Below, one piece after another: positions 1-64,000 of a DNA stretch of 64,000 nt (its first letter is position 1; every line of letters begins with the position of its first letter). A program made the position numbers and the translations under genes. A model generated the notes under the pieces. The model searched no databases. It saw nothing but the letters and a program-made list of their open reading frames with translations, and had not been told where the DNA came from. This DNA comes from Bacteroidales bacterium. Its GTDB lineage: Bacteria > Bacteroidota > Bacteroidia > Bacteroidales > F082. The DNA lies in NCBI GenBank assembly GCA_017539045.1, contig JAFYHS010000015.1, positions 1-64,000 on the forward strand. The letters run 5' to 3'.

Positions 1-323
1 CGGGCGATATTCTCTTCTCGCTCCTCGCCATAGATCAGCGTGGTATTCACCAACGCTGCCGACAACATCGAGCAGGAATACAACGCCCATTCTCCTTGGA
101 ATATAGGACCAACCGCACTCGGCATTTCATCGATAAGCTTTTGCGGACTGGTAATCACTTTCTCTATCAGAAAGACCCGCCGCGCCATGATGTCGGCCTT
201 CTCGCTCTCAAAGTCGCCGTTATGTCTTGTGGCAATGCTGACCCAGATGGCCTTTACTACAATAATGGCAACTATAACGGCCAAGCAGACAAATAGGACT
301 TTCATGCTTTTCTTTTTCATCAT
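1..323 (-). CDS. Membrane-anchored protein of unknown function, C-terminus beyond window edge
   Basis: The first 107 or so codons of a leftward gene are visible; the rest lies before position 1. The start ATG overlaps the stop of the ADP-ribosylglycohydrolase gene (ATGA, 320-323), so the two are probably co-translated. After a basic MMKKKSMK start comes one hydrophobic helix (about residues 8-24), then a soluble region including SAALVNTTLIYGEEREENIA. This suggests a single-pass protein with its bulk outside the cytoplasm, or a poorly cleaved signal peptide. I do not recognise the family. The same interval also reads as an open frame on the plus strand, but that frame has no plausible promoter or domain and is taken as a shadow. 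Confidence 0.6.
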   Translation of the reverse strand, partial: MMKKKSMKVLFVCLAVIVAIIVVKAIWVSIATRHNGDFESEKADIMARRVFLIEKVITSPQKLIDEMPSAVGPIFQGEWALYSCSMLSAALVNTTLIYGEEREENIA

Positions 324-1162
324 TGTCCCCAACATCTTTTGATTTGTTCCCTTTTGCATCGATAGGCTGATACATCCGCCAAACGGATGACATTTGCCTT
401 ATAGTCCGGTGGTAAGTGGTTGGCCATATCTTTGATGATTTCATCTGGCATCCCATAGAAAGCTTCAGCGATACCGCCCGCAATGCAGGCTTGTGTGTCG
501 CTGTCGCCTCCAAGCGATACAGCCAACCTTATTGTACTTTCGTAATCCTTGCTATCCAAGAAAGCAATAATCGCCTCAGGAACAGACTTCTGACAGGTGA
601 CCTCAAAACCATAGCGAGGCCTGATTTGGTCACAAGTCCGATTGAGGTCATATTTGAACCTCGTGGCGACATAGTCTCTTATTTCGTTCTTTGTAGCTCC
701 ATTGCGCGCCATGAAGATAGCTGCTGCTGTGGCTTGCGCCCCTTTGATACCTTCTGGATGGTTGTGAGTGATGCTGGCTGAGATTTCTGCCACCCTTTCG
801 GTTTCTTCCATGGTTTCAAACATCCACCCGACGGAACTTACACGCATGGCTGACCCATTCCCGAAGCTGTTGTACGGCTTTTTTATGCCGTCTTTAAATA
901 GAGCTTCGGGATAAAACAGCCACTCCGAGAACATGCCTCCGTAGCCTGCACCTGGATCTAATTCTCCATACTTCACCATCTTTTTCTCCAGCACTTCATG
1001 GGAATGAGTCGGGTCGTCCATCAGCCATTCCGCCACTGCCATAGTCATCACCGAATCATCGGTGTAGCGACAACCAGGGCCAAACAAATCAAAGTCGGTT
1101 CTCTTGGTTCCTGCAAACTCAAATCGGGAACCAATGGTATCTCCTGTAATTGCTCCTAACAT
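320..1162 (-). CDS. ADP-ribosylglycohydrolase family protein
   Basis: A 280-residue protein of the DraG/ARH family, which removes ADP-ribose from modified proteins or nucleic acids, or acts on O-acetyl-ADP-ribose, using two Mg2+ ions. The family signatures are visible: MLGAITGDTIGSRFEF at the N-terminus, the metal-binding YTDDSVMT motif near residue 33, and SLGGDSDTQACIAGGIAEA near residue 216 supplying the second metal site. Length is normal for the family. A promoter with both -33 and -7 elements lies about 55 bases upstream, so it heads its own transcript, followed by the overlapping membrane protein gene. The physiological substrate cannot be read from sequence. Confidence 0.9.
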   Translation of the reverse strand: MLGAITGDTIGSRFEFAGTKRTDFDLFGPGCRYTDDSVMTMAVAEWLMDDPTHSHEVLEKKMVKYGELDPGAGYGGMFSEWLFYPEALFKDGIKKPYNSFGNGSAMRVSSVGWMFETMEETERVAEISASITHNHPEGIKGAQATAAAIFMARNGATKNEIRDYVATRFKYDLNRTCDQIRPRYGFEVTCQKSVPEAIIAFLDSKDYESTIRLAVSLGGDSDTQACIAGGIAEAFYGMPDEIIKDMANHLPPDYKANVIRLADVSAYRCKREQIKRCWGQ

Positions 1163-1216
1163 AATTGATGTAATGTATTGATAATAAGTTTACTGCTTGT
1201 TTGTCTTTCGACCTTG

Positions 1217-1248
1217 CAAAGTTACTGTCTATTATCCGTCTTTGCAAG
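1217..1248 (-). promoter_or_regulatory. Bacteroidetes-type promoter for the ADP-ribosylglycohydrolase gene
   Basis: On the minus strand CTTG (1248-1245), 20 bases, then TAACTTTG (1224-1217) match the TTTG-N19-21-TAnnTTTG consensus used by the primary sigma factor of Bacteroidetes. The predicted transcript start leaves a leader of about 50 bases. Confidence 0.65.
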
Positions 1249-1320
1249 AGGTGTTGATAACTTATTCGTCAATAAAAACCTATTTTGGAGACTTGAGTTG
1301 GCAAACGGCTTATTCAAGTA

Positions 1321-2637
1321 TCAAAACGGAGCATAATCTTTTAAAAATATGACAGAGAAATCATCCGCATCTCGGAATTCATTTGTGATGATGCTTTTAT
1401 CTATCGGAAAAGTTTCTTCTGCAAGTTGCAAGAGTTGTTCCCAACTCCAATCCAAGTAAGTCTTGAAGTTGCTTTTTAGCAATTGGATGGTATCGGCCTG
1501 ATTGTATTCTTTCGACAAAAAGTCCGGTATGTTCAGTTGAAGGCGCTTGTTCCACAAAAGGAATTTCATGATGGTGCTTGTGTTGCCAGTGTTGCTAAGT
1601 GCCCAAATCATGTATTGCATGCCAGGCAGAAAAGTTAGAGACGGCTTGTGGTTAAGTAGCAACGACAAATAGTATCCGTAATTGTCATAAAAATCTCCGA
1701 TGGAATAATAGACTTTCTCTTCCCAATACTCCGTATGGTAATTTGGCGGTTGGTATCCATTCGTCAGACAGTGTAGGATATGACCGAAAAGCAAGTCTTC
1801 TGCCTCAGTTTGGTCAAGGTGGAGGTGGTTGCTTGCAATGATGCGGCAATACTCTTTGCGTGATAGCCTATACTTGTCGATCATGAAATCATTGTCCGAT
1901 GCAAGACGCAGGCACAATGACAAATAATCCGTCTCCCCAATCTCAAATTCATGTGACAACACATAATCCAAAGGGAATCTGTGTGCAATGACTTTTAGAC
2001 AATTGGGTTCCCTGAAAGTCTGCCAATTCCGTTCAATATCAGGAATGATGGCATCGTCCCACCATTCCGGCAACAATTTCAAATAGCAGATACTTCTGGT
2101 AAAACTGTCTGCTGTAAGCAAGGCTTTCATGATAAAGATTTGGCAGTCGTGCGTTTGTGCAAAAAATCGTTTCTCAAGCTCAATACACGCATCTTCTTTT
2201 TCCTTCTCATTGCCTTGGTGGAAGATTTTCAGAAGCGTTTCGATGGGCTCATTTTCCCTTAATGGCTTTGGCTGATTGGAAGAAAAATTAATGTCTCCAA
2301 CATCCGTTACAATCACATGTTCAGTCAGCTTTTTCAAGAACTTTTTGAACGCTTCGGGATGCTTTTCCTCCAAATACGACCAATTGTCCTTCATTAAAGT
2401 GTCTTTGTCAAATCCGAATTCCTTAAAAAAGGACTCGGGCAAATTGTCGACTATTTCTTGGATAATTAAATAATCCTCCTCATCGAGAGCGATTTCGTCA
2501 ATGCCTTTTTTGAAGTTCTCCTGCATCTGAGCTTTGTGCTTCTTCATCTGGTTGAGTTCATCCGAATCTATCAGGTTGAGCTCTTTTTTCAGGTGCTCGG
2601 TGAGGTCTGCGAATTTCTCGGCGGGGTTGTCACTCAT
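1321..2637 (-). CDS. Hypothetical helical protein, accessory region
   Basis: A 438-residue protein of unknown function. The start at 2637 (MSDNPAEKFADL) is chosen over an in-frame start nine codons upstream because its ATG overlaps the stop of the small membrane protein gene (ATGA). The protein has no signal peptide or membrane segment, is rich in charged residues, and looks all-helical: an N-terminal amphipathic region to about residue 120, then HEAT- or TPR-like helical stretches with many Trp, Tyr and Leu. No catalytic motif was recognised. Coupling to a two-helix membrane protein suggests that the two act together at the inner membrane, but this is only inferred from gene order. Confidence 0.7.
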   Translation of the reverse strand: MSDNPAEKFADLTEHLKKELNLIDSDELNQMKKHKAQMQENFKKGIDEIALDEEDYLIIQEIVDNLPESFFKEFGFDKDTLMKDNWSYLEEKHPEAFKKFLKKLTEHVIVTDVGDINFSSNQPKPLRENEPIETLLKIFHQGNEKEKEDACIELEKRFFAQTHDCQIFIMKALLTADSFTRSICYLKLLPEWWDDAIIPDIERNWQTFREPNCLKVIAHRFPLDYVLSHEFEIGETDYLSLCLRLASDNDFMIDKYRLSRKEYCRIIASNHLHLDQTEAEDLLFGHILHCLTNGYQPPNYHTEYWEEKVYYSIGDFYDNYGYYLSLLLNHKPSLTFLPGMQYMIWALSNTGNTSTIMKFLLWNKRLQLNIPDFLSKEYNQADTIQLLKSNFKTYLDWSWEQLLQLAEETFPIDKSIITNEFRDADDFSVIFLKDYAPF

Positions 2638-2825
2638 TGGTTTTCGTTTTTGTCTTTTTTCCAAACGGCGCGAAGCCCGCCGATGAGTGCTGCAAACAAA
2701 ATGATACCGAAAATGCCAGGAGTAGCTGCTCCAGCGTCATTTCTTATTCCAGAAACAACTGCTGATAAGATAATGAAAACGACGACGATAATGATTGTGA
2801 CGATGATTTTTGTACCTTTTTCCAT
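2634..2825 (-). CDS. Small two-helix membrane protein
   Basis: A 63-residue protein starting MEKGTKIIVT with two hydrophobic helices (about residues 6-26 and 34-52) and a basic tail. The ATG at 2825 is preferred to a start 18 codons upstream because a -7 element (2866-2873) sits inside that longer reading frame. The stop overlaps the start of the 438-residue protein by four bases, so the pair should be translated together. The family is not recognised. By size and topology it resembles small membrane partners that anchor a cytoplasmic protein, which is an inference only. Confidence 0.65.
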   Translation of the reverse strand: MEKGTKIIVTIIIVVVFIILSAVVSGIRNDAGAATPGIFGIILFAALIGGLRAVWKKDKNENQ

Positions 2826-2865
2826 GATTGAAATGTTTTTGCGTTGATAATTGTTATTTGTGCCG

Positions 2866-2873
2866 CAAAAATA
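2866..2873 (-). promoter_or_regulatory. -7 element TATTTTTG upstream of the small membrane protein
   Basis: Minus-strand TATTTTTG matches TAnnTTTG and would start a transcript about 35 bases before the ATG at 2825. No clear -33 TTTG is seen. It suggests that the two genes from 2825 to 1321 form a unit separate from the block upstream. Confidence 0.45.
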
Positions 2874-2900
2874 GTTCAACCCGTTTTTTGCCTCCGATTT

Positions 2901-4088
2901 TCACAAGGCTTGCCAATCTACTAATTCACGAGGCAAGGTGATTTTCTTTGGCTCTCCACGCTTGCCCGTAATGTAGTAATGTTGAGCGTAAGCGGTATCG
3001 AAATGTTTCAGGAACGCTTCTCGTATTCTCGAACATTTTTCATTGATGGAGTTTTTGGTCGGGTCGGTAATGTCACCAATGCTGTTAATTATGTTTTCTT
3101 CAATCTCTCTGTTGCCAACATGCTTGTATATTTCCAGTAATTCAGGGAAGTAGTTGTTCAAATGTTTGAATGGTATTCCTTCCGGGTGTTGCAGAAACAA
3201 GAAGAATACCGCTTTGGGGAGAGGTTGCATGGTAATCTCGATGTTGCTGTAATCAGGAAGGAATATCCTATAATCTTTATCGATAACCAAACGGCTCAAA
3301 GTGGGTCGTTCTTCGACAAGTTCATGCAAAAGGTGTAGTTGAACACCTCTTTTTCTCAGTTCGATGATTCTTTGCCGTACTTCATCCGTCAAATCATCAA
3401 TGCTTTTGTCTGCAAACAGGATGTTGTCGCTGCCATCGTTGAAATAATGGTCGGCAACATCATCTTTGCTTTTGGGCTTTGACAAGGCATTGAAAGCGGT
3501 TTCCGATTCACCTCGATAACTGAAAGTGAGATGTTTCAAATAGTTTTCAAATTGGTCAGTGAGGGGTGAAGCAGCAACCAGCGGACGATATGTGTAATAA
3601 TAGTTGATGGGATTTTTGGCCTCCATCCGAACGAAGTGGATCAATGCAGGACCTTCAATGCTTCCGGAAAGAATGTGGCTTTTCAGCGTTTCAATGGTAA
3701 GGTCGCCATTTACAAATGAGGATGTCTGTTGCAGAAAAGGAAACATATAATGAAGCACCTCTTTGGAAACCTCCTGACCGCAAAGCTTTGGCAAATAGAT
3801 AAAAGTCGCCTTTTTTGAAAGGAACTGCTGCTGGATTTCCTCGTAGTGCTTTTGGATATACCCATTGATGGCGGGGTCATATTCGTTTTCCACATAAATC
3901 ACATCGTGAACATCGGGGGTAAAGGGAAGGTTGAGGTCGAATAGGAGAAATGTTTGTTCATTGGCCGTGTCATGCTGTTCAGCCAAGGAAACAAATCTTT
4001 TATGCTTGGTCTTTCTCGCACGATTGAAAAACAGCAAGGCGAGAAGGATAGCAGCAGATATGGATAGTATCAAGATGAAGGTCGACAT
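2901..4088 (-). CDS. Membrane-anchored protein with a possible C-terminal winged helix
   Basis: A 395-residue protein with one N-terminal membrane helix (about residues 3-21) followed by the basic run RARKTKHKR, which places the C-terminal bulk in the cytoplasm. The middle is unassigned. The last 110 residues (MQPLPKAVFFLFLQHPEG, then NSINEKCSRIREAF and YYITGKRGEPKKITLPREL) follow the helix pattern of OmpR-type winged-helix domains, in which a recognition helix precedes a short beta-hairpin wing. That reading rests on pattern memory, not alignment. The gene lies 12 bases downstream of the 85-residue gene in a tight leftward series with the TerB-like and helicase genes, so a shared role is likely. 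Confidence 0.6.
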   Translation of the reverse strand: MSTFILILSISAAILLALLFFNRARKTKHKRFVSLAEQHDTANEQTFLLFDLNLPFTPDVHDVIYVENEYDPAINGYIQKHYEEIQQQFLSKKATFIYLPKLCGQEVSKEVLHYMFPFLQQTSSFVNGDLTIETLKSHILSGSIEGPALIHFVRMEAKNPINYYYTYRPLVAASPLTDQFENYLKHLTFSYRGESETAFNALSKPKSKDDVADHYFNDGSDNILFADKSIDDLTDEVRQRIIELRKRGVQLHLLHELVEERPTLSRLVIDKDYRIFLPDYSNIEITMQPLPKAVFFLFLQHPEGIPFKHLNNYFPELLEIYKHVGNREIEENIINSIGDITDPTKNSINEKCSRIREAFLKHFDTAYAQHYYITGKRGEPKKITLPRELVDWQAL

Positions 4089-4100
4089 ATTGCTTTAAAC

Positions 4101-4358
4101 TCATAATCCCCATAATGCTTTCGATGCTTCAAACCAAGCTTCTCTAGTCGAAATCTCATTATCCTTTTGTTCCCGAGTCAAATTTGGATTACTTTCAATA
4201 TTGCGTTTCATTTGCGCTTTGAAGAACTCCATTGTTTCTCTTGCTTGGTCTTTAGTGATGAATTGGCCGCCAAACATGTTGTATAAGAACTTTGCGAATC
4301 CTTGTGAATGTGCGGCCATCTCTAATTGGTGTATTTGTGCTTTTTTGTTATCGGTCAT
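4101..4358 (-). CDS. Small hypothetical protein
   Basis: An 85-residue soluble protein, probably helical, with no signal peptide or membrane segment. It lies 11 bases after the TerB-like gene and 12 bases before the membrane-anchored gene, so it is almost certainly part of that operon. Recognisable features are limited to a central KDQARETMEFFKAQMKR helix and a Trp-containing C-terminus (REAWFEASKALWGL). I do not recognise the family and propose no function. Confidence 0.6.
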   Translation of the reverse strand: MTDNKKAQIHQLEMAAHSQGFAKFLYNMFGGQFITKDQARETMEFFKAQMKRNIESNPNLTREQKDNEISTREAWFEASKALWGL

Positions 4359-4369
4359 GTTCCCAAATA

Positions 4370-4684
4370 TTAGTGGTTAATTACTTGTAAATCGTTTATT
4401 ATCTTTAATTCGCTTTTGTGAATGAAACCATCGACTTTGGACATTTTCACAAAATACTCTTTGGCCATATTTTGTTTCTCCACATCCATCATTTTAAACT
4501 CATTCTTTAGTACATCGAAATCAAGCATTTCCATGTGGTCAAATTCGGCAGTTGAAAGGCCGAAGTCCTTCATCAGAGATTTGATATATTCAACTTCCTT
4601 GGGGTGAATAACTGAATCAGCCTCCATTATCATTGTGAGAAGATGTAGTATTGTCCTTTTTTCGTGTTCGCTAAACTGCTTCAT
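4370..4684 (-). CDS. TerB-like (tellurite resistance B fold) protein
   Basis: A 104-residue helical protein with the TerB-type pattern: an N-terminal helix ending in an acidic turn (LTMIMEADSVIHPKEVEYIK, about residues 15-34) and a second similar turn (KVDGFIHKSELKII) near the C-terminus. These DxxIxxxE turns resemble the metal-binding loops of TerB domains. Such domains recur beside helicases and membrane proteins in stress and phage-response loci. The ATG overlaps the stop of the helicase reading frame (ATGA, 4681-4684), showing translational coupling with it. It is a stand-alone domain, not a full ter cluster: no TerC, TerD or TerZ is present in the window. Confidence 0.7.
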   Translation of the reverse strand: MKQFSEHEKRTILHLLTMIMEADSVIHPKEVEYIKSLMKDFGLSTAEFDHMEMLDFDVLKNEFKMMDVEKQNMAKEYFVKMSKVDGFIHKSELKIINDLQVINH

Positions 4685-5913
4685 GCTTCTATGCTGTTTG
4701 TAAAGAAATTGTGGTATTTATTGTTACCCAAATTTAGAATGAAAAGGTTTCGCTTCGCTCGTGTGATAGCAGTATAAACTAGTGCTGGAGAGTTCTCGTT
4801 TTCAATGACATTGTACACATCGTCTTCTATCGAACCTTCAGGCTGGAGTATTAGTATAACCGTGGGAGACTCCCACCCCTTAAAACTATGTATTGTAGCC
4901 ATCTTAACACCATCGTGGTCTATTGTAAAGTGGACTTTTTTCACTCGTCGAATGCTGTCAATATCCGACTTTGGCCACTTGCTAACTGCTTGTATTCTAT
5001 CATACTCTACTTTGGTTTCAAATGTTGTGATTGGCGGTTTGCCTCCACTTTTAATGTAAACATCCTCGATGTTTCGTAGGACACTACAGGTCTGCGAAAG
5101 AATAGTAACATCTCGTTGGTTGAGTTTGAACTCGTTGAGTAACCAAAAGATATTTGAACATAGCGTTTCTGCCGTGACATTCTTTCCAACATTCCAGTAT
5201 TTTATATAGAATTGCTCAAAAGGCATTATGCTTTGCTGTACCAAAGGTTCTGAATAATCAAAAAACGATTCTTGGAAGAGGGTAGAAAGCCGGGTGATTT
5301 CAGGGTTTTCAATTCGGAAAGCGATGTTTGAATTGTCGTTTATTTGAGTCCAAGGACCTGGCATTCCAGGAATCCGTGGCATGTGGTGCTCGTCCTGTTG
5401 TCTACTATATATGTTTTGCCTTCCGTCCCCAAAAACAACGAATTCGCCACCCTCTTTGAGGAAGTAGTTTTTAATTAAAAGGAGCCAAGCGTATCTATAA
5501 TCTTGTGCTTCATCAAAAAGGATCGTATCATAACGAATGGTGTTATTTTTGAATTTTTCAAAGAAGGTCTCATTATCCCAATCGTCAATGTAGGGCTTTA
5601 GATTGTGGTTGTTCGCTTGCGACTTAAAAAACTGATGATAGTTTGTTATATCAAATAACCCCCAGTTAAAGTCGGCGGCGACCTGTCCCATTCTGTATTT
5701 AATATAGTTTACCAAGGTGAGGTTAAATGTCAACACAAGCACTCGACCTCCAGTTCTGACTTGAGCATTTACTGCTCGCCAAGCAAGAACTTGCGTCTTT
5801 CCCGATCCTGCAACGCCTTTGATTTTTTGTTCAACACTTTTACTTTGTGCTAATTCACGTTGCCTTTTTGTTGGAGTAATACTCTCATCACCTTCTTTAT
5901 AACTATGCCAACC
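4681..5913 (-). CDS. UvrD/Rep-type superfamily 1 helicase part, in frame after a TAG
   Basis: 410 codons encode a compact SF1 helicase: Walker A GVAGSGKT (about 33-40 codons after the TAG), Walker B ILFDEAQD, a Q/GD motif FGDGRQNIYSRQ, motif V TIHSFKGWESPTVIL and motif VI YTAITRAKRNLFIL. The region follows directly, and in the same frame, the TAG that ends the methyltransferase-like part. Between that TAG and the Walker A motif there is no ATG, GTG or TTG, and the first usable start (GTG at 5742) would remove Walker A. An intact helicase can therefore be made only by reading through the TAG or from a non-standard start. In related proteins the Walker A region is preceded by NERD-like sequence on the same chain. 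Either a recent nonsense mutation or a recoded stop is possible. Confidence 0.75.
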   Translation of the reverse strand, partial: GWHSYKEGDESITPTKRQRELAQSKSVEQKIKGVAGSGKTQVLAWRAVNAQVRTGGRVLVLTFNLTLVNYIKYRMGQVAADFNWGLFDITNYHQFFKSQANNHNLKPYIDDWDNETFFEKFKNNTIRYDTILFDEAQDYRYAWLLLIKNYFLKEGGEFVVFGDGRQNIYSRQQDEHHMPRIPGMPGPWTQINDNSNIAFRIENPEITRLSTLFQESFFDYSEPLVQQSIMPFEQFYIKYWNVGKNVTAETLCSNIFWLLNEFKLNQRDVTILSQTCSVLRNIEDVYIKSGGKPPITTFETKVEYDRIQAVSKWPKSDIDSIRRVKKVHFTIDHDGVKMATIHSFKGWESPTVILILQPEGSIEDDVYNVIENENSPALVYTAITRAKRNLFILNLGNNKYHNFFTNSIEA

Positions 5914-5916
5914 CTA
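5914..5916 (-). other. In-frame TAG joining methyltransferase-like and helicase parts
   Basis: Codons on both sides are in the same frame (start positions share the same remainder modulo 3), and the 57 codons after the TAG up to position 5743 contain no stop. Reading 7194 to 4681 with the TAG treated as a sense codon gives one 837-residue protein. Confidence 0.85.
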
Positions 5917-7194
5917 ACTGGTAATCAGTTCAAGTACATTTTTGCATAAATCATCATTGAAGTATTTATTCTCCCAAGAAAGATTAAGTTTACTGATAAG
6001 GTCTTCAGATAAAATATCTTCTCTATAAATACGGATGGCATATTTGTATTTGTTTTCGTCTACGCCAATTCTCTCCCCATCTTTTTCTGTAGGGAAGAAA
6101 ACCGCTTGTTTTATGGCTGTCCAGTATGATGGATTCAACAAGGCTTTTCCAAAAACATCTCGTAGATGTACATTATACAGATTTCGCTGATAAATTTCCG
6201 TTCGTTCAAATTGAGCTTCCGCATTCGTTATGTCATTACAAACATTGAAGATGAGAACTCCGATCTTGGGTCGTATCACTACAATGTCTGGCACATCCGT
6301 CGAAATATGAGGCTGAATGAATATGCTGTCGGCATCAGTCAATTTTGCGCGTATGGCATTATAGGCATTTAGGATATTGCCGTTTACAATTCCCCTCAAT
6401 GATTCCGCAACATAGCTGTAATCATCAATGAATTTGTTTGCTTTTGCCTTTTCTACATAATTCTCATTGATATCATTGGAGGTCAGAGAGAAACACATCG
6501 TTTCACATCCATATGGATGGTGAGTTTCCGTATAAGCATACGGGTATTGTGAAAATCTTGAAAAGATAGTTTTCTTTTGGAAATATTCACCAAAGTCAGA
6601 GATGCGGCTATTTTCTCTAAAAGCAGGACCAACACACACTATATACTGTTGCTTCGCGTATCCTGCAACTTTTTTTGCCAATCCCCTCAAACTAAACGTC
6701 CAAATATCAAGGATGTTTGAAAAAAGATGAATGGCAATAGGAGTAGATGATGTAACTTCGGACAACTCATTGAACTCTTCTGAATCTGGAATACATTTAT
6801 TGACAGCAACAACTTCAATTGTCTGGCTTACCACACGTTTTACGAATGACAATGCTCTTCGTAAGGCGGGTTCTGAAGGCTCAATGAGTGTTATTTTTTT
6901 CAATCCATACACCTTCCCATGTTCTTTTAGCATATCAAACAACGTGAGTGATGCGATGCCTTGACCACAGCCCCAATCTACAATCTCAAAATTGGTCAGA
7001 TTCTCGAATGGAAAATTCTGCAATGCCGCTCTGCACTTGATAAAATGCATTTCTCCGTATGCTGCAATGTATGCATTCAGTTGATCTTCAGTCTGTAAAA
7101 TAGCTCTACCGTGGTCTGTCACATCCCATGGTCGTGCTTTCATGTTTTCGGGAAGTTGCGACTTGCAATATTTTATTAGTTCTTGGGTGTCCAT
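5914..7194 (-). CDS. Methyltransferase-like protein with NERD-like region (N-terminal part of split gene)
   Basis: A 426-residue product from ATG 7194 (MDTQELIKYC); an alternative ATG lies five codons upstream at 7209. Residues about 66-110 hold a Rossmann methyltransferase signature: EIVDWGCGQGIASLTL for the SAM loop and ITLIEPSEPALRRAL for the following acidic strand. Residues about 290-325 (FIQPHISTDVPDIVVIRPK then GVLIFNVCN) resemble the core of NERD/PD-(D/E)XK nuclease domains, but the E-x-K usually found at the end of that motif is missing. The frame continues after the stop as a UvrD-type helicase. The gene lies one base after the YhcG-tail gene and is part of the leftward operon ending near 2901. 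The methylation target is unknown. Confidence 0.7.
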   Translation of the reverse strand: MDTQELIKYCKSQLPENMKARPWDVTDHGRAILQTEDQLNAYIAAYGEMHFIKCRAALQNFPFENLTNFEIVDWGCGQGIASLTLFDMLKEHGKVYGLKKITLIEPSEPALRRALSFVKRVVSQTIEVVAVNKCIPDSEEFNELSEVTSSTPIAIHLFSNILDIWTFSLRGLAKKVAGYAKQQYIVCVGPAFRENSRISDFGEYFQKKTIFSRFSQYPYAYTETHHPYGCETMCFSLTSNDINENYVEKAKANKFIDDYSYVAESLRGIVNGNILNAYNAIRAKLTDADSIFIQPHISTDVPDIVVIRPKIGVLIFNVCNDITNAEAQFERTEIYQRNLYNVHLRDVFGKALLNPSYWTAIKQAVFFPTEKDGERIGVDENKYKYAIRIYREDILSEDLISKLNLSWENKYFNDDLCKNVLELITS

Positions 7195-7210
7195 TGTCAA
7201 TAAAATCATT

Positions 7211-7471
7211 TTACAGCAGTTTCTTCAATTCCTCAATGTCCGGCAAGGCTTTCCGCAGCTCCTCTGGCATTTCGGCTGTGGTTTTGTATGTGGCCACGCC
7301 CATGGGTTTGCAGTCCTTCAATTCGGCAATCATGATTGCCGAATTAATAACTGCTTGATTATCATTATTCTGAAAATCGACAATTGCAATTGGCGAATTA
7401 ATGCTCAATTCGTCGGTTATGACCGATGAATTTGGAATTACTGCCTTGTTGTATGTCGCAGGTTGGTTCAT
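7211..7471 (-). CDS. Small protein with YhcG/DUF1016-like C-terminal tail and repeated N-S units
   Basis: An 86-residue protein starting at 7471 (MNQPATYNKAV); the start is chosen because a -7 element (7491-7498) lies just upstream and would cut a longer frame. The last 30 residues (KPMGVATYKTTAEMPEEL then PDIEELKKLL) match the conserved tail of YhcG/DUF1016 nucleases, where it follows the catalytic domain, yet no nuclease domain is present here. The middle has three units of the form N-S-x-x-x-x-x-[DE]-[LF] (NSSVITDEL, NSPIAIVDF, NSAIMIAEL), each encoded by a palindrome of about 26 bases. It could be a relic of a larger gene, a repeat-built protein, or a short regulator. It heads the operon that continues into the split helicase gene. 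Confidence 0.55.
   Translation of the reverse strand: MNQPATYNKAVIPNSSVITDELSINSPIAIVDFQNNDNQAVINSAIMIAELKDCKPMGVATYKTTAEMPEELRKALPDIEELKKLL
7320..7432. repeat. Three palindromic 26-base units inside a coding sequence
   Basis: Unit 7320-7345 is a perfect palindrome with half-site AATTCGGCAATCA. Unit 7407-7432 has the same AATTC...GAATT ends and one mismatched pair. Unit 7374-7399 has two mismatched pairs. All three lie in the same frame of the 86-residue protein and encode its N-S units. Confidence 0.7.
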
Positions 7472-7490
7472 GTGCCTTGTTTTTGATGTG

Positions 7491-7498
7491 CAAATATA
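7491..7498 (-). promoter_or_regulatory. -7 element TATATTTG for the operon starting at 7471
   Basis: Minus-strand TATATTTG fits TAnnTTTG and lies about 20 bases before the ATG at 7471, at the very end of the DUF1848 gene. No clear -33 element is seen. It supports 7471 as the start codon and an operon separate from DUF1848. Confidence 0.5.
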
Positions 7499-7500
7499 GA

Positions 7501-8517
7501 TTATTTCCCCGTTATCGTTTCTGATTTCCAATGGGTTTCTTTCGCTCTTTCCCTATTCCTCACAGCCACATCCTTACTCGCATTAGCATAGCAATACTCG
7601 CACAAATGCGGGCAGGTGTTGTACTCGCCGATGTCCTTGCTCACGATGCAGCCGCAGAACTGCCGTTGGCCTTTGTCGCGGTTGTCCTTTTTCTTGACGA
7701 TTTCCGTTCCGAACAAGGATTCCTTCACCTCCACGCCGAGAAAGTCCATCAAAGCCTTGTCATGGTGGGCGAAGCGAATCATCAGGTCGTCGTCAATGCA
7801 GCGGTTGTGCTCCACACCATCAAGATTGGCAGCCTCACCACAGGTGGCCAAGGCATAGTTCCAGCCTTTCGCTTTGTTCAACTCTACCAACTGTTTGGCG
7901 AACCACACCATCTGTTCCGGCAACCATTCCGAATAATTGATGTTGCTCTTTTCAAGATTGGCCTTCACTTTCTTGTATAAACCAATATCGGCATAACTGA
8001 AAACAAGTTTCTCCGTGTAGCCCTTCAGTTGGTCACCGGTGCTTTCCACTTTTCTTAACAGGTCGTCCATGCTGATTTGGTCAGTCAGAATCAAAGGGTC
8101 GAATCGCCAAATCACACGGCCTTGGCCCAATTGATCCACCAGCCTTTTGAAGGTGTCTATTCTTTTCTCCAACGACGGCACGCCCTTTTCCAAGCCTTCT
8201 CTCTCATAGTCGTTCAGTGTGTATTGGATGTAGCAGCCGATGTTCTTTTCTTTCAGTTCGTCCAAATGCCCAAGCAACGGCTCCGGGTTCTTCGACCAAA
8301 ACACGATGAAACGGCATTTCTCATACGAAACGAAACTCTTCACACCATTGAAGGGATTGGTCCATGCAGAATAGCCCACCTTCAGCCGATGAAAGAACCA
8401 GTCGGCATAGAAAGCGGGAATGTCCGTGCTTCGGCTTGCGGAGATGATAACAGGGGCTTGCGCCTCTGCCATCATGCCGTTATCGCGCTGGATTTGTGTC
8501 TTTTGCCATTGGGCCAT
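7501..8517 (-). CDS. DUF1848 family protein with radical-SAM-like cysteine cluster
   Basis: A 338-residue protein of the DUF1848 family. The N-terminal half carries the family core (ISASRSTDIPAFYADWF, about residues 26-42, and FIVFWSKNPEPLL), and the C-terminal part ends with a cysteine cluster: CGCIVSKDIGEYNTC followed by CPHLCEYCYAN near residue 310. The last piece has the CX3CX2C spacing that binds the 4Fe-4S cluster of radical SAM enzymes, unusually placed at the C-terminus. The substrate is not known for the family. The gene has its own -7 element upstream and is transcribed toward the operon starting at 7471. A second start at MMAEAQ (8475) is possible. Confidence 0.85.
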   Translation of the reverse strand: MAQWQKTQIQRDNGMMAEAQAPVIISASRSTDIPAFYADWFFHRLKVGYSAWTNPFNGVKSFVSYEKCRFIVFWSKNPEPLLGHLDELKEKNIGCYIQYTLNDYEREGLEKGVPSLEKRIDTFKRLVDQLGQGRVIWRFDPLILTDQISMDDLLRKVESTGDQLKGYTEKLVFSYADIGLYKKVKANLEKSNINYSEWLPEQMVWFAKQLVELNKAKGWNYALATCGEAANLDGVEHNRCIDDDLMIRFAHHDKALMDFLGVEVKESLFGTEIVKKKDNRDKGQRQFCGCIVSKDIGEYNTCPHLCEYCYANASKDVAVRNRERAKETHWKSETITGK

Positions 8518-8541
8518 CTGTCGTTACTTTTGTATTGGCTG

Positions 8542-8549
8542 CAAATTTA
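8542..8549 (-). promoter_or_regulatory. -7 element TAAATTTG for DUF1848 gene
   Basis: Minus-strand TAAATTTG lies about 25 bases before the ATG at 8517. A second, overlapping candidate TAATTTTG is at 8559-8552. No strong -33 element was found for either. Confidence 0.45.
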
Positions 8550-8602
8550 TGCAAAATTACCATGTTTTCATAGCAGTTTTGCTTTTTGCAAGGTTGCAAA
8601 TA

Positions 8603-8635
8603 AAAAAAGGCCCCCCTCTCAGGAAAGCCTTTTTT
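8603..8635 (-). terminator. Rho-independent terminator after the M6 protease gene
   Basis: AAAAAAGGC (8603-8611) pairs with GCCTTTTTT (8627-8635) around a 15-base loop, 20 bases after the protease stop. The A and T runs let it work in both directions, but the genes on both sides read leftward. Confidence 0.8.
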
Positions 8636-8654
8636 CATTCATCTCATCAGCAGC

Positions 8655-11600
8655 CTACCTTTTCACCACCTTCATCACCATTAGCCCTTCAGTCGTGGTG
8701 ACATTCAAAAGGTACAAACCTTCGGGGAGCCTCTCCATGTCGAGCTCCACATGGTCGCCGGCGACGTCACGGTCGTCGACCAGCATGCCGACTGCCGAAT
8801 AGAGGCTGACATGGCGCATCTCCTTGCCTTGTAACGTCAACAGACCCTTGACGGGATTGGGATACACCTCAAGACCTTGATATTCGTCGTTATGCTCCGG
8901 CACAGCCACGCTGGGACCGAGATACACGGTGTTCGAGAAGTCGGTCTCACGGCCGTCCCAGAAGGTGGTGACGTTGTAGCGCATGTTCTCCGTGGTGTTG
9001 TAGGCAGCCTCCGTCACGGTGAGTCCCTCATAGCCCAACACCATCTGCTCCTCGCCTCCCTCCTCGGGACCCCAATAGAGGTTGTAGCTGAAGCTGCGAC
9101 CCTCGGCTGGCGTGGTGTAGGCACGCAACAGCCACGACACGTTCTGGCCGAAAGTGGTGACGGGCTTCCACTGCGAACCCGATTTGATGAGGCAGCTGTT
9201 GGGCTCGCCGACATACTCACAACAAGGGATGGGATGTGTAGCGCCCGTAGTAGCCACACATACCCAAAGCGGCATCGAGGCATCGTAGCTGACAGCCTCG
9301 TCCAAGGGGAAACGCACCCAGGCATGCGTGCCTTCCATGTCGTGTTGCTGGGTATAGATCAAGGTGCTGTTGTTGACTGCCTCACCGTTGTAAATGGTAT
9401 AGGTGTAGTGCCCGGCAGAGCAGTCGAACATCTCCAAATAGGAAATCGGATGTCCTTCGAAGAGCGCCAGATGCTCAGGCATGATTTTGATGCCCCACTT
9501 GTGGCTGTTCGTACCAATCTGCTCGGCAAATTGGTTATTGTCGTATGCCATCAGGCCATTGCCCATAAACTCAGGTGCTTCCCAGGTTAGAGCCACATGG
9601 CCATTGCCGTCGTAAGTGCCTGCAAGGTTACGCGGCGGCTCACAGTAGTAGTTCATGGCTGTGGCAAAGACCATATTCTCGGGACACCAGGTGGACAGGT
9701 CACCGCTGTTGTTTTCCACATGATAGCCGTAGGTACCTGAACGCATGATTTGGTCGTCGAGATATGCATATCCCGTGACATCCGACTGGCACACCCTGCT
9801 ACCGCGATACACGGTGAAGCGGCTGTTCTCGGTCGGGACTGTCCAACGCACACGGATGTCGGTGCCCTCCGACTCAGCCACGAGGTTTTGAGGCGGCATC
9901 AAGCCCAAACCTGTGTCGGCAACGGTATAGATTGCGAGAATGCCTTCAGGGCTTTCGATATCGAAAATGGCGCCTTCTCCGTTCTCGTTCTGGTGGGTGG
10001 CAGTCACACGGATGCCTTGGCTCTCCGCATCGAAGCCGGCATCCCAGAAGAAGCTCACCTCGGTGTTGGCCGGGACATACAGGTCGGCCTCGGCCTTGGT
10101 GCCCTCATAGATGGTGAGGTACTGGCTCTTCATCTCGGGAAGGCTAAAGACCACTTCGAGCTCACCACCCTTGGTGCCATAGGGCGATTCGGAGGTGAGG
10201 GCGACATGGATGGTCTCATAGTTGCCCAAGATGACCCACTGCTCGGCATAGTCCGACAGCGTATCGCCGTGATAAGAGGCAACATAATAGGTATGGTAAC
10301 CATGGTCAGCATCGGTATAAGGTTGCACATAAGTGGTCTCGGTGAGATGTGTGGCCACCTCCAAGCCGTCACGATAGACGTTGTAGCCATCCACATCAGG
10401 CATGGCGTCCCACGACAGTTCCACCTGATGCGACAGGCTGTTGACATGGGCAACGAAATACGTTGGCGCCGGGATATGGTTCAATGGGCCATAGGTAAAG
10501 CTCATGCGGTCGCCCCTCACGCTGATGTCATAGATGGCACCTTGCCAATCGATGGGCTCCCCATTGGTAAGGAAGACAAACGGGTTGGTGACACGACTGA
10601 ACTCTGTTCTATTTCTCTCCTCGCAGAAATTGGCATGGTCGATATTACCAGCCTCGTTGACGTCGCCATCGGGACGGAAGAGATAGACCTCATCGAATTG
10701 GTCATAGCCATTCCACCCGGCATTGCCGTCAAAGCGGGTGTCGATACGATAGATCAGCAGGCCACCATCGGGCACATGCGAGTCAAACAAGTCGCGATCG
10801 TTACGGTATTCGAGCAACAGCCATTGGTCGGCGTTAAGGCGTATCCTGTAGGCATTGCGGCGGTTGCCTTCCCACGACACGGCCTCCAGCTCGTAGGTGC
10901 CATAGGCATCGATCTCTGGGATGTCTTCAATCCAATTGCCATATTTATACTTGATGTAACTGCCTTGTTGTTGGGGCGGCTCTGCCGTACCGCACATCAA
11001 GTCCCACGATCCCACCGGGTCGACGCCACCATCATAATGATACAGGTCGGGTGCGCCCAAAGAATGGCACATCTCGTGGCACAATGTGCTGACGTTGAAA
11101 TAGCCGCCTTGTTCCAACTGCAGGTTGAAGTCAAACACCTGAAGGTCTTTCAAGGGCACATAACGGTCGTAGATGCACCAACGGTGCGGCCACAGCAACG
11201 AGGCCCACTCGCCCGGCGTGCCTTTGATGACGAACACCACATTGTCGACCAAGCCGTCATCGTTGTAGTCGAGGTCGAGGGTGTCCGACACCTGGTCGGC
11301 CACATAGTAAATGGCGCGTTCCAGCATGGAGAACTCACGGTCGGCCGTCTCGCCATTCTGGTATCCGATGGGATTGGTCTCAGGATCGTAAGGCATATAG
11401 TACTCCTTGGGATAGATATCCTCGTACGACAGGATGGTCTCGCCGTCAGGGATGGGATAGAGATAGGAACGCAAGTCCAGTTGGTTATAGGAGGTGCGAT
11501 GGTAAAAATTGCGCAAGGAGATGGATTCGTAGTTCGCTGCGTTGAACATGGAGTCGACAGCCGATGCCGGCGTGGTATGATAGGAGTCGCCCGCAAAGCG

Positions 11601-12023
11601 GATGAAGACCACCAAGTTGTTGTAGCGACCATGGTTGATCTCAAGGGTAGACCTCTGAGGTTGCTTGATGTATTGTTCACGGGCTTGTCGGCGGGCGTAA
11701 TACTCCTGTTCGGAAATCAACACCTTTGGTTGTAGCCCGACCGCGGCAGGGTCAACGCTATTTACCTTATAAACTGAAGGAACAACTTGACCATCAGCAT
11801 CGTATGTGGCGTAATAATAGTATCCGCCCTCCCCTTTCACGATGGTGAAGCCATTGGCATCGTGCAGGTAGTTGTAAAACTCGTCACCGGAAGCATAACA
11901 ATGGATGACCTCACCATTAGGTTGGGTCAGCCTGACTTCCATATTCCTCAAAGGAGCGGCCATGAGGCACTGCACAGAGAACAGCAGAGCAAAAAGAGCA
12001 AAAAAGAAAAACGGTCTTTTCAT
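8655..12023 (-). CDS. M6-family secreted metalloprotease with type IX sorting domain
   Basis: A 1122-residue exported protease. Signal peptide residues 1-22 end MAAPLRN. The zinc site HEMCHSLGAPD (His316, Glu317, His320, Asp326) fits the M6 immune-inhibitor-A-like HExxHxxGxxD pattern, and the following DLYHYDGG and GSWDLMCG are family features. Two fibronectin-III-like domains (FVAHVNSLSHQVELSWDAMP near 510 and NLVAESEGTDIRVRWTVP near 690), an intervening beta domain and a third FN3-like segment follow. The last 80 residues (VYPNPVKGLL to VMKVVKR) are a type A sorting domain for type IX secretion and cell-surface attachment. Likely role: degradation of host or dietary protein outside the cell. 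It stands alone with its own promoter and terminator. Confidence 0.93.
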   Translation of the reverse strand: MKRPFFFFALFALLFSVQCLMAAPLRNMEVRLTQPNGEVIHCYASGDEFYNYLHDANGFTIVKGEGGYYYYATYDADGQVVPSVYKVNSVDPAAVGLQPKVLISEQEYYARRQAREQYIKQPQRSTLEINHGRYNNLVVFIRFAGDSYHTTPASAVDSMFNAANYESISLRNFYHRTSYNQLDLRSYLYPIPDGETILSYEDIYPKEYYMPYDPETNPIGYQNGETADREFSMLERAIYYVADQVSDTLDLDYNDDGLVDNVVFVIKGTPGEWASLLWPHRWCIYDRYVPLKDLQVFDFNLQLEQGGYFNVSTLCHEMCHSLGAPDLYHYDGGVDPVGSWDLMCGTAEPPQQQGSYIKYKYGNWIEDIPEIDAYGTYELEAVSWEGNRRNAYRIRLNADQWLLLEYRNDRDLFDSHVPDGGLLIYRIDTRFDGNAGWNGYDQFDEVYLFRPDGDVNEAGNIDHANFCEERNRTEFSRVTNPFVFLTNGEPIDWQGAIYDISVRGDRMSFTYGPLNHIPAPTYFVAHVNSLSHQVELSWDAMPDVDGYNVYRDGLEVATHLTETTYVQPYTDADHGYHTYYVASYHGDTLSDYAEQWVILGNYETIHVALTSESPYGTKGGELEVVFSLPEMKSQYLTIYEGTKAEADLYVPANTEVSFFWDAGFDAESQGIRVTATHQNENGEGAIFDIESPEGILAIYTVADTGLGLMPPQNLVAESEGTDIRVRWTVPTENSRFTVYRGSRVCQSDVTGYAYLDDQIMRSGTYGYHVENNSGDLSTWCPENMVFATAMNYYCEPPRNLAGTYDGNGHVALTWEAPEFMGNGLMAYDNNQFAEQIGTNSHKWGIKIMPEHLALFEGHPISYLEMFDCSAGHYTYTIYNGEAVNNSTLIYTQQHDMEGTHAWVRFPLDEAVSYDASMPLWVCVATTGATHPIPCCEYVGEPNSCLIKSGSQWKPVTTFGQNVSWLLRAYTTPAEGRSFSYNLYWGPEEGGEEQMVLGYEGLTVTEAAYNTTENMRYNVTTFWDGRETDFSNTVYLGPSVAVPEHNDEYQGLEVYPNPVKGLLTLQGKEMRHVSLYSAVGMLVDDRDVAGDHVELDMERLPEGLYLLNVTTTEGLMVMKVVKR

Positions 12024-12065
12024 TTGTATCTAAAACTTAAGTGGTTAAACGTGATTTTGTCAGCG

Positions 12066-12073
12066 CAAAGATA
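12066..12073 (-). promoter_or_regulatory. -7 element TATCTTTG for M6 protease gene
   Basis: Minus-strand TATCTTTG about 43 bases before the ATG. TTTG at 12099-12096 is 22 bases upstream and may be its -33 element; it overlaps the promoter of the rightward gene at 12154. Confidence 0.55.
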
Positions 12074-12090
12074 AATCTTTTGCGAAAAAA

Positions 12091-12122
12091 CTTGACAAAT
12101 ATGCATTATTTTCCTAAATTTG
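12091..12122 (+). promoter_or_regulatory. Promoter for the 79-residue protein gene
   Basis: CTTG (12091-12094), 20 bases, then TAAATTTG (12115-12122): one of the best matches in the window to the Bacteroidetes consensus. It leaves a leader of about 30 bases. Confidence 0.7.
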
Positions 12123-12153
12123 CATTCTTAAACTCAAAAAACTGCGACCCATT

Positions 12154-12393
12154 ATGGAAAAATTCATGGACAAACTCACCGCCAAAATCATGGCCAACGA
12201 CGGTCTGAACGAGACCGAGGCGAAAGCCAAACTCAACTTGATCTACATCAAGATGAACCAGTCCGAAATCAAGGAATTCGTTGACGAATACACCGAATGG
12301 CTGATGACGGAAAAGAAGCTGAACTACAAGGCTATCCTGCAGACCCCCGACCGTCAGCTGCACGACATCTACGACACCGAGTTCAAGAAATAA
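12154..12393 (+). CDS. Small acidic helical protein of unknown function
   Basis: A 79-residue soluble protein, highly charged and predicted helical, without signal peptide or membrane segment. It has its own strong promoter and terminator, so it is a monocistronic gene and probably well expressed. The sequence (MEKFMDKLTAKIMANDGLNE, then DEYTEWLMTEKKLNYKAILQ) is not one I can assign to a family. It opposes the EcsC-like gene, with which it shares the terminator. Confidence 0.75.
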   Translation: MEKFMDKLTAKIMANDGLNETEAKAKLNLIYIKMNQSEIKEFVDEYTEWLMTEKKLNYKAILQTPDRQLHDIYDTEFKK

Positions 12394-12400
12394 CAAAAAA

Positions 12401-12447
12401 CAAAACGCCCATAGGTTCCAAATGGAATGACATGGGCATTTTTGTTT
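12401..12447. terminator. Bidirectional terminator between convergent genes
   Basis: GCCCAT (12407-12412) pairs with ATGGGC (12432-12437), with an inner TTCC/GGAA pairing in the loop. A-rich flank on the left and T-rich flank on the right serve both the 12154 gene and the leftward gene ending at 12467. Confidence 0.65.
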
Positions 12448-12466
12448 TTGAACCGTACTGAACGTT

Positions 12467-13189
12467 TCAGTGCCTCATATCGTATAGCTCATCGAGATGG
12501 CTCTTCAGCCTCCGTGCCATGGGACGGAAGGTGTAATACGTGATGGTGGCCGAAATGGGAGCGCCCACTAAAGGCACCACCTTACCCACACCCTTTGCAA
12601 AACCCTCTTTGGTCATATTGATGCCGATCCACTGCGCTATCTTAATGGCATATTGTGCCATCAGCGTTTCCGAGAGTTTGATACCCGCGTTTTTTGAGAT
12701 CTGACCCATCACCTTTGTCAAAGCCTCCACAGCCAGCTTGTTGCCCATCATGGCTCCCACGAAGAGCGTCATGATGTTGAGCGACTCATCGTCGAGTTGT
12801 TTGTTGACATTGGTCAAGGCGGGCCAGCCATACAGGTAGATGAGCTTCTGCATCAGCGAGAGGATATGGCCATAGAACTGCGTGATGTCGGCAGGGATAG
12901 AGCCCGCCATCCACCAGCCTCCCGGCAAGCCCATCAACGCCGAGGTGCCGCACACCATGGTGAGATGGTATTTGATGCACTGGTTGGCCAGCTTGTCGAT
13001 CTCTTTCTTGTTGAGCACTCGCAACGGGCTGTCGTCCAAGGCCGTCATCACCTCCATAGGGGTGCAGAACTTGGAGAGCTCCTTGGTGAGAAACTCCTCT
13101 CGGTTCACATGCACGAAAGGCAGCTTTAGGCTGGTCTCCAACACCTTGTTCCACAAGGTTACACTTTTTTCTTGGGTCTCTTCGGTCAT
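12467..13189 (-). CDS. EcsC-like membrane-associated protein
   Basis: A 240-residue protein from ATG 13189 (MTEETQEKSV); a longer frame begins inside the upstream palindromic repeat and is rejected. The glycine-rich segment SALMGLPGGWWMAGSIPADI (about residues 85-104), followed by QFYGHILSLMQKLIYLYGWP, and the C-terminal GKVVPLVGAPISATITYYTF (about 205-224) match the pattern of EcsC-family proteins, which are thought to sit at the membrane and whose function is poorly defined. The hydrophobic stretches are short and glycine-rich rather than classical membrane helices. It is 45 bases downstream of rarA, separated by a palindromic element, and may be transcribed from rarA. Confidence 0.65.
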   Translation of the reverse strand: MTEETQEKSVTLWNKVLETSLKLPFVHVNREEFLTKELSKFCTPMEVMTALDDSPLRVLNKKEIDKLANQCIKYHLTMVCGTSALMGLPGGWWMAGSIPADITQFYGHILSLMQKLIYLYGWPALTNVNKQLDDESLNIMTLFVGAMMGNKLAVEALTKVMGQISKNAGIKLSETLMAQYAIKIAQWIGINMTKEGFAKGVGKVVPLVGAPISATITYYTFRPMARRLKSHLDELYDMRH

Positions 13190-13208
13190 TGTTTTTTTGT
13201 TTATTAGC

Positions 13209-13231
13209 GGACGCATGCGATGCGTCCCTAC
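13209..13231. repeat. Short interspersed palindrome, GTAGRGAC family, copy 1
   Basis: GGACGCAT (13209-13216) and ATGCGTCC (13220-13227) pair around GCG; on the minus strand the element reads GTAGGGACGCAT as in the other copies. It lies between rarA and the EcsC-like gene. Confidence 0.6.
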
Positions 13232-13234
13232 AAG

Positions 13235-14518
13235 TTAATACCCGTATTTCTCTCTCCATTTCTCCCTCAGGTTCTTGCGCAATTCGCGCTCACGGGGGTT
13301 ATCTTGTGGCTCATACAAAACCGTGCCAGAAATTTCATCTGGCAAAAATTCTTGCTCCACAAAGTTACCTTCGTATGCATGGGCATACTTGTAACCGTCA
13401 TGATAACCAAGGTCTTTCATCAATTTCGTCGGGGCATTGCGCAGGTGTAAAGGCACAGGCAAGTCGCCCGTCTGTCGAACCAACGCTTGGGCAGCATCTA
13501 TGGCGGCTACAGCAGCGTTACTCTTGGGCGACGATGCCAGATAGGTCACTGTCTGCGACAAGATGATGCGGCTCTCTGGCCACCCGATCTTATTCACCGC
13601 ATCGAAGCAAGCGTTGGCCAACAGCAAGGCATTGGGATTGGCATTGCCGATGTCCTCAGAGGCGAGGATGAGCATGCGGCGCGCGATGAACAAGGGGTCC
13701 TCCCCTGCCTCTATCATGCGAGCGAGGTAATACAAGGCCGCATTGGGGTCGCTGCCGCGCATCGACTTGATGAAGGCCGAGATAATGTCGTAGTGCATCT
13801 CACCCTGCTTGTCGTATTTCACGAGGTTGCTCTGGATGCAGTCGGTGGTGAAGTCGTTGGTGATGACCAACTCTTCGGCGGCCATGTCCAAGTCATTCAA
13901 CGAAGTGACAACCAACTCTATGGCATTCAACAGCTTGCGACCATCGCCACCACTGATTTTCATCAAAGCCTCAGGCTCCTTGACGGTGATTTTCTTGCCA
14001 AAGTCGTATTCTAACGCCTTCACGGCCTTCGCCAAAAGGATTTCAAGGTCTTCCTTCTCCAACGATTTGAGCACATAGACCTGACAGCGTGACAGCAAAG
14101 GCGAGATGACCTCAAACGAGGGATTCTCTGTCGTGGCGCCAATCAAGGTGACCAAGCCACGCTCCACGGCACCGAGCAACGAGTCCTGTTGAGATTTGCT
14201 GAAACGATGGATTTCATCGATAAATAATATAGGTGCCTCTGGCGCCATGCGGGCACGGTCGATGACCTCGCGCACTTCCTTCACACCGCTGCTGACGGCG
14301 CTCAGCTGGAAGAACTGCCGCTTGACTTGCTTGGAGATGATATAGGCCAAAGTGGTTTTGCCCACACCTGGCGGTCCCCAAAAGATCATGGAAGGCACGC
14401 GCCCCGACTCGATGGCTCGGCGCAATACGGCGTTCTCGCCGATGATGTGCTTCTGCCCAATATAGTCGTCAAGCGTCGTGGGCCGCAGGCGTTCCGCTAA
14501 TGGGATGGTGGATTGCAT
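13235..14518 (-). CDS. rarA: Replication-associated recombination ATPase RarA (MgsA)
   Basis: A 427-residue AAA+ ATPase of the clamp-loader type that acts at stalled replication forks. The start at 14518 (MQSTIPLAERLRPTTLDDYI) is chosen because the reading frame upstream of it is antisense to the C69 peptidase gene. Motifs: Walker A GPPGVGKTT (about residue 48), Walker B ILFIDEIHRF (about 100), sensor 1 LIGATTENPSFEV, then the MgsA C-terminal tetramerisation region (DPNAALYYLARMIEAGEDP, NAPTKLMKDLGYHDGYKYAH). The length is typical. It is divergent from the C69 gene, with a very short leader. Confidence 0.95.
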   Translation of the reverse strand: MQSTIPLAERLRPTTLDDYIGQKHIIGENAVLRRAIESGRVPSMIFWGPPGVGKTTLAYIISKQVKRQFFQLSAVSSGVKEVREVIDRARMAPEAPILFIDEIHRFSKSQQDSLLGAVERGLVTLIGATTENPSFEVISPLLSRCQVYVLKSLEKEDLEILLAKAVKALEYDFGKKITVKEPEALMKISGGDGRKLLNAIELVVTSLNDLDMAAEELVITNDFTTDCIQSNLVKYDKQGEMHYDIISAFIKSMRGSDPNAALYYLARMIEAGEDPLFIARRMLILASEDIGNANPNALLLANACFDAVNKIGWPESRIILSQTVTYLASSPKSNAAVAAIDAAQALVRQTGDLPVPLHLRNAPTKLMKDLGYHDGYKYAHAYEGNFVEQEFLPDEISGTVLYEPQDNPRERELRKNLREKWREKYGY

Positions 14519-14534
14519 CGCTGAATATTTTGCG

Positions 14535-14564
14535 CAAAGGTAAACAAAAATATTCATACCTTTG
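14535..14564. promoter_or_regulatory. Back-to-back divergent -7 elements for rarA and the C69 peptidase gene
   Basis: Minus-strand TACCTTTG (14542-14535) faces rarA and plus-strand TACCTTTG (14557-14564) faces the C69 gene, 14 bases apart. Together they make an inverted repeat. Each lacks a clear -33 element at the usual spacing. Confidence 0.55.
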
Positions 14565-14584
14565 CCCCAAAAGAAAACAACATC

Positions 14585-16306
14585 ATGAAATCTATCAAAC
14601 GCCTTATCCTCATCGCCTTGTTGGCCGCCTTCGGCCAATCGCAGGCCTGCACCAACTTCTTGATCACCAAAGGCGCCAGCGTCGACGGCTCCAACTTCAT
14701 CAGCTACTGCGCCGACTCGCACATCCGCTATGGCGAGCTCTACTTCACTCCTGCCGCCGACTGGCCAGCGGGCAGTATGCGCGTGTGCTACGACCGTGGC
14801 ACCAACGCGCCGCGTGGCAGCGTGCCGCAACCGCCTCATACTTACCAAGTTGTGGGCTATATCAATGAAAACCAAGTCGCCCTCGGCGAGACCACTTTCG
14901 GCGGTCGCGAGGAGCTGATGGACCCAACAGGCATCGTGGATTATGGCAGCCTCATGTTCATCGCCTTGGAGCGCAGCACCTCTGCCCGCGAAGCCATCAA
15001 AGTGATGGCCGATTTGGTCGAGGAATACGGCTACGGCAGCGACGGCGAGTCATTCAGCATCAGCGATGCCAACGAGGTGTGGTACATGGAGATCATGCCT
15101 AAAGGCTACACGCCCCAAGTGACCAAGACCGGCGACACCATCAACGCCGACCGTGGCGCGGTGTGGGTGGCCATCCGCATCCCCGACGGCTATGTCAGCG
15201 GTCACGCCAACGCAGCGCGCATCACTACCTTCCCCTTGCGCGACGGCAAGACCTCCATCACCGACAAGGACTGGAAAAAACTTTATAATGAGCAAGTTGA
15301 GGTGATTTACAAGCACGACATCATCGACTTTGCCCGTCGCAAAGGCTATTTCAGCGGCAAGGACAAGGACTTCGACTTCTCGGCGGCCTACGCCCCCGTC
15401 GACTTCAGCGCTGCCCGTGTGTGCGACCTTCGTGTGTGGACCATGTTCAACAAGGTCTGCGACGGCATGGACGAATACTGGGACTATGTCACTGGCAAGG
15501 ACTTGACGCATCGCATGCCTCTTTACATCAAGCCCAATCGCAAAATAAGTTTGAGCGACATGATGGCGTTCCAGCGCGACCACTTCCAAGGCACCGAGCT
15601 CGACAAGACCAAAGACGTGGGTGCCGGTCCCTTCGGCTCGCCCTTCCGCTTCAACCCTTTGTATTGGGAATACGATGGCAAGCCCTACCTCAACGAGCGC
15701 AGCATCGAAGTGGTGCAGACAGGCTTCTCCTTCATCGCCCAAAGCCGCTCCTGGCTCCCCAATCCCATCGGTGGCATCATTTGGTTTGGCGTCGACGACA
15801 CCAACTCGACGGTCTACACGCCCTTCTACTGCTCCATCAGCGAGGTACCGATCGAATACCGTGTTGGCAACGGCGACATGCTGACCTACAGCGACAACGC
15901 CGCCTTCTGGGTCTTCAACCGACTGGCACACTTCAAATACCTATTCTACAACCGCGTCATCGACGACATCCAAGCCGTGCAAAACGAGTTGGAAAGCGGC
16001 TATCAAGAGCAGGTCAACTATGCCGACAACGAAGCCTTGGCCCTATACGCGCAAGACCCGCAGAAAGCCATTGCCTACCTCACCGACTTCTCCAACCAAG
16101 TGGGGCACAACACCGTGGCCACATGGAAGGAACTGGACAATTACCTATTAGTCAAATACTTAGATAGTAACGTGAAGCAGGAGGAAAACGGTCAGTTCAA
16201 GCGCAACGGCTATGGCTATCCGGCCAAGCCGAAGCAACCTGGATATCCCGATTCATGGAAGAAAGCCGTGATTGAAGAAACGGGGGATCAGTTCAGAAGG
16301 CCATAA
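14585..16306 (+). CDS. Exported C69-family dipeptidase
   Basis: A 573-residue member of peptidase family C69 (PepD-like, N-terminal-nucleophile fold). Residues 1-21 are a signal peptide, and cleavage would expose Cys22 of ACTNFLITKGASVDGSNF, which is the catalytic N-terminal nucleophile of the family. The matching GFSFIAQSRSWLP and GGIIWFGVDDTNSTVYTPF segments are further family blocks. Expected role: cleavage of dipeptides or small peptides in the periplasm. Peptide turnover fits the neighbouring M6 protease. The last 14 bases overlap the 3' end of the convergent DoxX-like gene. Confidence 0.9.
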   Translation: MKSIKRLILIALLAAFGQSQACTNFLITKGASVDGSNFISYCADSHIRYGELYFTPAADWPAGSMRVCYDRGTNAPRGSVPQPPHTYQVVGYINENQVALGETTFGGREELMDPTGIVDYGSLMFIALERSTSAREAIKVMADLVEEYGYGSDGESFSISDANEVWYMEIMPKGYTPQVTKTGDTINADRGAVWVAIRIPDGYVSGHANAARITTFPLRDGKTSITDKDWKKLYNEQVEVIYKHDIIDFARRKGYFSGKDKDFDFSAAYAPVDFSAARVCDLRVWTMFNKVCDGMDEYWDYVTGKDLTHRMPLYIKPNRKISLSDMMAFQRDHFQGTELDKTKDVGAGPFGSPFRFNPLYWEYDGKPYLNERSIEVVQTGFSFIAQSRSWLPNPIGGIIWFGVDDTNSTVYTPFYCSISEVPIEYRVGNGDMLTYSDNAAFWVFNRLAHFKYLFYNRVIDDIQAVQNELESGYQEQVNYADNEALALYAQDPQKAIAYLTDFSNQVGHNTVATWKELDNYLLVKYLDSNVKQEENGQFKRNGYGYPAKPKQPGYPDSWKKAVIEETGDQFRRP

Positions 16307-17201
16307 ACGTCTTGACCTCGTCCTCGTCCATATTCCGGAAACCGTATTCGTGAACCACCCTGCCGTCTTCCATAAAGACTATGGTAGGCAGGTTGCCTTT
16401 GACGGCCTTCAGCATGCGGGCATCGGGATACAGCACGTAGCGATAACGTTGCGACTCCGATAGTTTATAGAACATGGAGACATCCTCTTCGTTACCCATA
16501 AAAAGATAGGTGATTCTTTCTTCCGAGAAGCCATGAAACTGCTGCATCAGCGAGAGCTTGCGTGCCGCCATCTGACAGTATTCACAGCCTGTGGAGAAGA
16601 AACTCACAATCTGTTTCCCTTCATCCAAATGCAGACTATCCATGGGCGCATCGTTCAACATCTCATCGAACAGCTCCACTTGAAGGTTGTGTTCGGAATC
16701 CGAATTTGCCAGGTTGTCGGGAGGCGAGGCCACAAAGACACCGATGGCAGAAGCCATGATAGCAAGACTCAATATCAGCCAACGGAAAGGCGTAACCCTG
16801 CTTTCCATCTTGTAGATGGCCAGCAAAAGCAGCATCAGCACACCGTTCTTGACGAGGCTCTGCTTGGGATCGAGTTGCAGGTAGTCGCCGAAGCAATGGC
16901 AGCTGTCGGTACGTCCCAAATGCACGGCATACAATAATAATAAGGTATAACCGACCAGCATGGCCATGCTCCCCCACCAATAAAGCCTATGAAGGGTACG
17001 CGAGATCAAGCCGATGCCAAGCACCAACTCGAGGATGATGGCCAGACGAGCTACGATGAACGAAAAGTTAAGGCTGAAAAAATGATAGCTGTAGACATAA
17101 AGCTCGAACCTATCCATGTCGAGCAGCTTCAGCACCGCCGACACGATGAAAACCAGTCCCAAGAGGACCTTTAAGGCCGATTTACCGAGCGAATGAGGCA
17201 A
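16293..17201 (-). CDS. DoxX/MauE-like membrane protein fused to a thioredoxin-like domain
   Basis: A 302-residue inner-membrane protein. Four to five helices occupy residues 8-165, with the DoxX/MauE-type SAVLKLLDMDRFELYVYSY start and a DSCHCFGDYLQL loop in which the paired cysteines may be redox active. From about residue 185 there is a thioredoxin-like domain with FFSTGCEYCQMAARKL (CxxC), a conserved feature of periplasmic disulfide exchange. MauE partners are known to support disulfide formation. Here transport and redox modules share a chain, like the 411-residue protein at 58182. The gene lies 8 bases after the cysteine-rich lipoprotein gene, a possible substrate or partner. Confidence 0.8.
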   Translation of the reverse strand: MPHSLGKSALKVLLGLVFIVSAVLKLLDMDRFELYVYSYHFFSLNFSFIVARLAIILELVLGIGLISRTLHRLYWWGSMAMLVGYTLLLLYAVHLGRTDSCHCFGDYLQLDPKQSLVKNGVLMLLLLAIYKMESRVTPFRWLILSLAIMASAIGVFVASPPDNLANSDSEHNLQVELFDEMLNDAPMDSLHLDEGKQIVSFFSTGCEYCQMAARKLSLMQQFHGFSEERITYLFMGNEEDVSMFYKLSESQRYRYVLYPDARMLKAVKGNLPTIVFMEDGRVVHEYGFRNMDEDEVKTFMAF

Positions 17202-17209
17202 AACCGATG

Positions 17210-17491
17210 TTACGGTTTATTGTTGTTATGGTTGAAAATGTCATCCCACCAATGATGTTCCTCGCCCGTCACCTCTTCTTCCGAGACCTCGGTGCAGATC
17301 ACCTGACCCCAGCCCACGATTTCCTTCGACTTGTCGGAGCAAGAAGAGCCATCCTCGATGGTGTAATAATCCTGTCCCAAGTCAATGACTTCCTCATTCT
17401 GTATGGTGGTGCACTTGCAGTAACGCGTCTTCTTGCAAGAAGGCAGAACCACAATTGCCAAGGCGATTACAATAATCAGAATCTTTTTCAT
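17210..17491 (-). CDS. Small cysteine-containing lipoprotein
   Basis: A 93-residue lipoprotein starting at 17491 (MKKILIIVIALAIVVLPSC). The lipobox LPSC predicts lipidation at Cys19. The mature part is short and has several further cysteines (CKKTRYCKCTTIQ, SSCSDKS, VICTEV), and ends in a His/Asn-rich tail. The family is not recognised. A -7 element lies about 20 bases upstream, and the next gene downstream, 8 bases away, encodes the DoxX/thioredoxin fusion. Oxidative folding of this lipoprotein by its neighbour is a plausible but untested link. Confidence 0.75.
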   Translation of the reverse strand: MKKILIIVIALAIVVLPSCKKTRYCKCTTIQNEEVIDLGQDYYTIEDGSSCSDKSKEIVGWGQVICTEVSEEEVTGEEHHWWDDIFNHNNNKP

Positions 17492-17510
17492 CTCAGAAAA
17501 TTTTTCACTG

Positions 17511-17518
17511 CAAAAGTA
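17511..17518 (-). promoter_or_regulatory. -7 element TACTTTTG for the lipoprotein/DoxX operon
   Basis: Minus-strand TACTTTTG about 20 bases upstream of the lipoprotein ATG. It is divergent from the promoter of the propeller gene. Confidence 0.55.
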
Positions 17519-17535
17519 CAATTTTTTGCCATTGC

Positions 17536-17567
17536 TTTGTAAAAACGCTCAAAAAATCATAATATTG
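17536..17567 (+). promoter_or_regulatory. Promoter for the propeller/T9SS protein gene
   Basis: TTTG (17536-17539), 20 bases, then TAATATTG (17560-17567), one base from TAnnTTTG. The leader is about 30 bases. Confidence 0.65.
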
Positions 17568-17601
17568 CAGTTGCAATTAATAACCCCTAAAACAATATCC
17601 T

Positions 17602-20553
17602 ATGAAAAAGAACTTTATCCTCACACTCATCATTGCCGTGATGGCTTCGGGCAGTCTCTTGGCCCAGCATCACGCCATTAAGACCACGACTGAGCCCAAC
17701 AAGGGCGCAACCCTTGAATATGGCATCAGCGAACCATCAACCGACAGGGCCATGACCGACGACCCATCCATAATTTGGGAAAAATACGAAAGCGGTGCCA
17801 TGCCCGACGACGTCTTCTACATCGACGCGACAGGCGACTACCTCGTGTATTATGGCCTCAACCAGAAGCGCGTCACCCTCTTCGACGCCCAAGGAGCCGT
17901 GAAATGGGAGAAGCCCATCTCTTCGGGTGGTCGTGCCGCCGTATCACTCATGGGCAATGCCATCGCCTATTCCGACGACAACGAGCTATATGTCGTCAAC
18001 ATAGAGGGCACGGAAATCTTCCATGAGACCTTCGACTATCCCGTTTCGCACTTCAAACTCGACTCGGATGGCACCAGAATCTATGTCACATACGGTCGTT
18101 ATGAGGACAGCTATTACGCCATTGCCTGTTATGGTTTCGGCGTCACCAAAAGCGACCCGATCTGGGTCGTCGGCGACCTGACTGTCAACCCAGTGGGCAT
18201 CAGCCTCTCGAAGAACAACGCCCGTCTTGTAGTCGCCTTCGCGCAGGGCTACAAACAGATTTGGGTCATTGACCCGCTGACAGGCGACATCCTTCAGAAC
18301 GACCTTTATTATTACGACAACTCCCCCAGCCAAGACCCCGCCTTGAGTGCCAACGGCGACTACCTCGCCTACGCCGACTTCAGCGGTATGGCCTACCTCT
18401 ACCTTTGGAACGGCGAACGTTACGAGAGCGTATGGACCGCTAGCATCGCCGGCCCCGGCGCCTCCTCCACCTGGGGCTGCGCCAATGCCATCTCCGACGA
18501 CGGAAGCCTCATCGCCATCGGCACCCTCGACTTCGTCAACTCGAGCTCGGGCTACGACGGCTGCTGCTACCTCTTCAACAACTACTCCAACGAGCCTATC
18601 TGGAGCTATACGGGCTGCGGTGACGAGGTGACCCAAGCCGCCATGAGCGACGACGGCAGCACCATAGGCTTCGTCACCTGGGGTCCCATGGACCACTCCA
18701 CGCCCGACTTCTTCCTCTTCCGCAAACAGAGCGGCACCCCGATTGCCGAACTCACCACGCCTGGCTCGATGGAACACATCGACATCTCCTCCACCGGCGA
18801 CCGTTGCATCGTGGCCGGCAAGGCCGTCCACTGCCGTGAGATGGGCAGCGGCAGCCGTGTCTACGCCATCCAAAGCATTGCCGACAACATGGGTATCCTG
18901 AATGGCATCGTAAACTTGGAAGGCACCGAAAACAACAGCGGTGTCACCATCACCATCAATGAACTTGAGGACTATTTCGAAACCACCGCTGAAGACGGTA
19001 GTTTCACCATACGCGCCATCCCTGAAGGCAGTTACAGTGTCACTGCCGGCATTCCAGGATACCTCCCTGTCACAGAGAACATCTCCATCAGCGGCGGTGA
19101 GATTACGACCCTCAACATCAACATGGAAGCCGTCGGCACACCCATCTCCGACCTCTACGCCTCGCAAGGCGCTTATGATTATGTGGAGCTGACTTGGAGC
19201 GAACAAGATGGCGCCACCGGTTATAACATCTACCGCAAAAACACCCTCAACGCACCCTTCGGCGAACCTATGGCCACCATCGGAACCGGCGAAGGCTATT
19301 TCGAGGACCACACTGCCATCCCGACGCAACAATACTACTACACCGTCACGGCACAGCTCGACGAGGAGTTGCAGACGCCCTACTCCAACATCTGCCTCGG
19401 CTATGCCACCACCGCCTACATCACCCACACCATCGACGTCTATGACGGCACCGCCCCCAACATCGACGGCATCATGAGCGATGGGGAATGGAACGACGCC
19501 TTCCGCGTCGAGGTGAGCAACTACCTCCTGCCCGTCGAGATGGGCAGCGTCACCCTGCACCTCAAGATGGACGACAACTATCTCTACGTCTGCTCCGAGA
19601 ACCGTATGGACACAGAGTGGACCAACAACGACGGCGTGGCCTTCTACATCGACGATAACAACGACGGCACCTACCCGCCACAAGGCGACGACAGCGAGGG
19701 TAACTACTGGATGTACTACGGCACACCCAACACCGTGCGCTACCGTCCCATCTACGATAATGGCGGCGTGGGCACCGTCATCAACCTGCCTGAGGAGGTC
19801 ATCGCCTGCGACATGAGTCAAGGCTATGAGACCATCGAATTCGCCCTGCCCTTGGGCAACGACGAGACCTGGAAGCTGAACACCGACAACGGCAGCAGCG
19901 GCCTCTACCTCTTCGTGCGCGACGCCGCCACAGCCACCATGTACGGCAAGTGGCCCGCCGAGAACAACGAGACCTTCGCCCCGACCTACTACGGCGTGAT
20001 GAACTACCACATAGAGAATGCCGTTCCCGAGCCGCCCACCAACCTCCGCATCGACGAGGCGGTGAACGCGCAAGGCGTATACACGCCCATCATGTGGGAC
20101 ATGCCCGTGATGAACGACTTCGACCACTTCAACCTCTATTTCGTGGACAATCCGGACCAACACGAGGAAGTCTACGGCACACAATGGATCTTTGAGGTTG
20201 ACGACGAGGAGGAAGTGAGCATCTACGTCACCACCGTCGACCAGGCGGGACAAGAGTCTGTGCCTTCGGAGACCTTGACCTTCCGTCCCGGCAGCGAGAA
20301 CGTGAACGAATACGGACTGGCCAAACTCAGCCTCTACCCCAACCCGACCCACAATGTGCTCAACCTCAATGCCGACCTGCAGGGCCGCACCGACGTGATG
20401 GTCCTCGACATGAACGGCAGGACCGTGAAACATTATGTCGTCAACGGGCTCAACGAGATGCGCCTCAACGTGAGCGACTTGCAGAGCGGGGTGTATTTCA
20501 TCCGCGTGAGCAATGAGACGACGAATGCCGTGGGCAAGTTCGTCGTTGAATAA
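17602..20553 (+). CDS. Secreted beta-propeller protein with CBM9-like and type IX sorting domains
   Basis: A 983-residue exported protein. After a signal peptide (cleaved near SLLAQHH), residues about 55-430 form repeating WD/PQQ-like blades (GDYLVYYGLNQKRVTLFD, ALSANGDYLAYADFSGMAYL, ISDDGSLIAIGTLDF). A carboxypeptidase-regulatory-like domain follows (EDGSFTIRAIPEGSYSVTAG, about 470-490), then an FN3 domain (ELTWSEQDGATGYNIYRKN), a CBM9/DOMON-like domain (DGIMSDGEWNDAFRVEV to VAFYIDDNNDGTYPP, about 620-690), and a type A sorting domain (LSLYPNPTHNVLNL). Likely cell-surface and carbohydrate-related, but no catalytic motif is seen. The end of this gene and its terminator recur in part at 22014-22124. 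Confidence 0.85.
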   Translation: MKKNFILTLIIAVMASGSLLAQHHAIKTTTEPNKGATLEYGISEPSTDRAMTDDPSIIWEKYESGAMPDDVFYIDATGDYLVYYGLNQKRVTLFDAQGAVKWEKPISSGGRAAVSLMGNAIAYSDDNELYVVNIEGTEIFHETFDYPVSHFKLDSDGTRIYVTYGRYEDSYYAIACYGFGVTKSDPIWVVGDLTVNPVGISLSKNNARLVVAFAQGYKQIWVIDPLTGDILQNDLYYYDNSPSQDPALSANGDYLAYADFSGMAYLYLWNGERYESVWTASIAGPGASSTWGCANAISDDGSLIAIGTLDFVNSSSGYDGCCYLFNNYSNEPIWSYTGCGDEVTQAAMSDDGSTIGFVTWGPMDHSTPDFFLFRKQSGTPIAELTTPGSMEHIDISSTGDRCIVAGKAVHCREMGSGSRVYAIQSIADNMGILNGIVNLEGTENNSGVTITINELEDYFETTAEDGSFTIRAIPEGSYSVTAGIPGYLPVTENISISGGEITTLNINMEAVGTPISDLYASQGAYDYVELTWSEQDGATGYNIYRKNTLNAPFGEPMATIGTGEGYFEDHTAIPTQQYYYTVTAQLDEELQTPYSNICLGYATTAYITHTIDVYDGTAPNIDGIMSDGEWNDAFRVEVSNYLLPVEMGSVTLHLKMDDNYLYVCSENRMDTEWTNNDGVAFYIDDNNDGTYPPQGDDSEGNYWMYYGTPNTVRYRPIYDNGGVGTVINLPEEVIACDMSQGYETIEFALPLGNDETWKLNTDNGSSGLYLFVRDAATATMYGKWPAENNETFAPTYYGVMNYHIENAVPEPPTNLRIDEAVNAQGVYTPIMWDMPVMNDFDHFNLYFVDNPDQHEEVYGTQWIFEVDDEEEVSIYVTTVDQAGQESVPSETLTFRPGSENVNEYGLAKLSLYPNPTHNVLNLNADLQGRTDVMVLDMNGRTVKHYVVNGLNEMRLNVSDLQSGVYFIRVSNETTNAVGKFVVE

Positions 20554-20566
20554 ACCATCTGGGTTT

Positions 20567-20594
20567 GTAGAGACGCGATTAATCGCGTCTCTAC
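20567..20594. repeat. Short interspersed palindrome, GTAGRGAC family, copy 2
   Basis: A perfect 28-base palindrome with half-site GTAGAGACGCGATT, directly after the propeller gene and before its terminator. Confidence 0.75.
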
Positions 20595-20613
20595 CAGACC
20601 GATACCATGCAAC

Positions 20614-20645
20614 AGCACCGTCAAACTTTGGCGGTGCTTTTTGTA
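20614..20645 (+). terminator. Terminator after propeller gene (copy 1)
   Basis: AGCACCG (20614-20620) pairs with CGGTGCT (20632-20638), loop TCAAACTTTGG, followed by TTTTT. Near-identical sequence occurs at 22100-22128. Confidence 0.8.
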
Positions 20646-20693
20646 TTACTTCATTTTTTTCTAACAGCCTGTTTCTATTTAAATAAACTTTAC

Positions 20694-20701
20694 TATTTTT
20701 G
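20694..20701 (+). promoter_or_regulatory. -7 element TATTTTTG upstream of the DUF4143 ATPase gene
   Basis: TATTTTTG with no clear -33 element. The transcript would start just before the twin GCGGAT hairpins and carry them in its leader of nearly 90 bases. Confidence 0.5.
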
Positions 20702-20710
20702 CAGCGTCGT

Positions 20711-20767
20711 TGCGGATTTTCCAAGAATATCCGCAATTACGTTGCGGATTTTTTAAAAATATCCGCA
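20711..20767 (+). repeat. Twin hairpins in the leader of the ATPase gene
   Basis: TGCGGAT (20711-20717) pairs with ATCCGCA (20729-20735); TGCGGAT (20743-20749) pairs with ATCCGCA (20761-20767). The two units are near-direct repeats 32 bases apart and lie between promoter and start codon. Confidence 0.7.
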
Positions 20768-20794
20768 GTCAGTTTGAGAAAATTCAAGTTTATT

Positions 20795-21934
20795 ATGTAC
20801 CATAGAATATTTGACATAGAGAACCGTTTGGACGAAGCCATGTTCTTGTTTGGTGGCCGTCAGGTGGGCAAGTCCACATTACTAAAAGAACGCTTTCCAA
20901 ACGCTGTTTACATTGACCTCCTGAATTCTGAACTAAGAAATCGTTTCCAACAACACCCCGAGGAGTTTCGGGATAGTTTGCTTCGCTATCCATCGGAGAC
21001 GTTGGTCATTGTGGACGAAATCCAGAAAGTACCCGACCTGTTGGACGAAGTCCACTGGCTGATGGTAAACAAGGGTCTTTTCTTTGTCCTGAGCGGATCC
21101 AGCGCACGCAAGCTGAAAAAAAGCGGTGCAAACAACCTCGGTGGTCGGGCCATACCAGAGACGCTGTTTCCTTTGGTTAGTGCGGAAATACCTGATTACA
21201 ACCTTGACCGAGCCATACAGAACGGCATGATTCCTCGGCATTATATGGTCGCCAATGCCCGCAACCGACTCAAATCCTATATAGAACTTTACCTGAAGGA
21301 AGAAATCATCGAGGAAGCCGCTGTGCAGAAAGTGGCCGACTTTATCCGTTTTTTGGAAGTGGCCGCCATCTCGGACGGCGAAATGCTGAATTATGAGAAT
21401 GTGGCTACCGATTGCGGTGTTTCGGCCAACACGGTCAAAGCCTATTACCAGATACTTTGTGATACGTTGTTGGGCTTTGAAGTGCCAGCTTACCGAAAAG
21501 CCGTAAAGCGGAAACTCACCAAGGCTTCCAGATTCTATTTCTTTGACGTGGGCATTGCCAACTATTTGACAGGCCGGCACCATCTTGCCCCCAAGACACC
21601 CGAATATGGACACGCCTTCGAACATCTTGTGATGCAAGAGATCGTGGCTTATCTGGGCTACAAAGACAGTGAAGAGAAGCTGACGTATTGGCACACCTAC
21701 GACGATAACGAAGTGGATGCCGTTATCGGTGATGCTCGGGTGGCTATTGAGATAAAATCAGCCGACTCGATTCAAACCAATCACAAGAAAGGTTTGGTCG
21801 AATTTGCCAAGGAGCATCCGAATGTAAAGCAGGTTCTTGTGTCGCGTGACAGAATTAGCCGTCGCAGCGGAGAAATCGATTTGTACTATGTAACCGATTT
21901 CTTCAAGGCATTATGGAACGACGATATTATTTAA
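20795..21934 (+). CDS. ATP-binding protein of the AAA_14 / DUF4143 family
   Basis: A 379-residue ATPase starting at 20795 (MYHRIFDIENRLDEAM). Walker A GGRQVGKSTLL is near residue 22 and Walker B LVIVDEIQKVPDLLDEV near residue 68, with LSGSSARKLKKSGANNLGGR as the sensor segment. The C-terminal half is the DUF4143 domain (YFFDVGIANYLTGR, then GHAFEHLVMQEIVAY and WHTYDDNEVDAVIGDARVAIEIKSA), whose D-x-V-...-E-I-K pattern resembles a PD-(D/E)XK nuclease core. Such ATPases are abundant and mobile in Bacteroidetes genomes, with no settled function. The gene sits between two copies of a gene end and terminator, which suggests recent insertion or a local duplication. Confidence 0.88.
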   Translation: MYHRIFDIENRLDEAMFLFGGRQVGKSTLLKERFPNAVYIDLLNSELRNRFQQHPEEFRDSLLRYPSETLVIVDEIQKVPDLLDEVHWLMVNKGLFFVLSGSSARKLKKSGANNLGGRAIPETLFPLVSAEIPDYNLDRAIQNGMIPRHYMVANARNRLKSYIELYLKEEIIEEAAVQKVADFIRFLEVAAISDGEMLNYENVATDCGVSANTVKAYYQILCDTLLGFEVPAYRKAVKRKLTKASRFYFFDVGIANYLTGRHHLAPKTPEYGHAFEHLVMQEIVAYLGYKDSEEKLTYWHTYDDNEVDAVIGDARVAIEIKSADSIQTNHKKGLVEFAKEHPNVKQVLVSRDRISRRSGEIDLYYVTDFFKALWNDDII

Positions 21935-22013
21935 TTGATTCAGTGCAGTTTAGTTTTGAACAATCATTAAACAATTTGTAGTTTTAAGGCAAACATGGAT
22001 ACCAACCACAAAT

Positions 22014-22076
22014 GCGTATCTCGTCCGTGTGAGCAATGAGACAAACACAGCCGTAGGTAAGTTTGTGGTGGAATAA
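22014..22076 (+). pseudogene. Relic of a type IX sorting-domain C-terminus
   Basis: Codons 22014-22076 read AYLVRVSNETNTAVGKFVVE then TAA, differing at few positions from the end of the 983-residue propeller protein (YFIRVSNETTNAVGKFVVE). No start codon or upstream domain is present in this frame, and a near-copy of the propeller gene terminator follows. It is a duplicated or decayed gene end. Confidence 0.75.
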
Positions 22077-22099
22077 AGACAAAGACGCTCATATACTAA

Positions 22100-22129
22100 A
22101 GCACCGTCAAACTTTGGCGGTGCTTTTTG
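22100..22129 (+). terminator. Terminator copy 2, overlapping the next promoter
   Basis: AGCACCG (22100-22106) pairs with CGGTGCT (22118-22124) around the same loop as copy 1, followed by TTTTTG. Its T-run supplies the TTTG -33 element of the regulator gene promoter. Confidence 0.75.
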
Positions 22130-22156
22130 TATTACATCGTTTTTTTTCTATTTTTG
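22126..22156 (+). promoter_or_regulatory. Promoter for the TPR/winged-helix regulator gene
   Basis: TTTG (22126-22129), 19 bases, TATTTTTG (22149-22156). The -7 element is only six bases before the GTG at 22162, so the mRNA would be almost leaderless if that start is used. Confidence 0.5.
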
Positions 22157-22161
22157 CAAGC

Positions 22162-24537
22162 GTGAAAACAAAGAGTTTGGTCATAGGAATAGTGATGGGG
22201 ATAGCCTTTGCTGCCTGCTCACCTTCGGTTAAGGTCCCTGAGCCTGAGGTTGCTGAGCAAAGTCGAAGTATCGAAACGCCGTCATCAGAATTGTTTGCCA
22301 TCGACAGCCTGATGTGGCGCCAGCCCGACAGTGCTTTGGCGCAGCTGCAGCGGTTTGTGGCAAGCCCAGCTGCCGACAGCCTCGATGTTTTTAATGGACA
22401 TTACTGCCAACTGCTGATCTCGGAATTGCTATATAAGAACGATTGGGGGCAAAGCAACCGCGGGGAGCTGCTGCGGGCGGTGGCATATTTCGACAGCCTA
22501 TCCTTTACCCTGAACGACATTCCTCACGCCCGTAGGCGTCATTGCGGGCCCTCATTCCGCGAATGCGGAACGCAATCTCCCAACCGAAACGACAACATCG
22601 TTTTCCTTACCGCCCGCGGTCATTATATTAATGGTGTAGGCTTTTACGAGCAGGGTGACGTGGTGAATGCCTGCGCGGAATACTTAAAGACCTTGGAGGT
22701 GATGGAAGCCCATTTTGAGGAGAAGGAATTGGTGGAGCATAAGGCACGATTCTTTGCCTATACCTACAACCGACTTGGAGACTTGTTTTCGGAGCAGTTC
22801 ATGATGGAATCCGCCATCACTTGCTATGAGAATGCACTTGTATATTGCAAAATATATCCTACTTCTTCCACTGGTGTTTCCAACACTCTGTATCGAATAG
22901 GCAAACAATATGACAAGAATAATGAGATAGAAAACGCAAGTTTGTATTATGGTCAGGCTATAGAGAACATGACGGCAACAGACAATATGGTATACAGGGA
23001 CATTGTTGCAAGCAAGGCTCTTTGTGACTATAAAACAGGAGCTGCTGCGGAAGTATCTTTGGATATAATAAAACGTGTCCTGTCAAAGGCAGACGCAGAT
23101 AATGAACGATTAAACCGTTATTTAACCATTGGCGGTATTTATTATTCCGAGGGTATTTTTGACTCTGCACTGATATATTTGGAACCTGTGTTTAAGAATC
23201 GTGAAGTTGGGTTACAAGACCAAGCGGCGAATTATTTATACATTGTTTATGACAAACAAGGTAACAAGGAGCTATCGGACTCCCTTCTGCATTATGTGAC
23301 AAGTCGTAAAAAACTGGTTGGAGAAAACAAGGCTTTAGTGTCAAAGCTTGAAGACATGTTTAAAATCCATTCAAACCAAAAACAGAAAAGGCAAGCTGAA
23401 GCTGAACGAGAGGAGTCCGTAAAGAGAGTAAAAAGAATCATTATTCCTTCAGCAGGTATGGTTTTATTTGTCGTTGTCTTTGTGTTAATACTGAGGAACA
23501 AGAAGCTTCTGAAGAAACAACAAGACAAGGCGGACAGGGTGCTTTGGGAGGCGGAACATGCGCATGAAAAGGAGTTGAGGCAGTGGCAAACTGAGGCTGA
23601 CAAGACATTAGAGGAAACAAAAAAGAGATATGAAGAAGAGCTGAGACAACTAAAAGCGGAAACCGAACAAAAGTTGGAGGAGGTGGAAAGGAAGCACCAA
23701 CAATGGATGGCTGAAGCCAAGGAACGACATGAGGAAGAGCTAATGATGCAAAAAGACAGGTCGGAAAAGGAAATAGAGAGGACTAAAAAACGGCATGTGA
23801 AGGAATTGGAAGCGGAACGTTTGGCATACGAGATGGAACAGGATGCTTTAAGACTGAACCTAAAAGAAAGAGAATCTCAAGTAATCGCATTGGAAAAAAC
23901 ACTAAACCTTCAGCAAAAAGCAGCAAAGCAGCGACGGATGGCTTTCCTGAAAGAACCGATTTGCCAGCACATTCTCAATGATGCAAGAAACCAGCATATT
24001 ACTACTAGGGACGTGGCGCACGAACTTGGCATTGCTCTCAAAGACAAAGATTTTGAACAACTCGGAGAGGCCGTAGAAAAACACTACGAAGGTTTTAACC
24101 ATGAGCTGTTGAGCCAGTGCCCGAGTTTAAAAAGTGGGTTATTATCGTTATGTCATCTGCATTTGCTGGGATTGAACGAAAGCGAGATTGCAGCACTGAA
24201 AAACTTGTCGTATTCCGCCATCAAGAAGCAAAACGAGAGTCTTCAGGAAAAACTCGGGGTGGAAGAAAACGTGGCAAAGTATGTGATGAGGATGGCGGAA
24301 AGGCTATGTGGCACTCAAAATGGCACCCAAGGTGGAACTCAAACGAAAAGGACAATAGATGATGACCTTGATACATGGATTGAAAGACAGATCAAAGACA
24401 ATCCTAAAATAACTACAGAGGAACTTGCTGAAAAGAGTCATAAAGGTGTGCGCACCATCAAGCGGCATATTAGCAAGATGGAGCATATTCACTATGTTGG
24501 TAGTGGGTATAGTGGGTATTGGGAAATAATTGAATAA
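22162..24537 (+). CDS. Membrane-spanning TPR regulator with coiled coil and C-terminal winged helix
   Basis: A 791-residue protein with GTG start (22162), giving MKTKSLVIGIVMGIAFAACS with a lipobox-like AFAAC. Earlier in-frame starts lie upstream of the promoter and are rejected. Residues about 45-400 are TPR-like helical pairs (NRLGDLFSEQFMMESAITCY), a membrane helix follows at about 427-447 (IIIPSAGMVLFVVVFVLILR), then a Glu/Lys-rich coiled coil to about 600, and a C-terminal winged-helix segment (ITTEELAEKSHKGVRTIKRH then YVGSGYSGYWEIIE). This architecture would place a periplasmic TPR sensor and a cytoplasmic DNA-binding end on one chain. Two repeat-like insertions (residues about 24-39 and 124-142) interrupt the TPR part. 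Its targets may be the secreted-protein genes that follow. Confidence 0.75.
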   Translation: MKTKSLVIGIVMGIAFAACSPSVKVPEPEVAEQSRSIETPSSELFAIDSLMWRQPDSALAQLQRFVASPAADSLDVFNGHYCQLLISELLYKNDWGQSNRGELLRAVAYFDSLSFTLNDIPHARRRHCGPSFRECGTQSPNRNDNIVFLTARGHYINGVGFYEQGDVVNACAEYLKTLEVMEAHFEEKELVEHKARFFAYTYNRLGDLFSEQFMMESAITCYENALVYCKIYPTSSTGVSNTLYRIGKQYDKNNEIENASLYYGQAIENMTATDNMVYRDIVASKALCDYKTGAAAEVSLDIIKRVLSKADADNERLNRYLTIGGIYYSEGIFDSALIYLEPVFKNREVGLQDQAANYLYIVYDKQGNKELSDSLLHYVTSRKKLVGENKALVSKLEDMFKIHSNQKQKRQAEAEREESVKRVKRIIIPSAGMVLFVVVFVLILRNKKLLKKQQDKADRVLWEAEHAHEKELRQWQTEADKTLEETKKRYEEELRQLKAETEQKLEEVERKHQQWMAEAKERHEEELMMQKDRSEKEIERTKKRHVKELEAERLAYEMEQDALRLNLKERESQVIALEKTLNLQQKAAKQRRMAFLKEPICQHILNDARNQHITTRDVAHELGIALKDKDFEQLGEAVEKHYEGFNHELLSQCPSLKSGLLSLCHLHLLGLNESEIAALKNLSYSAIKKQNESLQEKLGVEENVAKYVMRMAERLCGTQNGTQGGTQTKRTIDDDLDTWIERQIKDNPKITTEELAEKSHKGVRTIKRHISKMEHIHYVGSGYSGYWEIIE
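22233..22278 (+). repeat. Repeat-like insertion inside the regulator coding sequence, site 1
   Basis: The stretch contains CCTGAGCCTGAGG, GCTGAGCAAAGTCGAAG and TATCGAAACG, the building blocks of a dispersed palindromic repeat family common in Bacteroidetes (CCTGAGC...GTCGAAG). It stays in frame and encodes VPEPEVAEQSRSIET right after the lipobox. Confidence 0.55.
22541..22580 (+). repeat. Repeat-like insertion inside the regulator coding sequence, site 2
   Basis: ATTGCG (22541-22546) pairs with CGCAAT (22571-22576), and inside it TTCCGC (22555-22560) pairs with GCGGAA (22565-22570). GTCATTGCGGG and CGCAATCTCC are hallmarks of a widespread bacterial palindromic repeat. It encodes RRRHCGPSFRECGTQSPN in frame, unlike the surrounding TPR sequence. 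Confidence 0.6.
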
Positions 24538-24540
24538 CAG

Positions 24541-24906
24541 TTAGCCGTTCGGCTGTTCAATTATTGTTTTTTCTTGCTTACTTATTTTCATGCTTATATG
24601 TAAATGACGCTTTGTTAAACTCTTATTTTCTTTTTGATTTTGTCGAATTATCGAATTAAAAAGGGGGGAAATGATTGCTTTTGGGATGCATATGTGGTGT
24701 TTTTGGATAAAAAGTTGGCAAAACTTCCTCTAAAAGCCATTTAACTGATTTGTAAATTATTGATTTCCAGGATTTACACAACAAAATAGATTAATTCCAA
24801 CTTTACTCAAGCATATTAAAGCACTGCCAATTATGCATAGGCCTACCTTTGCTGTGGAAAGCTTAAGCTGGAATTTTACAATCATTAACTCTAAAACACA
24901 AATGCA
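24541..24906. other. Intergenic region before the secreted-protein cluster
   Basis: 366 bases, clearly more A+T-rich than the genes. A small hairpin AGCCG-TT-CGGCT lies at 24542-24553 just after the regulator gene, with a T-rich tail some 10 bases on, a weak terminator at best. A -7 element is at 24844-24851. No reading frame, RNA gene or repeat was seen in the rest; binding sites for the upstream regulator could lie here. Confidence 0.5.
24844..24851 (+). promoter_or_regulatory. -7 element TACCTTTG for the secreted-protein cluster
   Basis: TACCTTTG about 55 bases upstream of the ATG at 24907; no TTTG at the expected -33 position. Confidence 0.5.
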
Positions 24907-25302
24907 ATGTACAAACTTAAATTAAAACAGATGATTCTGATGTTCTGTTTTGTTTTTTCTGGAGCATTATGCCGCGCCAGTTGCGTGACTGAAACACAAA
25001 ATGGAAAGGACGGTCATCAAGTCTCCATTGAATTAACCGAAAGCACAGGCGCAAGTAGTTCGGACAAAAGCAATGCCATTACTCCATTCATTAATCGACA
25101 TGTGCTTTCGGTAGTCTTTTGTGAAAATCTCGGGCAAGTCTTTGCCGAGATAACCACCATTACAGGCACTATTGTGGATTACACTTCTGTACTTACACCA
25201 AATGGTCTACAATTCTACATCCCCAATGAAGGGAATTACATTGTCTCCTTTAGGCTCTCCAACGGGGACGTGTATTCTGGTGAATTTACAGTCACGGATT
25301 AA
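24907..25302 (+). CDS. DUF3244-like small exported protein
   Basis: A 131-residue protein with an N-terminal signal peptide (MILMFCFVFSGALCRASC region, cleavage around residue 25). The mature part is a single immunoglobulin-like beta sandwich with the DUF3244 pattern: an opening hydrophobic strand (VLSVVFCENLGQVFAEITTI), then LQFYIPNEGNYIVSFRLSNG and a final GEFTV strand. DUF3244 proteins are small secreted Bacteroidales proteins often encoded next to C10 proteases or other exported proteins. It is first in a run of four genes for exported proteins with short gaps. Confidence 0.75.
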   Translation: MYKLKLKQMILMFCFVFSGALCRASCVTETQNGKDGHQVSIELTESTGASSSDKSNAITPFINRHVLSVVFCENLGQVFAEITTITGTIVDYTSVLTPNGLQFYIPNEGNYIVSFRLSNGDVYSGEFTVTD

Positions 25303-25343
25303 ACATTAAACAATTATTGTTAAACAATTAAAATCTTACAAAA

Positions 25344-26372
25344 ATGAAAAAGTCAAATGCAATCTTTGCCATCCTATCCATGGCAATCGTGGCCATCGCA
25401 GCGGCCGTTGTGTCTTGCAAGAAAGAGGACAACGCCGTCCTTCCGGCACAAAAACAAACAAAAGAAGCCTTCACTCCGCCACAGGTCGAAGACATGAACG
25501 CCTACCTGCGAGATTTCAAGCAAAAAATGCAGTCTGCCACCAAGGGCGATGACGAGACACTTTCGCTTGAAGAGGCTGCTTGGCACCTTGCCAGCATGGC
25601 AAACTTTGAGTTCGCCAATGCGAACGTGAAGTGTGACGACATTCGTTTCGATACGCTTTATACACATATTAATATCAATAATGGGGTTGTTCTAATGAGC
25701 GATTTAAGCTTGGCATACGACAAAATCAGCACAAACATCCAAAAGTTCTTTGATGGTCTTACACTATACAACAAGCATTTCCGTTTCATCAATGCCTTTA
25801 TCTTTGAAGACGGGAGAGTTGTTATCCCACTATTGACAACCTTTAGCCGTGACTCAAAATATCTTGATGATAACTGCTGGTTTTTTGAAGATGAATGGTC
25901 GGCCAATGACTCTTGTTATAAATACTTCAATGACGATTTGCCATATCCCGCATCAACAGTGGGTAGGGTGAAGCTTGAGACAGCCCTTAATCTGTTTGAA
26001 AGCCATCAGACCGTCACTACTCCTTCGCACGATGTGATATACTATACACCCACAAGCGACACCACACTCTACTACCGTTATAATATTGATCCTTATGGTT
26101 CACCCTGCTATCTGAATTCAAGGTTGTTTGCAAATAACACATATTTGAACATGAACATCAAGGGTATTGTTTGTTATCTTTTTGATTCAGCATTAGGAAA
26201 AGGTTATGAGCTTTGCCCAAGCGGAGAAAATGTGGTTAGTTGGGGAATAGAATATTTAATTGAGGAACCATTTCAACAATATCATGAAAAACTCTGGAAA
26301 GAGCATTATCAACTCACTATTTATTATGGCTTAAAACATGGTGGCTCACTACCTGGTTCAAACGACGAATAA
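25344..26372 (+). CDS. Lipoprotein of unknown function
   Basis: A 342-residue lipoprotein: signal sequence with lipobox VVSC at Cys25 (IAAAVVSCKKEDNAV). The mature protein has a helical N-terminal segment (DMNAYLRDFKQKMQSAT, LSLEEAAWHLASMANFEFAN) followed by a mixed region with DTLYTHININNGVVLMSDLS. This pattern recurs in a Bacteroidales-only family I recall without a known function. It is 41 bases downstream of the DUF3244 gene and 35 bases upstream of a type IX cargo gene, so all three probably share a transcript. Confidence 0.7.
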   Translation: MKKSNAIFAILSMAIVAIAAAVVSCKKEDNAVLPAQKQTKEAFTPPQVEDMNAYLRDFKQKMQSATKGDDETLSLEEAAWHLASMANFEFANANVKCDDIRFDTLYTHININNGVVLMSDLSLAYDKISTNIQKFFDGLTLYNKHFRFINAFIFEDGRVVIPLLTTFSRDSKYLDDNCWFFEDEWSANDSCYKYFNDDLPYPASTVGRVKLETALNLFESHQTVTTPSHDVIYYTPTSDTTLYYRYNIDPYGSPCYLNSRLFANNTYLNMNIKGIVCYLFDSALGKGYELCPSGENVVSWGIEYLIEEPFQQYHEKLWKEHYQLTIYYGLKHGGSLPGSNDE

Positions 26373-26407
26373 AAGGATAACAATGGACGTGCTTAAACAA
26401 CAATTCC

Positions 26408-27970
26408 ATGAAAAAGACAATACTAATCATTATCAACTTGCTGATTGCCACTTGTGTTACACAAGCTCAGGACTACACTTGTGACTCTCTGCTGGCCCGT
26501 GTAGACTCTCCCTATGAAGAAGTAAATATCAACTTCACCAATTCATTCAACACGAACATGCGCGATGGAAGCATCCTGACCTGCATCCCGACAAAGTCGC
26601 TAATCAACCATCAATACGTTGACTATGGCGATTGGTTCTACAAGACCGATCCCCAAAATCTTTGTGTAATCGACTCAACTTTCGTGGAAGCGGATTTAGA
26701 TTTCGGTGAAGATTGTAAACATGTCTTGTTGGCTCCCGACCCCAGGAACGACGGATATATCCTGGCGAAGCTCGTATATAGCGACAAGATTTCCTCCGAT
26801 TGCAAGTCTTGGCTCCGGATCAACCACATAGATGACGCACTGAACATACAAGCGCACGGAGATGCTCTCATGGTGCCATTGGATAGCACTTACATACAAA
26901 GCTTGAATAGCATTTGGCTTGAAGACGAAAGCATCATGCTGATGTACATTAAAGACTATTTTTACACACCAATCGTCGCCCGCATAAGTTTGGACGGGAC
27001 TATACTCAGCAGGAATGAATTCGACTCCCTGTTTGCAGGTGAGTGGTGGCATGGCATGGGTGTTTATAATGACACACCTCGAGAATATGCTATATACGAT
27101 TGGGCAGTCACCGAGAACGACACTTGCATTGTACTTCACGTGCTCGACTCTTTGCTGAACCTAACAGAAACCTTAACGCTGAATAGCCATGAAGGAGATG
27201 TCTATATGGTTCAGCCAGGCATCAGCCCCGTTTTGAGCATCCAACCTTTTGGCATCTTTCCTTTGGACGATGGTTCTTTTATCGAATACTATAGATACAT
27301 GAGGCACAATCTAACCAGAAATGGAGCTTGCTTGATGAAAGTGGACAAAAACACCCATGAATGCTTGTCTAATGTCCAATTTGAGTCCTTCCCCGTCTAT
27401 ACGAACCCAAACCGAATGGGCTACCCGATAGGGATAGGAAAGGCCGACGACGGGAATATCTATTTTGCCTACCGCACCAACAATAATGACAACAGTACTG
27501 TTGGTTGGATTGGGATAGCGAAACTTGATCCTGATTTAAACATTCTTTGGCAACGGTATTGTTTCGGGTCTTGGTCTGCACCTACTGGATATTACCACTA
27601 TTATTGCAGTATGGGTCTTACAGAAAAAGGGTTTATGATAGGTGGGAAAATACAAAAAAACGGTGTGCCCTACAACTATTTCCAATTTTTCATCAACGAT
27701 AACGGCACTAATGGCACTCCCGAAATGGATAAATACATCCGCCCCTACGCCTTCTACCCCAACCCCGTGCAAGACTGGCTCCACCTGCAGTACTCGCCCG
27801 ACGTACAGCCCGCCTGCATCGAGCTCTACGACCTTCAAGGGCGACTTGTGAGCAAACAAAGCCAAGGCTTGGATAACATAGAGCTGCAAGGCCTCGCCCC
27901 AGGGCAATACGTGATGAAGGTCACGATGGAGGACGGAAAGACATTTACCGACAAGGTGGTGAAGGAATAA
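26408..27970 (+). CDS. Secreted type IX cargo protein of unknown function
   Basis: A 520-residue exported protein. The signal peptide ends near VTQAQDY. Residues about 30-430 have repeating beta-strand segments of the kind seen in propeller-like secreted proteins (SILTCIPTKSLINHQYVDYG, RNDGYILAKLVYSDK, PFGIFPLDDGSFIEYYRYM), but no catalytic residues can be assigned. The C-terminus is a type A sorting domain (YAFYPNPVQDWLHLQYS to TDKVVKE), which marks it for type IX secretion. It is the third gene of the secreted-protein run. Confidence 0.8.
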   Translation: MKKTILIIINLLIATCVTQAQDYTCDSLLARVDSPYEEVNINFTNSFNTNMRDGSILTCIPTKSLINHQYVDYGDWFYKTDPQNLCVIDSTFVEADLDFGEDCKHVLLAPDPRNDGYILAKLVYSDKISSDCKSWLRINHIDDALNIQAHGDALMVPLDSTYIQSLNSIWLEDESIMLMYIKDYFYTPIVARISLDGTILSRNEFDSLFAGEWWHGMGVYNDTPREYAIYDWAVTENDTCIVLHVLDSLLNLTETLTLNSHEGDVYMVQPGISPVLSIQPFGIFPLDDGSFIEYYRYMRHNLTRNGACLMKVDKNTHECLSNVQFESFPVYTNPNRMGYPIGIGKADDGNIYFAYRTNNNDNSTVGWIGIAKLDPDLNILWQRYCFGSWSAPTGYYHYYCSMGLTEKGFMIGGKIQKNGVPYNYFQFFINDNGTNGTPEMDKYIRPYAFYPNPVQDWLHLQYSPDVQPACIELYDLQGRLVSKQSQGLDNIELQGLAPGQYVMKVTMEDGKTFTDKVVKE

Positions 27971-28075
27971 TGATGGGGATTGCTAATCCCATAAATGAAA
28001 CCGAGGATGTTTATGCTGATGTAATAACAAAAACCAACTAATTAACCAAAGTTAACCAATTAAAACCTTACAAGT

Positions 28076-28341
28076 ATGAGAAAAGTATTGTTTACATCGA
28101 TTATTATGTTGATCGCAGTGGCGGCACAGGCACAATAAAAAAAGTTTATCCACATATTATCCTTGGCGGGAACGGTTGCTCGGCGTACATATCCACACCA
28201 ACGGCACTATGGGCAGAGCAAGATATTGTTCTTGATAAAGGGTTTGAATTGGCGCCATGCACGGCTTTCTCTGCCCGAGTTATTGCCGTCCCAGACCCAG
28301 ATCATTCGCCTTTGTATATACAAAACTGCCATAACCATTAA
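28076..28341 (+). pseudogene. Decayed small secreted-protein gene: signal peptide followed by stop and frame change
   Basis: ATG 28076 encodes a perfect signal peptide (MRKVLFTSIIMLIAVAAQAQ) and then TAA at 28136. In the frame two bases over, an open stretch runs from 28141 to TAA 28339-28341 and includes WAEQDIVLDKGFELAP then TAFSARV, which resembles the I-x-L-x-x-GF-x(4)-GT-x-F-x-A motif found in many secreted Bacteroidetes proteins. The simplest reading is a gene broken by a stop and a frame shift. The 390 bases from 27971 to 28361 hold nothing else that I recognise. Confidence 0.45.
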
Positions 28342-28361
28342 CAAAACTAATACATAACAAA

Positions 28362-29678
28362 ATGAGAAGGTTAATTATAACGATAACTCTTATCATAGGC
28401 TTTACAAAATGTGTCGTTTCACAAACCAAACAAGTTTACCAACCCGATTCGGCTACCCTGCTTTATGACCACTCCATCCTAGAGGAAGGAGAAACCATGA
28501 AGTTCATTATGTCTTATGATAACGATGGCGTTTTTTATCAATATGAGCAATATTACAGCGAACAACCTGTTAAGAACAAAAGCTTAAAAACCGAAGCCAA
28601 TTTAAAATTGCCCTTACAACTCAGAACCATTTATGAATACGATATGGCATTAAACATGATCAGATCGACAGAACAATATTATGCCGCACCTAGACCACCA
28701 AGATACAGCCATGATTACATTTATAATGAGGGCGTGTTGACTTCTTATGTCTGCCATTATGAAAATATTGAAGAATATGAGTGCACAGATAGTGTTTTAT
28801 ATAGGTATGATGAAAACCAAAGACTCATACATGAAACTATTTACAAAGAAAGACTTGCATCTCTTTATCTATCAAAAGAAATAGACTATTCTTACAATAA
28901 TACCAGCGTTGTAAGAACAACTAATGGTCTTTCAAACGGTCATTGGGGCGACTGGGTAACACTTGAAAAGAGCACTCAAGTCTTTGACGAGTATGGAAAA
29001 CTATTGAGCATTGAAACGGAAACCTACAACAAACCAACCACTTTAGAAACCTATTCATACAACGAAAGCGACCATATTCTTAACATCTTAACACAAATTT
29101 TGGCAGATGAGAATTGGACAAATAATAAACTATTAGAATACATTTACGATGGTTATGGACATTTAATCCTAGCGGAAATCAAAGTATGGCAGGATGGAAT
29201 GTGGGGCAATGCTGACCGGGCTGTATATGAATTGAACGAAGCCGGCTATCCTATCATAATCAACTTTGAGAAATGGAACGGCGGAGAATGGGAACAAGGC
29301 ACATGGAAAGCGGATTTCTTCATCTTTTCAGAACCTTATCTCAGTAGACAGAATTATTTCTTGTGTCGTAAAGACGCCAAACGTATTGAAATATCTTACT
29401 CAGCCACGCCCATGCCAAACTATGATGTATACGAGGGCCCGATTAAAAAGGATTTCTGTACGCTCCACCCCAACCCCACCAACGGCAGGGTCACCATCAC
29501 CGGCCTCAACCTCCGCCAGGCAGAGGTCGTCAACACGCTCGGACAACGCGTGGCTGCGATAAAGGGCGAAGGTAACCAACTGTTCGTCGACATAAGCAAT
29601 CTTCCCGCAGGTGTTTACTTCGTCAACGTCACCGATGAGAAAGGACGGAAGTGCGTGAGTAAGGTGGTAAAGGAATAG
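28362..29678 (+). CDS. Secreted type IX cargo protein with YD-like repeats
   Basis: A 438-residue exported protein with a signal peptide (MRRLIITITLIIGFTKCVVS). The body is made of short repeating beta hairpins of the YD/RHS-like kind (TIYEYDMALNMIRSTEQYY, YRYDENQRLIHETIYKE, EYIYDGYGHLILAEIKVW), a pattern of proteins that unfold their sequence as adhesive or carrier shells. The last 75 residues are a sorting domain (TLHPNPTNGRVTITGLNL to SKVVKE). It closes the secreted-protein run and ends before a strong hairpin. No enzymatic motif is seen. Confidence 0.8.
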   Translation: MRRLIITITLIIGFTKCVVSQTKQVYQPDSATLLYDHSILEEGETMKFIMSYDNDGVFYQYEQYYSEQPVKNKSLKTEANLKLPLQLRTIYEYDMALNMIRSTEQYYAAPRPPRYSHDYIYNEGVLTSYVCHYENIEEYECTDSVLYRYDENQRLIHETIYKERLASLYLSKEIDYSYNNTSVVRTTNGLSNGHWGDWVTLEKSTQVFDEYGKLLSIETETYNKPTTLETYSYNESDHILNILTQILADENWTNNKLLEYIYDGYGHLILAEIKVWQDGMWGNADRAVYELNEAGYPIIINFEKWNGGEWEQGTWKADFFIFSEPYLSRQNYFLCRKDAKRIEISYSATPMPNYDVYEGPIKKDFCTLHPNPTNGRVTITGLNLRQAEVVNTLGQRVAAIKGEGNQLFVDISNLPAGVYFVNVTDEKGRKCVSKVVKE

Positions 29679-29724
29679 AGATTCCCTTTCGCTTCGCTCG
29701 GGGAATGGAGTCAAAATAAGAAAA

Positions 29725-29775
29725 TAGCGGCGGCTGTAGGCGTTACCAATTGGTGACCGTTTATAGCCGCCGCTA
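29725..29775. terminator. Nested hairpin between convergent genes
   Basis: TAGCGGCGGCT (29725-29735) pairs perfectly with AGCCGCCGCTA (29765-29775). The loop holds a second near-palindrome, GTTACCAATTGGTGAC (29742-29757). A small ATTCCC/GGGAAT hairpin (29796-29810) follows. There is no U-run, so termination is inferred from position only. Confidence 0.55.
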
Positions 29776-29814
29776 ATTATCTCATATCACTACCCATTCC
29801 CGAAGGGAATCTCA

Positions 29815-30561
29815 TTAAACAAACTCAGGATGCAACTCCAAAAACTTCCTGTCGTATTGGCGGATGCGGTTCAACGAACGACGCGTCCACATAAGCCGTA
29901 AGGCATTGCGCTCCTCCTCGGTGAGGTGCCAGTCGATGTCAGTGCTGGCATGGAGTCGGTTGGTAAGTTCATACATCAACAGGGCCGCCGAGACACTGAT
30001 GTTGTAGCTCTCCGTGAAGCCGTACATCGGAATGCGCACATGCATGTCGGCATGCTCAACGGCATAGTCAGAGAGACCCAACTTCTCTGTGCCGAAGACC
30101 AAAGCGATAGGTTGGTCCAAAGGAAGCGTTTCGGGCGTGAAGTCGTCGCGATGCGGACAGGTGGCCACAATCTTGTAGCCTTGCTCATGAAGACGTTCGT
30201 AGGCTTCGGGCGTGTTGAATTCATTGCTCTCGTAATAATTCAAGTTCAGCCACTTGGTGCTGCCCAGCACCACATCCGGATTGACATCGTAATGGTTGGT
30301 GTTCTCCACGATATGAATATCCTGTATGCCACGAAGGTCGCAGGTGCGCAACACCGCGCTGGCATTATGGGGCTGGAAAATATCCTCCAAGACAACGGTG
30401 ATATGGCGGGTGCGGTAGTCGAGCACCTCCTCGAAACGCTGTCGGCGCTCGTCGGTAATGAAGGGCGTCAGGAACTCAAGCATGGCCGCATCGCGGGCAG
30501 CATCACGCTGAGACTCAGCATCCTGCAACTCTCTTCCGTCGTACACAATGGATTTCTTCAT
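29815..30561 (-). CDS. SpoU/TrmH-family RNA 2'-O-methyltransferase
   Basis: A 248-residue SPOUT-class methyltransferase that methylates a ribose 2'-OH in tRNA or rRNA using SAM. The start is taken at 30561 (MKKSIVYDGREL), since the in-frame extension upstream covers the promoter. Motif 1 is DIFQPHNASAVLRTCDLRGI (about residues 60-79). The SAM-binding trefoil knot shows ALVFGTEKLGLSDYAVEHAD and IPMYGFTESYNISVSAALLM. The C-terminal extension (LTEEERNALRLMWTRRSL) is typical of TrmH (Gm18 of tRNA), but the substrate is not proven. It faces the TPR gene in divergent orientation. Confidence 0.88.
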   Translation of the reverse strand: MKKSIVYDGRELQDAESQRDAARDAAMLEFLTPFITDERRQRFEEVLDYRTRHITVVLEDIFQPHNASAVLRTCDLRGIQDIHIVENTNHYDVNPDVVLGSTKWLNLNYYESNEFNTPEAYERLHEQGYKIVATCPHRDDFTPETLPLDQPIALVFGTEKLGLSDYAVEHADMHVRIPMYGFTESYNISVSAALLMYELTNRLHASTDIDWHLTEEERNALRLMWTRRSLNRIRQYDRKFLELHPEFV

Positions 30562-30587
30562 GCGCTCTGAACTATTATAAAGGAGTG

Positions 30588-30595
30588 CAAAAATA
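30588..30595 (-). promoter_or_regulatory. -7 element TATTTTTG for the RNA methyltransferase gene
   Basis: Minus-strand TATTTTTG 27 bases before the ATG, with TTTG 18 bases further upstream as a possible -33 element. Confidence 0.55.
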
Positions 30596-30646
30596 CGAAA
30601 AAAGAAAAAATTACAAAAAATTGGACGAGGGTATGACGAAAAAGCG

Positions 30647-30654
30647 TACCTTTG
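30647..30654 (+). promoter_or_regulatory. -7 element TACCTTTG for the TPR protein gene
   Basis: TACCTTTG 20 bases before the ATG at 30675; a TTG at 30621-30623 may be a loosely spaced -33 element. Confidence 0.55.
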
Positions 30655-30674
30655 CACGCAAATTTTGAATCGCT

Positions 30675-31406
30675 ATGGCAAAACAGAACACTAAACAAGG
30701 AGACGAAAGACTGGAAAACGTCGAAGAAGCTTTAAGTAAAACCGAACTTTGGATTGAAAACAACCAGAAGACCTTATGGATCATCCTCATCGCATTGCTG
30801 GTTGCCGCATTTGCCATCTATGGCATTTCGAAGTACAAGAAGAGCCGCAATGAAGCTGCCAAGAACCTGAGTTTCCCGCAGGAGATCAGCTTCGAGCAGA
30901 AGGCCACCCAGGCTGTCGACTTCGCCTCATATTACATGGAGAATGAAAACTACGCCACCGCCCTGAACGGCGACGGCGAGAAGCCCGGCTTCCTGGAAAT
31001 CGTTAAGGACTATGGCTCGACGAAGGCTGGCAAGCTGGCCGCCTACTATGCCGGTGTGTGCTACCTGAAGCAAGGCAACTACAACGAGGCCATCGAGTAT
31101 TTCAAGAAATACACCAACGACGACAAGGTGCTGGCTCCCATGTCACTGGGTCTTATCGGCGACTGCTACCTGCAACTCGGCGACCAACAGAATGCCGTCT
31201 CTTACTACGAGAAGGCCTCCAAGAAGAACCCCAACGAGTTCACCTCCCCGATGTACCTTCAGAAGCTTGGCATGACCTATGAAATCATGGGTGACAACGC
31301 CAAAGCCCTCGATGCTTACAAGACCTTGAAGAAGGACTTCCCACTGAGCAATGAAGCTTTTGAGATCAACAAGAACATTGCTTACCTTGAAGAGAAAATG
31401 AAATAA
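30675..31406 (+). CDS. Membrane-anchored TPR protein (YfgM-like)
   Basis: A 243-residue protein with a cytoplasmic N-terminal stretch, one membrane helix (about residues 33-53, TLWIILIALLVAAFAIYGIS) followed by KYKKSRNEAAK, then three to four TPR units (LAAYYAGVCYLKQGNYNEAI, LGLIGDCYLQLGDQQNAVSY, LQKLGMTYEIMGDNAKALDA). The topology and length match YfgM-like proteins associated with the Sec translocon and periplasmic chaperones, and similar TPR proteins occur widely in Bacteroidetes. It has its own promoter and a strong terminator 25 bases past the stop. Confidence 0.8.
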   Translation: MAKQNTKQGDERLENVEEALSKTELWIENNQKTLWIILIALLVAAFAIYGISKYKKSRNEAAKNLSFPQEISFEQKATQAVDFASYYMENENYATALNGDGEKPGFLEIVKDYGSTKAGKLAAYYAGVCYLKQGNYNEAIEYFKKYTNDDKVLAPMSLGLIGDCYLQLGDQQNAVSYYEKASKKNPNEFTSPMYLQKLGMTYEIMGDNAKALDAYKTLKKDFPLSNEAFEINKNIAYLEEKMK

Positions 31407-31430
31407 GAGTACAAAATAACCTTTCATCAC

Positions 31431-31461
31431 ATCCTGGCCCTGTCGGGCCAGGATTTTTTTT
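31431..31461 (+). terminator. Terminator after the TPR protein gene
   Basis: ATCCTGGCCC (31431-31440), loop TGTC, GGGCCAGGAT (31445-31454), then a run of T. A textbook rho-independent terminator, only 10 bases before fmt, so fmt may depend on partial readthrough. Confidence 0.9.
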
Positions 31462-31468
31462 ACAAGCC

Positions 31469-32437
31469 ATGGACAAGAAGATAAGAATCGCCTATTTCGG
31501 CACCCCGGAATTCGCTGCCTCGCAGCTGGAAGCCATCCTCGCCGCCGGTTATGAAGTGGCCGTCGTCGTCACCATGCCCGACAAACCCGCCGGCCGCGGA
31601 CGCAAGATCCAGTATTCTGACGTCAAGAAAACGGCCATGGAACACGGCCTGCCGCTGCTCCAGCCCGAGAAGCTGAGAGACCCCGAGTTTCTTGCCACCC
31701 TGGCCTCCTATCAAGCCAACCTCTTCATCGTGGTGGCCTTCAGGATGCTGCCTGCCGTGGTTTGGCAGATGCCCGAGCTGGGCACCTTCAACCTCCATGC
31801 CTCACTCCTGCCCCAATACCGTGGCGCCGCCCCCATCAACTTCGCCATCATCAACGGCGAGACCGAGACCGGCCTCACCACTTTCTTCCTCAACGAGGAA
31901 ATCGACAAGGGCGCAGTCATCATGCGTGAGAAAGTGACCATCCGTCCCGACGAGACCGCTGGCGAGCTACACGATGAGCTGATGCTCCTCGGCAACAAGG
32001 TCGTTGTGGAGACCATCAAAAAGATCGAAGCCGGAGAAGTCGACGCCCAGACCCAGGACACACTCGCGGAAGGTCAGGAGCTGAGACCCGCCCCGAAGAT
32101 CTCGAAGGAGTTCTGCAACATCAACTGGCACCAAGACTGCCAAACGGTCTACAACCACATCCGTGGCCTTTCGCCCTACCCTGCCGCCCACACGCAGCTC
32201 GTCTCTGAGGCAGATGAGCGCATCGAAATGAAGGTCTTTGCCGCTGAAATAGAGCCTTGCAAAACCGAACTACCCGTGGGCAGTGTGGTCACCGACAACA
32301 AGAAATACCTTAAAATCGCCCTCTCCAACGGTTTCATCAGCCTCAAATTCGTGCAACAAGCAGGGAAAAAAGCCATGGCTATCGACGATTTTTTGCGGGG
32401 TACACGGCTCGAAGGCGGTTGGAAAACCTCTTTGTAA
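31469..32437 (+). CDS. fmt: Methionyl-tRNA formyltransferase
   Basis: A 322-residue enzyme that formylates initiator Met-tRNA with 10-formyltetrahydrofolate. The N-terminal Rossmann part begins RIAYFGTPEFAASQLEAI, and the catalytic region contains the family block NLHASLLPQYRGAAPINFAI (about residues 109-128, with the Asn-His-Ser-Leu-Leu and RG signatures). The C-terminal OB-fold domain is present (GLSPYPAAHTQL, FLRGTRLEGGW). The length is standard. It lies directly after the TPR terminator, and no clear -7 element was found for it. Confidence 0.95.
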   Translation: MDKKIRIAYFGTPEFAASQLEAILAAGYEVAVVVTMPDKPAGRGRKIQYSDVKKTAMEHGLPLLQPEKLRDPEFLATLASYQANLFIVVAFRMLPAVVWQMPELGTFNLHASLLPQYRGAAPINFAIINGETETGLTTFFLNEEIDKGAVIMREKVTIRPDETAGELHDELMLLGNKVVVETIKKIEAGEVDAQTQDTLAEGQELRPAPKISKEFCNINWHQDCQTVYNHIRGLSPYPAAHTQLVSEADERIEMKVFAAEIEPCKTELPVGSVVTDNKKYLKIALSNGFISLKFVQQAGKKAMAIDDFLRGTRLEGGWKTSL

Positions 32438-32532
32438 TGAGGGAAATACTCCCTTTTTCAAAAAAATCACACTTTTTTTGATAAAAAACGCACATTTTTT
32501 TCCAAAAATGCTTGCATTATTCAAAAATGCAT

Positions 32533-32540
32533 TATTTTTG
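32533..32540 (+). promoter_or_regulatory. -7 element TATTTTTG for the HU gene
   Basis: TATTTTTG with CTTG (32511-32514) 18 bases upstream; the leader is about 30 bases. Confidence 0.6.
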
Positions 32541-32575
32541 TCGTGTAAAAGTTTAACCACTAATTAAAACTTACT

Positions 32576-32842
32576 ATGAATAAAGTCGAATTAATTGATG
32601 CCGTTGCTGCAAAAGCCGGCATGACCAAGGTCGATGCAAGAAAGGCTATCGATGCCATCATGGATGTCACTAAAGCTGAACTGAAAAAGGACGGCAAAAT
32701 CGCTCTCGTTGGTTTCGGTACCATGAGCGTGAACAAGCGTCCCGCCAGAACTGGCCGTAACCCCAAGACGGGTAAAGCTATCAAGATCGCCGCTAAGAAG
32801 GTTGTGAAATTCAAACCCGCTGCTAACATCTTGAAGAAATAA
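32576..32842 (+). CDS. hup: HU-family DNA-binding protein
   Basis: An 88-residue nucleoid protein that bends DNA as a dimer. The sequence starts MNKVELIDAVAAKAGMTKVD and contains the body motif LVGFGTMSVNKRPARTGRNP (about residues 42-61), the hallmark of the beta arm that enters the minor groove, ending in a Lys-rich tail. The length is typical of HU. It has a strong promoter and shares a bidirectional terminator with recQ, which suggests independent, high expression. Several HU paralogues are usual in Bacteroidales, so the exact paralogue is uncertain. Confidence 0.95.
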   Translation: MNKVELIDAVAAKAGMTKVDARKAIDAIMDVTKAELKKDGKIALVGFGTMSVNKRPARTGRNPKTGKAIKIAAKKVVKFKPAANILKK

Positions 32843-32860
32843 GATTGTTACAATCAAGAG

Positions 32861-32886
32861 AAAAGCCGTCAGTTATGACGGCTTTT
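32861..32886. terminator. Bidirectional terminator between the HU gene and recQ
   Basis: AAAAGCCGTCA (32861-32871), loop GTTA, TGACGGCTTTT (32876-32886). The recQ stop codon (32869-32871) lies inside the stem. Confidence 0.9.
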
Positions 32887-34794
32887 TTTATGCCCTTTCC
32901 AGCTCACACGGTTGCCTTCATCCAGCTGCAACACGCCGTTGTCTGCCAGAAATCGTATGGCGTCAAGCACCTTATCCTCTTCAAACTCATTGCATTGTTG
33001 CAACACCGACTGGATGGGCTGTGCTTCTTCGCTGAGCACATTCCTTAGCTTCTCATCAATCTCTTTATAGGCAGCCATCCCACTCTTACGCTTCTGACAC
33101 ACGTCACAACGCCCACAGGCTTTGTCCGTCTCCTCGTTAAAATAACGCAAGAGCTGCACGCTGCGGCACTCCTCGTCGTTGTTGACGAAATCGATGACGG
33201 CCTTCACCCGCGACTCCGCATCTTTCTTCCGATCATGATAGTTCTCCTTGGAGAGGTTGAAATGCCGGGTGTCGACAAACTCCGAGAGGAAGAGTATCTG
33301 TGGCTTGTCGTTACGCGGAGCGTACGACAGGAAATTGTATTCCTCCAATTTCTTCAATTGCTCCACGACTTTGTCTGCCGTCAGCCCCGTCTTCTTCGCC
33401 AAGGTCTCCTCGTTGATCCTAACGAAATCCGTCATCACACCAGGCAAGCTCCTGAGCATGCACTTGATCAGTTCACTATATTGCGGATTGTTGACTTGAA
33501 AACCATAGATGTCATCACGCGACACCTTGACCATCACCTTGGAAGGCTCGTCGAAGCTGTCGGAAAGCACGAGAAAGCCCTCTTTTTCAAGGATCTTCAA
33601 AGTGTGGAACACCTCCACGATATTGAAACCATAACGGTTGACAAAGTCAGCGATGACGAACGGATACGACACATTCTCCCCTGCCCCAACGGGAATGTTG
33701 AAATAGTTGCCCAATGCGTTATAGATTAATTTGATGCGGTCAAGTTCGGGAAACGACTGGGTCAGGTTTTCCTGAAGCTTCTTGATGTCGGCAGGCGAAA
33801 CCAGCAAGAAAGCCTCCGAGGGCTTTAGGTCACGGCCTGCACGACCGGCTTCTTGGAAATAAGCCTCAATGCTATCGGGCAAGTCCATGTGGATGACGAG
33901 ACGCACGTCAGGCTTGTCGATGCCCATACCGAAGGCGTTGGTGGCCGCGATGACCCTCACCTTGCCTTTCATCCAGAGGTCTTGGCGTTGGTCACGCGTC
34001 TTGGCATCCAATCCTGCATGATAGAAGGTGGCGCTGATGCCCACCGAGTTGAGCCAGTCGGCGATGACCTGTGTGCGTTTGCGGTTGCGCACATACACAA
34101 TGGCGCTGCCTTCGGTCATGGCCTCCAGCTTACGGCGTAGCACGCCATATTTGTCGGCCTCACGATACACATTGTAGGTCACATTCTTGCGCTCGAAGCT
34201 GCTTTGGAAGACATTCTTCTCCTTGAAGCCGAGACGCACTTGTATGTCGTCGACCACCTTGGCCGTCGCTGTGGCGGTCAATGCCAAGACGGGCGTCTTG
34301 GGCATATAAGGTCGAATGTCGGCAATCTTCAGATAGGGCGGGCGGAAGTCGTAGCCCCACTGCGAGATGCAGTGCGACTCGTCGACGGCCAACAAGCAGA
34401 CTTTCATTCTGCGCAAGGCCTCGATAAACTGGTTGGTCTGCAGTCGTTCAGGCGAGACATAGAGGAACTTCAACCGCCCGTATGCCGCCTGGTTATAGGC
34501 CAGCTCCAAGGCATCGGGATGCATGCCCGAGTAGATGGCCGCCGCGGGGATGCCTTTCTCCACAAGATGCGCCACCTGGTCCTTCATCAGCGCGATGAGC
34601 GGCGTGATGACGAGGCAGAGACCGTCCATGGCCATGGCAGGCACCTGGAAACAGATGCTCTTGCCGCCACCCGTAGGCAACAGCGCGAGTGTGTCCTTCC
34701 CTGCCATCACCGAGTCGACAATGTCCTCCTGAAGGGGACGGAAACTGGGATAACCCCAATATTGCTTCAATATGGCACGGGTCTGGACACTCAT
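32869..34794 (-). CDS. recQ: ATP-dependent DNA helicase RecQ
   Basis: A 641-residue 3'-5' helicase of the RecQ family. Motif 0 is YWGYPSFRPLQEDIVDSVMA, Walker A LLPTGGGKSICFQVP, the DEAH-like box AVDESHCISQWGYDFRPPY (here DESH), motif III ALTATATAKVVDDI, and motif VI AYFQEAGRAGRD. The RQC region has four cysteines of the zinc site (ACGRCDVCQKRK plus the upstream cysteine of ECRSVQLLRYF), and a C-terminal winged-helix part follows (SEEAQPIQSVLQQCNEF), but no HRDC domain is obvious. It is 4 bases downstream of uvrB and thus in one operon with it, linking two DNA-repair functions. Confidence 0.95.
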   Translation of the reverse strand: MSVQTRAILKQYWGYPSFRPLQEDIVDSVMAGKDTLALLPTGGGKSICFQVPAMAMDGLCLVITPLIALMKDQVAHLVEKGIPAAAIYSGMHPDALELAYNQAAYGRLKFLYVSPERLQTNQFIEALRRMKVCLLAVDESHCISQWGYDFRPPYLKIADIRPYMPKTPVLALTATATAKVVDDIQVRLGFKEKNVFQSSFERKNVTYNVYREADKYGVLRRKLEAMTEGSAIVYVRNRKRTQVIADWLNSVGISATFYHAGLDAKTRDQRQDLWMKGKVRVIAATNAFGMGIDKPDVRLVIHMDLPDSIEAYFQEAGRAGRDLKPSEAFLLVSPADIKKLQENLTQSFPELDRIKLIYNALGNYFNIPVGAGENVSYPFVIADFVNRYGFNIVEVFHTLKILEKEGFLVLSDSFDEPSKVMVKVSRDDIYGFQVNNPQYSELIKCMLRSLPGVMTDFVRINEETLAKKTGLTADKVVEQLKKLEEYNFLSYAPRNDKPQILFLSEFVDTRHFNLSKENYHDRKKDAESRVKAVIDFVNNDEECRSVQLLRYFNEETDKACGRCDVCQKRKSGMAAYKEIDEKLRNVLSEEAQPIQSVLQQCNEFEEDKVLDAIRFLADNGVLQLDEGNRVSWKGHKKSRHN

Positions 34795-34798
34795 GGCA

Positions 34799-36811
34799 TC
34801 AATTCAATCGCTCGAGTTGCTCCTGCAACGCCAACATTTCGTCCCTAAACTTCGCCGCCGACATGAAGTCCATCTCCTTGACGGCTTTCTCCATGTTCTT
34901 CTTGGCCTGCTGTATGGCTTTCTGGACCTGGTCCTTCGACATATAAATGGCTTGGTCTTCGGCAGCCATCGTCGAGCCATCTGTTTGCGAATAAGCCACC
35001 GGCGCAGGCTGGCCTTTCAAGGTACCCAAAGAGTTGTCAATGGCCTTCACGATGGTCTTGGGCACGATGCCATGGGCTTCGTTGTAAGCCATCTGCTTGG
35101 CACGACGGCGCGCGGTCTCGTCGATGGTCTTACGCATGGAATCGGTGATGGTGTCGGCATACATGATGACCTTGCTCTCCGCATTACGGGCGGCACGGCC
35201 AGCAGTCTGCACCAAGGAACGCTCCGATCGGAGGAAGCCTTCCTTGTCGGCATCGAGAATGGCCACGAGACTCACCTCGGGCAGATCCAAGCCTTCACGC
35301 AAAAGGTTCACGCCGACCAACACGTCGAAGTCGCCCATGCGCAGGCCTTGCAATATCTCCACACGTTCCATGGTATCCACGTCGGAGTGGATATAACGCG
35401 TCTTGATCTTCAGATTATTTAAATAGGTGTTCAGCTCCTCCGCCATGCGTTTCGTCAAGGTGGTGACGAGCACACGTTGGTTCTTCTCCACCACCTTATG
35501 GATCTCGTCGATGAGGTCATCGACTTGGTTCAAGCTAGGTCTCACTTCGATCACCGGATCGAGCAGGCCTGTAGGGCGGATCAGCTGCTCCACAAAGACG
35601 CCTTCGCTCTGTTGTAGTTCAAACTCAGCGGGCGTGGCGCTGACATAGATGGTCTGCCCCGTGAGCGCCTCAAACTCATCGAACTGCAAGGGACGGTTGT
35701 CCAAAGCCGAGGGCAGGCGGAAGCCATATTCCACCAGGGTCTGCTTACGCGAACGGTCGCCGCCATGCATGCCGCGGATCTGAGGGATGGTGACATGGCT
35801 CTCGTCGATGATGGTGATGAAGTCGTCAGGGAAATAGTCCAAGAGGCAGAAAGGCCTCGTGCCCGGGCTGCGTCCGTCGAAGTAGCGCGAGTAGTTCTCT
35901 ATGCCCGAGCAATAACCCAGCTCCTTCATCATCTCAAGGTCGTAGTTCACACGGTCTTCCAAGCGCTTGGCTTCAAGGTTCTTCCCTATCTCGCGGAAAT
36001 ACTCGGCCTGCTTGAACATATCGTCCTGAATCTCCATCACGGCGGAGTTGAGCTTGGCCTGTGAGGTCACAAAGATGTTGGCGGGGAAGATGGTCAGTTC
36101 GGAGAGGTCCTCCATCTTGCGACCCGTCACAGGGTTGAGCATCTCCAAGCTGTCGATCTCGTCGTCCCAGAACACGATGCGGTAGGCATAGTCGGCGTAG
36201 GCAGGAAACACATCCATCGTCTCCCCTTTCACCCTGAACTTACCTTGCGTGAACTCAATCTCATTACGCACATATAAAGCGCCCACCAAGGCCTTGGCCA
36301 CATCGTCGCGACCGATCTTCATGCCACGCTCCAGATAGATGATGTTCTTCCCGAAGTCGTCGGGATTGCCGATGCCATAAAGGCATGACACCGAGGACAC
36401 CACAATGATGTCGCGCCGACCTGAGAGCAAGGCAGAGGTCGTCGCCAAGCGCATCTTGTCGATGTCCATGTTGATGGCGAGGTCCTTTTCTATATAGGTG
36501 TTGGTGGCGGGAATGAATGCCTCAGGCTGGTAGTAGTCGTAATAGGAGACAAAATAATTCACCGCATTCTCAGGGAAGAACTGCTTGAACTCACCATAAA
36601 GCTGTGCCGCGAGGGTTTTGTTATGGCTCAGCACCAAGGCGGGTCGGTTCACCTGTGCCAACACATTGGCGATGGTGAAGGTCTTACCCGATCCTGTCAC
36701 GCCGAGCAGCGTTTGGGCATGGTCGCCACGGTTCAAGCCGTCAACCAATTGCTTGATGGCTTCGGGCTGGTCGCCGGTGGGTTGAAATTCTGAAACGAGT
36801 TTGAAATTCAT
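34799..36811 (-). CDS. uvrB: Excinuclease ABC subunit B
   Basis: A 670-residue helicase-like subunit that verifies DNA damage in nucleotide excision repair, between UvrA and UvrC. Visible: Walker A LLGVTGSGKTFTIANVLAQ, the beta-hairpin region YVSYYDYYQPEAFIPATNTY (about residues 91-110, F/Y residues wedge between strands), motif II TIIDESHVTIPQIRGMHGGD, motif V/VI LVGVNLLREGLDLPEVS and QTAGRAARN, and the C-terminal UVR motif (KAVKEMDFMSAAKFRDEM) that binds UvrC. The length is standard. It has a -7 element just upstream and precedes recQ. Confidence 0.97.
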   Translation of the reverse strand: MNFKLVSEFQPTGDQPEAIKQLVDGLNRGDHAQTLLGVTGSGKTFTIANVLAQVNRPALVLSHNKTLAAQLYGEFKQFFPENAVNYFVSYYDYYQPEAFIPATNTYIEKDLAINMDIDKMRLATTSALLSGRRDIIVVSSVSCLYGIGNPDDFGKNIIYLERGMKIGRDDVAKALVGALYVRNEIEFTQGKFRVKGETMDVFPAYADYAYRIVFWDDEIDSLEMLNPVTGRKMEDLSELTIFPANIFVTSQAKLNSAVMEIQDDMFKQAEYFREIGKNLEAKRLEDRVNYDLEMMKELGYCSGIENYSRYFDGRSPGTRPFCLLDYFPDDFITIIDESHVTIPQIRGMHGGDRSRKQTLVEYGFRLPSALDNRPLQFDEFEALTGQTIYVSATPAEFELQQSEGVFVEQLIRPTGLLDPVIEVRPSLNQVDDLIDEIHKVVEKNQRVLVTTLTKRMAEELNTYLNNLKIKTRYIHSDVDTMERVEILQGLRMGDFDVLVGVNLLREGLDLPEVSLVAILDADKEGFLRSERSLVQTAGRAARNAESKVIMYADTITDSMRKTIDETARRRAKQMAYNEAHGIVPKTIVKAIDNSLGTLKGQPAPVAYSQTDGSTMAAEDQAIYMSKDQVQKAIQQAKKNMEKAVKEMDFMSAAKFRDEMLALQEQLERLN

Positions 36812-36819
36812 AGTGATGG

Positions 36820-36827
36820 CAAAGATA
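36820..36827 (-). promoter_or_regulatory. -7 element TATCTTTG for uvrB-recQ
   Basis: Minus-strand TATCTTTG, nine bases before the uvrB ATG and directly after the rplT terminator. It gives a very short leader. Confidence 0.5.
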
Positions 36828-36828
36828 C

Positions 36829-36859
36829 AAAAAAAGTCCCAACCGCAAGGGTTGGGACT
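36829..36859 (-). terminator. Terminator of the thrS-infC-rpmI-rplT operon
   Basis: AGTCCCAACC (36835-36844) pairs with GGTTGGGACT (36850-36859). On the minus strand the hairpin is followed by TTTTTTT. It separates rplT from uvrB. Confidence 0.85.
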
Positions 36860-36886
36860 CCGTTGTTATCATAACAATAACGCGAT

Positions 36887-37231
36887 TTACTTCACCTGGT
36901 CGACGATAGCCTTGAAAGCCTCGGGATTATTGAGGGCGAGGTCGGCAAGGACCTTGCGGTTGATCTCGATACCGGCTTGCGTCAGCTTGTTGATGAATTG
37001 GCTGTAGTTCATATCGTACTCGCGCACGGCGGCGTTGATACGGACGATCCACAGGCTGCGGAAATCGCGCTTCTTGTTTCTTCTGTCGCGATAAGCGTAG
37101 GTCTGACCCTTCTCGTAAGAGTTCTTCGCCACAGTCCACACGTTCTTTCTCGTGCTGAACTGACCTTTGGTCTTCTTCAGGATTTTCTTTCTTCTGGCTC
37201 TTGAAGCCACTGCATTGACTGATCTTGTCAT
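36887..37231 (-). CDS. rplT: 50S ribosomal protein L20
   Basis: A 114-residue L20, an early-assembling 23S rRNA-binding protein. The family start [20 protein letters not shown], and [20 protein letters not shown] (about residues 48-67), are unmistakable, and length and basic character fit. It is last in the order thrS-infC-rpmI-rplT shared by many bacteria, 76 bases after rpmI. In other phyla L20 represses this operon by binding the mRNA; whether that applies here is not visible. Confidence 0.97.
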
Positions 37232-37307
37232 TTTTTAATCATTTTTCGTCCAGCGCCTCGCTCCTTTCGAGAACTTTTCTGCTGAGACAAATTACACATT
37301 TTGTTAA

Positions 37308-37502
37308 TTACATGAGAAGCATTTGTTTCACGACTTTCTCGTCTGCTCTCTCAACGATTGCAGTGTGGTCGAGGTTGCGTTTTCTCTTCTGGCTCTTCTT
37401 GGTCAGGATGTGGCCATGATAAGCATGCTTTCTCTTCAGCTTGCCGCTACCCGTTACTTGGAAACGCTTCTTGGCAGCGGACTTAGTCTTCATTTTTGGC
37501 AT
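37308..37502 (-). CDS. rpmI: 50S ribosomal protein L35
   Basis: A 64-residue, very basic L35. The start [20 protein letters not shown] and the central [20 protein letters not shown] are diagnostic. It lies 31 bases after infC and before rplT in the standard operon order. Nothing unusual in length or start. Confidence 0.97.
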
Positions 37503-37533
37503 TTTACGATTAATTTAAAGTATTAAAAATGAG

Positions 37534-38103
37534 TTATTTCTTCACTGATTTAGGAGCTATCATCATCTGCATGCGCTTGCCTTCCAACTTCGGCATCATC
37601 TCTACCTTACCAAACTCTTCCAGCTCTTGTGCAAACTTCAGCAACATGATCTCACCTTGTTCCTTGTAGACGATGGAGCGGCCTTTGAAAAAGACCTCGA
37701 CCTTGACCTTGGAGCCTTCCTGGAGGAAACGCTTGGCGTGGTTCAGCTTGAACTCGAAGTCGTGGTCATCGGTTTGGGGTCCCAGTCGGACTTCCTTGAT
37801 GACGACCTTGGTGGCTTTGGCTTTCTGTTCCTTGAGGCGCTTCTTCTGGTCAAAGACGAATTTCTTGTAGTCCATTGCCTTGCAGACCGGCGGGTTGGCA
37901 TCGGGCTGGATCTCAACGAGGTCTACACCCAATTCTTCAACGATTCTCAGGGCCTCGCGCAAGGGATAGATGTTGGCTTCAATGCCCTCACCCACCAGAC
38001 GCACCATCGGGGCTTTGATTTCTTCATTGATGCGATGGTTGAATCCGTCCTTGTCCTTGTTAGGTCTCTGACCAGGTCTTCCTTTTTGTGGGATCTGTGC
38101 TAT
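37534..38103 (-). CDS. infC: Translation initiation factor IF-3 with non-AUG start
   Basis: IF-3, which binds the 30S subunit and checks the start codon. The first ATG in the frame (38007) would remove the conserved N-terminal HRINEEIKAP segment, which is encoded just upstream. From there back to an in-frame TAG the only plausible starts are ATA (38103) or ATC (38094). A GGAG lies nine bases before the ATA, so 38103 is chosen, giving 189 residues. The Y-P-L-R-E-A-L and DLVEIQPDANPPVCKAMDY blocks and the C-terminal domain (VKVEVFFKGRSIVYKEQGEI) are standard. Rare start codons in infC allow IF-3 to limit its own synthesis in other bacteria, and the same is inferred here. Confidence 0.92.
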   Translation of the reverse strand: MAQIPQKGRPGQRPNKDKDGFNHRINEEIKAPMVRLVGEGIEANIYPLREALRIVEELGVDLVEIQPDANPPVCKAMDYKKFVFDQKKRLKEQKAKATKVVIKEVRLGPQTDDHDFEFKLNHAKRFLQEGSKVKVEVFFKGRSIVYKEQGEIMLLKFAQELEEFGKVEMMPKLEGKRMQMMIAPKSVKK

Positions 38104-38144
38104 AGTTTTAGTCTCCTATATTAAGTTTATATTCAGTTAATTAG

Positions 38145-40085
<1,941 letters not shown>

Positions 40086-40112
40086 AAGAATAGGTCTTTT
40101 TGAAAGCGGCTG

Positions 40113-40120
40113 CAAAAGTA
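40113..40120 (-). promoter_or_regulatory. -7 element TACTTTTG for the thrS operon
   Basis: Minus-strand TACTTTTG 28 bases before the thrS ATG; the -33 element is not clear. No T-box-like leader is present, the gap being too short. Confidence 0.6.
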
Positions 40121-40192
40121 CAAAAAATTTCCTTACGAAACGCAGATTCAAAGCGTTTGAAGAGAATTTTTTCACCTTAATAATAAAAATAC

Positions 40193-40200
40193 TAAATTTG
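40193..40200 (+). promoter_or_regulatory. -7 element TAAATTTG for the SGNH hydrolase gene
   Basis: TAAATTTG 17 bases before the ATG at 40217; the -33 region is A/T-rich without a clear TTTG. Confidence 0.55.
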
Positions 40201-40216
40201 CATCAAAATTCAAGCC

Positions 40217-40894
40217 ATGAAAAAGAGCATCATTCTACTCATCTTCCTCTCCATGTCATTCTTCAGCTATTCCCAAGACTGGTTCGGCTTTAACAGATAT
40301 CAAGCTGACAATGAACGCATTGTATCAAGCGAAGAATATCCCGAGGTGGTCTTTATGGGCAACTCCATCACCGAAATCTGGGCCATATACCACCCCGAGT
40401 TCTTCAGCAGCCACAATTTCTGCGGCAGGGGTATCAGCGGCCAGACCTCGTCGCAGATGCTGGTGCGCTTCACCGCCGACGTCATCAACCTGCATCCCAA
40501 GGCCGTGGTCATCATGGCCGGAACCAACGATGTGGCACATAACGACTACTGGGTGTCGCCCGACAAGGTGGTCGACAACATCATCGCTATGTGCAACCTC
40601 GCCCAAGCCAACGGTATCATCCCCATCATCAGCTCCATCCCTCCCTGCTCGGAGTTCCCGTGGAGAAAAGAGATCATCACCCCTGGCCAGACCATCGTCG
40701 ACATCAACAAAAGCTTGAGAGCATACGCCGAAGCTAATGGCCTCGTCTACATCGACTATCACGCCGCTCTCGCCGATGACAACCTTGGACTCCCAAAGTC
40801 ACTCAGCGACGACGGCTGCCATCCCAACCCTGACACCTATTTCACTATGGAAGAAATGGCATTAGAATCCATTCGCATGGCACTCAAAAGATAA
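40217..40894 (+). CDS. Exported SGNH/GDSL-type hydrolase
   Basis: A 225-residue exported esterase-like enzyme. The signal peptide ends near FSYSQDW. The four SGNH blocks are complete: block I VVFMGNSIT (nucleophile Ser near residue 52), block II GRGISGQTSSQML (Gly), block III IMAGTNDVAH (Asn), and block V DDGCHPNPDTY (Asp and His of the triad). This set is typical of periplasmic carbohydrate acetyl esterases and lysophospholipase-like hydrolases in Bacteroidetes. The substrate cannot be told from sequence. It precedes the C10 protease gene by 30 bases with its own -7 element between them. Confidence 0.9.
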   Translation: MKKSIILLIFLSMSFFSYSQDWFGFNRYQADNERIVSSEEYPEVVFMGNSITEIWAIYHPEFFSSHNFCGRGISGQTSSQMLVRFTADVINLHPKAVVIMAGTNDVAHNDYWVSPDKVVDNIIAMCNLAQANGIIPIISSIPPCSEFPWRKEIITPGQTIVDINKSLRAYAEANGLVYIDYHAALADDNLGLPKSLSDDGCHPNPDTYFTMEEMALESIRMALKR

Positions 40895-40899
40895 ATCCT

Positions 40900-40907
40900 T
40901 ACATTTG
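40900..40907 (+). promoter_or_regulatory. -7 element TACATTTG for the C10 protease operon
   Basis: TACATTTG 17 bases before the ATG at 40925; no obvious -33 element. Confidence 0.5.
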
Positions 40908-40924
40908 CGGCAAAATTCTGGCAT

Positions 40925-43606
40925 ATGAAAAAACTATTTCTCTCTTTATTACTAGTTTTTACTACAGTTTTCCAAGCGTTTCCACAAGTTGCAAAACAGG
41001 TCGACGAAGCGATGGCACGCCAAACGGCACAAGCCTTCGTCAACACGAAATCGGCTTTGAAAAGCCACGACTTGAGTTTGGTCTCAACCGAGGGAAACTA
41101 CATCTATAACATTGGCGATCACGGCTTCGTCATCATCGCAGGCAACACCGTATTGCCACCCGTGTTGGCTTGGTCCGACCAAGGCGCCTTCCCCGACATG
41201 GAGGAGGCTCCCGATAACTTCGCCTCTTGGATTGCACATTATTCCGAGATGATTGAATTCACCGTCGCCAACGGCATACAACCCGAAGCCAAGGTGCAAC
41301 GCCAATGGGACGAGGCCTCACATGGCATCTTCGTGACACGTAATGTCACAACGGTGAATCCTTTGGTCAGCACACGATGGAACCAGGACTGCTACTACAA
41401 CGAATACTGTCCAGAGACAAACGGCGGCTGGTGGTGGGGCGGCCCTTGCGGGCACTGCTATGCAGGCTGCGTAGCCACCGCCATGGCCCAGGTGATGAAA
41501 TACTGGGACTATCCTGAAACAGGCTTTGGCTCACATAGTTACGTGCATAGCGAATATGGCGAACAGAGTGCCAACTTTGCCGCCACTACCTACCATTGGG
41601 ACCAGATGCCCAACGACGTTTGGAGCAGCAACGATGCCGTGGCCACCCTACTCTACCACTGCGGCGTGAGCGTCAACATGAACTATTCTGGCTCGGGAAG
41701 TGGTGCGCAATCGGCTGACGTTGAAGTGGCTATGCGTTCTTATTTCGGTTACTGCGGTGCGAAATACCGTCAGAAAACCAACTATCAGGAGGATGCTTGG
41801 ATTGCCATGCTGAAAGCCGAACTCGACCTATCGCACCCCATCTATTATTCGGGTGCCAACGGTGACAGCGGACATGCCTTCGTTTGCGACGGCTACGACA
41901 GCAACGACCTCATGCACTTCAACTTCGGCTGGAGCGGGAGCGGCGACGGCTTCTATTCGACATACGATGTGAACGGCTTCAACCAAGGTCAGGCTGTGGT
42001 GACCAATATCTTCCCTGTCAGCATCCAAGCTGATGCCAACGGTATTATTTACGTTAGCGAAGACGGCACGGGTGACGGTTCCTCGTGGGCCAATACCACC
42101 AACAAGTTGCAGTTCGCCTCTGCCCTTTCCAGCGGCGGTGGCACTAAAGTCTGGGTGAAAACAGGCACTTACTACGGTGACACCTCCGATTCGGAAGGCG
42201 CGTTCAGCATCTCTGCCAACAACCGTGTGTATGGTGGCTTCGAAGGCAACGAAGCCCCCGACTACGACCTCTCGCTCCGCGACTTCGAAAAGAATCCCAC
42301 CATCCTCGACGGTCAAGGTGCAAGGCGTGTGTTGCTTCAAGACCAAGCCTTTACCTCGGCTTCGATGCCCATTTGGGACGGATTCGTCATCCAAAACGGA
42401 GCCATAGGGAGTGGTGCAGGAGCTTATCTGAACAACCATGTCACCCTAAACAACTGCACCATCATCAACAACGAAGCCAGCATGTACGGCGGTGGCGTTT
42501 ACATCAACTCGACGGGTGGCACGGCACATGTGACACTTCACAACTGCGTCATTGCCGACAACATCGCCTCGATGGGCGGCGGCGTGTGCGACCGCGTGGG
42601 TGCCAATTACACCAATTGCCGCATCAACAACAACATCGCCTCGACCAAAGGTGGCGGCATTTACCTTTATAATAATACAGAGCCGACCCTCAAAAACTGC
42701 ATCATCAATAACAACACGGCACAAAGTGCTGGTGGAATGTATGCCCGCGGCCAGTTCACTGCCTACAACTGCGACTTCGTGATGAACCTCGCCACAGAGA
42801 GCATCGGTGGCATCTACCACGAAAACAGCCACAACAAATACTACAACTGCATCGTGTGGGGCAACGTGGCCAACGGTCTGCCCAACCAGTTTGCCGGACT
42901 GAGCGATTTCGAGTACTCTGCCGTTTACGGCATCGTCAACGGGTCGGACAACTACAACATTCCCAATGAAAACAATGGCAGCGAGCCTGGCGTCTTCGTC
43001 CGCTTCAACCATCCTGCCCAAGGAGCTGGAGCCGAATACCACAACAACAATTGGAGCATTCATCCACGCAGTATCTGCCTCAATGCAGGCAAGCCTAACT
43101 CTACAGGTTTGGGCAACACCGACATCGCAGGTCACCCCCGCCTCCAGAAAGGCCGAGTCGACATAGGCGCTTACGAGAGCTGTGCTTCGCTCACGCAGAT
43201 TGAAGATGCGTTTTATGAGAGTGACAGCCCGTATTGGTTCTTCAGCCGCCCGCTGACCGAGCCTGGCTACTACACCCAAGTCCTCGACGGTCCCGACTGC
43301 GACAGCGTCATCGGCCTCACTTTGATGGTGTTGGAGGGTGTGGAAGAAGGCGGCCCTTCGACTCCTTCGACAGGCTCAGGAAACGCAGGGACCTTTGCGG
43401 TATGGCCTAACCCGACGAATGGTCTCTTGCATATTGAGGCAGAAGACATAGACAAACTGGAAATCCGCAATCTTTTGGGGCAGTTGGTCTTGGAAGCAAG
43501 AAAAGCTGAAACCCTCAGCCTTGAAGGATTAGAAAAAGGCGTTTATTTCTTGATTGCCAACAATAAAAACGGAGTAAAGACCGTTACCAAGGTAATTAAG
43601 GAGTAA
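40925..43606 (+). CDS. Secreted C10 cysteine protease fused to a beta-helix, with type IX sorting domain
   Basis: An 893-residue protein. Signal peptide 1-20; a prodomain (about 25-135) like that of streptopain (SLVSTEGNYIYNIGDHGFVI); the C10 catalytic domain with Cys182 in CYAGCVATAMAQVMKYWDYP and His317 in GDSGHAFVCDGYDSND. From about residue 370 a right-handed beta-helix of the polymorphic-outer-membrane-protein type follows (LNNCTIINNEASMYGGGVYI, LHNCVIADNIASMGGGV, LKNCIINNNTAQSAGGMY). The end is a sorting domain (VWPNPTNGLLHIEAED to TKVIKE). A repeat-like DNA segment codes for the Ser/Thr/Gly linker before it. It starts a three-gene operon with a thioredoxin-like lipoprotein and MsrA. 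Confidence 0.92.
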   Translation: MKKLFLSLLLVFTTVFQAFPQVAKQVDEAMARQTAQAFVNTKSALKSHDLSLVSTEGNYIYNIGDHGFVIIAGNTVLPPVLAWSDQGAFPDMEEAPDNFASWIAHYSEMIEFTVANGIQPEAKVQRQWDEASHGIFVTRNVTTVNPLVSTRWNQDCYYNEYCPETNGGWWWGGPCGHCYAGCVATAMAQVMKYWDYPETGFGSHSYVHSEYGEQSANFAATTYHWDQMPNDVWSSNDAVATLLYHCGVSVNMNYSGSGSGAQSADVEVAMRSYFGYCGAKYRQKTNYQEDAWIAMLKAELDLSHPIYYSGANGDSGHAFVCDGYDSNDLMHFNFGWSGSGDGFYSTYDVNGFNQGQAVVTNIFPVSIQADANGIIYVSEDGTGDGSSWANTTNKLQFASALSSGGGTKVWVKTGTYYGDTSDSEGAFSISANNRVYGGFEGNEAPDYDLSLRDFEKNPTILDGQGARRVLLQDQAFTSASMPIWDGFVIQNGAIGSGAGAYLNNHVTLNNCTIINNEASMYGGGVYINSTGGTAHVTLHNCVIADNIASMGGGVCDRVGANYTNCRINNNIASTKGGGIYLYNNTEPTLKNCIINNNTAQSAGGMYARGQFTAYNCDFVMNLATESIGGIYHENSHNKYYNCIVWGNVANGLPNQFAGLSDFEYSAVYGIVNGSDNYNIPNENNGSEPGVFVRFNHPAQGAGAEYHNNNWSIHPRSICLNAGKPNSTGLGNTDIAGHPRLQKGRVDIGAYESCASLTQIEDAFYESDSPYWFFSRPLTEPGYYTQVLDGPDCDSVIGLTLMVLEGVEEGGPSTPSTGSGNAGTFAVWPNPTNGLLHIEAEDIDKLEIRNLLGQLVLEARKAETLSLEGLEKGVYFLIANNKNGVKTVTKVIKE
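43354..43393 (+). repeat. Repeat-like segment coding a linker in the C10 protease
   Basis: CCCTTCGACTCCTTCGACAG and GGCTCAGG are parts of the same dispersed CCTGAGC/GTCGAAGG palindrome family seen at 22233. It encodes PSTPSTGSGNAG between the beta-helix and the sorting domain. Confidence 0.5.
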
Positions 43607-43610
43607 AACC

Positions 43611-44249
43611 ATGAAAAGACTTGCATTCGTATTTTCCATTGTTCTTATTGCCTTTGCATCATGCAATAGGACTGACAATTACATCATCCCTGTGGATTAC
43701 GAAAAGTATTACGAGGGTATCACCAGTCTAACCGAAAAGGAAGACCAAGAGCTCAGCCAAAGGATTTATATGGATTGGTACAACAATACGATGGGAAAGG
43801 AAATCCCTGACCTCAACGTGAAAGACCTCGATGGGAAAACCGTCAAACTCAAGAAATGGCTTAAAAGAGAAACCATCCTCGTTTTCACCGACACGCATTG
43901 TGGATTTGGGAAGGAAGAGGTTGAAAAAGAATTACCAATAGCCATCGGCAACATGAAGGATGAGCTTGTTGGCATTGACATTCTGTGCCTCGTTGAAGAT
44001 ACTGAGGATTCAGCACCTGGAGAAGCGCTTAATTATGCCAAAAGTCTTCATGGCAGTTACAACAATATATTCATCATAGATCAAAAGGATGCCTTACGGA
44101 TGAACCTCACTGGCAGCCCATCAAAATTTTACATTGACAAAGACCAAATTGTAAGACAAGTCCACATCGGTTTTGCTATGAATCAGGAACAGCGTGAGGA
44201 AAGCATCCGCCAAGGAATCTCACTAATGAAAAAGGAAAAACAAAAATGA
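43611..44249 (+). CDS. Thioredoxin-like lipoprotein with a single active-site cysteine
   Basis: A 212-residue lipoprotein (lipobox FASC, Cys18). Residues about 58-190 have the TlpA/redoxin fold: GKEIPDLNVKDLDGKTVKLK, then ILVFTDTHCGFGKEEVEKEL where a CxxC would normally be. Only the first cysteine is present, and the second is Gly, so it cannot make the usual intramolecular disulfide. The cis-Pro loop is present as TGSPSKFYIDKD. It may act as a one-cysteine isomerase or peroxiredoxin-like protein. It follows the C10 protease gene by 4 bases and overlaps msrA by four bases, so the trio likely share a function in secreted-protein oxidation and repair. Confidence 0.8.
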   Translation: MKRLAFVFSIVLIAFASCNRTDNYIIPVDYEKYYEGITSLTEKEDQELSQRIYMDWYNNTMGKEIPDLNVKDLDGKTVKLKKWLKRETILVFTDTHCGFGKEEVEKELPIAIGNMKDELVGIDILCLVEDTEDSAPGEALNYAKSLHGSYNNIFIIDQKDALRMNLTGSPSKFYIDKDQIVRQVHIGFAMNQEQREESIRQGISLMKKEKQK

Positions 44250-44725
44250 AAACAGCATATTTCTCAGCAGGTTGCTTTTGGGGCGTGGAGTACTACTTCA
44301 AGCGGCTCAAAGGCGTGACGAAAACCACCGTCGGATTCATGGGCGGCGAAATCGAGAATCCAAGTTACAAACAAGTAAAAACGGGCACGACGGGGCATCT
44401 GGAAACCATCGAAGTGGAATACGACCCCGAAATGGTTTCCTACGAAGCCTTGGTGCGCTATTTCTTTGAAATCCATAACTTTGAGCAGGTTGACGGTCAA
44501 GGCATCGACATTGGAACGCAATACCTTTCCGCCATTTGGTTCAACGACACCACGGAACGCGACACGGCCATCAAGGTCTTTGGCGAACTGATGCAGATGG
44601 GCTATCATCCTGCCACGCAGATTCGCCAGGCCATGCCTTTCTACACCGCCGAGGATTACCACCAAGACTATCTGGATGAGCGTGGGGAGACCCCAGAATG
44701 CCATGTTTGGCGGAAGATTTTCTGA
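44246..44725 (+). CDS. msrA: Peptide methionine-S-sulfoxide reductase MsrA
   Basis: A 159-residue enzyme that reduces Met-S-sulfoxide in proteins. The active site GCFWG (Cys10) is at the N-terminus, followed by YFKRLKGVTKTTVGFMGGEI, the family blocks VEYDPEMVSYEALVRYFFEI and GTQYLSAIWF, and AEDYHQDYL near the C-terminus. The start codon overlaps the stop of the thioredoxin-like gene (ATGA). No MsrB domain is fused and no signal peptide is present, so the enzyme acts in the cytoplasm or uses its lipoprotein neighbour only indirectly. Confidence 0.95.
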   Translation: MKTAYFSAGCFWGVEYYFKRLKGVTKTTVGFMGGEIENPSYKQVKTGTTGHLETIEVEYDPEMVSYEALVRYFFEIHNFEQVDGQGIDIGTQYLSAIWFNDTTERDTAIKVFGELMQMGYHPATQIRQAMPFYTAEDYHQDYLDERGETPECHVWRKIF

Positions 44726-44763
44726 AAAACTCCTATTTCTTTTCTTCATTTAGTTTTTTTCCC

Positions 44764-44771
44764 TAACTTTG
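44764..44771 (+). promoter_or_regulatory. -7 element TAACTTTG for pckA
   Basis: TAACTTTG 27 bases before the ATG at 44799; a TTTC run stands near the -33 position. Confidence 0.6.
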
Positions 44772-44798
44772 CGCATCAATTACGCAAAACTAACAATT

Positions 44799-46430
44799 AT
44801 GGCAAAAAACATCGAAGAGATCAAAGCCGCGTTGGCCTCTTACGGCATCACCGGCGTGAAGAACGTTTATTATAACCCGAGCTACGAGCAGCTCTTCAAG
44901 GACGAGATGGACCCCGCCCTGACGGGCTACGACAAAGGCGTGTTGACCGAACTCGACGCCGTCAACGTGATGACGGGCATCTACACCGGCCGTTCGCCCA
45001 AGGACAAATACATCGTCATGGATGCCAAATCGAAGGACACCGTGTGGTGGACCACCGAGGGCTACAAGAACGACAACCACCCGATGAGCGAACAAGTCTG
45101 GGCACAGGTGAAAGACCTCGCCAAAAAGCAACTCAGCGGCAAGAACCTTTATGTGGTTGACGCTTTCTGCGGTGCCAACAAGGACACCCGCATGGCTGTC
45201 CGCTTCATCATGGAGGTGGCATGGCAGGCCCATTTCGTACTTAACATGTTCATCAAGCCCACGGCTGAGGAACTGGCTGACTTCAAGCCAAACTTCACCG
45301 TCTACACCGCTTCGAAAGCCAAGGTCGACAACTACAAGGAACTCGGACTCAACAGCGACACCTGCGTGGCCTTCAACGTCAGCAGCCGCGAGCAAGTCAT
45401 CCTCAACACCTGGTACGGTGGCGAGATGAAGAAAGGCATGTTCTCGATGATGAACTACTACCTGCCGCTGCAAGGCATCGCCGCCATGCACTGCTCCGCC
45501 AACACCGACATGAAGGGCGAAAACACCGCCATCTTCTTCGGCCTCTCTGGCACGGGCAAGACCACCCTTTCCACCGACCCTAAGCGTCTGCTCATCGGTG
45601 ACGACGAGCACGGCTGGGACGACGAAGGCGTGTTCAATTTCGAAGGCGGCTGCTATGCCAAGGTCATCAACCTCGACAAGGAAAGCGAGCCCGACATCTA
45701 CAACGCCATCAAGCGTAATGCCTTGTTGGAGAACGTTACCGTCGACAAGAACGGCAAGATCGACTTCAAGGACAAGAGCGTGACCGAGAACACCCGCGTC
45801 TCCTACCCCATCGAGCACATCGAGAAGATCGTGAAGAACGTGCGTCCCATCTCTGCAGGTCCCGCTGCCAAGAACGTCATCTTCCTCAGCGCCGACGCCT
45901 TCGGCGTGCTGCCTCCGGTCAGCATCTTGACGCCCGAACAGTGCAAGTACTACTTCCTGAGCGGCTTCACCGCCAAGTTGGCTGGCACCGAGCGCGGCAT
46001 CACCGAGCCTACGCCTACCTTCAGCGCCTGCTTCGGCCAAGCCTTCCTTGAGCTGCATCCGACCAAATACGCCGAAGAACTGGTGAAACGTATGGAACAG
46101 AGCGGTGCCAAGGCTTATTTGGTGAACACCGGCTGGAACGGCACGGGCAAGCGCATCTCCATTAAGGACACGCGTGGCATCATCGACGCCATCCTGGATG
46201 GCAGCATCGAGAAGGCCCCGACCAAGATGATCCCGTACTTCAACTTTGAAGTGCCGACCGCATTGCCGGGTGTCGACCCGAACATCCTCGACCCGCGCGA
46301 CACCTACACCGAAAAGAAATCGTGGGATGACAAGGCAAAGGACCTCTCCTCGCGCTTCATCAAGAACTTCGAGAAGTTCACGACGAACACTGCAGGCAAG
46401 GCTTTGGTGGCCGCCGGACCGAAACTTTGA
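44799..46430 (+). CDS. pckA: Phosphoenolpyruvate carboxykinase (ATP)
   Basis: A 543-residue ATP-dependent enzyme interconverting oxaloacetate and phosphoenolpyruvate. In Bacteroidales it runs toward oxaloacetate during succinate fermentation. The start is 44799 ([12 protein letters not shown]), since ten upstream codons lie over the leader. Motifs: [12 protein letters not shown] (about residue 67), the kinase-1a P-loop [13 protein letters not shown] (about 248-260), and the kinase-2 metal loop [20 protein letters not shown]. Length and blocks are standard. It stands alone; a GTAGAGAY-type palindrome follows. Confidence 0.96.
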
Positions 46431-46453
46431 TCCACATGGTAAAACAATGATTT

Positions 46454-46483
46454 GTAGAGATGTAGCATCTGTTACGTCTCTAC
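46454..46483. repeat. Short interspersed palindrome, GTAGRGAC family, copy 3
   Basis: GTAGAGATGTA (46454-46464) pairs with TACGTCTCTAC (46473-46483) with one G-U pair, followed by ATTTTT. It follows pckA and probably terminates it. Confidence 0.6.
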
Positions 46484-46596
46484 ATTTTTCAAAATACAGT
46501 TATTATTTTTCAGATTATAGCATCTAATTATTAATGGCATAAGATTTGTAAAGCAAAACAACGTTAGAATAATTACAATAACCAAACCTATAAAAA

Positions 46597-47391
46597 ATGA
46601 AGAAAACCCTTAGAAGAATTGCCCCTGTGGCTCTCGTTCTCGTGGCATTGGCCACCCTTTCGTTTATGGCTAAAGACGGCGTCACCCTCAGACTTCGTCC
46701 TCAACAGGGCAAGACCTACACCGTCACCACAAAGGCAAACATGATGACCATGATGGAAGTGCAGGGCCAAACCATGAACATGTCGCAAAACATGGAGACC
46801 CGCCAAATCTTTACCGCAAAGGAAGTGACCGGCACCCAATCCATCCTCGAGACCCAAATTGAGGCCATGAAAATGACCATCTCCCAAATGGGCATGAAAC
46901 TCGAATATGACTCAGAGCATCCTGAAAAGAACAGCCCTATGTTAGCTGGTCAAACCAAAGACATTGAAGCTAAGCTGCACCAACCCACCGACATCACCTA
47001 TGACATCCTTGGAAAACTCGTTGGCGACAGCATTGATGCTTCCATGAACCAACTGGGTGTTATCATTGAAATGCCCGAAAACGAAGTTGCTGTTGGCAGC
47101 ACATGGACCAACACCACGTCACAGGAAACCAGTGGCATGGAGTTCAGTGCCGATATCACCTACACCGTCAAGGCTATCTCGAGAAAGAGCATCGACTTGA
47201 CCTACACCGGTAAAGTGAATGGCAACATTGCTGACATCAGCGGCACCTATGAAGGCACGGCCTCCATCGACCCGCAGACTGGCATTATGATGAGCAACTC
47301 ACAGAAACAGAACATCTCGATGACCATCAGCGAGCAAGGCATGAACATCCCCATGACCATCGTTGGCAACACGACTGTCGAGGTGAAGTGA
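46597..47391 (+). CDS. DUF6263-like exported protein
   Basis: A 264-residue protein with an N-terminal signal or anchor helix (residues 9-25, PVALVLVALATLSFMA). The mature part is a Met-rich beta domain (NMMTMMEVQGQTMNMSQNME, IEAMKMTISQMGMKLEYDSE) with NTTSQETSGMEFSADITYTV, matching the DUF6263 family of Bacteroidetes proteins as I recall it. Function is unknown; the methionines suggest exposure to oxidants or metals, which is an inference. It has no clear -7 element, and a strong terminator-like palindrome follows it. Confidence 0.7.
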   Translation: MKKTLRRIAPVALVLVALATLSFMAKDGVTLRLRPQQGKTYTVTTKANMMTMMEVQGQTMNMSQNMETRQIFTAKEVTGTQSILETQIEAMKMTISQMGMKLEYDSEHPEKNSPMLAGQTKDIEAKLHQPTDITYDILGKLVGDSIDASMNQLGVIIEMPENEVAVGSTWTNTTSQETSGMEFSADITYTVKAISRKSIDLTYTGKVNGNIADISGTYEGTASIDPQTGIMMSNSQKQNISMTISEQGMNIPMTIVGNTTVEVK

Positions 47392-47414
47392 TAACAGAAA
47401 ACTGTATTCTATCT

Positions 47415-47451
47415 GTAGGACTGATGTGATACGTCAGTCCTACTTTTTTTT
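47415..47451 (+). terminator. Terminator and GTAGRGAC-family palindrome, copy 4
   Basis: GTAGGACTGA (47415-47424) pairs with TCAGTCCTAC (47434-47443), with further pairing of TGT/ACG around a GAT loop, then eight T. It follows the DUF6263-like gene. Confidence 0.8.
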
Positions 47452-47482
47452 CGGCTTAGCTGCCAAAGCACATATTATTTTA

Positions 47483-47490
47483 TACCTTTG
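47483..47490 (+). promoter_or_regulatory. -7 element TACCTTTG for the alpha-galactosidase gene
   Basis: TACCTTTG 27 bases before the ATG at 47517, with no evident -33 element. Confidence 0.55.
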
Positions 47491-47516
47491 TGGCATCATA
47501 AACAATCCACATCATC

Positions 47517-48728
47517 ATGAAACAGATCATTACTATTATCTCCTTGGTGCTCTTGGCGTTTTCAACTATGGCTCAACAGCCCAAGCCACAACCCCTCACG
47601 CAAGAAGAATTTGAAGCCTTATGCCCCACCCCACCCATGGGATGGAACAGCTGGAACAAATTCGGTTGCAACGTCAGCGAACAACTGCTTATGGAAGCCG
47701 CTGATGCCATGGTGGCGTCAGGTATGAAAGACGCTGGTTATGAATATATCGTCGTGGACGACTGCTGGCAGGTGGACCGCGATGCCGATGGCAACATCGT
47801 GTGCGACCCAGAACGCTTCCCTCACGGCATGAAATATGTGGCTGACTACATTCATTCCAAAGGTTTGAAGTTTGGACTGTATTCTTGTGTCGGCACCCAT
47901 ACCTGCGCTGGCCGTCCAGGTAGCATGGGACACGAGTACCAGGATGCAATCTACTATGCCCGAAACGGCGTAGACTACCTGAAATACGACTTCTGCAACA
48001 ACCGTGAGACCAACTCAAAGACAGCCTATACCATCATGCGCGAAGCCATGAAGGAAGCTGGTCGCCCCATCGTGTTCAGCATCTGCGAATGGGGCAGCAC
48101 GAAACCCTGGGAATGGGCCAAAGGCATAGGTCATCTTTGGAGAGCCACTGGCGATATCATCAACTCATGGGGAGGTCGCGCCGACTGGGGCGGTCATGGC
48201 ATGGTGCACATCATCGACTTGATGCAAGACCTCTACCCGTACAACGGACCAGGCCACTGGAACGACCCCGACATGCTGGAAGTCGGCAATGGCGGCATGA
48301 ATGCCATCGAAGACCAAAGTCACTTCTCCATGTGGTGCATGTTTTCCGCCCCGTTGATGGCAGGTAACGACCTGAACAATATGAGCGACGACACCAAGCG
48401 CATCCTCACCAACAAGGACGTCATCGCCATCGACCAAGACTCGCTCGGCATTCAAGCCCATCTCTCTGTCGCTATGGGCGAACATCAGATCTGGGTGAAG
48501 CAATTGGCCAACGACGAATGGGCTGTTTGTTTCTTCAACCGAGGCGACGATGCCTGGAATCTCAACTTCAATTGGAATGACATCCCCGAGCTACGCAAAG
48601 CGGGTAACACCTATAGCGTCTACGACCTCTGGCAGCACAAAACCATCGCCAAGTCGACGGCAAAGAATGTGGTTTCAAGCATTCCCTCACATGGTGTGCT
48701 GATGGTGAGACTCTCTCCCGTCAAATAA
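47517..48728 (+). CDS. GH27 alpha-galactosidase, exported
   Basis: A 403-residue glycoside hydrolase of family 27, which removes terminal alpha-galactose (or, in some members, alpha-N-acetylgalactosamine or beta-arabinopyranose) by a retaining mechanism. Signal peptide 1-19. Family blocks: PPMGWNSWNKFGCNVSE (about 40), VDDCWQVDRDADGN, the nucleophile region VDYLKYDFCNN (Asp158), and the acid/base region WNDPDMLEVGNGG (Asp252). The C-terminal beta domain (EWAVCFFNRGDDAWNLNFNW) is complete. It stands alone, with its own promoter and terminator and no SusC/SusD partner in the window. Confidence 0.93.
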   Translation: MKQIITIISLVLLAFSTMAQQPKPQPLTQEEFEALCPTPPMGWNSWNKFGCNVSEQLLMEAADAMVASGMKDAGYEYIVVDDCWQVDRDADGNIVCDPERFPHGMKYVADYIHSKGLKFGLYSCVGTHTCAGRPGSMGHEYQDAIYYARNGVDYLKYDFCNNRETNSKTAYTIMREAMKEAGRPIVFSICEWGSTKPWEWAKGIGHLWRATGDIINSWGGRADWGGHGMVHIIDLMQDLYPYNGPGHWNDPDMLEVGNGGMNAIEDQSHFSMWCMFSAPLMAGNDLNNMSDDTKRILTNKDVIAIDQDSLGIQAHLSVAMGEHQIWVKQLANDEWAVCFFNRGDDAWNLNFNWNDIPELRKAGNTYSVYDLWQHKTIAKSTAKNVVSSIPSHGVLMVRLSPVK

Positions 48729-48750
48729 TGGTAATCACATGGCAAAAAGA

Positions 48751-48780
48751 AAAGCCAGCGGAAGTCTCCGCTGGCTTTTT
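48751..48780. terminator. Bidirectional terminator between the GH27 gene and dnaN
   Basis: AAAGCCAGCGGA (48751-48762), loop AGTC, TCCGCTGGCTTT (48767-48778), then T-run; the A-run on the left serves dnaN. Confidence 0.9.
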
Positions 48781-48803
48781 TCATAATAGCCTTTACCTAT
48801 CGC

Positions 48804-49928
48804 TTAGTTCAGCATGACGGGCATGAGCAACATGAGCAGGTCTTCAGCCTCGTTTTCGTTTTCGACGGGCGTAATGATACCGGCACGGTTGGGAGCCGAC
48901 ATCTCAAACTTCACCGTCTCGGAGTCGAAGTTGCTCAGCATCTCTTGCAGGAAGCGTGAGTTGAAGCCTATCTCCATGTCATCGCCTTCGTAGCTGCACG
49001 TCAGGCGTTCCTTGGCTTCGTTGTAGAAGTCGATGTCCTCGGCGGTCAGCGTGAGCTCTTGACCTGCAATGCGGAAACGCACCTGGTGCGTGGCCTTGCT
49101 GGAGAACACTGCCACACGGCGGATGGCCGAGAGGAAGGTCTGACGGTCGATCGTCAGCTGGTTGGGGTTCTGCTTCGGGATGACGGCATCGTAGTTGGGA
49201 TAGCGGCCTTCGATGAGGCGGCAGATCAACACATAGTCGCCAAACACAAACGAGGCGTTGGTCTTGTTGAACTCCACACGCACAGCCTCGTCAGCCAGCG
49301 TACCCAAGATGTTCTTCAACTGGTTGATGGGTTTCTTGGGCATGATGAACGATGCCACGTTGTCCGACTTGACATCCATCCTTCTGTAGCGCACCAGCTT
49401 GTGAGCATCGGTGGCAACGAAGGTCAGGAAGCTATCGGTCATCTCCATCAGCACACCCGACATGATAGGACGGATCTCGTCCGTACCCGTGGCGAAGACG
49501 GTCTTCTCGAAGCCTTTGGCCAGCACGTCGGCGGGAATCTCCCACACAGCCGTGTCGTTCATCACAGGCAACTGCGGGAACTCGTCGCTCTTATGGCCTG
49601 CCAGCTTATAGCGGCCATCGCCGGCGATCAGCTCGACAGCGAGTGAGTTGTTGTCGATAGAAACCGTAATCGGCACATCGGGGAAGTTTTTCATGATTTC
49701 AAGCAGCAGACGTGCAGGAATAGTCACTTCGCCCGTGCCCTCCACCATGTCAGGCACCATGCTTACCGTCATGGTCACATCAAGGTCTGATGTCGTGATT
49801 TTCAGTTCCTTTTCGGATAACTGAAACAGGAAATCATCCAGAATCGGAAGGGTGTTCTTCGAACCGATGACACCACTCAAAGCCTGGAGATTCTTCAATA
49901 GTTTAAGGCTTGATACTATGAATTTCAT
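48804..49928 (-). CDS. dnaN: DNA polymerase III beta sliding clamp
   Basis: A 374-residue clamp subunit with three repeated domains. The start MKFIVSSLKLLKNLQALSGV and the blocks DFLFQLSEKELKITTSDLDV and VTIPARLLLEIMKNFPD (domain 1), VRFRIAGQELTLTAEDIDF and GFNSRFLQEMLSNFDSETVK (domain 3) are diagnostic. The C-terminus ends LLMLLMPVMLN, as expected for the hydrophobic partner-binding pocket. It is not next to dnaA or recF here, which is the common arrangement in Bacteroidetes. A possible -7 variant TATTTTTA lies about 45 bases upstream. Confidence 0.97.
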   Translation of the reverse strand: MKFIVSSLKLLKNLQALSGVIGSKNTLPILDDFLFQLSEKELKITTSDLDVTMTVSMVPDMVEGTGEVTIPARLLLEIMKNFPDVPITVSIDNNSLAVELIAGDGRYKLAGHKSDEFPQLPVMNDTAVWEIPADVLAKGFEKTVFATGTDEIRPIMSGVLMEMTDSFLTFVATDAHKLVRYRRMDVKSDNVASFIMPKKPINQLKNILGTLADEAVRVEFNKTNASFVFGDYVLICRLIEGRYPNYDAVIPKQNPNQLTIDRQTFLSAIRRVAVFSSKATHQVRFRIAGQELTLTAEDIDFYNEAKERLTCSYEGDDMEIGFNSRFLQEMLSNFDSETVKFEMSAPNRAGIITPVENENEAEDLLMLLMPVMLN

Positions 49929-50027
49929 TGTCTTATGGATATTTATTTCATTTCTTTTTGAAGTGGTAAAAATACAAATAATTCCAATATGAAGTCCTTA
50001 TTTCTCAAAAAAAACTTTCCGACCTCA

Positions 50028-53000
50028 TCAGTTCAGCCCCGCATAACGCAATCGGTTCAAGAAGTCAAGCATGGACTCATAAGGCACGGCGACATACTGG
50101 AAGCGCTTGTCGTTCTGGCTCACCGTACGGCCCTTCTCCTTCGTGTCGGCCAAACGCTGGTTGATGTCGGAATAGGTGGCATGGACCTGTAGCTGACCGT
50201 CACCGCAGTTGTAGTTGAGGTAAGTCATGAACATATCGTTTTGGAAGAAATAGGTGATGTTACCCAGGCGGTGATCGAACACCACATAACCGTCAACATA
50301 TTTGTTCACGACATGGTTGCCCAGGTTACCCAAGCCGATCTTGCCTACCGAGACGAAGGCATGCAACTGATCGTTCCATTCCATCTTCAGGTCAGGGATG
50401 ACGATGGTCTTGGCATAGAAGTCGGATGACCCCATTGAAGGATAGCCTTCCAACTCGATGGCTTTCGACCTTTCTTCCGTCTTCTCCTCACTGTTCTCCG
50501 TACCGAAATAACGCAGGTATTGTGTCTTGGTGAGGTCGATCGACTCGCCTTCGGCGCTGCTGTACACTTCGGCCATAGCCTCCAAAGTCTTATCGTCGAA
50601 GATGGGGGCGTTGAATACATTCAAACCACTTATGGTAAGGCTGTCGTTGGGGTTCTGGACGTATGCGCCATGCAAGGCAAAATCAACAAGGTTCAAGTCG
50701 AGGCCGAGGTCGTAGGTGCCTTGCCCCCTAATGGTGCCACGCGAATCGAGGGTCAAATCCGCATCCTTGTTTTGCGTATCTGTGATCACGAAGCGCACAC
50801 TATCGGCGTCATAGGTCAGCATGCCATTGACCGGCCCGACTTCAGCATTCTCTGCGCGCCCAGGATTAGGTGTCAGGAATGCAGCGAAATAACCGCCGTC
50901 GATAGCCTGCTCATAATACAAGCCGTTACACATGTCGGGGTCGGCCTTGGTCATTTGGCCTATCTCGATGGGAATCTCAATGTCGTTGGGATTGATATGG
51001 GCAGACGAGGCAAACCAATGGTTCAATGCCTTCACGACTTCCTTTTGCTGCAAGTCACCTGGAAGCTCTGGCGTTACCATCAGGCTATCGACGGCAAGGC
51101 TGTCGGCCACCATCAGGGTACTGTCGAAGACAAACTCCGGCTCGGGCTCAAAATCGGTAAGGGCGAAGAGACCGTCATAGAATCCATGTTGGTCGGTGGC
51201 CTTCAGGCTGAGACGGCCTTGGAAGGCAAACTGAGGGCTCAGCTGCAGGGAGGCCGTATCCACAAGATGGGCCACACCACGCGAGATGCCGTTCATGGGC
51301 GAGATGGAATCCATGAAGATGGGCGTGCGTCCACCATCAGCGGCAGTGTAATCCCAATAGCCTTGTGCCTGGTAGTTGTTGCGGCTGTAGATGTTGACCA
51401 CAGCGTCTTTATACAGATGATAGCCGTTCAGCGTGTCGGCCAACAACTCGCCGTTCACAGGCTCCAGCCGCGACTCGGTGTTGATATCCACATCGTGTGT
51501 GTAGGGGAAAACCGCTGCATCGGCCACACGGATGATCTTCACATCATGGGCGTGGATGACATAGTTGCTCATGTCGTAGTCAGCGCTCATGCTATAGAAC
51601 TGCAGGGAGTCCTGCTCGGGGACGAGCGAGATAAACTTGGAGGCATTGCTATGGATGGCCAGCAACTCCTCATGCGTCGTCGCTGTGGCATAATCGCCGA
51701 AGCTCTCCACGGGGTTGAACAGATGCAGGCTATTCGTCGCCATATCCCATTCGGCTTCCTTCAACGAGCAAATGAATTGGTTCATCGGGAAGTCAAGGCT
51801 ACTGGTATTATCGAGGTAGTCGTATTGCACCTTCTGTGCGTCGAAGTCTACATTGGCGCGGTAGTTGGTCGCCGCAAAGGCGATATTGGCCGTGTCGGCA
51901 GAATACAATAGGAACTTGGCAGAGTCAGCCACAAAGGTACGGGAGTCAAAGGCGAAGTGGTCGGAGTCAAACTCCGTCAAGCCGAAGTTCAGTTTACCGT
52001 CGGCCGAATAGCCATCGGGGGAGAGCGCCGTCTTACCCGTGAAATAGGTGTCGCCATACATGCAAATGGGCTTGTCGATGGTCTCCGTAGTCAGCTCAGG
52101 TTTGAAGACGTCCCACTTCAGGCGCAAGGCATCGGCCGAGGCCATGGGGAATCCTGTGCCGTCGTCGCGGGGCACCATCTTGAACTGGTTGGTGATGGCC
52201 GTGACCGAGTCGAGATAGAACATGAACTGATCGGAGTTGAACTCAGCCGTCTGATAGTCAAGCCTACCCTCTCCGAAAAAACCCGTTTCCGAAAGGAACA
52301 CCTTCTTATGGAACTGGCCCGAGCCGTCAAACATGGGATAGGCATCCGTTTCGCCGTCGCCAATCTGATGGACGAAACCAAGTGAATAGTCATCCATGAC
52401 CACAAGCGGTTGCACAATATTGGGCAAGATGCCGCCCGACACCAACTCACCTTCGAACTTCACCTTACGCATGGTGAGGTCGTTGAGGCTGTCGACCACA
52501 AAAGGATACAAGCTATAGTAGAACTTGCCCTCGAGGTCATCGGCCGTCATCACCGAGTCGACATTGCCAGGATGGAATACGCCGCTGTTGATCTTACGAT
52601 AGAACTTGAAGCCTTCCGCATCGCTGTGGAAGATAGGATACTCAGGAGTGTCATAGCGGCTTGATTTGTTGTCGCCACGGTCGATCTCCAAACGACCTTT
52701 CAGCTTTTCCAAGGTACCTTCAACAGGGATGATATTGTTGTTGTGACGGGCATAGAAACGAAGCGAGTCCACCTTCTCCATGTCGATGGTGAAATGCTCA
52801 TAGTTGAAATGGCTGTCCTTGGTGAAGAACTCAAACATACCGGCAAGGATACCACCCGAGAACTCGAAGTCCTTGTTTTTCTTGAAGGTGACACGGCCGA
52901 AGTCGGGTACGATGACGACGCGTTTGCGGTCGCTCAACGAGATGGCCGCGCCGTCGACGCCTTCGATCTGGCTGGTGATGCCGTATACCAAGAGGTCATT

Positions 53001-54677
53001 GGTGCTCAGGTCAAGACGGACGTTGGGCGAACGGTCGGTGGTCACCGTATGCAGCTTGATGACGTCATAATCGATGTTCTCGCGGAATGAGTCGAGCACA
53101 TCAAAGAAGCGTGGCAAGGCTGTAGCCCACTTCGAATCGGTTTCATACTCCACATAGCCCTCGGCTTGCAGCTTTAGCAACAAGGAAATCACCTGCTCAA
53201 TGGGATAGCCAAGATATGACGACAAGTCACCGACGGCGAACCGCACCTGACGATCGACATTGTCGAAGCCTTTCAGGAATTTCTCAATGCGAACCATAGG
53301 ATGCGCGCCATCGAGGCCTTGAAGCTTCTTGAAGTCGTTGAACCTAAAATAGTTCACCGACACCACATCGCCCTCGCTCCTCGGGTTGACGCTCTCCATG
53401 CGCCTAAAGTCCACCTGGTTGTCATCGACGTTCCAATACATGGCCTCAAGGAAAATATCCAAGCCATGGAAATAGTCGTGGAAAGGCGCATCGCCGAAGT
53501 CTTTCTCCGAGCGGTAGACCATCATCTTACGGGTCTTGTTGTCGTAGCGGAAGCCCGCATTGTTGTGATAGAGCGAGTCCACCCCAGTGCCAGGAACGGA
53601 GTCCGTGATATAAAGACGCAATGCCACATGGTCTGAGACCAGAAGGTCATCGATGGTCATCATGAACTGGGGTGCCTCCACCCTAACGACCTCCTTGCCG
53701 CCCTGATGGAAACGGAACGAAGCCTTGTTGTTCATGCCACCAAACACATTGATCTGGTTGCCCATCATACCTATGCCTCCCTCAAAATCGATGTTCCTCA
53801 TGAAGTTAGGAATCTTGTAGTCGGAGCGATAGGACTTCACTCGCGGGAACATGGTCTTTTCGTTGGGCGCATTCACAAGCACCTTGTCTTCATAGCGGCA
53901 TAGGATGTCTTTCTCGAAATGGCTTCGTTCGTGGAAGATCACCGAGTCGATGGCATACTCCGAGCGGCTCAGATTCAAGGTATAATAATCCGGCAAGGTG
54001 ACGTACACCACATCTTGTGGGATGTCGAACCTCGACCAGTCGGCACGGCCTCCCGTACCCTCCCAGAGGTTGTCCTCAAGATAATACACGCCTTTGGTAT
54101 TCTTGATGATCGACTCATCCTTTTGAGAAGCCAGCACCAAGGTACCGTCAACGGTGAGCTCAAACTTCTCACTTGATGGGAATCCCCATAGCGCGTCACG
54201 AAGCATCCATTTGGAGTTGCCTTTGGCCGACAATACCTTGTCGACAAAGAGGTCGCGACATGAAGCGAGGTATTTGTCCATGCCATTCATCGACTTCTGC
54301 GCCTTGGCGTTGGTGTAGGTCAACCAATTGCCTACATCGCGATGCGAGAGACTGGCCGTCGGGAGGCACTGTAACACTTCAACGAAATTAAAGATATTGG
54401 CATATGCCTTACCGCCGCTCTTGGCATGAAAACGCTCACATAGTTGCATCACCGTGTTGGCCTCAGTGCCGCTATAATAGCTATCCCATACCCCACGGAA
54501 GTTTTGCAAGATGACCGCTGCCTCATCACGGTCCTGCTTCGAGGACGATGATGACAGATAGGCCGAGAGTTGGTCGTAGAAAGCGCCTTTCTCCGTCGGG
54601 AAGAAAGCCTGCGCAAACGATGGGACAACACTCACTAAAAGTGCAAAAGCAACAATCAGGATTCCTTTCTTCATCAA
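50028..54677 (-). CDS. Very large exported protein of unknown function
   Basis: A 1549-residue protein with a standard signal peptide (cleavage near PSFAQAFF). The rest is beta-rich with recurring segments of about 80-120 residues in which a GKLNFGLTEFDSDHFAF-like strand pair precedes DSAKFLLYSADTANIAFAAT (for example FGEGRLDYQTAEFNSDQFMF, GQGTYDLGLDLNLVDFAL). This resembles the long beta-taco or jelly-roll proteins that line the periplasm, but no family was recognised, and there is no sorting domain. It is read 22 bases after prmA and 99 bases before dnaN on the same strand. A conserved housekeeping role in the envelope is suggested by context only. Confidence 0.7.
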   Translation of the reverse strand: MMKKGILIVAFALLVSVVPSFAQAFFPTEKGAFYDQLSAYLSSSSSKQDRDEAAVILQNFRGVWDSYYSGTEANTVMQLCERFHAKSGGKAYANIFNFVEVLQCLPTASLSHRDVGNWLTYTNAKAQKSMNGMDKYLASCRDLFVDKVLSAKGNSKWMLRDALWGFPSSEKFELTVDGTLVLASQKDESIIKNTKGVYYLEDNLWEGTGGRADWSRFDIPQDVVYVTLPDYYTLNLSRSEYAIDSVIFHERSHFEKDILCRYEDKVLVNAPNEKTMFPRVKSYRSDYKIPNFMRNIDFEGGIGMMGNQINVFGGMNNKASFRFHQGGKEVVRVEAPQFMMTIDDLLVSDHVALRLYITDSVPGTGVDSLYHNNAGFRYDNKTRKMMVYRSEKDFGDAPFHDYFHGLDIFLEAMYWNVDDNQVDFRRMESVNPRSEGDVVSVNYFRFNDFKKLQGLDGAHPMVRIEKFLKGFDNVDRQVRFAVGDLSSYLGYPIEQVISLLLKLQAEGYVEYETDSKWATALPRFFDVLDSFRENIDYDVIKLHTVTTDRSPNVRLDLSTNDLLVYGITSQIEGVDGAAISLSDRKRVVIVPDFGRVTFKKNKDFEFSGGILAGMFEFFTKDSHFNYEHFTIDMEKVDSLRFYARHNNNIIPVEGTLEKLKGRLEIDRGDNKSSRYDTPEYPIFHSDAEGFKFYRKINSGVFHPGNVDSVMTADDLEGKFYYSLYPFVVDSLNDLTMRKVKFEGELVSGGILPNIVQPLVVMDDYSLGFVHQIGDGETDAYPMFDGSGQFHKKVFLSETGFFGEGRLDYQTAEFNSDQFMFYLDSVTAITNQFKMVPRDDGTGFPMASADALRLKWDVFKPELTTETIDKPICMYGDTYFTGKTALSPDGYSADGKLNFGLTEFDSDHFAFDSRTFVADSAKFLLYSADTANIAFAATNYRANVDFDAQKVQYDYLDNTSSLDFPMNQFICSLKEAEWDMATNSLHLFNPVESFGDYATATTHEELLAIHSNASKFISLVPEQDSLQFYSMSADYDMSNYVIHAHDVKIIRVADAAVFPYTHDVDINTESRLEPVNGELLADTLNGYHLYKDAVVNIYSRNNYQAQGYWDYTAADGGRTPIFMDSISPMNGISRGVAHLVDTASLQLSPQFAFQGRLSLKATDQHGFYDGLFALTDFEPEPEFVFDSTLMVADSLAVDSLMVTPELPGDLQQKEVVKALNHWFASSAHINPNDIEIPIEIGQMTKADPDMCNGLYYEQAIDGGYFAAFLTPNPGRAENAEVGPVNGMLTYDADSVRFVITDTQNKDADLTLDSRGTIRGQGTYDLGLDLNLVDFALHGAYVQNPNDSLTISGLNVFNAPIFDDKTLEAMAEVYSSAEGESIDLTKTQYLRYFGTENSEEKTEERSKAIELEGYPSMGSSDFYAKTIVIPDLKMEWNDQLHAFVSVGKIGLGNLGNHVVNKYVDGYVVFDHRLGNITYFFQNDMFMTYLNYNCGDGQLQVHATYSDINQRLADTKEKGRTVSQNDKRFQYVAVPYESMLDFLNRLRYAGLN

Positions 54678-54699
54678 ATTATCAATTGTAAATTATCAA

Positions 54700-55527
54700 T
54701 TACTTAACAAACTCAGCAGCCACCCAGTTGTTGCGGGTCAAATGCCTTTCGTAATGTAAGCCTAGGCGCTCAGCTTCGACTTTGATGCTCTCCAAGTCCT
54801 CGGTATAAAACCCGCTGAAGAAAATGTGAGCACCAGGCTTCATGGCTTCCACATAGTAATGCATGTCGCGCAGCAAGATATTACGGTTGATATTGGCCAA
54901 CACCACATCATACTGGCCTTGGATGGACAAGGCATCACCCAAAACGATGTCGATGCCCGACACACCGTTTAAGTCGACATTGGTGAAGGCATTGCGGTAG
55001 GCCCATTCGTCATTGTCGATGGCCACCGTATGCCCAGCGCCCAGCTTCTTCGCCATGATGGCCAAGACCGCCGTTCCGCTGCCCATGTCAAGCACTTCCT
55101 TCCCCTGAAAATCGGTCTCCAGCATCAGCTGGATGATTTGTGCTGTGGTCTCGTGATTGGCCGTCCCGAATGACATCTTAGGCTCGATGACCATGTCAAA
55201 CTCGAAACTCGGGTCAGGCTCATGGAAAGGGGCGCGCACACGACAACGCTCGTTGACCACCACGGGCTGATAGGAAGCCTCCCAGAGCTCGTTCCAGTCC
55301 TTGTCGGGCATCTCATCCACCTTCAGCAGACGCAAGTCGGCGAAAGCAGGATCGAGCAAGAGATTCTCCACCGCCATATCGTCACGGCTATCTGTCGAGC
55401 AATAGGCTTTCAAGGCATAGTCCTCGTCCATGAAGGAGTCGAAGCCTATCTCCGCCAACATGGTGGTCAGCATGTCATGCTGGATGTCGGACGACGGAGC
55501 GGTGAAAGTGTATTCGAAGGTTTTCAT
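54700..55527 (-). CDS. prmA: Ribosomal protein L11 methyltransferase
   Basis: A 275-residue SAM-dependent enzyme that trimethylates ribosomal protein L11. The SAM loop VLDMGSGTAVLAIMAKKLGA (about residues 145-164) and the VVLANINRNILL motif (the NPPY-like N-I-N-x-x-x-L site of PrmA) are present, and the N-terminal L11-recognition domain starts EYTFTAPSSDIQHDMLTTML. The ATG overlaps the tpiA stop (ATGA). Length is near normal. The pairing with tpiA is usual in Bacteroidales as far as I recall. Confidence 0.93.
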   Translation of the reverse strand: MKTFEYTFTAPSSDIQHDMLTTMLAEIGFDSFMDEDYALKAYCSTDSRDDMAVENLLLDPAFADLRLLKVDEMPDKDWNELWEASYQPVVVNERCRVRAPFHEPDPSFEFDMVIEPKMSFGTANHETTAQIIQLMLETDFQGKEVLDMGSGTAVLAIMAKKLGAGHTVAIDNDEWAYRNAFTNVDLNGVSGIDIVLGDALSIQGQYDVVLANINRNILLRDMHYYVEAMKPGAHIFFSGFYTEDLESIKVEAERLGLHYERHLTRNNWVAAEFVK

Positions 55528-56303
55528 TCTTCACCAATATGTGAGGCTTGGTCACAGATAGAGACAAAGTCTTCCGCCTTGAGCGAGGCACCACCGATGA
55601 GACCGCCATCGACGTCGGGCTGTGAGAACAGCTCGGTGGCGTTCTTTGCGTTGCAGCTGCCGCCGTAAAGGATACGGATTTCGTCAGCCGTAGCCTCGTC
55701 ATAGTGTTCCTTGATCAGTGAGCGGATATAGGCATGCATCTCTTGTGCTTGCTCGGGTGTAGCGGTCTTGCCTGTACCGATGGCCCAAACGGGTTCGTAG
55801 GCAATGATGGCATCATAGATGGCATCGCCGTCCAGATGGAAGAGGCCTTTTTCAAGTTGCTCCTTGACGACCTCGAAATGGCGGCCAGCCTCGCGCTCCT
55901 CGAGCACCTCGCCGACACAGTAGATGGGTGACATCTCGTTTTCAATCAAGCGGTTGATCTTCTCGGCCAGCACTTCGTTGGTCTCGCCAAAGTATTTCCT
56001 ACGCTCGCTATGACCCACGATGCAGTAGTCCACGTCAATGGACTTCAACATCTTGGCCGACACCTCACCCGTATAGGCGCCCTTGTCGTAGGCACTGCAA
56101 TTCTGCGCGCCCACGTTGAAACGTTGTTCGTCGAATTCAAAGTCGGTCAACAGCTCAAGATAAGGGAATGGCGGGCAGATGATGATTTCGCAATTCAAGT
56201 CATCCATTTCGTCAAGACGGTCGAGGATGTCATCGACCAAGGTCTGAGCCTCATCGAAAGTGAGGTTCATTTTCCAGTTTCCGGCTACAATTTTGCTTCT
56301 CAT
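55524..56303 (-). CDS. tpiA: Triosephosphate isomerase
   Basis: A 259-residue TIM-barrel enzyme of glycolysis. The start is 56303 (MRSKIVAGNWKMNLTFDEAQ), with Lys in NWKM, catalytic His in YCIVGHSERRKYFGETNE, catalytic Glu in AYEPVWAIGTGKTATPEQAQ, and the phosphate loop YGGSCNAKNATEL. It is followed by prmA with a four-base overlap. A -7 element lies upstream, so transcription of this pair need not depend on the thioesterase gene upstream. Confidence 0.97.
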   Translation of the reverse strand: MRSKIVAGNWKMNLTFDEAQTLVDDILDRLDEMDDLNCEIIICPPFPYLELLTDFEFDEQRFNVGAQNCSAYDKGAYTGEVSAKMLKSIDVDYCIVGHSERRKYFGETNEVLAEKINRLIENEMSPIYCVGEVLEEREAGRHFEVVKEQLEKGLFHLDGDAIYDAIIAYEPVWAIGTGKTATPEQAQEMHAYIRSLIKEHYDEATADEIRILYGGSCNAKNATELFSQPDVDGGLIGGASLKAEDFVSICDQASHIGEE

Positions 56304-56339
56304 GATGTATGGTTTTTTATGATTCAATTTTCAAAGTGA

Positions 56340-56347
56340 CAAAGATA
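56340..56347 (-). promoter_or_regulatory. -7 element TATCTTTG for tpiA-prmA
   Basis: Minus-strand TATCTTTG 37 bases before the tpiA ATG, just after the thioesterase stop. Confidence 0.55.
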
Positions 56348-56354
56348 CACAATT

Positions 56355-57107
56355 CTAAAACACCAACCTGCAACGGCAGACCTCAGTCTCCTTTTGCAAC
56401 AACAGATCCGTCTTGGTCAAGCGCACACAATATTCATTATCAGCTATTTGCTCGCGATAAAAACCCATCTTATCGCCTTGATGCGCTTCAGCCACGTAGG
56501 CAATCTCAAACCGCTTCAAACGGTGTTCGCGATACCAAGCAATGTCCCAAAGGTCAAGCACGTGCTCGATGTACTTCACCGAGTTGACATGCCCGTTGAT
56601 GTCGATGTCGTTGTAATTCACGTCTAATGAACGGACCAATTCGTCGTTTCCCGACATCTTCACGCGACCGCCTTTCTCAATCGGACAGGGCTTGTCGTCC
56701 ACAATCCAATCGTTGATGGCGCCGTTATCGATGGCATAGATATCACTGGGTTGACGCGTCTCCGTGTCGATCATTGCCCAGATGGAGCGGCCATAACCAT
56801 ACACCTTGCCTTGTCCGTCCGACACGCAGAAGTTACGGCTGGTGAAGATCTTCATTGCACTCTCGACCCAGGTCTCAATCGTGAAATGATCATACTGCGC
56901 CGGCATCTCCTCCATCTCTATGGCCAGCCTTGAAAGCACCCAAGAGCGCTTGATGGTCATCAGATACTTCATCCCGAAGCCACGGTCGGTGGAATGGAAG
57001 TCGGCGGCGTTGAGCATCTGATTGCCCAAATGCCCCAAAAACATCCGTCCCGAGAAGTCGCAATGGAACGGCTCAGCTATAAATTCGTATTTTCCTATCT
57101 TATTCAT
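56355..57107 (-). CDS. Acyl-ACP thioesterase family protein
   Basis: A 250-residue double hot-dog protein of the acyl-ACP thioesterase family, releasing fatty acids from acyl carrier protein. The start is 57107 (MNKIGKYEFIAEPFHCDFSG), since its ATG shares a base with the stop of the permease gene (TAATG). The N-terminal hot-dog has LGHLGNQMLNAADFHSTDRG, and the second has the catalytic-type segment VNYNDIDINGHVNSVKYIEH (about residues 170-189; Asn and His of the active site). Bacterial members probably shape fatty-acid release or membrane composition. It is read after the permease and before tpiA. Confidence 0.9.
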   Translation of the reverse strand: MNKIGKYEFIAEPFHCDFSGRMFLGHLGNQMLNAADFHSTDRGFGMKYLMTIKRSWVLSRLAIEMEEMPAQYDHFTIETWVESAMKIFTSRNFCVSDGQGKVYGYGRSIWAMIDTETRQPSDIYAIDNGAINDWIVDDKPCPIEKGGRVKMSGNDELVRSLDVNYNDIDINGHVNSVKYIEHVLDLWDIAWYREHRLKRFEIAYVAEAHQGDKMGFYREQIADNEYCVRLTKTDLLLQKETEVCRCRLVF

Positions 57108-58177
57108 TATCCATTTATTCTTACACGCGGGTCGATAATACCATAAATGATATCCACCACGATATTGACGATTATCAGCATGACTGCGATGAGTAGCACC
57201 GCGCCCATGATGACGGGGAAGTCGTATTTGTCCAAGGCGTCGACGACCACTACGCCGATGCCTTTCCAGTCGAAGACATACTCGACGAAGACGGCACCTG
57301 CCAGCAACGAGGCAAACCAGCCCGATACAGCTGTCACCACAGGGTTCAAGGCATTGCGCAAGGCATGGACGCAGATGACACGCCAAGGCTTCAGGCCTTT
57401 GGCACGTGCCGTACGTACATAGTCCATCGACATGGCCTCCAGCAGTGAGGTGCGCGTCAGTTCGGTCACCACAGCCAACGGGCGCATACCCAACGTCAAG
57501 GCAGGCAAGATGAGGTTACGAAGACTCAGGAACTCTCCCCTGCCATATTCGTCTACAGTGTAAAGGCTGCCCGTCATACTCAAGCCCGTTTGATGTTCAA
57601 GCAAGAAACCGAATATCCAAGCCATGAGGATAGCCGCAAAAAACGAAGGCAAGGACATGCCTATGGTGGTGATGAACAAGGTCAAACGGTTGAGGAAATT
57701 GGTGTTGATGACCGCCGCCAGGATGCCGATCAGCAGGCCCAACAACATGGCGATGGAGATAGACACAGCCGCCAACAACAGGGTATTGGGGAAAGCCTCG
57801 CCCAAGATGTCGGACACCTTACGCTTGCTTTGGTATGACATGCGCAGATAGGGACCTTTCAGCACGACAGCCGTCGAGCCTATAGTCGCCAAGCGGGCAT
57901 AACGACCTATTTTGTCGAGTTTCTGCATGCCTTCCGACACATCATAAAACGAAATCGGGACCAAGTCGTTGAGATAGTCTACATATTGCTTACCCAAGCT
58001 CTGGTTCATACCCAGCTCCTCACGGATGGCATTCACCGACTCTTGGTCGGCACGTTGGCCTAGCATCATCTGGGCTGGGTCGCCCGGCAGGATATTGAAG
58101 AGGAAAAACACCAGGGTGGCGACGCCCCAAAGCACCGCGATACCGTATAACAACTTCCTGATGACGTAGGCCCCCAT
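57107..58177 (-). CDS. ABC transporter permease of the DppB/OppB type
   Basis: A 356-residue inner-membrane permease for dipeptide, oligopeptide or nickel import. It starts MGAYVIRKLLYGIAVLWGVA with the family YIxRR-like signal, followed by LPGDPAQMMLGQRADQESV, five more membrane helices, and the EAA loop region AMSMDYVRTARAKGLKPWRV (about residues 248-267) that contacts the ATPase. The long soluble insert between helices 1 and 2 (VPISFYDVSEGMQKLDKIGR) is larger than in E. coli DppB but common in Bacteroidetes. No partner permease, ATPase or binding protein is encoded in the window. Spacing of 4 bases from the DoxX gene and a 1-base overlap with the thioesterase gene place it firmly in the operon. 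Confidence 0.9.
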   Translation of the reverse strand: MGAYVIRKLLYGIAVLWGVATLVFFLFNILPGDPAQMMLGQRADQESVNAIREELGMNQSLGKQYVDYLNDLVPISFYDVSEGMQKLDKIGRYARLATIGSTAVVLKGPYLRMSYQSKRKVSDILGEAFPNTLLLAAVSISIAMLLGLLIGILAAVINTNFLNRLTLFITTIGMSLPSFFAAILMAWIFGFLLEHQTGLSMTGSLYTVDEYGRGEFLSLRNLILPALTLGMRPLAVVTELTRTSLLEAMSMDYVRTARAKGLKPWRVICVHALRNALNPVVTAVSGWFASLLAGAVFVEYVFDWKGIGVVVVDALDKYDFPVIMGAVLLIAVMLIIVNIVVDIIYGIIDPRVRING

Positions 58178-58181
58178 AGTA

Positions 58182-59417
58182 TCACAAAACCTTCAGAACC
58201 TTCTTGAAGTCAGTCGAGCTCCACTTGTCCTTCACCAAGCCATTGTCGAGCCAGATGAGTCCGGGATTGGAGCGCACTATGGGTTTGATCTCCAACCCGT
58301 CGGCATAATAGACCTCATAGAGGAAATCGTATTTCTCGCGCAGCTGCTCCACATATTCGGGTTCGTTGGCCACAACCCAAACCACATAATAGCCACGACG
58401 CCCTGCTTCTTCGGTAATCTCCTTCACTTTGGCCCATTCCTTTTCGGTGACCTTGGCCAGGTCGTGCGAAGTGAACATCAGCAGATTCTCAGTGTCGAGG
58501 ATCAAATCCGTGACATCGTTGTCGTCCTCGTCGAGGGCAGAAAAACCGAGAAATTCGGTGCCGCCTTCCATACGCTGTTGTACGAACTCCCATTCAAACA
58601 TCCACACCGAGTCGTTCCAAGGATAATTGGGCGAGAGAAACTCTTGCTTCTCCCCTGTCGCCTTATTCTTATAGGTCAGATAAATCTTCGTCCCTTCGTT
58701 GCTTGAGGCCGACATCTGCTTGCCCACCTTCCAATCCATGAAGTCGACGACCGGCAGATGACGATAGTTATAGAGCTCAAAGCCTAAGAAGGCCAAGGCA
58801 AAAAGAATGGCTATCAACCATTGTACGCCCTTACCCAACTTGTTTTCCAGCTGCTTATTATTCATAATCAGTGGGATAAGCAATGTGTCGATAACGAGAT
58901 TCTTATAGAACGTCTGCCAATTGCTCATCTTAATTGCCGTACCGAAGCATCCACAATCGGGCACCTTGTTATACAAGGCGTCGAACAACGTGGTGAAGGT
59001 GAAAAACAGCATCAGCAAGGTGGCGCCAAGCACCGCCAAGCGTGGCAATATCTTGGTTATCAAGCAGAAACCAACGATAAACTCGGCCAAAATCATCAGC
59101 ACAGCCAGCACCATAGCCAAATTGTTGAGCCATGTCATGTTATACGCTGCGAGATAATCCAGTATCTTGTACTTCGTTCCCAAGGGATCGACCCCCTTGG
59201 TGAAGCTGCTGAAGATGAACAAGGCACCCACCAGCAGACGGCATATCGTCAAAGCACCCGGACTGTATCTTTTGCTGAACACCAAGGAAAACAACAAGTT
59301 GAGCAGCAGGATGGCCAGAAACCACCAATGGTAGTCGGGCAGGAAATAAATCCCTACCGCCGAGGCCAAAGCCACCAGGATGCTGATCCAAGGCATCGAA
59401 TTCGTTTTCTTTCTCAT
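58182..59417 (-). CDS. BT_3928-family DoxX/MauE protein with C-terminal thioredoxin-like part
   Basis: A 411-residue membrane protein. Two helices at the start (residues about 9-48), then a four-helix DoxX/MauE unit (ICRLLVGALFIFSSFTKGVD to YNKVPDCGCFGTAIKMSNWQ, about 58-175), and a periplasmic domain to the end. The CGC motif in PDCGCFG parallels the loop of MauE-type redox proteins, and the soluble part has a thioredoxin-like strand order but no CxxC. This is the BT_3928 type of Bacteroidetes protein. It is read 25 bases after DUF1599 and 4 bases before the permease gene, a local order typical of Bacteroidales near tpiA. Confidence 0.85.
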   Translation of the reverse strand: MRKKTNSMPWISILVALASAVGIYFLPDYHWWFLAILLLNLLFSLVFSKRYSPGALTICRLLVGALFIFSSFTKGVDPLGTKYKILDYLAAYNMTWLNNLAMVLAVLMILAEFIVGFCLITKILPRLAVLGATLLMLFFTFTTLFDALYNKVPDCGCFGTAIKMSNWQTFYKNLVIDTLLIPLIMNNKQLENKLGKGVQWLIAILFALAFLGFELYNYRHLPVVDFMDWKVGKQMSASSNEGTKIYLTYKNKATGEKQEFLSPNYPWNDSVWMFEWEFVQQRMEGGTEFLGFSALDEDDNDVTDLILDTENLLMFTSHDLAKVTEKEWAKVKEITEEAGRRGYYVVWVVANEPEYVEQLREKYDFLYEVYYADGLEIKPIVRSNPGLIWLDNGLVKDKWSSTDFKKVLKVL

Positions 59418-59442
59418 GTTCGTTTCGTTTTGAAAATAGTGT

Positions 59443-59985
59443 TTATTCGCTTAAAAGAATCAAGGCGAACACCGCGTAGTTGATCATATCGTAGTAGTTG
59501 GCGTCGAGGCCTTCCGACACAAGGGTCATGCCGTTATGGTCTTCGATGGACTTGGTGCGCAACACCTTGCTCATGATGAGGTCGGTGATGGAGCTGACAC
59601 GCATGTCACGCCAAGCCTCGTCGTAGTCGTGGTTCTTGCGCATCATCAAATCGTAGGCCTCGGTGGTCACCTTGTCGTACAATGCCGTGGCCTCCTCTGC
59701 CGTCAAGTCAGGCTGGTCGACCACACCCAGTTGCAATTGGATGATGCCCATAGCCGCATAGTTGACAATGCCGATGAACTCAGGCTCTATGCCCTCATCG
59801 ACCATGCGCTCAGCGGCGGTCTGCAAGGTTCTGATTCTCTTTACCTTGATGAAAATCTGATCCGTAATGGAAGGCGTACGCAAGATGCGCCATGCCGGAC
59901 CATAGTCTTTCATCTTGTCGACAAACAACTTGCGGCATTGCGCCAAAACGCTATGAAATTGGGCTTTTGTGTCTTTCTTTTGCAT
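59443..59985 (-). CDS. DUF1599 domain protein, two internal repeats
   Basis: A 180-residue all-helical protein. Two homologous halves are visible: CRKLFVDKMKDYGPAWRILR (residues about 17-36) with SITDQIFIKVKRIRTLQ, and AYDLMMRKNHDYDEAWRDMR (about 111-130) with SITDLIMSKVLRTKSIED. Each half holds the K-x-x-DY-x-x-AW and S-I-T-D patterns. DUF1599 is compared to MazG-like and thymidylate-synthase-related proteins, and nucleotide binding is suspected but unproven. It leads the operon and is divergent from folP, sharing a palindromic promoter region. Confidence 0.85.
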   Translation of the reverse strand: MQKKDTKAQFHSVLAQCRKLFVDKMKDYGPAWRILRTPSITDQIFIKVKRIRTLQTAAERMVDEGIEPEFIGIVNYAAMGIIQLQLGVVDQPDLTAEEATALYDKVTTEAYDLMMRKNHDYDEAWRDMRVSSITDLIMSKVLRTKSIEDHNGMTLVSEGLDANYYDMINYAVFALILLSE

Positions 59986-59993
59986 GAAAAATG

Positions 59994-60009
59994 TATTTTT
60001 GCAAAAATA
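59994..60009. promoter_or_regulatory. Palindrome of two opposed -7 elements between DUF1599 and folP
   Basis: TATTTTTG on the plus strand (59994-60001) runs straight into CAAAAATA (60002-60009), which is TATTTTTG on the minus strand. The two promoters face each other across a perfect 16-base palindrome, so polymerase could bind only one at a time. Confidence 0.6.
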
Positions 60010-60021
60010 AAACTTTTTTCA

Positions 60022-60870
60022 ATGCTGAGACTCATTTCACGGAATAAAACCATCCTTTTCGACCGCCCTGCCCTCATGGGCATCCTGAATGTGACGCCCG
60101 ACTCGTTCTCCGATGGCGGCCGTTACAACCAGATGGACCAGGCCTTGCTACATTGTGAGCAAATGATTGCCGACGGTGCCGACTTCATCGACATCGGTGG
60201 CTGCTCCACACGACCCAACAACGCCATCGCCTCGGAAAGCGAAGAGATGGGGCGCGTCATCCCGATACTGAAAGCGATCAGGAAAGCCTTCCCCGAGACC
60301 TTGATCTCCATCGACACTTTCCGCAAGAATGTAGCCGAAGCCAGCGTTGATGAAGGTGCCGACCTCATCAACGACATCTCGGGTGGTCTTTTCGACGAAG
60401 ACATGTTGCCCTATATTGGGCAGCAGCACATCCCCTACGTGATGATGCATTGCGTAGGCACGCCTGAGACCATGCACCAATACGCCCTTGGTGGCGACAT
60501 CCATCAAACCGTGATGGCGTTTTTCGATAAACAATGCCAAGTCCTTGAAGCCTATGGCGAGCAACAAATCATCCTCGACCCAGGCATAGGTTTTGGCAAG
60601 AGTCTGGAAGCCAACTATCAGTTGCTCAACGACTTGAACCGTTACCGTTATCACAATCTGCCCATCCTCATCGGCATCTCGAGGAAGTCCTTGATCAACA
60701 AGGTGCTGCACACTACACCCGACACCGCCGAGAACGGCACCACGGTGCTCAACACCATCGCCCTGCTCAACGGCGCCGACCTCCTGCGCGTCCATGATGT
60801 GAAAAATGCACGCGAAGCCATCGAACTGGTAGGCAATTTTTGTACTTTTGCAACAAATTTAGCGTTATGA
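60022..60870 (+). CDS. folP: Dihydropteroate synthase
   Basis: A 282-residue TIM-barrel enzyme of folate synthesis, joining pABA to dihydropterin pyrophosphate. The start is 60022 (MLRLISRNKTILFDRPALMG). The signature MGILNVTPDSFSDGGRYNQM (about residues 19-38), the GADFIDIGGCSTRP loop, IDTFRKNVAEASVDEGADLI, the DPGIGFGKSLEANYQLL strand and the LIGISRKSLINKVLH segment are complete. It is followed by cdaA with a four-base overlap. Both functions feed basic metabolism, and the pair is common in Bacteroidetes. Confidence 0.96.
   Translation: MLRLISRNKTILFDRPALMGILNVTPDSFSDGGRYNQMDQALLHCEQMIADGADFIDIGGCSTRPNNAIASESEEMGRVIPILKAIRKAFPETLISIDTFRKNVAEASVDEGADLINDISGGLFDEDMLPYIGQQHIPYVMMHCVGTPETMHQYALGGDIHQTVMAFFDKQCQVLEAYGEQQIILDPGIGFGKSLEANYQLLNDLNRYRYHNLPILIGISRKSLINKVLHTTPDTAENGTTVLNTIALLNGADLLRVHDVKNAREAIELVGNFCTFATNLAL
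60843..60850 (+). promoter_or_regulatory. Possible internal -7 element TACTTTTG for cdaA
   Basis: TACTTTTG inside the end of folP, 17 bases before the cdaA ATG. It could give cdaA a transcript of its own; the -33 element is unclear. Confidence 0.4.
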
Positions 60871-61640
60871 TCGACCTCTTCATCCAAGTCCGCATCTTCG
60901 ACATCATCGATATCATTCTGGTGGCCTTGCTTTTCTTCTGGTTCTACCGCATCCTGAAAGGCACCTCCGCCATCAGCATCTTTTTGGGCATCGTTGCCAT
61001 CTTCCTCATCTGGCAGGTGGTGAAGGCCTTACAAATGGAATTGTTGAGTTCCATCCTCGGCGCCTTCGTCAGCGTGGGCTTCATAGCGCTTATCATCATT
61101 TTCCAACCCGAGATACGACGCTTCTTGTTCACCATAGGCACGCAGGCACAAGAAGGCAAACTGGCACGGCGCTTCAAATTCCTTAGGGTCACCGGTAACG
61201 CCGGCCTTGATGTGGATGCCATCAGCAAGGCCTGCCTAAACATGTCGGCCATCAAGCAAGGCGCGCTTATCCTTGTGGCACGCAAGAATAACCTCGACGA
61301 CATCGCCTCCACAGGTGTGGTGGTCAATGCCGACATCAGCAACCCTTTGATTGAGAATATCTTCTTCAAAAACAGCCCACTTCACGACGGCGCCATGATC
61401 ATCCGCAACAACCGCATCACTGCCGCCCGTTGCATCCTGCCCGTGACACAAAAGACCAACATTCCTGGCCACTATGGATTGCGTCACCGCGCAGCCATCG
61501 GCGTGACCGAGGTCAACGACTGCATCGCCCTCGTCGTCTCTGAAGAGACAGGCAACATCAGCATGGTCGTCAACGGCGAGATCAGCACCGTCAAGCCATC
61601 GGAATTGAAAGAAATGATTGAGAAGGAATTGAAAGCCTGA
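60867..61640 (+). CDS. cdaA: Diadenylate cyclase CdaA (c-di-AMP synthesis)
   Basis: A 257-residue membrane diadenylate cyclase making c-di-AMP from two ATP. Start MIDLFIQVRIFDIIDIILVA, with three N-terminal membrane helices (about residues 10-30, 36-56, 62-82). The DAC domain holds the catalytic DGA motif in NSPLHDGAMIIRNNRITAAR and the RHR motif in YGLRHRAAIGVTEVNDCIAL, followed by VVSEETGNISMVVNGEIS. The ATG overlaps the folP stop (ATGA). No phosphodiesterase or c-di-AMP receptor is in the window. Confidence 0.95.
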   Translation: MIDLFIQVRIFDIIDIILVALLFFWFYRILKGTSAISIFLGIVAIFLIWQVVKALQMELLSSILGAFVSVGFIALIIIFQPEIRRFLFTIGTQAQEGKLARRFKFLRVTGNAGLDVDAISKACLNMSAIKQGALILVARKNNLDDIASTGVVVNADISNPLIENIFFKNSPLHDGAMIIRNNRITAARCILPVTQKTNIPGHYGLRHRAAIGVTEVNDCIALVVSEETGNISMVVNGEISTVKPSELKEMIEKELKA

Positions 61641-62420
61641 TTATTCCTTGATTTCGATAAAGCAGTCATCCTCCTCCGTATTACGCAACTGCTTCTTATA
61701 CGGGTCATAACGCAGCATCAGCTGATAGGCATAGCCTTTCTTCTTCAGTTCAGCCCCCACATAGCTGTTCATCATATAATCGTAGGTATAACCGGCGTAG
61801 AGCTTACCAAGATACACGGCGTAGTTGTACACATCCTGAAGCTCAAGCGTGTCGATGGTATAGGTGTAGTCGATCTTCTGCGTCCAGAAGGAATAGTCGG
61901 TCTTTGAGTCGAAGCCGTCCATGAGGTTATGCTCGCAAAACAGCACAGGTTTCCAGTTGCCGTCGTTGACCTCGAACCATGAGGCCACATTGACCGTGTT
62001 CAAAGGGTGCTTGTAGCTGTACTCATCCGTGTCGCTGAACAGATAGTCCTCATACTCCGTGATGCGGCCTGATATTTCAGTCCTTGACAGCATCACCAAC
62101 CAATGTATGGAATCCACTGGCACCTTGTCGATGTCCTCAGGCACATACACATTGACGCCATAGTCGCCCATGGTCTGAGCATAGGCATTATACATGACAT
62201 CAAGGAACATATCCTGGTTGAAGCCATTCAGCACCTCGGTCTTTTTGTCGTATTGGCTGTTGTACTCCACTTTGACCTCTGCCTTTTCAGGAAAATACAC
62301 CGCCGCCTCAATGTTCGGGCGCTCGGCCATATATTTCTTTGCCAGTTTCAACTCGGTCTGACAGCTGGTCAACACAAAGGCCATCAGCATGACGATTCCT
62401 ATTGTTATTCTTGATTTCAT
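61641..62420 (-). CDS. Lipoprotein of unknown function
   Basis: A 259-residue lipoprotein with lipobox LTSC (Cys20) after MLMAFVLTSCQTELKLAKKY. The mature part is mixed alpha/beta with blocks such as RPNIEAAVYFPEKAEVKVEY, VDSIHWLVMLSRTEISGRI, and YAVYLGKLYAGYTYDYMMN. I do not recognise a family name, though similar proteins appear in Bacteroidales. The ATG overlaps the stop of the topoisomerase gene by four bases, so the two are co-translated. Its end abuts the stop of cdaA with no gap, and no terminator lies between the convergent genes. Confidence 0.75.
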   Translation of the reverse strand: MKSRITIGIVMLMAFVLTSCQTELKLAKKYMAERPNIEAAVYFPEKAEVKVEYNSQYDKKTEVLNGFNQDMFLDVMYNAYAQTMGDYGVNVYVPEDIDKVPVDSIHWLVMLSRTEISGRITEYEDYLFSDTDEYSYKHPLNTVNVASWFEVNDGNWKPVLFCEHNLMDGFDSKTDYSFWTQKIDYTYTIDTLELQDVYNYAVYLGKLYAGYTYDYMMNSYVGAELKKKGYAYQLMLRYDPYKKQLRNTEEDDCFIEIKE

Positions 62421-64000
62421 AGATCTCCTCCAAATAAATCCATTTGCACGCCGTCGCCCTTGGGCTCGACAATTTCAAGCGGCACATCGGCTGGGTTGAC
62501 TTCAATCTTTTCGATGGGCTCCTCTTCCTCGGCAGGCATATCAGGTTCGTCTTCCGAAGGCTCGGGTTGGATGGGCTCAAGGAACTCCCATGTGTCGATT
62601 TCACGTGTCGACAGGCGCTTGCCCTTGGCCTTGTAACTCTTGATGCCGATGAACTCCTCCACATTGATTTCGTCGTCGGGGAAGCTATTGCCGGCCTCGC
62701 TGACTTTATAGCTCAGTTTCAGTCGTGGCATGACGTCAACGCTGCGGCCAAGATATTTCGCCTCTGGATGCTCACCGATGAAGGATGCACGGGTATTCAG
62801 TTTGGTCTCCGCCTCGATGCAGAAACGCTTCAGATACATCTTTTGCGTCTCGCCTTCGATGTAGATGACGGAGAAAATCTCATCCGGGTCAAACTTACGG
62901 ATCTCCACCATATCGTCATCGAAGTGGGTGTTGAGGTCGAAGCCCGAGATTTTGAACTCGCCGTTGGCAAAGATCTGCAATATGCGGTCTTCGCCCTCGA
63001 AGGCTCCAAGGTATTGTCCGCGTTTGTCGGCATTCAGGCGACGCACCGTGTCGTCGAACCAGATGTCGCGGGCATTGAGCGTGGACACGCCTTCTCCACC
63101 CTTCTTGATTTCCTTGACTTCATATTTCGTAAGCAGGTTACCACGTGTGTCGCGGCCTTTCACGGCAAGGTCGGCAAACTGGTAGTCCACCGTCTTTTGT
63201 TTCTTGTTGAACAGCACCAGCGTCACCTTGATGACCTCAGCCTCGCCGTTGGGGTTCGACGAGAAATAGCGCACCTTCGAGCCAGGCTTGCCCTGCGTGA
63301 GGTCGTATTCCTTGTCGCGGGTCACACCCTTCACGGCAAAACGCTTCACATAATGCGGCGCGCCGTTCTTGCCGTCACGATACACCACATTGTATGTCGT
63401 GCGGTCGTCGTTCTTATGGAACACGTCGACGTGGATGACCTTTTGGCCAACAAAAAGCTTGGGCTGCAACTTAACCACGGCATATTTGCCATCCTCGTGG
63501 AAGACGATGATGTCGTCCATATCGGAGCAGTCGCAGACATATTCGTATGCCTCCTTGTTCTTCTCACGTTTCAAGCCCTCACCCGTGCAGACGAAGCCTT
63601 CGTCTCGGTTGACGTACAGCTTCTCGTTGTTGGCGGCCACTGCCACGGCAGAGATATTGTCGAAATTGCGAATCTCCGTCTTGCGTTCGCGGCCTTCCCC
63701 ATATTTCTCCTTGATGTGCAGGAAATAGTTGATGGTATAGTCCACGATGTGATCGAGATTGTATTTGGCCTCCTCCATCTTCTTCTCGATGTCAGCCAGT
63801 TGCTCGTCGGCCTTCTTGATATCGAACTTGGAGATTTTACGAACCGGCTTCTCGCAGAGTTTCTCCACATCCTCGCGCGTGATCTCGCGTTTCAGCAGCT
63901 TACGATATTTGTCAAAGCGGCGCTCGATGCCCGTGAGTTGGTCATCCCAAGTCTCGTAGTCCTTGTTCTCCAACTCCTTGTAGATGCCTTTCTCGAAGAA
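62417..64000 (-). CDS. parC: Topoisomerase IV subunit A, C-terminal part (start beyond window)
   Basis: The visible 527 codons are open to the right edge, so the N-terminal catalytic part with the active-site Tyr is not in the window. The visible part starts in the coiled-coil region (FDKYRKLLKREITREDVEKL, then KKADEQLADIEKKMEEAK) and continues through the C-terminal pinwheel domain, with repeated blades such as NEKLYVNRDEGFVCTGEG and DDIIVFHEDGKYAVVKLQPK and RTTYNVVYRDGKNGAPHYVK. The C-terminus ends GDGVQMDLFGGDL after an acidic Pro/Glu stretch. The GyrA-box QRRGGKG expected of gyrase A was not seen, which favours ParC. Its stop overlaps the lipoprotein start (ATGA). Confidence 0.85.
   Translation of the reverse strand, partial: FFEKGIYKELENKDYETWDDQLTGIERRFDKYRKLLKREITREDVEKLCEKPVRKISKFDIKKADEQLADIEKKMEEAKYNLDHIVDYTINYFLHIKEKYGEGRERKTEIRNFDNISAVAVAANNEKLYVNRDEGFVCTGEGLKREKNKEAYEYVCDCSDMDDIIVFHEDGKYAVVKLQPKLFVGQKVIHVDVFHKNDDRTTYNVVYRDGKNGAPHYVKRFAVKGVTRDKEYDLTQGKPGSKVRYFSSNPNGEAEVIKVTLVLFNKKQKTVDYQFADLAVKGRDTRGNLLTKYEVKEIKKGGEGVSTLNARDIWFDDTVRRLNADKRGQYLGAFEGEDRILQIFANGEFKISGFDLNTHFDDDMVEIRKFDPDEIFSVIYIEGETQKMYLKRFCIEAETKLNTRASFIGEHPEAKYLGRSVDVMPRLKLSYKVSEAGNSFPDDEINVEEFIGIKSYKAKGKRLSTREIDTWEFLEPIQPEPSEDEPDMPAEEEEPIEKIEVNPADVPLEIVEPKGDGVQMDLFGGDL

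Follow-up and report, generated by a model that had tools for sequence, protein, structure and literature searches.

A single in-frame TAG in a probably recently exchanged methyltransferase-like/NERD-like/UvrD-helicase gene of a Bacteroidales bacterium

We analysed a stretch of 64,000 nucleotides from the genome of a Bacteroidales bacterium (here called the window), in which a gene for a fused methyltransferase-like, NERD-like and UvrD-helicase protein is divided by one in-frame TAG. This TAG is a private break (or an error) in an accessory gene that moved recently, and not a case of recoding. We consider it somewhat probable (roughly 0.57) that it represents a real, very recent and lineage-private nonsense mutation, at a codon that usually specifies lysine in the linker between the NERD-like region and the helicase of a recently exchanged accessory gene.

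The features of the locus are as follows:

3966 to 7272: recently exchanged segment, with 4 differences from locus L002; locus L004 is a close match from about 4190 to 7246
4101 to 4358, minus strand: ORF of 85 aa; of the 10 loci set against the window, only L002 and L004 have it
4370 to 4684, minus strand: TerB-like gene overlapping the helicase stop, directly downstream of the fused gene in 9 of 9 close loci, the window included
4681 to 7209, minus strand: whole frame of the methyltransferase-like, degenerate NERD and UvrD/SF1 helicase gene, interrupted by TAG
4684 to 5913, minus strand: helicase half, with Walker A, DEAQD and the C-terminal UvrD motifs, and no standard start codon 5' of Walker A
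5914 to 5916, minus strand: in-frame TAG in the linker just 5' of the (W)HSYxxG stretch, where seven of eight relatives encode Lys and one encodes Ser
5917 to 7209, minus strand: N-terminal half, with the SAM-binding-like motif VDWGCGQG followed by the NERD-like region
7211 to 7531, minus strand: ORF of 106 aa; its last ~33 codons correspond to the C-terminal end of a YhcG (DUF1016) nuclease, which L004 has in intact form
7501 to 8517, minus strand: DUF1848 gene with CxxxCxxC near the C-terminus (PF08902, 294 bits; PADLOC RTasDUF1848, E=1.5e-38)

The interrupted frame

A previous sequence-only reading of this DNA held that one TAG divides the gene in frame. Our analysis bears this out and places the gene on the minus strand, which that reading had not specified. 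Two start codons are available, ATG 7209 and ATG 7194, of which the second agrees with the start in relatives; from them the ORF runs to the TAG at 5916-5914 over 431 or 426 aa. Beyond this point the frame remains open to the TGA at 4683-4681, so that the gene has a single interruption in all. As had also been claimed, the codons following the TAG are open: 57 sense codons separate it from the first in-frame ATG, GTG or TTG (GTG 5742), and the Walker A motif GVAGSGKT occupies codons 33-40 past the TAG. From the TAG to Walker A the frame holds no ATG, GTG or TTG, so that no standard start codon past the TAG can yield a complete helicase, which upholds from the sequence what the earlier reading had stated. 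When CTG, ATT, ATC and ATA were checked as well, the only start-like codons in frame 5' of Walker A were an ATT (codon 12) and an ATC (codon 31), both of which are rare start codons.

The open frame past the TAG, 410 codons long, is more than chance. Among the 41 ORFs of at least 150 aa in the window, only one has more open codons behind its stop (903); judged by coordinates, these belong to the next gene, which has its own start. The codon-usage score of the 57 codons past the TAG (-12.6, rank 39 of 41) speaks against coding. However, the fused gene has a GC content of 38.9% and the window one of 49.6%, so that a codon-usage measure derived from the window is of little use for judging this gene. 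Judged by comparison with relatives, we regard the in-frame interruption as confirmed, homology being the decisive evidence.

Relatives and recent exchange of the segment

A scan of genome contigs with the N-terminal half yielded 6 loci, and viral contigs yielded 2 more (L082 and L083). Over the best segment of the N-terminal half, the identity to the window is 100% in L002, 99% in L004, 90% in L003, 77% in L005, 69% in L006 and 63% in L007; the two viral loci are each 82% identical to L003. The alignment of these homologues across the junction, which the sequence-only reading had proposed, places a lysine opposite the TAG in L002, L003, L004, L005, L006, L082 and L083 and a serine in L007, and TAG stands at the homologous codon in 0 of the 8. 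Seven of the eight have an uninterrupted single frame of 836-842 aa; the frame of L004 is broken elsewhere, by a separate deletion of one base close to the start (window position 7041). More distant relatives align with a gap or a different residue at this linker position, 5' of the (W)HSYxxG stretch. Across the aligned sequences the replaced residue is common and not strictly conserved, and the helicase motifs 3' of the TAG are conserved. A search of viral contigs for the TAG codon with any first base returned only the two contigs already known (L082 and L083), and a phage tblastn returned a single record, a gut contig that carries a full-length relative at 35.5%.

The nearest copy, L002, and genome G018 are one and the same sequence (100% over 4,230 bases), and G018 belongs to another species of the same genus; L004 appears to be G038, a genome listed in another family of the same order. 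Within 3966-7272 the window and L002 differ at four sites only (4671, 5437, 5916 and 6380). In the flank, 11 to 53 bases differ in each 200-base bin of 1400-3799 (5.5-26%), and upstream of 7272 the window can be aligned with L002 at 7428-7507 only, at 83.5%. The comparison with L004 gives 18 differences over 4190-7246, as opposed to 45 in the single bin 4000-4199. These boundaries suggest that a segment of about 3.0-3.3 kb, carrying the fused gene, the TerB-like gene and the 85-aa ORF, was exchanged recently between lineages; misbinned contigs are a possible alternative.

Relative to L002, L004 and L003, the window carries three private changes in the gene, namely a synonymous change at 5437, a missense change at 6380 and the TAG at 5916. 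All three changed on the window's side, because L004 and L003 polarise them. The missense change puts Gly in place of an Asp that all seven aligned relatives share. The gene shows no further frame decay, its private changes besides the TAG being this missense and one synonymous change. Given the near-identity to L002 and the sense codon in the relatives, the TAG is therefore either a single-base change that is very recent and private to the window or an error of the consensus. The sequence-only reading had offered a newly broken gene or an assembly error among its explanations, and the sense codon in 8 of 8 relatives, with the nearest copy only 4 bases apart over 3966-7272, supports this part. 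Its suggestion of a phase-like inactivation is not supported, as the difference is one substitution with no change in repeat length and no indel.

Mutation, error or decoding

We propose that an accessory fused gene was exchanged recently between Bacteroidales and carries a real TAG mutation at a usually-lysine linker codon. Translation would stop at the TAG, leaving a methyltransferase/NERD-like fragment of 426-431 aa, and no helicase would be made, because no standard start codon lies 5' of Walker A. The mutation would be present in living cells and the system would be inactive in the window's lineage; the role of the intact system may be defence against mobile DNA. Nonsense changes make up 5.0% of all single changes in the ORF, which gives a 14% chance of at least one among three changes in the absence of selection. 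An unselected real mutation is therefore plausible, and no special mechanism is needed.

There is a substantial minority chance that the TAG is instead a consensus, assembly or mixed-strain error and that the codon in the organism itself is sense. It is a sense codon in the nearest copies, and one stretch of at least 4,092 bases occurs two times in the organism's own assembly, at 100% identity. In addition, L004/G038, the sister copy, whose contig states a coverage of 1.87 in its title, is broken by a one-base deletion of its own, which shows how such breaks can arise in assemblies. The duplicated stretch and the private frameshift of the sister copy therefore make an assembly error plausible. 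However, if all three private differences within about 2.5 kb were errors, simple arithmetic shows that the same rate would place dozens more in the 64 kb, some of them gene-breaking. No other split gene was seen in the ORF coordinates, although behind five other stops the frame stays open over 88 to 255 codons, these being judged by coordinates only.

The sequence-only reading had also considered that the TAG might be decoded, so that a suppressor tRNA, genetic code 15, pyrrolysine or programmed read-through would give the full-length protein. The helicase half has indeed kept its open frame and is nearly identical to its counterpart in L002, but the youth of the change explains the open frame without decoding, and we regard this reading as very improbable. 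In the organism's own genome assembly (43 contigs, 80.9% complete), a tRNA model search gave 42 places; the proposed search for a suppressor tRNA, with ARAGORN run on all 42, found no CUA anticodon at any of them, in a tRNA set that is incomplete, with no Asp or Ile tRNA named. Release factor RF1 (prfA) is present above the curated cut-off, at two places with identical DNA. PylS gave no match in the own genome; since the same model matched 13 of 14 control genomes, above the cut-off in 1, only the empty result for the own genome was used. TAG serves as an ordinary stop in the window, terminating 3 of the 40 complete ORFs of at least 150 aa (the fused gene and 2 others), and none of the eight relatives carries it at this codon. 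Within the limits of a genome that is 81% complete, a suppressor tRNA, loss of RF1 and pyrrolysine are rejected. The TAG-recoded gut phages (code 15) described in PMC9523058 are alike in having in-frame TAG, and differ from the present case, which has a single TAG on a bacterial contig, no suppressor tRNA found and RF1 present.

That the helicase is a separate protein begun at the in-frame ATT or ATC before Walker A, the locus working as two genes, can practically be set aside: an Enterobacter plasmid has a distant NERD/UvrD pair whose annotation shows two genes sharing a frame, but such two-gene homologues, which could have spoken against a single divided gene, are absent from the eight close relatives, seven of which are single unbroken genes and the eighth broken elsewhere, and one recent base change would leave little time for a new start to arise.

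Taken by itself, this TAG is ordinary, and it illustrates that one base can cost, or seem to cost, an accessory gene. A lone in-frame TAG in an assembly should not be taken as recoding.

Domains, neighbours and a family with varied C-terminal parts

The helicase half matches Viral_helicase1, UvrD-helicase, AAA_19 and UvrD_C above the Pfam cut-offs. It is also matched by the PADLOC model C3a187 for NERD+UvrD (E=2.8e-29), which reaches residues 285-324 of the other half weakly (E=5.9e-4). The region 5' of the helicase can be aligned to the NERD portion of NERD-UvrD proteins that lack the fusion; the Pfam scan gave no NERD hit, and a NERD search of the own genome matched on another contig only. 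A plasmid tblastn with L003 as query returned 20 records, in none of which a single place covers 80% of the query. Nine of them match from residue 275-296 to 824-836, and 7 of these are annotated as NERD or nuclease-related; another nine match from residue 430 or later only, and two in the N-terminal domain only. The E-x-K motif is catalytic in the NERD nuclease. As E-V-K it is kept in all three unfused relatives (L042, L043 and L085), and it is replaced in all four fused ones (L003, L007, L041 and L086), so that the NERD-like part is probably not a working nuclease. The label NERD-like given by the sequence-only reading is therefore upheld by alignment, but with the nuclease site replaced.

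In the first ~250 residues, a D-x-x-C-G-Q motif occurs in 15 of 15 aligned rows, the rows themselves having been picked by the motif pattern; we take this motif to resemble motif I of SAM-dependent methyltransferases. The pattern was tried on 22 loci, 6 of which gave no such ORF (L060, L061, L066, L070, L073 and L074), and the alignment holds 15 of 17 ORFs, the cut ORF of L041 and the degraded L081 being left out. Methyltransf_23 is matched at E values up to 0.1 in 7 of the 15 members (best 0.00037), all methyltransferase scores shown lying below the Pfam cut-off. The best PDB match of the N-terminal domain is YecO (E=0.0089).

The DUF1848 gene, which also has a Radical_SAM match below the cut-off, lies upstream of the fused gene in 8 of the 9 close loci (the window, L003-L007, L082 and L083), L002 being without it; the match in L004 lacks the first 51 residues. 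A YhcG nuclease gene stands between DUF1848 and the fused gene in L004 and L006, and the window retains a remnant of the last ~33 codons only. Genes for trypsin-like proteases are found nearby in L003, L006, L041 and L086. The YhcG, TerB-like and trypsin-like neighbours, together with exchange between lineages, are the context for a possible role in antiviral defence.

The helicase half is matched in 7 of 60 relatives, and over nearly its whole length in four (the own genome G000, G018, G038 and G023). The N-terminal half is matched in 23 of the 393 genomes of the order, own included (in G070 through the NERD-like part only, and weakly in G117, G161 and G221), and DUF1848 in 80 of the 393, of which 77 are above the cut-off. 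In 16 of the 23 genomes, own included, both occur on the same contig at most 5 kb apart; in the remaining seven, DUF1848 is on another contig in two and absent from five. Across the phylum, a profile of the domain is matched in 6 of 296 genomes, strongly in three (G000, G502 and G708).

At other loci the domain is followed by a different C-terminal part: a DEAD helicase in L059, LRR in L062 and L065 (in L064 the LRR is the next ORF), and Sel1 in L071, L072, L073 and L080. L068 encodes the domain alone, with nothing C-terminal, in 253 aa; in L065 DUF1848 is fused to the methyltransferase-like domain; and no Pfam match was obtained for L063 and L069. C-terminal swapping between genomes is typical of conflict systems, and the swapped C-termini together with the DUF1848 association suggest, from sequence comparison, a modular system of this kind.

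Tentatively, and at somewhat less than even odds, we propose that DUF1848 and the methyltransferase-like domain together make up the core of a conflict (defence) system, modular and mobile, in Bacteroidales and relatives, for which our searches turned up no description as such. Its C-terminal modules (degenerate NERD-UvrD, DEAD-box helicase, BspA-type LRR and Sel1) would be swappable, a TerB-like gene, a trypsin-like protease and a YhcG nuclease would be accessory, and the copy in the window would have been inactivated by the nonsense change soon after its transfer. Our literature search found no paper naming DUF1848 or PF08902; PADLOC has a DUF1848 model among its reverse-transcriptase-associated genes. 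The gene family is more interesting than the TAG itself, as a putative methyltransferase-like domain travels with a DUF1848 protein and varies its C-terminal part.

Among known systems, the available portion of PMC12839542 treats NERD as the nuclease found in PglW and related proteins and mentions neither TerB nor DUF1848 nor trypsin. The PADLOC models for reverse-transcriptase-associated proteins of DRT match both the helicase half (RTasNERD-Hel, E=9.9e-14) and the DUF1848 gene (RTasDUF1848, E=1.5e-38), but the scan of 8 window proteins gave no reverse transcriptase match. The SF1 motifs are shared with Gabija GajB and other UvrD-like helicases, the GajB models matching at 1.5e-14 and weaker; in contrast to Gabija, the same 8 proteins include no GajA-like match. 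With the candidate defence protein of C3a187 (NERD+UvrD), the window protein shares the UvrD/SF1 helicase and the NERD-like region that precedes it. It differs from that protein in carrying ~270 extra N-terminal residues with the methyltransferase-like domain, in that the fused proteins are without E-x-K, and in being flanked by DUF1848 and TerB-like genes.

A probable exchanged segment around the split helicase gene

Across window positions 3966-7272, the segment that holds the split helicase gene is near-identical to the copy from another species of the genus, with 4 differences, and over 4190-7246 it diverges by about 0.6% from the copy (L004) listed under another family. The flanks diverge far more than the segment itself. 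We therefore infer that this segment was recently exchanged between lineages. The L004 copy carries a private one-base deletion close to the gene start, at about window position 7041; its contig has a coverage of 1.87 according to its title.

Upstream neighbours and domain partners

One further reading frame overlaps the upstream end of this segment:

7211-7531, open reading frame of 106 aa, whose final ~33 codons are the last ones of a YhcG-type nuclease gene

The nuclease gene is intact in L004 and in a more distant relative (L006), and the frame is apparently a leftover of it. The methyltransferase-like domain of the split gene accompanies a DUF1848 gene (window 7501-8517; loci L059-L074 and L080 elsewhere), and across the window and these loci its C-terminal partner varies, being a DEAD helicase, NERD-UvrD, LRR or Sel1.

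A duplicated prfA stretch

In the window's own genome, prfA lies in a sequence that contigs C27 and C41 (L119 and L120) share at 100% identity over at least 4,092 bases. This is a genuine repeat or else a duplicate created during assembly.

Relatives on plasmids

A distant NERD/UvrD relative on an Enterobacter plasmid (L084, 1399-3363) is annotated as two same-frame genes separated by a gap of 26 codons, where a Leclercia plasmid has a single gene. On a Moraxella plasmid (L122), a gene at 3878-4720 matches the methyltransferase-like domain, and about 3.2 kb from it lies a gene whose annotation places its product in the viperin family of antiviral radical SAM proteins.
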